From an uncultured Acidimicrobiales bacterium (GTDB lineage Bacteria; Actinomycetota; Acidimicrobiia; Acidimicrobiales; UBA10347), in the NCBI GenBank assembly GCA_938015575.1, contig CALLPT010000146.1, positions 1-32,822 on the forward strand: a stretch of DNA of 32,822 nucleotides, written 5' to 3'. This document shows positions 1-32,822 of this stretch, piece after piece (position 1 is the stretch's first letter; each line of letters starts with the position of its first letter). The notes beneath the pieces are model-generated. The model searched no databases, had not been told where the DNA came from, and saw nothing but the letters and a program-made list of their open reading frames with translations. The position numbers and the translations under genes are program-made.

Positions 1-450
1 TCCCAACATCACGAGGAAGACGACACTGACGACGCCGGCCACCAGGGCTGCGATGGCCGGAATCAAAGAACTCTGGGCAGGGGTTCGCGTGGCGAGCGCA
101 GCAACCACGCCGAGCAGGCCGAAGGCGCCGACTGCGCCGACGACCGGCCGACTTCGCCCTCGCTTGAGGGCGATGCCCAGTCCGATGCTGAGCGTCGCGA
201 TAGTCGCGGCCATCCCGACAAGAAGCGCAACCTTGTCATTGGTGCCGAACCAATCAATGGCAACGTCCTTGAGCCATCGAGGAGTCCGGTCAATGAATGC
301 GTCACCTACGGCAAGGAACGGCGAACGCCAGCGGCTCGAAAAGCCGGCGACGAGCTCAGCGACCCCCAGACTGAAGACGACGGCAGCGGGGCCACTCCAG
401 CTACTCGGCCTCGTGACCGTTGCTGTTGGGGGGACAGTTCCGTGGTGCAT
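1..450 (-). CDS. Membrane-anchored molybdopterin-dependent (sulfite-oxidase-type) oxidoreductase, N-terminal fragment, truncated by window edge
   Basis: Own translation of the minus strand from ATG at 450: MHHGTVPPTATVTRPSSWSGPAAVVFSLGVAELVAGFSSRWRSPFLAVGDAFIDRTPRWLKDVAIDWFGTNDKVALLVGM... open to position 1; multi-TM N-terminus with VGDxxIDxxPxWxKDxAIxxFGTNDK motif typical of this family. Confidence 0.75.
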   Translation of the reverse strand, partial: MHHGTVPPTATVTRPSSWSGPAAVVFSLGVAELVAGFSSRWRSPFLAVGDAFIDRTPRWLKDVAIDWFGTNDKVALLVGMAATIATLSIGLGIALKRGRSRPVVGAVGAFGLLGVVAALATRTPAQSSLIPAIAALVAGVVSVVFLVMLG

Positions 451-575
451 AGAGGTGGTTCGGAGCCGTCGGTTCTTTGGATTGGACCCGCGCGCGGCTG
501 CCCGGTCTGCGACGAGCACGGGCGGCGGCCTTGATCCCGGGAGACGTCCCGGTGAGGTTTGGTCCGACGAAGTTG

Positions 576-1271
576 CTAGTCGAGCCAGCCGTTATCGGTC
601 ACCAGCGCGGCCGCCTCGAGTCGGTTGTCGACGCCAAGGCGATCCCACAGCTCGCTGAGTGCTCGATAGAGCGATCGCTCCGAGTAGCCGTCGGCGGCAG
701 CGATGTCGAGGGTGCGCTCGCCCGCGATGATCCGCTGCATCCAGGACTTCTCTTGCTCGCTCAGGGGGCACTCGTCGACGTCGCCGCACGCTCGCTCGAC
801 CCGCTGCGCGGACTCGATCAGTCGTTTGGTACCGATCGGATGCGCGATGCGGGCGAGATGGCCGAATCGCATTACTGGGGGCGTGGTCGGCGCCATGGTC
901 GCGATGTCCTCGGGCGACGCAGATTGCGGTGGGCCAGGGGCGGCTTCGGTGATCGCGGTGGTCGCCGAGCGGAGATAGCTCTGAATCTCTGCCCAAGGTT
1001 CATCAATGCCGGTTGGGACCTCGGCAACCGCCATGAGGGCGGCGGCCTCGTTGAATTTGGCCGCCAGCTCGCTCAGATAGGACCACGGAAGGGTCTCGGC
1101 GTAGATCGGCGTCGCTGCCTGTTGATAGGCGAGCGTATGTAGCTCTTTGTGATCGCCGGGCTCAATGCCAAAGGTGTGACCTTGGGCAATCGCTTCGCCA
1201 TAGCGGCGAATGCGTCCGGCAACGATGCCGATCGCAGCACGGTGTTCTTCGTCGAGTGAGACCTGCGCCAT
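576..1271 (-). CDS. LuxR-type HTH C-terminal domain protein
   Basis: ORF 576..1322; start MAQVSLDEEH at 1271 preferred. C-terminus GERTLDIAAADGYSERSLYRALSELWDRLGVDNRLEAAALVTDNGWL matches the LuxR HTH pattern. Confidence 0.65.
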   Translation of the reverse strand: MAQVSLDEEHRAAIGIVAGRIRRYGEAIAQGHTFGIEPGDHKELHTLAYQQAATPIYAETLPWSYLSELAAKFNEAAALMAVAEVPTGIDEPWAEIQSYLRSATTAITEAAPGPPQSASPEDIATMAPTTPPVMRFGHLARIAHPIGTKRLIESAQRVERACGDVDECPLSEQEKSWMQRIIAGERTLDIAAADGYSERSLYRALSELWDRLGVDNRLEAAALVTDNGWLD

Positions 1272-1343
1272 CGACGCAGAGCGTACGAGATTTGTGTCGG
1301 AGGCCGGACAGCCGACGAGCATGTCCGGCCTCCGAGTTGCCCG

Positions 1344-1514
1344 TTAGGCGGCGAGATCTTCGACAATCTCCGTAGCAGCCGACGGTGCGAGGTCGAGTTG
1401 TTCGACCAGTGCACGGTGGATACGACGTGGGGGGTAGCCCTGCGAGGCAAGGTATGCGGCGCTTCGAGCGGCAAAGCCTGACTCGGTGGGCGTGATTCGG
1501 AAGCCGGTCTTCAT
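1344..1514 (-). CDS. Small hypothetical protein (56 aa), predicted mostly helical
   Basis: MKTGFRITPTESGFAARSAAYLASQGYPPRRIHRALVEQLDLAPSAATEIVEDLAA; preceded by GAAAGGA Shine-Dalgarno-like sequence 8 nt before ATG. Confidence 0.6.
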   Translation of the reverse strand: MKTGFRITPTESGFAARSAAYLASQGYPPRRIHRALVEQLDLAPSAATEIVEDLAA

Positions 1515-1587
1515 GGTTTGTCCTTTCTCGAAGACGGGGCCGGATTGGTAGCCGGCCGGGTTCGTTATCCACTCAAGCGCGCGGTTC

Positions 1588-1603
1588 TGGCAGTCGACTG
1601 CCA
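1588..1603. promoter_or_regulatory. Perfect 16-bp palindrome TGGCAGTCGACTGCCA (operator-like)
   Basis: Read directly; lies in the divergent intergenic region between the 56-aa gene and the sigma factor. Confidence 0.5.
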
Positions 1604-1727
1604 AGGTTGCCCGCAGAACATGCACAAAGAACCAATCCAAACTCGGATCGGCGCCGAATGCGAAGCATGACCCACAACCCCGGACCGGACGATCCCGATT
1701 TCCTCCGCCGGCCTGCGAGACACTGAC

Positions 1728-2339
1728 ATGGTGCGCCCCTTTCGACTTCGGTCGGTGCCCGAGTCTGACTCACAGTCCGAAGAAGCCTCGGCCAACGATC
1801 TGATCACACTCGTTGCCCGCGGCGACGAGACCGCCTTTGAGCGGCTCTACGACGAGCTCGCCCCTTTGGTCTATGGCGTCGTCCGCAAGGTCGTACGTGA
1901 TCCCTCGATGTCCGACGAGGTCACACAGGAGATCTTTGTCGAGTTGTGGCGAATCGCGCCGCGCTTCGACGTTGACCGGGGCAATGTGCGGAGCTGGGCG
2001 GCCACGATTGCCCACCGACGCGCCGTCGACCGCGTGCGCAGCGAAGAGTCACGACGCCGCCGTGAGGAGCGCGACCACGAACGGACCGTGATCGATGAGC
2101 ACACCGACACGGTCGCAAAAGCGGTCGACGATCGGTTTGACCGTGTTCGCGTGCAGCGTGCCCTCGACGACCTGACGCCGACCCAGCGCGAGGCCATCAC
2201 CCTGGCGTACTTCGGCGGGAAGACCTATCGCGAGGTGGCGGCTTTGCTCGACATTCCCGAAGGCACCGCGAAGACCCGTATCCGCGATGGCCTTATCCGA
2301 CTCCGTGACAAGATGGGAGTGTCCCATGACTCGTACTGA
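1728..2339 (+). CDS. sigK: ECF RNA polymerase sigma factor, SigK-like
   Basis: Sigma-70 r2 (AFERLYDELAPLVYGVVRKVVRDPSMSDEVTQEIFVELWR) and r4 (LTPTQREAITLAYFGGKTYREVAALLDIPEGTAKTRIRDGL); followed by an overlapping RskA-like gene. Confidence 0.85.
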   Translation: MVRPFRLRSVPESDSQSEEASANDLITLVARGDETAFERLYDELAPLVYGVVRKVVRDPSMSDEVTQEIFVELWRIAPRFDVDRGNVRSWAATIAHRRAVDRVRSEESRRRREERDHERTVIDEHTDTVAKAVDDRFDRVRVQRALDDLTPTQREAITLAYFGGKTYREVAALLDIPEGTAKTRIRDGLIRLRDKMGVSHDSY

Positions 2340-3024
2340 AAACCTTCACGAACTCGCCGGGGTGTATGCCCTCGATGCGCTCGACGACGACGAACGCGTT
2401 CGCTTCGAGGCCCATCTTGAGTCATGCGATCAATGTCGCACCGAGGTTGCCGAGTTCCGGCAGGTCGCGGTGGCACTGGCCGGCCACAGCCATGAGGAGC
2501 CACCTGCATCGTTGAAGCAGTCCGTCATGGCCGCAGTTGGTGAGACGCGACAGGACCCGCCGGTCGTGCAGCGGCTGTCCACGCCGCGATTCTCGCGAGC
2601 CCAAACGGTGCTTGCGGCCGCCGCCGCTGTTGGCCTGTTCGTCGTTGGCGCTATGGCGCTCACCCGTTCCGAAGCGGATCCGACGTCCGAGATCGTCTCG
2701 GCCCCCGATGCGGTCGTTGCCGTGCTCGACGCAACCGAGGATGGGCAGGCCGGCACCGTTCAGGTGGTGTGGTCCGACGATCAAGACCAGATCGCCGTGA
2801 TCGCCAGCGACCTCGCTGATCCGGGTGATGGCATGGCGTATGCCTTGTGGTTCCTGCTCGAGGACGGCGTCGCTCCGGCCGGCCTGTTCTCTCCAGAGGA
2901 TGGTTCGGTTGCCGCGGTCCTGCCGGGCGAGGACCCAGATGCGATCGGCTGGGGGATCACCATCGAACCCGAAGCCGGTTCACCCCAGCCAACGACGCCG
3001 GTGTTGTTCGCGGGCACGTTGTGA
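2326..3024 (+). CDS. rskA: Anti-sigma factor, RskA-like (zinc-binding ASD plus TM)
   Basis: MTRTENLHELAGVYALDALDDDERVRFEAHLESCDQCRTEV (HxxxCxxC ZAS motif), TM VLAAAAAVGLFVVGAMAL; start overlaps the sigma factor stop. Confidence 0.85.
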   Translation: MTRTENLHELAGVYALDALDDDERVRFEAHLESCDQCRTEVAEFRQVAVALAGHSHEEPPASLKQSVMAAVGETRQDPPVVQRLSTPRFSRAQTVLAAAAAVGLFVVGAMALTRSEADPTSEIVSAPDAVVAVLDATEDGQAGTVQVVWSDDQDQIAVIASDLADPGDGMAYALWFLLEDGVAPAGLFSPEDGSVAAVLPGEDPDAIGWGITIEPEAGSPQPTTPVLFAGTL

Positions 3025-3034
3025 GCAGCGCTCT

Positions 3035-3772
3035 GTGACGATCCACTGGGTGACAGCCTTCCTGGACGTACCGACCGAGTCATTCGACGAGGCGCTGCGG
3101 TTTTGGTCCTCGGCTATCGGGGCGACGCCGTCTCCCCGTCGAGGCGACCGCGACCAGTTCCTGACGCTCGACCCCGCGGAGGGAACCGCGTCGCTTCGGA
3201 TGCAAGTCCACGGCGGGCCGGCGCGCCTCCACCTTGATCTGCACGTCGACGACCTCGGCGCGTATCGGGAGCGTGCCTTGTCGCTCGGTGCTCACGTGCT
3301 CGATGAACCGGGCCATGTGATCATGCGGTCGCCGGGCGGATTGGTCTTCTGCTTCGTGTCAGGTGCCGGGGATGAGCATCTCGGGGCCGTCCTTGCGGAC
3401 CCGGTCCCGCATCGGGTCGATCAACTTTGCATCGATGTTCCGCATGCCGGGTTTGAGCCCGAGATCGAGTTCTGGGATGCGCTGACGGGCTGGGGGAGCG
3501 GACACACCGCGTTGCCCGAGTTCCGTTCGCTCGAACAGCCAGCCCACATCCCGTTTCGGTTTCTGTTTCAACAGCTTGGCGAAGATGACCCAAGAAGCGA
3601 GGTGCACGTGCATCTCGACATCTCGTGTGGCGGGCAGAGCCTTGCGGTGCGCGACGCCCATGCAGCGCTCGGCGCCAAGGTGGGCGCGTCACATGTCCAC
3701 TGGACGATCATGTGCGATCCGGCTGGCCTCGAGTACTGCGTGACGAATCGCGAGCCGTCCGGGCCGAGCTGA
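3035..3772 (+). CDS. VOC (glyoxalase/bleomycin-resistance fold) family protein
   Basis: GTG start, VTIHWVTAFLDVPTESFDEALRFWSSAIGATPS...LHLDLHVDD...; two VOC-like halves. Confidence 0.7.
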   Translation: MTIHWVTAFLDVPTESFDEALRFWSSAIGATPSPRRGDRDQFLTLDPAEGTASLRMQVHGGPARLHLDLHVDDLGAYRERALSLGAHVLDEPGHVIMRSPGGLVFCFVSGAGDEHLGAVLADPVPHRVDQLCIDVPHAGFEPEIEFWDALTGWGSGHTALPEFRSLEQPAHIPFRFLFQQLGEDDPRSEVHVHLDISCGGQSLAVRDAHAALGAKVGASHVHWTIMCDPAGLEYCVTNREPSGPS

Positions 3773-3787
3773 CCCGAGGCGCGGGGA

Positions 3788-6700
3788 TCAGCCGCCGAGC
3801 ATGGTGGTGACCACGAGCTGGTCGATCCAGATCGAGTCGGTGCTCCAACTGCCGACCGACCGGTCGGAATCGACAACCCGCACGACGAGATCACCCGTGA
3901 AGCCATCGGGTAGAGACCGGGTGCTCGTCGTATCCACCGTGCTCAAGAGCAGTGGCGGGTCGAAGGCCACATAGGTCGCGCCGCTATCGATCGAGTACGA
4001 CAGCTCAAAGGTGTCGCCGTCGGAGCTGGCCTGAGCCCGACCGGTGACCGAGAGGGTCGGCGTCGTGCCGCCTACGGGAATCGTCCACTCGTGCTCGAAG
4101 CTGGACACGCGCCTCGTGCGGCGTCCCTTGGTCGACTCTTCGATGAGCTGCTCGGCTTGGCCGTCAAGTGCGGCGAGATCGCGGAAGCTGCCGCTCACGA
4201 TCGAGCCGCGGAGGGTGCGTTCACTGGTCGGCGCGGCGGTGACTTCTACGACGTCAGATGTCAACTCGAGCGTGGCCATGACCGAAGCCGACGTAGCGAC
4301 GCCGCCATTGTCCACGCCGCCGTTGTCCATCACGCGCACCTCGAACGTGACGACGCCGGCCTGACCAGCGGGCGCGAACCGCAAGGTCCCGTCGGTGTCG
4401 ATCGACGGAGCGGTGATGAACAGCGATGGGTCTGAGACGGCCTCGACCAAGTAGGTCGGCAGTTGGTCGCTCTCGTTGTCCGGCCCGGCGATGAACGATG
4501 CCCAGCCCGTGACTTCCTGCGGGCCCGCCGCGGCAGGCACCGGAGCGAGTGGCTGGATCGCTGCCGTCGGCGCGTCGTTGACGGGAACCACCGAGACGCT
4601 GACATCAGCCTCGGCGCAACGACCGCCGAGGTCACAGACGCGATACCGAAGCGTCGCTTCGCCGAACCAGTCCGGCGTGGGGGCAAAGGCGATCAGGCCA
4701 TCGGCGACGGTGGCGTCGCCGGTGGTTGCCGAGAGCACGGTGAGCGAAGCCGGATCGAGGTCGCCGTCGACATCGCTGTCGTTGGCGAGCACGTCGATGC
4801 TGGTCGAGGTGTCTTCGAGTGTCGACGCTGCGTCGGCGACCGCGGTCGGCGCTTGGTCGACCGGCCCGCCATCGCAGGTGCCGATCGTGTGCTGGTCGAC
4901 CAGGCCGTCGGAGATCGAGTGGAACGAGAAGTCGAGGCAGGTGGGCGATGCCTCGACCAGCATGGCGCCGAAATCGTTGTTGTAGCGCGCCTGGCTTCCG
5001 GGATGAATCGTGGTGAAGGGCTGCAGCTCAGCGCCGCCGACACCGTTGACGAAATGGACGACACCTTCGACATCGAGGCGTTCATACGTGTGGTCGTGGC
5101 CGACCATCGTGGCGTCGACGCCCCAAGCGGCGAACGGCCAATCCATCGAGCCCCCGCTGAAGCCCGAGGAGTGGGTTGGGTGGTGATAGATCGCAATCTG
5201 CCAGGGCGTTGTCGAGGCTGCCAAGGCGGACTGGAGCCATTGGGCCTGGACCGAGGACACGCTACGGCCGTCTGGTTCGTCGGCATTGCTGTTCAACACG
5301 AAGAAGTGGACGGGTCCGCGGACGAAGTCGTAGTAGCGCTCGTTGCCGCTGGTGTTCGTCGACGGAATGCCGCCGCCGGGCAGGGTGAAGTAGTCGAGGT
5401 ACTCGGCGAGCCCGCCGGGCGAGGTGTAGTCGTGGTTGCCGAGCGCGGGGAAGAACCGGTTGTGGGCTGCCCCCGTACCGAAGCTGCCCTGGTAGTTGCC
5501 GATGCTGTCGGCATAGGTCACGCCAACTGCCTCGTCCATCGTTGCCAGGTCGTAGTTGTTGTCGCCAACCGTCACGATGAAGTCGGGGTTCCACGTAGCG
5601 ACCAGGTCGGCAACGGTGACTTGACCACAGCAGCCGACGCCGAAATCGCCAATCGACGCGAACCGGACGCTCGACGGTTCGGCGACGGTGGGGTCGATGC
5701 CGGTGATCGTCACGGTGTCCTGTGCCGTGGCGGCGCCGTCGTCGACTTCGACCATGAAGCTGTACACCCCCGGCAGCGGAAGCGCAGCCGAAGTGCTGGC
5801 CGCCGTCGGGTCGGCGATAGCCGCCGTTGCCGGGCCAGCGGTCTGGGTCCAGCTCACCGACACGGCGTTCGGACGCCCGTCATCGGTGACCGTCGCCGTC
5901 AACGGCGCAGGTTGGCCGACAAAGGCCGAGTCGGCCGAAGCCGCGACCGTCGGTGCCTGGTTCGGCGGAGGTTCGTCGGTTTGGTAGGTGACATGGAGGA
6001 CTGGCGCGGCGGTTCCGTCGAACGCTTCGGCGGTGCGAGTCCCCGCACCGCCGAGCACGAAGGCGACCGCACTCGATTCGCTCCAGCCCGGCCGCTCGGC
6101 AAGCTCGTTGAGGAAGGCCGAGAGGTCAGGGGTGCGTTGGTCAATGCCCGCAGCGCCCACGGCAGACCATGGGGCGGGCGACCACGCCAGTCGAGTCGAG
6201 GTGAGTGGTAGCAGCGAGAGTGCGTTGCTCGTCGTCGCGAACGGGGCCGCATCGTCGGCGTCGGCCACGGCGATGTCGATTGAGGCCGGGTCCACGCTGA
6301 CCTCGTCGACGGTGAACTGGATCCAGGACTCGGTCACGGTCGCGCCGGCGGGCAGGCCGAGCTGGGGGAACCGTAAGCCGACCAGCTGGGGCGACCCGTT
6401 CGCGAGATCGACCAGTTCGATGTCGCTGCTCGTTGTCGAGATCCGCCCGCTCGACGTCTGCTCCACATCGTCGATCGACGACTGGATCGCGCTCGTGATG
6501 GTGTTTTCGAACACGATCGGGCTGTCGTCGTCGGCGATCATGATCGACGCGGTCGACGATCCAACGGTGACCGTGATCGACTCGGGTGCTTCTTCTTCGG
6601 CATCGTCGAGGACTTGGACCGGCACGGTGATCGACGCAACCCCGTCCGGAATGGTGACGTTGGAGGGGAGCGGCACATAGTCGGCGCCGGGAGTGGCCGT

Positions 6701-7516
6701 TCCGCCAATGGTCAGATCGACGCTGAGGTCGCCCGCCGTGGAGTCGAAGCGCGTAATCGAGAAGGCCCCGTCGCGTTGGCCAGCGGCTTCGGAACGGGTC
6801 GGCGTTGTCGCAGCAACCGAGGTGCCGGCGCTGAATTCGAGCGCCAGCTTCGGGGCGGCCGCCGGGTTCTTGTCGAACGAGGTCGCAACCCGCTTGCCGG
6901 TGCCGGAAATGATGACGGCGATTGCGCCACCGGTTTGCCAGCCCGGGCGGTCGACGACCTCTTGGAAGATCGTGGCGAGGTCGGGGGTGCGCTGGTCAGG
7001 CCCGGCGGCCGGGCGGCTCGGCCACGCCGGTGCGTCCCAGGTCACCGACTCGGCGGTCGTCGCCCGGCTGGAAAGGTCGAAGTTGTTCGACGAGAACACT
7101 GCAGCATTGTCCGAAGCTTGGGCGCGGAACTGCAGCGAGGTTGCTTCGTCGCCCGTTTCGTCAACATCGAATTGAATGGTCGCCGAGGTGATCGTGGCGC
7201 CTTGGGGAATGTGAAGATCGGTGAAGCGGAGTCCCACCAGCTGGTTGCCGCGGGAGCTGTCGGCAACGAGTTCGAGATCGGAGCTTCCGATGAGTACCCA
7301 GCCACTGTCGGATTCTTCGGCGTCGTCGAGTGTCGAGACAATTGAGCGTTCGATACTCGTGGCCTGGGCAGCCGCGATCGGCGCAGGAACCGAAATCAGT
7401 GTGGCCGCGACGAGCGACACGAGCAGGAGCGCGCGCGTGACTCGTCCAAGCGCACGGCGACGCGCCGAGCTTGCGTTCGAGGTATCGGCCACGGCGGCAC
7501 TCCGCTCATTCATCAC
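3788..7516 (-). CDS. Secreted multidomain metallophosphoesterase (signal peptide, two DNRLRE-like domains, Calx-beta-like, PKD/Ig-like, calcineurin-like phosphatase, cadherin-like C-terminus)
   Basis: GDFG...GDNNYD...GNHDY...YHHPTHS...GHDHTYERL metallophosphatase motifs; duplicated module containing DQRTPDL; DDAEEEAPESITVTV Calx-beta-like. Confidence 0.85.
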   Translation of the reverse strand: MMNERSAAVADTSNASSARRRALGRVTRALLLVSLVAATLISVPAPIAAAQATSIERSIVSTLDDAEESDSGWVLIGSSDLELVADSSRGNQLVGLRFTDLHIPQGATITSATIQFDVDETGDEATSLQFRAQASDNAAVFSSNNFDLSSRATTAESVTWDAPAWPSRPAAGPDQRTPDLATIFQEVVDRPGWQTGGAIAVIISGTGKRVATSFDKNPAAAPKLALEFSAGTSVAATTPTRSEAAGQRDGAFSITRFDSTAGDLSVDLTIGGTATPGADYVPLPSNVTIPDGVASITVPVQVLDDAEEEAPESITVTVGSSTASIMIADDDSPIVFENTITSAIQSSIDDVEQTSSGRISTTSSDIELVDLANGSPQLVGLRFPQLGLPAGATVTESWIQFTVDEVSVDPASIDIAVADADDAAPFATTSNALSLLPLTSTRLAWSPAPWSAVGAAGIDQRTPDLSAFLNELAERPGWSESSAVAFVLGGAGTRTAEAFDGTAAPVLHVTYQTDEPPPNQAPTVAASADSAFVGQPAPLTATVTDDGRPNAVSVSWTQTAGPATAAIADPTAASTSAALPLPGVYSFMVEVDDGAATAQDTVTITGIDPTVAEPSSVRFASIGDFGVGCCGQVTVADLVATWNPDFIVTVGDNNYDLATMDEAVGVTYADSIGNYQGSFGTGAAHNRFFPALGNHDYTSPGGLAEYLDYFTLPGGGIPSTNTSGNERYYDFVRGPVHFFVLNSNADEPDGRSVSSVQAQWLQSALAASTTPWQIAIYHHPTHSSGFSGGSMDWPFAAWGVDATMVGHDHTYERLDVEGVVHFVNGVGGAELQPFTTIHPGSQARYNNDFGAMLVEASPTCLDFSFHSISDGLVDQHTIGTCDGGPVDQAPTAVADAASTLEDTSTSIDVLANDSDVDGDLDPASLTVLSATTGDATVADGLIAFAPTPDWFGEATLRYRVCDLGGRCAEADVSVSVVPVNDAPTAAIQPLAPVPAAAGPQEVTGWASFIAGPDNESDQLPTYLVEAVSDPSLFITAPSIDTDGTLRFAPAGQAGVVTFEVRVMDNGGVDNGGVATSASVMATLELTSDVVEVTAAPTSERTLRGSIVSGSFRDLAALDGQAEQLIEESTKGRRTRRVSSFEHEWTIPVGGTTPTLSVTGRAQASSDGDTFELSYSIDSGATYVAFDPPLLLSTVDTTSTRSLPDGFTGDLVVRVVDSDRSVGSWSTDSIWIDQLVVTTMLGG

Positions 7517-7678
7517 CCGCTTGTTCTAGGTTACCGCAGCTGAGATAAGGCGGATGAAGTCAGGATCGCCCACCAATTCACATCGCGCGTCTCATGCCGC
7601 GCTCACTCGGCGTGGTCACCGGCGACGGTGGGCAAGCGGCGCGTGGTCCGGTCGACCCACGGCCCCTGGCGGCGTGCG

Positions 7679-9754
<2,076 letters not shown>

Positions 9755-9789
9755 CCACTTCGTTCTCACCGACTCACTTCCCGGATTCC

Positions 9790-9883
9790 GGGTTCAGAAT
9801 CGGTGAGAAGCCGGAGGCGGGTTCAGAATCGGTGAGAAGCCGAAGGCGGGTTCGGAATCGGTGAGAAGCCGGAGGGTGGGTTC
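9790..9883 (+). repeat. 29/30-nt direct tandem repeat, three units plus partial fourth, consensus GGGTTCAGAATCGGTGAGAAGCCGGAGGC
   Basis: Units start at 9790, 9819, 9848 and 9878 (partial); near-identical. Confidence 0.9.
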
Positions 9884-9885
9884 GC

Positions 9886-9897
9886 TAGCCTGGCTCG
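9886..9897 (+). promoter_or_regulatory. Leaderless-type -10 TAGCCT with N6 to ATG of helD-like gene
   Basis: TAGCCT-ggctcg-ATG. Confidence 0.4.
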
Positions 9898-11526
9898 ATG
9901 GTTGCGGTGGATCTTGACGAAGAACGCGCCGCGCTCGAACTCGCCAGGGCCGCAGCTGCCGACAAGCTGATCGAACTGCGATCGCGCAAACTCGTCGCAG
10001 CCGACGAGCTCAGCGAGGAGTACATGCAGGCGGTCGTGCGCGGCGCGATCGAGAAGCTGCAGAACGAGCTGACCGTCTTTGGACGCATCGACGACGATGA
10101 GCCCTGGCGTGTTGGGCTCTACGGCGTCGAGCAGCGGGGCAACCAGCTCGTGATCGACTGGCGGGCCCCGTTCGCGCAAGGTTTCTATCGCGCCCGGTTC
10201 GAAGACCCCATGGGCCTGACCCGTCGCGTCAGCTATGTCGGCGCCATCGATGAGCTCTTCATCGAAGAGTTCACGACGCAGCAAGTCACCGGGTCCTCCC
10301 CACTGATGGCCGAACTTGATCGGGGCCGCGGTGAGACGATGAAGACGGCAGTCGCGACGCTGCAAACCGAACAAGACGAACTCGTGCGTCGCGACCCCGA
10401 TGAACGCATGGTGCTGCGCGGCGGTCCCGGTACGGGCAAAACCGTGGTCGGTCTCCATCGCGCCGCGTGGCTGGTCTACAACGACCGGCGGGTGCTCTCG
10501 AGCGACATCTTGATCCTCGGCCCATCCGATCGGTATCTCAAGTACATCGCCTCGGTACTTCCGACGCTCGGCGAGAGCAAGGTCCGACAGACGACCTTTG
10601 CTCGACTCTTGGGGCCCACGAGCGAGGTCGGGTCGACGATCGACTGGCCAACGGTTCTCGACCGGCTCGAGGCGTCGCTCTATGCGCCCCAGGCGCTGCA
10701 GATCCGTTTCAAACAGGTGAGCGAAGCCGACGTCGAGGCCATGCTCACCCACGTGCAGGGGTCGTCTCTGCCGTGGCGAGACAAGCGCAAGGGCGTCGAG
10801 TCAGCGCTGATTCGCCACACGGGGTTCGCCGCAAAAGATGTGCGCGAGGGGGTGGCTGCGGTGATGCCGGCGTGCAGCGCGGCCCAGGCCTGGAAGCGAC
10901 TGAAGAACCCGGCGACGCTGCGAGCGCTGGGTCTCGACGACGAGACGATCGCGGCGTGGCGAATGGTCGACGAGGACGGGCCATTGATGGACGAGCTCCA
11001 CGCCCGCTTCAACTCGTCGACGACCCGGTATTCCCATGTCGTGGTCGACGAGGCCCAGGACCTCACCGAGATGCAGCTCCGGGCCGTGCAGCGCCGGGCG
11101 ACCGGGCTCACGCTCGTCGGCGACGATGCCCAGACCTCGGCCCCGGGCGCGCTCGGGCTGAGCGCGATTGCGGCGCGGCTCGGAATCGTCCAGGACATCC
11201 TCGCGACCGCTTATCGAATGTCAGCCGAGATCGCCGACTGGCTCAACGAGCATGCGGCCGAGAGCGGGTTGCCGGCGGTGGAGCTGATCGGCATCCGCCC
11301 GACCGGACGCCCGGTGACTCGGATCGCGCCCAGCGAGATCGAAGCGGTTGCGGCGCGTCTCGACGCCGACTGGCCAAACGCTCGGGTGCTCGCCCATGGA
11401 GACGTGTGGATCCACAAGGGCATCGAGTACGACGCGGTGCTCGTCGACACTCGAGGGATGGACGCGGCCGAGATCTATCTCGCCGCGTCGCGCGCCGCGC
11501 ACGAACTCGTTGTGGTCGGCCGTTAG
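9898..11526 (+). CDS. HelD/HelR-like UvrD-family RNA polymerase-associated helicase, compact form (542 aa)
   Basis: LVIDWRAPFAQGFYRARFEDPMGLTRR (HelD N-terminal signature), Walker A GGPGTGKT, VVDEAQDLTEMQ, terminal AHELVVVGR. Confidence 0.8.
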   Translation: MVAVDLDEERAALELARAAAADKLIELRSRKLVAADELSEEYMQAVVRGAIEKLQNELTVFGRIDDDEPWRVGLYGVEQRGNQLVIDWRAPFAQGFYRARFEDPMGLTRRVSYVGAIDELFIEEFTTQQVTGSSPLMAELDRGRGETMKTAVATLQTEQDELVRRDPDERMVLRGGPGTGKTVVGLHRAAWLVYNDRRVLSSDILILGPSDRYLKYIASVLPTLGESKVRQTTFARLLGPTSEVGSTIDWPTVLDRLEASLYAPQALQIRFKQVSEADVEAMLTHVQGSSLPWRDKRKGVESALIRHTGFAAKDVREGVAAVMPACSAAQAWKRLKNPATLRALGLDDETIAAWRMVDEDGPLMDELHARFNSSTTRYSHVVVDEAQDLTEMQLRAVQRRATGLTLVGDDAQTSAPGALGLSAIAARLGIVQDILATAYRMSAEIADWLNEHAAESGLPAVELIGIRPTGRPVTRIAPSEIEAVAARLDADWPNARVLAHGDVWIHKGIEYDAVLVDTRGMDAAEIYLAASRAAHELVVVGR

Positions 11527-11544
11527 CGATTCACTACTGCGGCG

Positions 11545-11961
11545 CTAGTTGGCGTCGAAGCACCAGGTGTAGGTCTGGGTATTCAGCGGGCCCTGGACGA
11601 TCAGCCAGTAGTTCACGCGGACGCAGTTCTGTTCGGTGAACAGCCGTTCGAGGGTCTTGCCTGCTCCCGGGCTGAAGCGGATCTGATTGAGCGCAAGTAC
11701 TTCGGTGATCTCGTCTTCGGGGATCGGCACGCCATTGATGTCGATCTCGGCCGTGTAGCCGGCCGCCAGGTCGACCACGACGTCGCTCTGAAGCACCACG
11801 GTGCTCTGGGCTACCGGTGAAACCTCTTGGATCGCCACGGGCAGGTCGGTCGTTCGCGGGTTGCCGAGATAGACGACGATGGCGGTACCGAAGAGCGCCG
11901 CGGCGATGGCCAAGGCGCCGATGATGATGAGGCGATTGGTGCGGGCGGAGGGAAGGTCCAC
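11545..11961 (-). CDS. Hypothetical single-pass membrane protein (138 aa)
   Basis: GTG start, TM LIIIGALAIAAALFGTAIVVYL; TACGCT-N6-GTG upstream. Confidence 0.65.
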   Translation of the reverse strand: MDLPSARTNRLIIIGALAIAAALFGTAIVVYLGNPRTTDLPVAIQEVSPVAQSTVVLQSDVVVDLAAGYTAEIDINGVPIPEDEITEVLALNQIRFSPGAGKTLERLFTEQNCVRVNYWLIVQGPLNTQTYTWCFDAN

Positions 11962-11973
11962 GGGTCGAGCGTA
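11962..11973 (-). promoter_or_regulatory. Leaderless-type -10 TACGCT with N6 to GTG of 11961 gene
   Basis: Minus strand TACGCT-CGACCC-GTG. Confidence 0.4.
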
Positions 11974-12104
11974 CGTCGGAACCCGACCGTCAGCGCGGCC
12001 AGGGCAGCGAGGCGAATGTCACAAACGAGCGTGAGTCGAACGCCGTGCCGGTTGCGTCGGAGCGCCGCTGCAGGACCAACATGGGGAACTACGCTCAAGG
12101 CGCC

Positions 12105-14168
12105 ATGAACCCCCTGGAGCCGACCGATCTGGTCGACCGCATCTTCGGAGACCGGTTTCGAGTCGTCGGGCGCGTCGAAACCGGACCTCACGCCGAGGTC
12201 TGCGTCGCCGTGGACCTCGACGCGGGGGAGCACGTCGCGCTCAAGGTGTTCGACCAGGCACTCGGCGAGGATCCCGATCTGGCCGAACGCATCATCGAAG
12301 CCATCGACGACGCAGCCGAAGTCCGGCATCCGACCCTGGTCGAGATCATCGATCGCGGCATCGCAGGGGTCCGGATCTGGGTCGCTTCCGAGCTGTGCAC
12401 CGGCGGCAGCCTGCGGTCCATGCTCGCGCTCGGCGAGCGACTGACTCCGAGCCAGGCGTTGGTCATGAGCCTGGAATGCGCCCGGGTGTTGGACCACGTG
12501 CACGGCCACGGTCGCGTGCACCAAGGCCTCAAACCCGAGAACATCTTGTTCTCCGACGACCAGCGGCTGCGCATCACCGACATGGGCCTGTCGGCGGTGT
12601 TGGCCGACGCGCCGCTGGCCGACGCGAACCGTTCCGTCGACCGGGTTCGTTATCTCGCCCCGGAGCAGACCGAATCGGCACCGGTCACGGGCGAGGCCGA
12701 CCTGTACTCCCTCGCCCTCGTTGTCAACGAAGCGGTGAGCGGGCAAGGGCCCGCGGTCGCGGACACCGCAGTAGGTACAGCGGCGCTTCGCCGCACGACC
12801 CAAGCAGAACTCGCGAGCGACCTCGGCGCTTTGCGCTCGCCGCTCGAGCGGTGCGGGCGAATTCACGCCGAGGATCGTCCCGAGGCCGATGAACTCACGA
12901 TTGCGCTACTCGCTGCCGCCGAGACGATGTCGCGGCCTGGCCCGTTGCCACTGATCGGCATTCCCGGTTTGGGCTTGCTCGACCCGCCGACGCCGGTGCA
13001 GCCAGTGGCCTTCGAGCCCGGGCCCGTCGAGGTGCCTGGCCTCGATGGTCCTGTCGAGCCGGGCAATCTTGTCGCGGTCCCCGATGTCCCTGACGAGGTG
13101 GAGCGCGTTGCCCTCGAAGATCTCGATCGGGCCGAGCCGACCTTCGCCGACCTCGACGATGTCGAGGAACCAGTCGCGTTCGACGCGCCAACTTCGCCCG
13201 CCCAGGCCGCGTCCTCGGGGACGGTCTTTCGACAAGATGCCGAGGATCTCGACGATCACCTGCCGAGCTGGCCGCTCTTCGTACTCGGTGGGCTGGTCGC
13301 TCTTGCGGTCGCCGCATGGTTCGTCCTCGGATCTGCGGGTGGCGGAGGGGCAGCCTCGGTCCCGAACCTGATCGGCGCCGAAGAGGCCGAGGTTGTGGCA
13401 TTGGCGGAAGAAAGCGGCTGGCAGGTGAGCCGTCTCGAGACCCGACTCAATGGCAGCACGCCCGGGTCGATCGTGACCCAAGATCCTGCCGCGGGCGCCG
13501 AACTCGACGACGGCGAGACGCTCACCATCACCGTGTCGCTCGGCAGCGAGATGGTCGAGATCCCCGATGATGTCACCGGGCTCACCATCGAGCAGGCACG
13601 AGATCGACTGTCGGTTGCGAACCTGGTCGTCGGTGCCGTCACCGAAGAGAACAGTGAAACGGTCGACGCGGGCGTGGTGATCGATGTCGACGAGCCAACG
13701 CGCCAGAAGCCGGCGGGCGAGTCCGTCGCGTTGCGAGTTTCGATCGGCCCCGAGGCGCGCGTGGTGCCCGATGTCATCGGTACCAGCATCAGCGATGCGA
13801 CCGCCGTGCTGGCCGCCCTGCGGCTCCAGGCCGACGAGCAGCTGGTCTTCGACCCGTTCGCTGAAGCCGGGACAGTGCTCGGCAGTCTGCCCGGCGCCGG
13901 TGAACCGGCGGCAGCTGACTCTCAGGTGCTCCTGCAGGTCAGCGCCGGCCCCGAGCCTGTCGTCATCCCTGACGTCACCGACCTGGCGCTCGCCGACGCG
14001 GTCGACATCATCGAGTCGTTCGGCCTGATCTTTGCCGATACGCAGGGAACGCCGGGCGAGCCTGTGATCGGGACCTTCCCCGACATCGGGCAGACCGTCG
14101 ATGTGGGCACCGAGATCACGATCGTGTTGGGCGAACCGAGTGACGAGGAAGCCGCCGAAGACGGCTAG
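12105..14168 (+). CDS. PASTA-domain receptor Ser/Thr kinase homologue, predicted pseudokinase
   Basis: Start MNPLEPTDLVDRIFGDRF; kinase landmarks VALKVF, HQGLKPENILF (not HRD), DMG, APE; TM WPLFVLGGLVALAVAAWFVL; four PASTA domains. Confidence 0.85.
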   Translation: MNPLEPTDLVDRIFGDRFRVVGRVETGPHAEVCVAVDLDAGEHVALKVFDQALGEDPDLAERIIEAIDDAAEVRHPTLVEIIDRGIAGVRIWVASELCTGGSLRSMLALGERLTPSQALVMSLECARVLDHVHGHGRVHQGLKPENILFSDDQRLRITDMGLSAVLADAPLADANRSVDRVRYLAPEQTESAPVTGEADLYSLALVVNEAVSGQGPAVADTAVGTAALRRTTQAELASDLGALRSPLERCGRIHAEDRPEADELTIALLAAAETMSRPGPLPLIGIPGLGLLDPPTPVQPVAFEPGPVEVPGLDGPVEPGNLVAVPDVPDEVERVALEDLDRAEPTFADLDDVEEPVAFDAPTSPAQAASSGTVFRQDAEDLDDHLPSWPLFVLGGLVALAVAAWFVLGSAGGGGAASVPNLIGAEEAEVVALAEESGWQVSRLETRLNGSTPGSIVTQDPAAGAELDDGETLTITVSLGSEMVEIPDDVTGLTIEQARDRLSVANLVVGAVTEENSETVDAGVVIDVDEPTRQKPAGESVALRVSIGPEARVVPDVIGTSISDATAVLAALRLQADEQLVFDPFAEAGTVLGSLPGAGEPAAADSQVLLQVSAGPEPVVIPDVTDLALADAVDIIESFGLIFADTQGTPGEPVIGTFPDIGQTVDVGTEITIVLGEPSDEEAAEDG

Positions 14169-14190
14169 CGCTTCTGTCTCTGGCCGCGGC

Positions 14191-14610
14191 CTATGCCGTG
14201 ATGTCGCGTAGGCGGTTGGCGACTTCTTCGGCCAACGACTGTTGCTCTGCGGTCGGATCGATGTCTTGGAGCGCCATGATCATCGAGACATCGCCCTCGA
14301 CCTCGATCTCGCCGGACATGAACGAGATCATCAACATCTCGTACTGCTGATCGACCAGAAGCTGGCGTGCGACTTCGTAGGGAACGCGCACGGCGACGTC
14401 GGGATTGTCGATGTGACCCATCTCGGGGATGAACGAGCCATCGGTGGTGTCGACATGGCCGAGCACCTCGCCCTCGGCGAAGGGGGCATCGATCACGGTG
14501 ACGTTCAGCCGAACCGGCTCGTCGGGCGCTTCGACCCGATCGATGTATTCGGCATGCAGAGCGCGTGCCTCTTCGATCCAGGCAGGCGACAAGAAGGGGT
14601 GTGCGGCCAC
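14191..14610 (-). CDS. SCP2 sterol-transfer-like protein
   Basis: VAAHPFLSPAWIEEARAL...VPYEVARQLLVDQQYEMLMISFMSGEIEVEGDVSMIMAL; GTG start with TACGGT-N6 upstream (longer ORF extends to 14676). Confidence 0.55.
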   Translation of the reverse strand: MAAHPFLSPAWIEEARALHAEYIDRVEAPDEPVRLNVTVIDAPFAEGEVLGHVDTTDGSFIPEMGHIDNPDVAVRVPYEVARQLLVDQQYEMLMISFMSGEIEVEGDVSMIMALQDIDPTAEQQSLAEEVANRLRDITA

Positions 14611-14622
14611 CTCATCACCGTA
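14611..14622 (-). promoter_or_regulatory. Leaderless-type -10 TACGGT with N6 to GTG of SCP2-like gene
   Basis: Minus strand TACGGT-GATGAG-GTG. Confidence 0.4.
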
Positions 14623-14711
14623 GACGTTTTCTCCCTGTCTGCCGCCAGAGGGGACCGATAGCATCACAGGGTGCACACCCCCTATTCCGCCTGCGCCGGA
14701 GGTCCCGTTCG

Positions 14712-15014
14712 ATGAGCGGTGAGATCTCCCGTGACGAGGTCGCGCACGTCGCTTCGCTGGCTCGCTTGAGCATCACCGACGACGAGCTGACGACGTTTAC
14801 CGACCAACTCTGCGTCGTCCTCGAGACGGCCGCGCAGCTCAATGCGCTCGACCTCGACGATGTCGAACCGATGGCGCAGCCGTATCCGCTCGCCAACGTG
14901 CTCCGTGTCGACGAAATCGTGCCGAGCCTTGACCGCGACGAAGTCTTGGCCCAGGCGCCGGCCGCCGAAGACGGACGCTTCCGCGTGCCACCGGCGCTTG
15001 GTGAAGCACCATGA
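14712..15014 (+). CDS. gatC: Asp-tRNA(Asn)/Glu-tRNA(Gln) amidotransferase subunit C
   Basis: [21 protein letters not shown]; precedes gatA with ATGA overlap. Confidence 0.93.
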
Positions 15015-16456
15015 GCGACGTGCTCAAGAGCGCGGCCAAGCTGGCCGAAGCTGTCCGTTCCGGCGAAACCTCGGCCGCCGATGCGCTCGCCGCGTCGTCG
15101 TCGCTGATCGCCGACCGTGACGATGAGATCCATGCGTTTCTGCACCTGACCACCGAGCGGGCCCAGGCCCAAGCCGCTGCCGTCGATGCCAAGATCGCCG
15201 CCGGTGAAGATGCCGGCCCCCTCGCTGGTGTGCCGATTGCGCTCAAGGACAACATGTGCACCCGTGGCGCCCCCACGACGTGTAGCTCCAAGATCCTCGA
15301 TGGGTGGCATCCTCCGTATGACGCCACAGTGGTCGACCGTCTCGAAGCGGCCGGTGCGATCGTTGTCGGCAAAACCAACCTCGACGAGTTCGCCATGGGG
15401 TCTTCGACCGAGAACTCGGCGTTCGGTCCGACCCGGAACCCGCTCGACACCAGTCGGGTCCCGGGCGGCTCGAGTGGCGGTTCCGCGGCTGCCGTCGCGG
15501 CCGGCTACGTGCCCCTGTCCCTCGGTAGCGACACCGGCGGATCCATCCGCCAGCCCGCAGCCCTGTGTGGCGTTGTCGGCGTCAAGCCCACCTATGGCGC
15601 CGTTTCGCGTTACGGCTTGATCGCCTTTGCCAGCTCGCTCGACCAGATCGGGCCGTTTGCCCATACCGTCGAAGACGCCGCACTGTGCTTCGATGTCGTC
15701 AGCGGACACGACCGCCTCGATGCCACGTCGATTCCCGAGCCGCTCGCTCCGACGTTGACCAACCTGCACGATGGCGTGGACGGCATGCGCATCGGGATCA
15801 TCGACGAACTGATGGGCGACGGCATCGAACCCGATGTCCGCCGTCGCACCGAGCAAGCGGCCGAGGCACTCGCGGCCGCGGGCGCAATCGTTGACACGGT
15901 CAGCGTGCCGGCGACGATCTATGGGCTCGCCGCCTATTACCTGATCGCTCCGGCCGAGGCGTCGAGCAACCTGGCGCGCTACGACGGCGTTCGCTACGGA
16001 CAGCGTGTCGACGGCGCGAACGTCGCCACGATGAACACGAATACCCGCTCGGCCGGCTTCGGTGACGAGGTCAAGCGCCGCATCATGCTCGGAACCTATG
16101 CGCTGTCGTCGGGCTACTACGACGCGTATTACGGCAAGGCCCAACGGGTCCGCACCCTCATTTCCAACGAGTTCGCGGCGGCCTATGAGAACTTCGATCT
16201 GCTGTTGTCGCCGACGTCGCCGTCCACGGCGTTCGAACTCGGCGCCAAGTCCGACCCGATGTCGCTCTACATGTGCGACGTGTGCACGATCCCGTCGAAC
16301 CTTGCGGGCCACCCGGCCATGTCGGTGCCGTTCGGGGTCGGCGACGATGGACTGCCGGTCGGGGTGCAGGTACTCGCACCGATGTTGCAGGAACCCCGCA
16401 TGTTCCGAGCGGCGCAAGTCTTGGAAAACGCAGCAGCTTCCGGAGGAGCCGCATGA
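15011..16456 (+). CDS. gatA: Asp/Glu-tRNA amidotransferase subunit A
   Basis: Amidase signature [36 protein letters not shown]. Confidence 0.97.
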
Positions 16457-17892
16457 GCGACACGACCGAAACCAAGCAGGTGCTTCCCGACGGCTGGGAG
16501 ATGGTCATCGGTCTCGAGGTTCACGTCGAGCTCGCGACCAAGACGAAGCTGTTCTGCGGCTGCGCCAACCATTTCGGCGACGAGCCCAACACCAACATCT
16601 GCCCGACCTGTCTGGGTCTGCCGGGCTCGTTGCCCGTGCCGAACGAGCAGGCAATTCACTTCGCCATGGTCCTCGGGCGTGCACTCGGCTGCAGCGTCGA
16701 GCCGGGGATCTTTGCCCGGAAGAACTACTTCTACCCGGACATGCCCAAGGACTACCAGACCACGCAATACGAAGAGCCGACCAACGAGCATGGGGCCATC
16801 ACGCTGCCCGACGGCCGCGTCATTGCGATTGAACGAGCCCATATCGAAGAAGACACCGGAAAGTCGACGCACCTGGGCGGCGGCGGTCGCATCCACGATG
16901 CGACGGCGACCTTGGTCGACTACAACCGAGCCGGCGTGCCGCTGGTCGAGGTCGTCAGCGGTCCCGAGATGCGCACGGCAGACGAAGCCCGTGCCTACGT
17001 CGCCGAGTTGCGTGACATCTTGCTCGCGACCGGCGTGAGCGACGCCCGCATGGAAGAAGGCTCCATGCGCGTCGACGCCAACGTCTCGGTGCGCCCGACC
17101 GGTAGCGACGAGCTGCGGACACGCTGCGAGATCAAGAACATCAACTCGTTGCGTTCGCTCGGGCGAGCCATCAACTACGAGGCCCGTCGTCACGTCGACC
17201 TGTGGACGAACAACGATCAACCGACCCAAGAGACCCGGCACTGGGACGAAGAGGGCGGTCGGACAACTTCGGGTCGTTCAAAAGAAGACGCCGAGGACTA
17301 CCGGTACTTCGCCTGCCCCGACCTGCCGCCGCTCGTGCCGACGGCCGAGACGATCGCCGACATCGACTCGTCGATGCCGGCGCTTCCGGCAGCTCGTCGG
17401 GCCGCGCTGGCCGAAGCCGCTGGCGTCGCCGAAGCTGACACGCTGCTCGCGATCGAACGCGGCCTCGACGGACTCGCCTGCGAGACCATCGCCGCAGGCG
17501 GCGATGCGACGGCAGTGATGAAGCACGTTGATCAGAACCTGGCCGAAGGCCAGGGCAAGCTGACCTCGGCGTCGTTCGCCGCGCTCGTGTCGATGGAAGC
17601 CGACGGGGCGCTGAGCTCGACCCAGGTCAAGACCGTGCTCGCTGAGCTTGTCGCCAACGGTGGCGACCCGGCTGCGATCGCAGCATCGATGGGCTTCGAG
17701 GCCATGGACACCGGCGAACTCGATGGTTTGCTCGACCAACTCATCGCCGACAACCCCGACGAATGGGGCCGCTTCCTCGAAGGCGACAACAAGGTGCAGG
17801 GGTTCTTCGTCGGCCAGATCATGAAAGCCACCCAAGGCAAGGCCGACGGCAAGGTCGTCAACCAGCTCATGCGTCAACGAGCCCAAGACTGA
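16453..17892 (+). CDS. gatB: Asp/Glu-tRNA amidotransferase subunit B
   Basis: [21 protein letters not shown]...[19 protein letters not shown] overlap with gatA. Confidence 0.97.
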
Positions 17893-17894
17893 CC

Positions 17895-18251
17895 ATGCCC
17901 GGTCGGGCCCAAGCCCGCATCTCGCGTCTGCTGCGCGACGGCGCGGGCCGCTCGCTCGGCGAGCCGTTGTGGCTTGTCGTTCCGGTCACGCTCGTGTCGG
18001 TGGAGCGAGATGGTGTTGGGACACACATCTGGTCCGGGATCTCGGACCTGTTGGCGGGGATCGCCGAGCTCCTGATGGGCCTGTGGCTGTGGCCAGCGGC
18101 AATCGGTGCTGGTTTCGCCCATCGTGGGCGGATCTACGTCGGACTGGGCGAGACCCATGATGTGTGGGAGATTCCCCGAGCGTTCGAGGCCGAAGTCGTC
18201 GAGACCTTTCAGTCCCGCGGGCTGTTCGTGCATCATCAAGGGCAGTCATGA
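17895..18251 (+). CDS. Hypothetical protein (118 aa)
   Basis: MPGRAQARISRLLRDGAGRSLGEPLWLVVPVTL...; tightly packed between gatB and the NUDIX gene. Confidence 0.55.
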   Translation: MPGRAQARISRLLRDGAGRSLGEPLWLVVPVTLVSVERDGVGTHIWSGISDLLAGIAELLMGLWLWPAAIGAGFAHRGRIYVGLGETHDVWEIPRAFEAEVVETFQSRGLFVHHQGQS

Positions 18252-18712
18252 GCGAGATGCTGCGCTATATCGGATGTGCGTGTGTCGTCCCCGACGGGAA
18301 CGGCCGCTACCTGATGGTGCGCGAGACCAAGGCCGTCGCTCGGGGGCGCATGGCGATGCCCGGTGGCATGTTGGAACCCGATGAGTCGATCGTCGACGCG
18401 GCGGTGCGCGAGGTGTTCGAGGAGACGGGGCTCACCGTCGAGGCGACGCGCCTGCTCGGGATCTTCCACTGTCCGCACACGTCAGAGGACAGTTACGGCG
18501 TGAACTTCGTGTACGAGGGCCGGCCTGTTGCTGGCGAGGTAACGACGAGCGAGGAACATCCCGAAGTCGTGTGGCTGACGTTGGCCGAGATCGAGGACCT
18601 GCACGCCCGAGGCCTCGTGCGTGGCGGGCACGTGCAAATCGCGGTCCGCCGAAGTGAGCAGAACGATCCCGTGCCGAACGACGTGGTAACCCAGGTCGAA
18701 GCGTCGGACTGA
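18248..18712 (+). CDS. NUDIX hydrolase
   Basis: NUDIX box GGMLEPDESIVDAAVREVFEETGL. Confidence 0.93.
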   Translation: MSEMLRYIGCACVVPDGNGRYLMVRETKAVARGRMAMPGGMLEPDESIVDAAVREVFEETGLTVEATRLLGIFHCPHTSEDSYGVNFVYEGRPVAGEVTTSEEHPEVVWLTLAEIEDLHARGLVRGGHVQIAVRRSEQNDPVPNDVVTQVEASD

Positions 18713-18815
18713 CGGTGGGTTGGGAAACAACCTCGCCGAGGCCCACGTCGGCCCCCGCATCGCGGCGGTTTCGCGATCCCGGAGATATTCGGCTCGCAGC
18801 GAACGAGTCCCCAAG

Positions 18816-18827
18816 TACCGTCTTGGC
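18816..18827 (+). promoter_or_regulatory. Leaderless-type -10 TACCGT with N6 to GTG
   Basis: TACCGT-cttggc-GTG. Confidence 0.4.
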
Positions 18828-19145
18828 GTGAGCACATTTCTGCAAGGGACGCTGCTGTTCCTGGTGATCGGGCTGGTGATCAACCTGCCGTTGACGATCC
18901 TTGCGCAGCGTCGTGGCCGCAAGAAGCTGCTCATGCGGTCGTTGTTGGTCGTGTTGGCGGTGGCGATGTGTTGCGGCGCCATGCAATTCGGCGCCGAGCG
19001 GCTCACGAACCAGTGCTTGGCGAACGGCAATCCGACCTACAACTGCAACAGCTACGGCGAAGCCGGCATGCAAGCGCTGTTCGTCGTCGGATTGGCGATC
19101 TTCTCGTGGCTCAACGCCTTTTGGCTGCGCGACTCAATCCGCTGA
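18828..19145 (+). CDS. Small membrane protein (105 aa)
   Basis: GTG start; VSTFLQGTLLFLVIGLVINLPLTIL... two or more TM helices. Confidence 0.6.
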   Translation: MSTFLQGTLLFLVIGLVINLPLTILAQRRGRKKLLMRSLLVVLAVAMCCGAMQFGAERLTNQCLANGNPTYNCNSYGEAGMQALFVVGLAIFSWLNAFWLRDSIR

Positions 19146-19146
19146 G

Positions 19147-22100
19147 TTACTGGTCCGGCGACGAGAACAAGGTCGCCGCCATCTGCTCGACGGCACATTC
19201 GTCATCGCTTGGCGCAGGCGACGCAAGCAGCCGTTCATCGATTGGCGATCGAAGCGGGTCAGGAGCGATGTCGGCACTCGTGGCACCGGGGCAGGCACCG
19301 TCGATGTAGCGCACGGTTGCGCCGCCGACAGCTCGCACTCGGTCGCCGGGCAACAAGACGCCGGTGACGTTGCAAGGATCGACGGCGTGGATGTCGGTGA
19401 CGCGTCCGGTCTCTTTGCTCTTGCGGCTCGTGCGCAGGGTCTGGATCGCTTCGACCGACGCGTATTGCTCGCCGGCGAAGCCTTTGACGAACCGGCCGCC
19501 TCGGATCAGGCCCCGAGCTTCGAGTCGGCGGAACGCCCACAGGACCTCTCGCCAGGGCACCGCGAGGGTCTCGGTCATGGCCAGGTCGCGGAACACGACA
19601 CCCCAGCGGGCAAGGAGTTGCTCGGCGACGGCCTCGGCCAACTCGTCGGGGTCTTCGATGTGCATGGGAGGGGGTAGCAGGGCCCAGCGACCCTCGCTTC
19701 GCTCGTGGCCGGCTGCCCCTCGGCGAAGGCCACGGCGGCTCAGCGAATGCCGGGCCGAGCGGGGCTTGCGGGCCGAGAACAGTTTGCGGACGGCTCCGAA
19801 ACTGTCGGCGGTCACCAGGCCAAGGCCGACCGCTTGCCAGAGCGCGTCTTCGATCTCGGCTGCCGGGGCGTCGATCTCGTCGCAGAGCTCGGTGTGGAAG
19901 CGAGCCCCACGCGTGCGGAGGGTGTCGACGATCTGGGCGACGAGCCCGAGTTCGCCAGACTCGGCAGCCGGGCACGGAGCGTCGGCGTTGGCGCCGCGGC
20001 CTGCGGCGAGCAGCCAGCCGAAGTCGCCCCGGGTCGTGAGCGTGACCTTGGTGGCCCGAGAAGGGGTGAGACGTCGCGGCGCGGTCGCCGAGTCGGTGTC
20101 GTCAAGGTCGTCGAGGTCGGCCGGTTCGGTGGGAGCGCCATCGTCAACGAACGCAACCTTTGGCGGCGACAGACGACCCCACACGACCTCGCCGCCGAGG
20201 CAGAGCTCGTCGAGCCATTCGGGCTTGTAGTCGGCGACTCGATCGGCGAGGACCGAATCCCACGATCCGGCCGGAATCTCATAACCCTGGAGCTGTTCGA
20301 GGATTGCCAGCAAACCCGGGCGGCCGCGCACTTGGGTTCCGGCGGCCAGGTGATGCCACTCCAGCAGGAACTGCACGAACTGTTTGGTGGTGACCGGTTC
20401 GATCTCGCGGCGGCGCTGCTTCTGCGAGTAGATGTGGATACGAGCCAGGAGTTGGCGGGCGCACCACTCGGTGTCGGCACCCTCGCTCGGCGACCATGCG
20501 CCACGGATGGCGAAGCCGGTGCCTTCGAGGGCGACCAGGGCGATGCCGACCGAGCTGACCTTGGCGCCACAGAGCTCGGCGAGTGCCTCGGTTGTAATGG
20601 GGCCGGTGATGTTCAGGTGACCGCGGACCATGGTCTGCAGTGCATCTTCGCCCAGCGTCGTGTCGGTGCCGATCGCGGTCGCCGACTCGACGAGCTCGGT
20701 AGTTGTCCACCAGCGAATGGTGCGTGCGGCACCGCCGCCCCCGGAGGTCTCGGACAGATCCTCGGTCTCGACGGTCGTTGCCCGATTGCGCTCAATGAGC
20801 TGATCGAACAGCGGCTGCCAGGCGGCTCGCGGTCGGGCACGAACGAGATCGCTCAACAGGTCGTGGAGCTCGTCGGCCGTGCGTATGTCCGGCTCGGCCT
20901 CGGCTCGCACCCGATTGATCGCGGACAGGTCGACGCCGCCAATTTCGGTGAGGTCCACGGGCAGGCCGCGGCGCAAAGGCACGGCGCGGGAACGGCGATC
21001 GATGGCTTCGGCGTCGTCGAGAAAGGTGTAGGGCGCGCCGACCATGAGCTCGTGAGCCAACGGCGACGGTTCGACGGTGTCGACACACGTAACGGCGAGG
21101 TCGCCCGACTGCAGCCGAGTCGTGAGTTCCTGGAGGCCAACGACGTCCATGCCCTCGTTGAGGGTGTCGAACATGGTCTGGCGCACGATCGGGTGATCGG
21201 GGATCTCGATCGGACCGTTGATGTGTTCTTGGCATCCAGCCGCCGAAGGGAAAGCGGCGGCCATCACATCGTCGGCTTCCATGCGCTGAATCGGTGGCGG
21301 GTTCTTCCGCCCACCCTTGAACCGCAGCACGGTCAGGGACCGGTTCAGATTCCAGCGCCATCGGGAGATGAACATGGGCGACGGCGGCACCAGGACCGCC
21401 TGGGTCAGGGTCTGAGGTACGGCCTCGGGTTTGAGGTAGTGCTTGACCTCGTCGAGCGGGAAGCTGTGTTGGGGGCCAAGTGACAGCACGACGGCATCGT
21501 CGTTGGCGGCGGCCTGGAGTTCGAAGTCGAAGTTGACGCAGAATTTCTTGCGTAGCGCCAAACCGAATGCCCGGTTGATGCGTCCGCCGAAAGGGGAGTG
21601 CACGACGAGCTGCATGCCGCCGGTCTGGTCGAAGAAGCGCTCGATCACCAACCGGTTGGTTGTCGGTAGATCACCGAGGACCTGGAGTGAGGCGGCCAGA
21701 TACGTCACCAGCATCTCGGCGGCGATGTCGTCGATGCCGCAGCGTTGCTTGACCCAGTCGACGGCGGCCTTCATCGATCCTTGGACCGGCATCCCCCGCT
21801 CGTCGGCGCCTGCGGCGCTCAGGCTCGGACCCGCCTGCTCGGGCGTCGTGCCTTGGATCCGGTCTTGGACCCCTTGGCGGAGATCGGCGACCTCTTCGGA
21901 GAGTTCTTGGGTGCGAGCGGGCGCTTCGCCCAGCCAGAACGGCACGGTCGGCGGTTTGCCTCCGGCGTCGACGACCCGGACCACGCCCGGCTCGATGCGA
22001 CGGATCTGCCACGAGTGCGTACCGAGCAAGAAGATGTCACCGGGAAGCGACTCGGTGGCCCAGTCCTCGTTGACGCTGCCGACGTACATGTCGTCGGGGT

Positions 22101-23736
22101 CGGCGATCACCCGGTAGTCGGCGATCTCGGGGATCGCACCGCCACTGGTCAGGCTGGCAAGGCGGGCGCCGCGTCGGCCTTCGAGTTCGCCGTTGATGCT
22201 GTCGTGATGGACATAGGCGCCCTTGGGGCCGCGACCGGTGACGATGCCCTCGGTGACGAATTGCAGGACCTCGTCGAATTGGTCGCGAGTCAGATCGGCG
22301 TACGGCGCCGCGCCTCGCATGAGCTCAAACAAGTCGTCGACGTGCCAGCGCTCGGCGGCGGTCTCGGCCACGATCTGTTGGGCGAGAATGTCGAGCGGGG
22401 CGACCGGCGGACGGATGGCATCGAGGCGGCCCGCGTGCACCGCCGACAGCAACGACGCGCACTCGACGAGCGCGTCGCGGCTCAGCGGAAACAGGCGCCC
22501 TTTGGGTGTTCCTAGGCGTGTGTGGCCGGAACGGCCGACCCGTTGCAAGAAGGTGGCGATGCTGCGGGGCGAGCCGATCTGGCACACGAGCTCGATCGGG
22601 CCGATGTCGATGCCAAGCTCGAGTGAGGCGGTCGCGACCAGGGCCTTGAACTCGCCGGCTCGCAGCTTTCGTTCCACCCGCTCGCGGCGGGCCTTGCTCA
22701 GCGACCCGTGGTGCGCGGCGACCTTGTCTTCGCCCAGGCGTTCGGCGAGTTGATGGGCGAAGCGCTCCGCCAGACTGCGGGTGTTGACGAATACGAGCGT
22801 GGTGTGGTGCTGCTCGATCATCTCGGTGATGACATCGAGCATCTCGCTGACCTGTTCGGCCGGTGCCAGCGCCTCGAGTTCCCCGTCGGGCAACACGAGT
22901 TCCAGGTCGAGCTCGCGCTTGTGCCCGGTGTCGACGATCTTGCACTGAGCGGTGCCATCGGCGCGCGTCGGCTTGCTTCCGACCAACAGGCGGGCCACGG
23001 TCTCGACCGGGCGCTGCGTCGCTGACAAGCCGATGCGCACCGGTCGCTCGGCACAGATGTGTTCGAGGCGTTCCAGTGTCAGGGCCAGGTGGGAGCCGCG
23101 CTTGTCGCGGGCCACGGCGTGGATCTCGTCGACGATCACCGTGCGGATCGTGCGCAGCGCCTCGCGACTCTTCTCGGCCGTGACCATGAGATAGAGCGAC
23201 TCGGGCGTGGTGACGATGAACTCGGGCGGGCGGCGCACCATCGAGCTGCGTTGGCTGCTGGTGGTGTCGCCGGATCGCACGCCGACCCGCAGTGCCGGAG
23301 GTGCGTAGCCCAACTCGATCGCGATCTCGGCGATCTGGTCGAGCGGACGCATGAGGTTCTCGCTGATGTCGACCGCCAGCGCCTTGAGCGGCGACACGTA
23401 CATGACCTGGGCCGTGTCGGCCATGAGCTTGCCGGCATCGTGACGCTTGTAGAGCTCATCGATCGAGACGAGGAACGCCGACAGGGTCTTGCCCGAGCCC
23501 GTTGGTGCGGCGACGAGCGTGTCGTTGCCAGCCGCGATGCTTGGCCAGGCCTGGGCCTGGGGGTCGGTCGGGCCGAGCGGGAACGTGCGGGCAAACCAGG
23601 TGCGAATCGCGGGATGGAAGTCGCGCAGGACCGGGTCGATGATCTCGTCGTGCGGTGCCGCGAACGGCAGCATCTGGGATGTTGGCCGTCGGTCCGCCGG
23701 GCGTGGGGGAGGAAGCTCGGTTAACGACATCAGCAT
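19147..23736 (-). CDS. lhr: Large DEAD/DEAH-box ATP-dependent helicase Lhr
   Basis: 1529 aa; VAAPTGSGKTLSAFLVSIDEL, VDEIHAVARDKRGSHLALTLERL, LSATQRPVE, RVGRSGH. Confidence 0.95.
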   Translation of the reverse strand: MLMSLTELPPPRPADRRPTSQMLPFAAPHDEIIDPVLRDFHPAIRTWFARTFPLGPTDPQAQAWPSIAAGNDTLVAAPTGSGKTLSAFLVSIDELYKRHDAGKLMADTAQVMYVSPLKALAVDISENLMRPLDQIAEIAIELGYAPPALRVGVRSGDTTSSQRSSMVRRPPEFIVTTPESLYLMVTAEKSREALRTIRTVIVDEIHAVARDKRGSHLALTLERLEHICAERPVRIGLSATQRPVETVARLLVGSKPTRADGTAQCKIVDTGHKRELDLELVLPDGELEALAPAEQVSEMLDVITEMIEQHHTTLVFVNTRSLAERFAHQLAERLGEDKVAAHHGSLSKARRERVERKLRAGEFKALVATASLELGIDIGPIELVCQIGSPRSIATFLQRVGRSGHTRLGTPKGRLFPLSRDALVECASLLSAVHAGRLDAIRPPVAPLDILAQQIVAETAAERWHVDDLFELMRGAAPYADLTRDQFDEVLQFVTEGIVTGRGPKGAYVHHDSINGELEGRRGARLASLTSGGAIPEIADYRVIADPDDMYVGSVNEDWATESLPGDIFLLGTHSWQIRRIEPGVVRVVDAGGKPPTVPFWLGEAPARTQELSEEVADLRQGVQDRIQGTTPEQAGPSLSAAGADERGMPVQGSMKAAVDWVKQRCGIDDIAAEMLVTYLAASLQVLGDLPTTNRLVIERFFDQTGGMQLVVHSPFGGRINRAFGLALRKKFCVNFDFELQAAANDDAVVLSLGPQHSFPLDEVKHYLKPEAVPQTLTQAVLVPPSPMFISRWRWNLNRSLTVLRFKGGRKNPPPIQRMEADDVMAAAFPSAAGCQEHINGPIEIPDHPIVRQTMFDTLNEGMDVVGLQELTTRLQSGDLAVTCVDTVEPSPLAHELMVGAPYTFLDDAEAIDRRSRAVPLRRGLPVDLTEIGGVDLSAINRVRAEAEPDIRTADELHDLLSDLVRARPRAAWQPLFDQLIERNRATTVETEDLSETSGGGGAARTIRWWTTTELVESATAIGTDTTLGEDALQTMVRGHLNITGPITTEALAELCGAKVSSVGIALVALEGTGFAIRGAWSPSEGADTEWCARQLLARIHIYSQKQRRREIEPVTTKQFVQFLLEWHHLAAGTQVRGRPGLLAILEQLQGYEIPAGSWDSVLADRVADYKPEWLDELCLGGEVVWGRLSPPKVAFVDDGAPTEPADLDDLDDTDSATAPRRLTPSRATKVTLTTRGDFGWLLAAGRGANADAPCPAAESGELGLVAQIVDTLRTRGARFHTELCDEIDAPAAEIEDALWQAVGLGLVTADSFGAVRKLFSARKPRSARHSLSRRGLRRGAAGHERSEGRWALLPPPMHIEDPDELAEAVAEQLLARWGVVFRDLAMTETLAVPWREVLWAFRRLEARGLIRGGRFVKGFAGEQYASVEAIQTLRTSRKSKETGRVTDIHAVDPCNVTGVLLPGDRVRAVGGATVRYIDGACPGATSADIAPDPLRSPIDERLLASPAPSDDECAVEQMAATLFSSPDQ

Positions 23737-23829
23737 GTCTCCCTACGCACGATCCCGAACCTAGCCGCGCGAAGTGGTGTCGGTGGGCGGGTTCGCTCGT
23801 ATGGAATATGGGTCACCGGTGGCCTCCCC

Positions 23830-23849
23830 GGATCGGCGTACGCCGATCC
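23830..23849. promoter_or_regulatory. Perfect 20-bp palindrome GGATCGGCGTACGCCGATCC (operator-like)
   Basis: Read directly, in the divergent lhr / NTF2-like intergenic region. Confidence 0.55.
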
Positions 23850-23976
23850 TGACAGAACGGTGTGACAACGAAGTTGCGGGTGTCGGAGAACGGCAACGGC
23901 CGCTGGACTTTGGCGTGGGCAATGACTACGTTCGCACTCCTCGGCGAGGTCGCGAGCACACGATGGGAAAACGGCG

Positions 23977-24996
23977 ATGGCACAGCATCCGATGACGGAC
24001 TTCGACCCGAAGTTCACGACGCCCGAGGATTACATCCTCGGCATCACCTATGAGATTTGGGAAGGCCGGGGTGTCGACACGCTGCACCACTACTACGCGC
24101 CCGAGATCCCGGTTCGTTCCCCGGCAGGCGTCGTGATCGGCAACCAAGCCGTGATCGACGCCACCAACGAGACACTTCGCGAGTTCCCGGATCGACAGCT
24201 CATGGGCGAAGACGTGATCTGGAGCGACGACGGCGAGGGTGGATTCTTGTCGAGTCACCGCATCTTCTCGACCGCCACCCACCTGGCCGACGGCGCCTAC
24301 GGAAAGGCGAGCGGCACGAAGTTCCGGTACCGCATCATCGCCGATTGCGCCGCCCGGGCGAACACGATCTATGACGAGTGGCTGATCCGCGACCAGGGTG
24401 CCATCGTTGCCCAAACCGGCATCGATCCTCGGCAATATGCCGCGGATCAGATCGAGGCCGAAGGTGGCGCAGCAACCGCGGCGCGGCCCTACACACCGGC
24501 CAGCGAGCCTGGTCTGGTCTACACCGGCACGGGCAATGACCACCCCGTTGGCCAGCGCTACGGCGACATCTTGTCCTCGGTCATGGCGGGCCCGCTCGGC
24601 GCTGGCAACGAGGCCGCGGGAGGTCTCAACGGAACCGACGCCATCGCTTCGGCCTATGACCGGGCCGCGCACCTCGAGCTTCCAGGAGCAACCAGTGAGC
24701 ACGGTTGGGCGGGCGCTCGTCGGTTCTGGAGCTCGCTGCGCGAGTGCTTCCCCGACGCCACCTTCACGATCCACCACCAGATCGGTCGAGACGATCCGGG
24801 ACTGGGGGAGCGGGCGGCACTCCGATGGTCGTTGCACGGCACGCACGACGGTGGCAGCCGCTACGGCACCCCGACCGGCGTCGAGGTATACGTGATGGGT
24901 CTCTCCCATGCTGAGTTCGGGCCGTGGGGCTTGCGTCGCGAGTGGGTCCTCTTCGACGACACCGCGATCTGGAAGCAGATCCTGCTCGACGCTTAG
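23977..24996 (+). CDS. Double NTF2/SnoaL-like domain protein
   Basis: 339 aa, two ester-cyclase/SnoaL-like halves (EIWEGRGVDTLHHYYAPEIPVRSPAGVVIGNQAVIDAT... and GARRFWSSLRECFPDATFTIHHQIG...). Confidence 0.75.
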   Translation: MAQHPMTDFDPKFTTPEDYILGITYEIWEGRGVDTLHHYYAPEIPVRSPAGVVIGNQAVIDATNETLREFPDRQLMGEDVIWSDDGEGGFLSSHRIFSTATHLADGAYGKASGTKFRYRIIADCAARANTIYDEWLIRDQGAIVAQTGIDPRQYAADQIEAEGGAATAARPYTPASEPGLVYTGTGNDHPVGQRYGDILSSVMAGPLGAGNEAAGGLNGTDAIASAYDRAAHLELPGATSEHGWAGARRFWSSLRECFPDATFTIHHQIGRDDPGLGERAALRWSLHGTHDGGSRYGTPTGVEVYVMGLSHAEFGPWGLRREWVLFDDTAIWKQILLDA

Positions 24997-25028
24997 TCGG
25001 TCAGAACGAAGAAAAACCGATCAACCCC

Positions 25029-25057
25029 TTGCATCGATGACTACGTAGTCATAAGGT
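25029..25057 (+). promoter_or_regulatory. Candidate promoter TTGCAT-N17-TAAGGT with embedded perfect palindrome ATGACTACGTAGTCAT (25037-25052)
   Basis: Read directly; GTG start of the LacI gene 9 nt after TAAGGT. Confidence 0.55.
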
Positions 25058-25066
25058 CGCCAAATC

Positions 25067-26086
25067 GTGAGGGGAAACACGGGGTCGACCACGACGAGGT
25101 CCGGCCGGGTCACATCGCATGATGTAGCGACCGAGGCTGGCGTGTCACAAGCCACGGTGGCGCGCGTCTTCTCTTCGCCCGACAAAGTCGCCCCAGCGAC
25201 CCGCGAAAAGGTGCGTGCGGCCGCCGATCGGCTCGGCTACGTGCCGAATGCGATCGCTCGAAGCCTCAAGGCGCAACGCACCGACATCGTCGGTGCCATC
25301 GTTCCCGCGTTCGGCGAGTACTGGCAGCATGTGCTCACCCTGTTCTCCCGACAGCTCACCGAACGCCGCAAGCAGCTCCTGCTGTTCAGCTTCGCCGAAC
25401 CGAGCCAGGTCAACGACGTCTTGGAAACCGTCGCCCGGTATCGACTGGACGGCCTGATCGCTGCATCGGCCAGCATCGGCCCCGCACAGCTCGCCCGCAT
25501 CGAACAGCTCGCCATGCCAACGGTGGCATTCAATCAGCCGGCGGCGGCCGGCCTGGTCCCCTCGGTCACCGTCGACAACGAAGCCGGCAGCCAGGCGTTG
25601 GCGGCACACATCGTCGACCGAGGCGCTCGCTCCGCGATCTTCGTCGGCGGCATCGCCTCGACGAGCACCGACCAACAGCGCTATCGGGGTGCCGTCGCCG
25701 AGCTTGGCACCCACGGCGTCGCGTGCCGCTATGTCGAAGCTGGCGCCTTCAGCTACGAAGCCGGCTACAAGATCGCCCAGCACCTGGCCGACGATGTCGA
25801 CGATCGGGCCGATGCGATCCTCGTCGGCAGTGACGAAGTCGCATTCGGTGTCGTCGACGGTCTTCGTGAGCGCGGCATCGAGGCCCCGCGAGATGTCTTG
25901 TTGACCGGTTTCGACGGTCTGCCGCAAGCCAGCTGGGTCGGCTACGACCTGACCACACTCGAACAGCCTGTCGAGCTGCTGGTCGAACATGCGCTGACCC
26001 GACTACTCGACGACGGCCACGCCAGCGAATCCACCGATGTCGTGGTGCCGGGAACCATTCGCCAGGGAAGGACTACCAATGCCTGA
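25067..26086 (+). CDS. LacI-family transcriptional regulator
   Basis: [54 protein letters not shown]; periplasmic-binding-like sensor domain. Confidence 0.93.
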
Positions 26087-27362
26087 GATCATCAAAGACG
26101 CCACTGCCAAGTCGGCCCATGGCGCCAACCTCGAGCTCGCCGAGACGGTGCGTTCCATCATCGCCGACATCGAGGAGCGCGGCGAGGCGGCGGTGCGCGA
26201 ACTCAGCGAGAAGTTCGACAACTGGACGCCCGAGGCCTTCCGTCTCAGCGAGCAGCAGATCGCCGATGTGGTGGCCAGCGTCGACCCGCAGACGATCGCC
26301 GACATCAAGTTCGCCCAGACCCAGATCCGCAACTTCGCCGAAGCCCAGCTGGCAACGCTGAGCGATGTCGAAGTCGAAACGCTGCCCGGCGTGTTCCTCG
26401 GGCACCGCAATCTGCCGGTAGCGAGCGTCGGCTGCTACGTGCCCGGTGGCCGCTACCCCATGGTGGCCAGCGCCCACATGTCGGTGTTGACCGCCAAGGT
26501 CGCCGGCGTGCCGCGGGTCGCCGCATGCACTCCGCCAATCAATGGCGAGATTCCGGCCGAGACCGTCACGGCCATGCATCTCGCCGGCGCCGATGAGATC
26601 TATCTGCTCGGCGGGATCCAGGCCGTTGCCGCCATGGCGATCGGCACCGAGTTCGTCGACCCGGTCGACTTCCTCGTCGGCCCGGGCAATGCCTTTGTTG
26701 CCGAAGCCAAGCGTCTGCTGTTCGGACGCGTCGGCATCGACCTGCTCGCCGGCCCGACCGAGACCCTGGTCATTGCCGACGACACCGTCGACGGCGAAAT
26801 CTGCGCCACGGACCTGCTGGGCCAGGCCGAACACGGACCGACCTCGCCCGCCGTGCTGGTGACCACGAGTCGTGAGCTCGCACACGACACGATCGCCGAA
26901 GTCGCTCGTCAGCTCGAAACTCTGGCGACCGCCGATGTGGCTTCGGTGGCGTGGCAGGACTACGGCCGAGTCATCCTCTGCGAGGACAACGCCGAGATGC
27001 TCGCCGTTGCCGAGGACCTGGCCTTTGAACACGTCCAGGTGATGACCAACGACGACGACTACTTCTTCGAGCACATGCGCAACTACGGCGCCCTGTTCCT
27101 CGGACCCATGACCAACGTCAGCTACGGCGACAAGGTCATCGGCACCAACCACACACTGCCGACGCAGGGCGCCGCCCGCTACACGGGCGGTCTGTGGGTT
27201 GGCAAGTTCATCAAGACGGTGACCCACCAACGGGTCACCAATGCCGCGTCGAGCGCCATGATCGGCGAGTACTGCTCTCGCCTGTGCGCCATCGAAAACT
27301 TCGCCGGCCACCAGGCTCAGGCCGACATTCGCGTCGAACGCTACGGAGCGGCCGCGAACTGA
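26079..27362 (+). CDS. Histidinol dehydrogenase-family (HisD/HpsN-like) NAD-dependent dehydrogenase
   Basis: [83 protein letters not shown]; overlaps lacI stop by 8 nt. Confidence 0.85.
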
Positions 27363-27406
27363 TGGGCACCGTCTGATGGGCACTGTCTGATGGGTACTGT
27401 CTGATG
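27360..27406 (+). repeat. 14-nt tandem repeat TGATGGGYACYGTC (three units plus fourth start), each unit a 4-codon mini-ORF MGTV*
   Basis: ATG at 27362, 27376, 27390 and 27404; TGA at 27374, 27388 and 27402. Confidence 0.95.
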
Positions 27407-28150
27407 GGTACCGCGATCGTCACCGGAGCGAGCGGAGGCATTGGCTCAGCCATTGCCCAACGGCTCGCGGCCGACGGCATGTCCGTGGTGGTGGGCTACG
27501 GCTCGTCGGCCGAGCGCGCCGCAGCCGTGGTCGACTCGCTCGACACCAGCGCCGGTCAGACACACACCGCCCTCGCCATCCCGGTCACCGACAGCAACGC
27601 GCTCGATGTCGTCGCCACCGAGATCGGCGAGCAGTATCGCGCCGTCGATGTGCTCGTGAATTGCGCCGGCAAGACACAACCCGTCGCCCACGATGATCTT
27701 GACGGGCTTAGCGACGACGTCATCGACGACATCTTCGCCACGAACTGGCGCGGACCGTTCGCTTGTGTTCGTGCGTTCCGGTCGCTGCTCGACGCGGCCG
27801 AGGCTCCCGTGATCGTCAACATCTCGTCGGTCTCCGGCGTGACCGGCCAGGGAAGCAACGTCGCCTACTGCGCATCCAAGGCTGCGCTCGACTCGATGAC
27901 CCGATCGCTGGCGCGAGCGCTCGGCCCAGCAATACGAGTCGTCTCGGTCTCGCCCGGTTGGGTGCTGGGGGAGTACGCCGCCCGCATGCCCGCCGAGATC
28001 CTGGACATCCAACGAGACGCCACGCCCCTGGGTCGCCTTGCGACCGGCGACGACGTCGCCGCTGCCGTCAGCGCAGTCGTGCGCGACCTCCCCTTCACTA
28101 CCGGAACCATCATCAGCGTCGACGGTGGTCGACCACTCGGAACCAACTGA
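27404..28150 (+). CDS. Short-chain dehydrogenase/reductase
   Basis: VTGASGGIGSAIAQRL, NCAG, YCASK, SVDGGRPLG. Confidence 0.93.
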   Translation: MGTAIVTGASGGIGSAIAQRLAADGMSVVVGYGSSAERAAAVVDSLDTSAGQTHTALAIPVTDSNALDVVATEIGEQYRAVDVLVNCAGKTQPVAHDDLDGLSDDVIDDIFATNWRGPFACVRAFRSLLDAAEAPVIVNISSVSGVTGQGSNVAYCASKAALDSMTRSLARALGPAIRVVSVSPGWVLGEYAARMPAEILDIQRDATPLGRLATGDDVAAAVSAVVRDLPFTTGTIISVDGGRPLGTN

Positions 28151-28151
28151 C

Positions 28152-29288
28152 ATGTCGACTCCCGCACCTGACCAGCCCGTGACCGGCGACGAACTGACTC
28201 GCCGCATCATCGAACCCGACGACTTCATCGCCGATACCGAGGCATTCGTCGACGTGCGTATCGAGCGCAGCCAGGGCAAAGCGAGCTACTCGTTCATCGG
28301 GCCGGGCGTCAGCCAGAACGCCGATCAGAAGATCAACCTGACCGTGCCCCACGGCTTCAACGTCGGGGCGGCCTCGATGCCGAGCGGCGTGGTCAACAAC
28401 CCCCACCTGCACTACACCGCCGAGGTCTTCATCTGCACCCGCGGCAGCTTCCGGATCGACATCGGCCGCAACGGCGAACAGTCGGTTGACCTTGGCGTTG
28501 GCGACGTGTTCGTCGCGCCGACCTGGGTGTTCCGCGGCTTCACGAACACCGGCGCTGACGACAGTTGGGTTTTCGTCGTGCTCGGCGGCGACGACACCGG
28601 CGGCATCATCTGGTCGCCCGACGTGCTGCGCGAAGCGGCCGATACCGGCCTGCACCTGGCACCGGACAACTCGCTGATCGATGCCGCCGCCGGTCAAGAC
28701 ACAACCGGCGCCGTGGAACCAGTTGACGACGTCGACCTGCAGGGAATCGACAGCTACACCGATCGAGAGTTGGCCGCGCATCTGGTCGCCGCCGGGGACC
28801 GGTCGTGGAGCAGGCGAGCGATGTTGTCATCGGTGCTCGATGGACACGGCGCTGAACTTGCCTCCGTGCTCGGCCATGGCATGTCCGAAGATCGCCGTCA
28901 GCGGGCCCCGATCATGACCGCACAAGGCTTCTCGATCGAGTGGTTACGCGTCGAGCCTGGGTGCTCGACAGCCCTGCATCGCATCCAGGAATCACAGGTC
29001 CTGTTGCTGACCGAAGGCGACTGGCAAGTGAGTCTGAATCGTGGCGATGACCAGGTCGACGCGAAACCCGCGACCGGGTCGGTCGTGTCGGTCCCCGAGG
29101 GCGCCTGGCGAAACTTCAGCAATGTCGGAAGCGATGTTGCCGTCGCCGCCGTCGTCTGTGGCACCGACAGCCCCAATCACATCGAATGGGCACCCGAAGT
29201 CGTGGCGGCAGCTCGAGCGGCAGGCTGGGTCCGCGATGCGAACGGCAAGGTTGCGCCGATCTCGTTGTTGCCGGGAGGACGAGCATGA
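28152..29288 (+). CDS. Bicupin-domain protein
   Basis: Two cupin halves: NNPHLHYTAEVFICTRGSFRIDIG...GDVFVAPTWVFRGFTN and PGCSTALHRIQESQVLLLTEGDWQVSL...VPEGAWRNFSN. Confidence 0.75.
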   Translation: MSTPAPDQPVTGDELTRRIIEPDDFIADTEAFVDVRIERSQGKASYSFIGPGVSQNADQKINLTVPHGFNVGAASMPSGVVNNPHLHYTAEVFICTRGSFRIDIGRNGEQSVDLGVGDVFVAPTWVFRGFTNTGADDSWVFVVLGGDDTGGIIWSPDVLREAADTGLHLAPDNSLIDAAAGQDTTGAVEPVDDVDLQGIDSYTDRELAAHLVAAGDRSWSRRAMLSSVLDGHGAELASVLGHGMSEDRRQRAPIMTAQGFSIEWLRVEPGCSTALHRIQESQVLLLTEGDWQVSLNRGDDQVDAKPATGSVVSVPEGAWRNFSNVGSDVAVAAVVCGTDSPNHIEWAPEVVAAARAAGWVRDANGKVAPISLLPGGRA

Positions 29289-30037
29289 GCGACCAGACGG
29301 AACTCCGCGTGGTGTTGCTGCCTGGCAGCCTGTGCGACGAACGTCTTTTCCTGCACCAGATCGCGGCACTCGAAGATGCCGGCCACGACGTGATCGTCGC
29401 CCAGTTGCGCCCGCACATCTCGATCGAGGCCATGGCCGAGCATGTTGCCAGCGTTGTTGACGGACCTTTCGTCGCCGTTGGTCTATCGCTCGGCGCCATC
29501 GTGGCCGCCGAACTGATCGCACACTGTCCGGAGCGGTTGCTCGGCGTGGCGCTGCTCGACACCAACCTCGACGAACCGTCGGCCGAACAGGTCGAGACCC
29601 GTCGGGTCTGGGAGACCACCGTCCGATCCGGCAAGCTCTGGCAACTGGTGGCCCAAGAGCTGGTGCCGGCGCAGACATCATTCCCCGAACGCCACGGCCA
29701 ACTGATCTTCGCGATGGCCGAAACGGCCAGTTCGGCCGGCTTCCTCAGCGACAACCACGCCTTGCTGCATCGACACGACCGCCGGGGCTTGCTCGCCGAT
29801 CTCGACGCACCCATCCTCATTGCCTGTGGCGACGAAGACATCGTCTGCCCGCCGGCGCTGCATCAGGCCCTCGCCGAGCAGCATCCCCGCGCCCGTTTCG
29901 AGCGCATCGTGCGCGCCGGACATCTGGCAACGATCGACCAACCAGCTGCGGTGAGCGACCTGCTCATCGGCTGGCTCGAACAGATCTCCACCGAGATCAA
30001 AACCCTGGAGGGAAACCATGCACACGACCCCGCATAG
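29285..30037 (+). CDS. Alpha/beta-fold hydrolase
   Basis: LLPGSLCDERLF, nucleophile elbow GLSLG, GDEDIVCPP, AGHLATIDQP; ATGA overlap with bicupin. Confidence 0.88.
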   Translation: MSDQTELRVVLLPGSLCDERLFLHQIAALEDAGHDVIVAQLRPHISIEAMAEHVASVVDGPFVAVGLSLGAIVAAELIAHCPERLLGVALLDTNLDEPSAEQVETRRVWETTVRSGKLWQLVAQELVPAQTSFPERHGQLIFAMAETASSAGFLSDNHALLHRHDRRGLLADLDAPILIACGDEDIVCPPALHQALAEQHPRARFERIVRAGHLATIDQPAAVSDLLIGWLEQISTEIKTLEGNHAHDPA

Positions 30038-32735
30038 GTGGCGACGTCTGCTCGCCATCCTCTTTGCGTTCGTCATGTTCGCCGCGGCGTGCGGCGGCAG
30101 CGACGGCGCAGAGAGCGCCGACGACGCTCCCGCAGCGTCTGAATCGGACTCGTCGAGTTCGTCGTCAGATGACGATGCCGCGATGGACGAAGACGACGAC
30201 GCTATGGAAGACGACGAGCCAGAGCCGACGCCAGAACCGGTCGAGATCGACCAGTCCACCGTGATCAGCGATGAATGCTCCATTCCGAACCCCGACGACG
30301 AAGTCGAGATCGACATCATTGGCTGGGAGTTTCCGATCGTCACGCAGTACGCGGACGAGTTCGAGGACTGCGAAGACGGCAACTATGCCTTCAACTACCA
30401 GTTCCTCGACAGCCAGGCGGCTCGTGAGCAGATGACGCTCGACGCGTCGACCGGCTCACCTGAATTCGAGCTCTACCAGGGCTCGAACGCGTTCATCATC
30501 GAGCTGGCGAACCAGGGCTACCTGATGCCGCTCAACGACCTCATCGCCAAGTACGGCGACGAGTACGGACTGAGCGAAATCGACCAGGCGTTCTTCGACT
30601 TCGCGTCGATCGACGGCAATGTCTACGCGATCCCTGCCGTGTCGAACACGATGCACGTGTTCTACAACGAGCCCGCACTCGCCGACATCGGCGTCGACGT
30701 GCCAACGACCTTCGCCGAAGCACTCGATGCGTGCCCGACGATCCAGGCCGCCGGTTACGACATCGGCTTCCTCTACATGCTGTCCGCCGGTTGGGCATGG
30801 CAGATCGAGTTCGACTCGGTGCTCGGTTCGCTCGGCAAGACCAACATCGATCCGGTGACCGGCGCTCCTCAGTTCAACAGTCCTGAGGGCATCGAAGCCG
30901 CCAACATCCTCAAGGACATGCACGATGTCTGTGGTGGCGGCGCTGCTGGCACCTACAGCACCGATGACGTGCAGGCTGCGTTCCAGACCGGCGAAGCGAT
31001 CCTGGGTCACACCTGGGCGTCGCGTGCTGCTGCGATGGATGACGAAGAGGCTTCGACCGAAGTCGGCAACATCCAGTTCGCTCCTGCCTTGAGCAGTGGC
31101 GGCAGCGTGCTTGCTGCTCCGGCCTACATCGACGGCTGGGGCATTCCGGTCGGCACCCCTGCCGACAAGATCGACGAGATCTTCCTGGCGATCATGGGCG
31201 CCACCGACCGCGAGTCGCAGGAAGCTGCGGCCGAGTTCGGTCTCGTGACCCGCTCTGGCGTGACCAACCCGAACGGTCCTCGTGACGGCGCTGCTGCCGA
31301 GGCCAGCCTGGTCAACGGTCGTGGACCGGACCTTGCACACCCTGCTGCGGGCATCGCTCGCGCCAAGCTGGGCGAAGCACTGGTGACCATCCTTGATGGC
31401 ACTGATCCCGCCGATGCACTTGCTGCTGCCGAAGAGGCCTACCTCGCCGAAGCTGGCGATCAGGGTCTGCTCGGCGACGCAGGCGGCGACGGTGAATCCG
31501 CCGCGGCGATCTCGTTCGACGAGGTCATCAGCGACGAGTGCGCGATCCCACCCGTCGATGGCTTCGAACTCGACGTCATCGGTTGGGAGTTCCCGATCGT
31601 GACCCAGTACGCCGAGGAACTCGAGGACTGTGAAGATGGCGGTTACGAGCTGAACTACCAGTTCCTCGACAGCACCGCCGCTCGCGAGCAGATGACCCTC
31701 GACGCTTCGACCGGTGAACCCGAGTTCGAGCTTTACCAGGGCTCCAACGCGTTCATCATCGAGCTGGCGAACCAGGGCTACCTGATGCCACTCAACGATC
31801 TGATCGAGAAGTACTCGAGCACCTTTGGTCTCGACGAGATCGACCAGGCGTTCTTCGACTTCGCGTCGATCGACGGCAACATCTACTCGGTGCCAATGGT
31901 GTCGAACACGATGCACCTGTTCTACAACGAGACCGAGATGAACAATCTCGGCCTCGAGGTGCCGACGACGTTCGCCGAGGCGTTCGAGACCTGTGCGGCG
32001 ATCCAAGATGCTGGCTACGACATCGGCTTCTTGTACATGTTGTCGGCCGGTTGGGCGTGGCAGATCGAGTTCGATTCGGTCCTCGGCGCCAACGGCCTCG
32101 ACCCGATCGACCCGGTCAGTGGTCAGCCGAACTTCAACAGCCCTGAGGGCATCGAAGCAGCGAACCTGCTGAAGCAGATGCACGACGACTGTGGTGGCGG
32201 CGCTGCTGGTACCTACAGCACCGACGATGTGCAGGCAGCGTTCCAGACCGGCGAAGCGATCCTGGGTCACACCTGGGCGTCGCGTGCTGCTGCGATGGAC
32301 GATCCCGAAGCATCGACGGTGGTCGGCGACATGCAGTTCGCACCTGCGCTGGCAACCACCGGCGACGTGCTTGCTGCTCCGGCCTACATCGACGGCTGGG
32401 GCATCCCGGCCGGCACGCCCGAGGACAAGGTCGAAACGATCTTCCTCGCGATGATGGCAGCCACCGACCGCGAGTCGCAGGAAGCTGCGGCCGAGTTCGG
32501 CCTGGTAACCCGTGACGGAGTCACCAACGAGAACGGCCCTCGCGATGGCGCTGCTGCGGCAGCCAGCCTCGTGAACGGTCGTGGCCCGGACCTCACCCAT
32601 CCGGCCGCCGGCATTGCCCGCGCCAAGCTGGGCGAAGCACTGGTCACCATCCTCGATGGCACCGACCCGGCCGACGCACTCGCGGCGGCCGAAGAGGCCT
32701 ACCTCGCCGAAGCCGGCGAACAGGGCCTCCTGTAA
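30018..32735 (+). CDS. ABC transporter extracellular solute-binding lipoprotein with two tandem SBP domains
   Basis: Lipoprotein-type signal (LLAILFAFVMFAAACGG), acidic linker, two about 400-aa copies (IGWEFPIVTQYA..., DRESQEAAAEFGLVTR... each present twice). Confidence 0.88.
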   Translation: MHTTPHRWRRLLAILFAFVMFAAACGGSDGAESADDAPAASESDSSSSSSDDDAAMDEDDDAMEDDEPEPTPEPVEIDQSTVISDECSIPNPDDEVEIDIIGWEFPIVTQYADEFEDCEDGNYAFNYQFLDSQAAREQMTLDASTGSPEFELYQGSNAFIIELANQGYLMPLNDLIAKYGDEYGLSEIDQAFFDFASIDGNVYAIPAVSNTMHVFYNEPALADIGVDVPTTFAEALDACPTIQAAGYDIGFLYMLSAGWAWQIEFDSVLGSLGKTNIDPVTGAPQFNSPEGIEAANILKDMHDVCGGGAAGTYSTDDVQAAFQTGEAILGHTWASRAAAMDDEEASTEVGNIQFAPALSSGGSVLAAPAYIDGWGIPVGTPADKIDEIFLAIMGATDRESQEAAAEFGLVTRSGVTNPNGPRDGAAAEASLVNGRGPDLAHPAAGIARAKLGEALVTILDGTDPADALAAAEEAYLAEAGDQGLLGDAGGDGESAAAISFDEVISDECAIPPVDGFELDVIGWEFPIVTQYAEELEDCEDGGYELNYQFLDSTAAREQMTLDASTGEPEFELYQGSNAFIIELANQGYLMPLNDLIEKYSSTFGLDEIDQAFFDFASIDGNIYSVPMVSNTMHLFYNETEMNNLGLEVPTTFAEAFETCAAIQDAGYDIGFLYMLSAGWAWQIEFDSVLGANGLDPIDPVSGQPNFNSPEGIEAANLLKQMHDDCGGGAAGTYSTDDVQAAFQTGEAILGHTWASRAAAMDDPEASTVVGDMQFAPALATTGDVLAAPAYIDGWGIPAGTPEDKVETIFLAMMAATDRESQEAAAEFGLVTRDGVTNENGPRDGAAAAASLVNGRGPDLTHPAAGIARAKLGEALVTILDGTDPADALAAAEEAYLAEAGEQGLL
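30262..31472 (+). repeat. Intragenic direct duplication, copy 1 of SBP domain
   Basis: Aligns to 31524-32732 at an offset of 1260 nt (1263 before a one-codon difference near the start). Confidence 0.9.
31524..32732 (+). repeat. Intragenic direct duplication, copy 2 of SBP domain
   Basis: Aligns to 30262-31472. Confidence 0.9.
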
Positions 32736-32747
32736 TCAACCACTGAC

Positions 32748-32797
32748 GAACGGTCGGGAGGCCGCCTCGCCCACGCGACGGCGACCTCCCACCGTTC
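32748..32797 (+). terminator. Strong GC-rich hairpin, probable transcription terminator
   Basis: GAACGGTCGGGAGGCCGCC ... GGCGACCTCCCACCGTTC pair with one bulge and one G-T/mismatch position; no clear U-tract. Confidence 0.6.
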
Positions 32798-32822
32798 TGT
32801 GGACATTTGACGCCACATGTTG

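Follow-up and report, generated by a model that had tools for sequence, protein, structure and literature searches.

It has long been asked why importers have one, two or four binding sites, and GlnPQ has served for detailed study of the matter. In this importer of Lactococcus lactis, two amino-acid-binding domains of the solute-binding protein (SBP) fold, SBD1 and SBD2, stand in tandem on a short flexible linker of 14 aa, are fused to the permease and feed one ABC importer; they differ in specificity, and each retains its own affinity and works largely without regard to the other (PMC8025302). In the maltose system of Escherichia coli, a hairpin between malE and malF protects the malE mRNA, and the receptor outnumbers the permease (PMC5927463). 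Here we describe a lipoprotein gene with two SBP domains in one chain, found in a 32,822-nucleotide stretch of DNA from an uncultured Acidimicrobiales bacterium (assembly GCA_938015575.1), hereafter the window. Searches of the open-access literature turned up no earlier account of a free lipoprotein of this type with SBP domains in tandem.

RESULTS

One lipoprotein with two complete SBP domains

The preliminary description of the window had proposed a single lipoprotein with two full-length solute-binding domains, and a second genome, two predicted folds and a survey of homologues all agree with it. The reading frame (Table 1) is uninterrupted and encodes one lipoprotein with two complete SBP_bac_1 domains, which are of the maltose-binding-protein (MBP)-like kind; both domains score 96-102 bits against the PF01547 profile, for which the cut-off is 26, and are thereby members of that family. 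Two SBDs thus share one chain, as in GlnPQ, but the frame ends after copy 2, without fusion to a permease. The genes around it are tightly packed, and its start overlaps the 3' end of the hydrolase gene upstream. Single-domain relatives have the same N-terminal signal and lipobox. The acidic Ser/Asp/Glu stretch that had been described as a linker does lie behind the lipoprotein signal, but it joins the lipid-anchored Cys25 to copy 1 and not one copy to the other; acidic tethers of a similar kind are present in the relatives. The linker between the copies is short: GDAGGDGESAAAISFDE.

Table 1. Features of the tandem SBP gene and its surroundings in the window.
Feature	Position	Strand	Basis
SnoaL-like protein, upstream of operon	23977..24996	+	Pfam SnoaL; relatives also have one there
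LacI-family operon regulator	25067..26086	+	Pfam LacI and Peripla_BP_3; synteny
HisD-fold dehydrogenase, HpsN-like	26037..27362	+	phmmer, 374 vs 253 bits
Short-chain dehydrogenase (SDR)	27404..28150	+	Pfam adh_short_C2
Cupin-domain protein, likely start 28152	28152..29288	+	Pfam Cupin_2; synteny
Alpha/beta hydrolase, likely start 29285	29285..30037	+	Pfam Abhydrolase_6
Tandem solute-binding lipoprotein gene, 905 aa	30018..32735	+	ORF; Pfam SBP_bac_1 in each half; orthologous 907-aa tandem in sister species
Signal peptide, lipobox up to Cys25 (FAFVMFAAAC)	30018..30092	+	Lipobox rule pattern match
Acidic Ser/Asp/Glu/Pro tether, ~57 residues, Cys25 to copy 1	30093..30260	+	Sequence; predicted disordered, pLDDT <50 for residues 1-79
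SBP domain copy 1, aa 82-485	30261..31472	+	PF01547 E=1e-28; complete fold in full-length model
Inter-domain linker, aa 486-502, ~17 residues	31473..31523	+	Predicted disordered, pLDDT <50 for residues 487-509
SBP domain copy 2, aa 503-905	31524..32732	+	PF01547 E=4e-27; AF2 pLDDT 84.9, pTM 0.79; Foldseek top match 5iai, TM 0.82
Strong stem-loop, after SBP stop codon and before permease gene	32748..32797	+	RNA fold -43.3 kcal/mol, z -5.8

Copy 2 was modeled with AlphaFold2 (scores in Table 1), and Foldseek matched the model to the MBP-type binders 5iai, MalE3, Streptomyces MalE, GacH and SmoF, the last being the binder for sulfoquinovosyl glycerol. TM scores of 0.75-0.82 against 5iai, MalE3 and SmoF place the predicted structure in the two-lobed periplasmic-binding fold. 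In a model of the full-length protein, helices and strands follow nearly the same order in both halves, and AlphaFold predicts both folds to be complete, with disorder in the N-terminal and linker residues listed in Table 1. The pTM of the full-length model is 0.46, at which the mutual placement of the two domains is not fixed. A disordered linker would suit a chain that is cut into two binding proteins, the tandem being only their precursor. SBPs of bacteria without an outer membrane, however, need a lipid anchor to stay with the cell; the second half would have none, and a cell lacking an outer membrane could not retain it, which makes cleavage highly improbable.

The same tandem in a sister species

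The window is a complete contig that ends 87 bases past the stop codon of the tandem gene, and the source MAG (G000) is fragmented (393 contigs, 80% complete). With the gene so near a contig end in such an assembly, an error had to be excluded in which the assembler doubled a single gene or joined the copies of two strains. Against this, the tandem recurs in the MAG of a sister species from the same genus (G004, CALDGN010000273.1), where the junction is identical and the length almost so. Moreover, the copies sort as orthologues: between the two genomes, copy 1 is 98.5% and copy 2 97% identical in amino acids, whereas the copies differ by 17-19% within both genomes. The dS between orthologues is 0.22 for copy 1 and 0.42 for copy 2, below that between the copies, which is 0.69 in the window gene and 0.50-0.69 across both genomes. 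The assembly duplication that the preliminary description had named as the danger to its reading was rejected on these grounds, and an artifact is scarcely credible. Judged by the same divergences, the duplication is older than the split of the two species. Synonymous divergence between the species in copy 2 (31524-32732) is about twice that in copy 1 (30261-31472), both measured against locus L014 of G004.

Orthologues of copy 1 have a dN/dS ratio of ~0.03 and those of copy 2 one of ~0.05, which shows purifying selection on both halves. Selection of this kind has held each half since the species split; with the tandem known from two genomes only, it speaks for the halves and not for the tandem state as such.

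Distribution and origin

A search of one genome per species (84,980 species) yielded 25 loci, almost all of them in MAGs of the Acidimicrobiia group, and among them the tandem occurs only in G004. Other close relatives, at 44-77% identity, have a single domain each (298 genomes of the order), and the best matches listed for 118 genomes of the order include no tandem SBP_bac_1 frames beyond those of G000 and G004. Since this operon has a single SBP domain at some 25 related Acidimicrobiia loci, one origin of the fusion is probable. Maximum-likelihood trees unite the four tandem domains, though the support is moderate (83/77 and 84/72; 80% of bootstrap trees); this favors, and does not prove, a single fusion event in or just before the genus. 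Four other genomes of the genus, which are incomplete to varying degree, gave no SBP match. Near one single-domain operon there is a second SBP gene (L020, 15522-16187), 65% identical to copy 2 over 130 aa; this paralogue is a separate gene and is cut by the contig end.

The fusion might also be selectively neutral, an in-frame duplication that was tolerated and brought no benefit. The tandem is indeed confined to two species of one genus, and related lineages manage with one domain. A useless half should decay, however, whereas both halves have been constrained after the species split, so that we regard neutrality as improbable.

Divergence between the copies

The copies lie 1260 nt apart, the spacing of 420 codons given in the preliminary description, and its base counts were reproduced: 57 of 60 positions match for 30481 versus 31741 and again for 30961 versus 32221, and the stretch 30541-30660 is more diverged from 31801-31920 (92/120). 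The lines at 31381 and 32641 differ only by synonymous changes (51/60 nt, with an identical peptide in both copies). To call the copies near-identical was nevertheless an overstatement: over whole domains they are 83% identical in amino acids and 81% in nucleotides, and the 57/60 lines are conservation peaks. An identical run as long as the longest one between the copies (62 nt) seldom arises when codon patterns are shuffled (5/5000). The longest stretch of matching synonymous codons, however, does not clearly exceed what chance would give (p ~0.07), and the 62-nt segment is strongly conserved among relatives; constraint may therefore be enough to account for the 57/60 stretches, for which recent gene conversion is the other candidate.

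The main rival to a same-ligand pair is a subfunctionalized tandem as in GlnPQ, whose domains would have diverged in affinity or ligand range and so widened uptake. The copies retain 75 differences, and each departs from family-conserved residues at sites of its own, mostly the same ones in the sister species; the copy split, moreover, is older than the species split, and GlnPQ demonstrates the principle (PMC8025302). In contrast, most of the differences sit where relatives vary as well: of 150 columns with at least 95% conservation among single-domain relatives, only 5 differ between the copies, compared with 42 of 120 variable ones. The presumed lining of the pocket has hardly changed. Eight segments, picked by homology with MBP so as to cover the expected pocket, are identical between the copies at 95 of 100 positions. 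Copy 1 has an M-to-A change within VPMVSNTMH, next to the segment aligned with Glu111 of MBP; given this change and the 75 retained differences, the affinities of the two domains may differ. Subfunctionalization has, on balance, a modest chance of being right.

Importer partners and candidate ligand

The operon runs in the order LacI regulator, HpsN/HisD-like dehydrogenase, SDR, cupin, hydrolase, tandem SBP, MalF, MalG and then the ATPase. In G004, two BPD_transp_1 permeases follow the tandem gene (locus L015, 8138-9004 for MalF and 9008-10420 for MalG). In the window's own genome, contig C239 begins, at base 33, with the orthologous MalF (95% identical); MalG comes next, and an ABC ATPase lies farther along. 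We considered whether this genome lacks the permeases and rejected it, as they begin C239; most likely, the contig broke between the SBP gene and malF. The putative ATPase frame on C239 (4067-5251) is similar to one at 12380-13552 of locus L027, a MalK-type ATPase with ABC_tran, OB_MalK and TOBE_2 domains. In its paired permeases and its ATPase, the system matches the MalEFGK-type, or CUT1-like (carbohydrate-uptake-type), ABC importers. MalG of the genus is ~470 aa long versus 332-361 in most relatives (L015 9008-10420; L085, on C239, 925-2388); the extra ~110 residues are largely hydrophobic and lie between residues ~97 and ~208.

The dehydrogenase is closer in sequence to HpsN, the R-DHPS (sulfopropanediol) dehydrogenase (8wwe/8v35; 367-374 bits by phmmer), than to the best HisD (253 bits), and the genome has a second gene of the Histidinol_dh family on contig C331. 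Taken together, these make a C3 sulfonate or a sugar-acid-like compound a possible ligand; DHPS itself would be a guess. The HpsN-like dehydrogenase, SDR and cupin (26037-29288) belong to a conserved Acidimicrobiia operon, whose further partners at the relatives' loci are proteins of the SnoaL-like and methionine-synthase-like kinds and an ATPase of the MalK type.

A stem-loop after the SBP gene

The strong stem-loop behind the tandem gene (Table 1) has no U tract in the window, and its equivalent in G004 has a z score of -5.9. Of 23 distinct loci, 22 have a stable hairpin in the gap between the SBP gene and malF (z < -2; median -4.4), conserved in position and not in sequence, and the intergenic region has no Rfam match. 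The gap between malF and malG measures -1 to 16 nt in all loci but one. In G004 (L015, 8006-8140), the second arm is also able to pair with another, third segment (ACCGTTCTGTGAGTG / CACTCACAGAACGGT), so that two adjacent hairpins result. Because the arrangement matches that of E. coli malE-malF, it suggests by analogy that this operon too is built for receptor excess, to which the tandem would add.

DISCUSSION

We favor, with a probability of about 0.6, the reading that a pair of same-ligand domains on one lipid anchor feeds one MalEFGK-type importer and raises receptor density. An in-frame tandem duplication would have placed two complete copies of one binding domain on a single anchor, where both would bind the same ligand, act largely independently and alternate in docking on one MalFG permease. 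Each anchor and each transcript would thereby provide twice as many binding sites, and the local concentration of loaded receptor would presumably rise to the cell's benefit. A malE-malF-style hairpin that stabilized the SBP mRNA over the permease mRNA would serve the same goal.

A gain from avidity or from two docking states is plausible. It is doubtful that the two domains go further and cooperate on one permease, docking simultaneously or in alternation, so that a MalE-type importer would have a built-in second loaded receptor. To our knowledge, such cooperation of tandem domains on one permease has not been described as a mechanism for free lipoproteins. As the GlnPQ domains are largely independent (PMC8025302), independent binding with alternate docking, rather than cooperativity, would be expected here as well.

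By family, the protein is an ordinary SBP_bac_1 importer receptor; its architecture is a rare variant, for which GlnPQ is the nearest precedent. With MalE/MalEFGK2-type importers (MBP, SmoF, GacH, 5iai) it shares the fold and the SBP-MalF-MalG order, and with E. coli malE-malF the stem-loop after the SBP gene. It differs from these importers in having two domains per chain where they have one; its identity to the solved ones is ~15-21%, and its ligand may differ. The syntenic Acidimicrobiia operons (L016-L053) share the operon, the lipoprotein signal and the acidic tether, and their SBP domain is of the same kind (42-77% identical), but each has one domain instead of two. Like GlnPQ, the tandem SBP sets two SBP-fold domains in a row on a short linker before what would be one ABC importer; unlike GlnPQ, it forms a lipoprotein of its own, maltose-binding in type, whose copies are 83% identical. 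Closely related operons with one or two domains, both domains apparently for the same ligand, offer a natural comparison, by which the effect of receptor number could be told apart from that of specificity, in which the GlnPQ domains differ.
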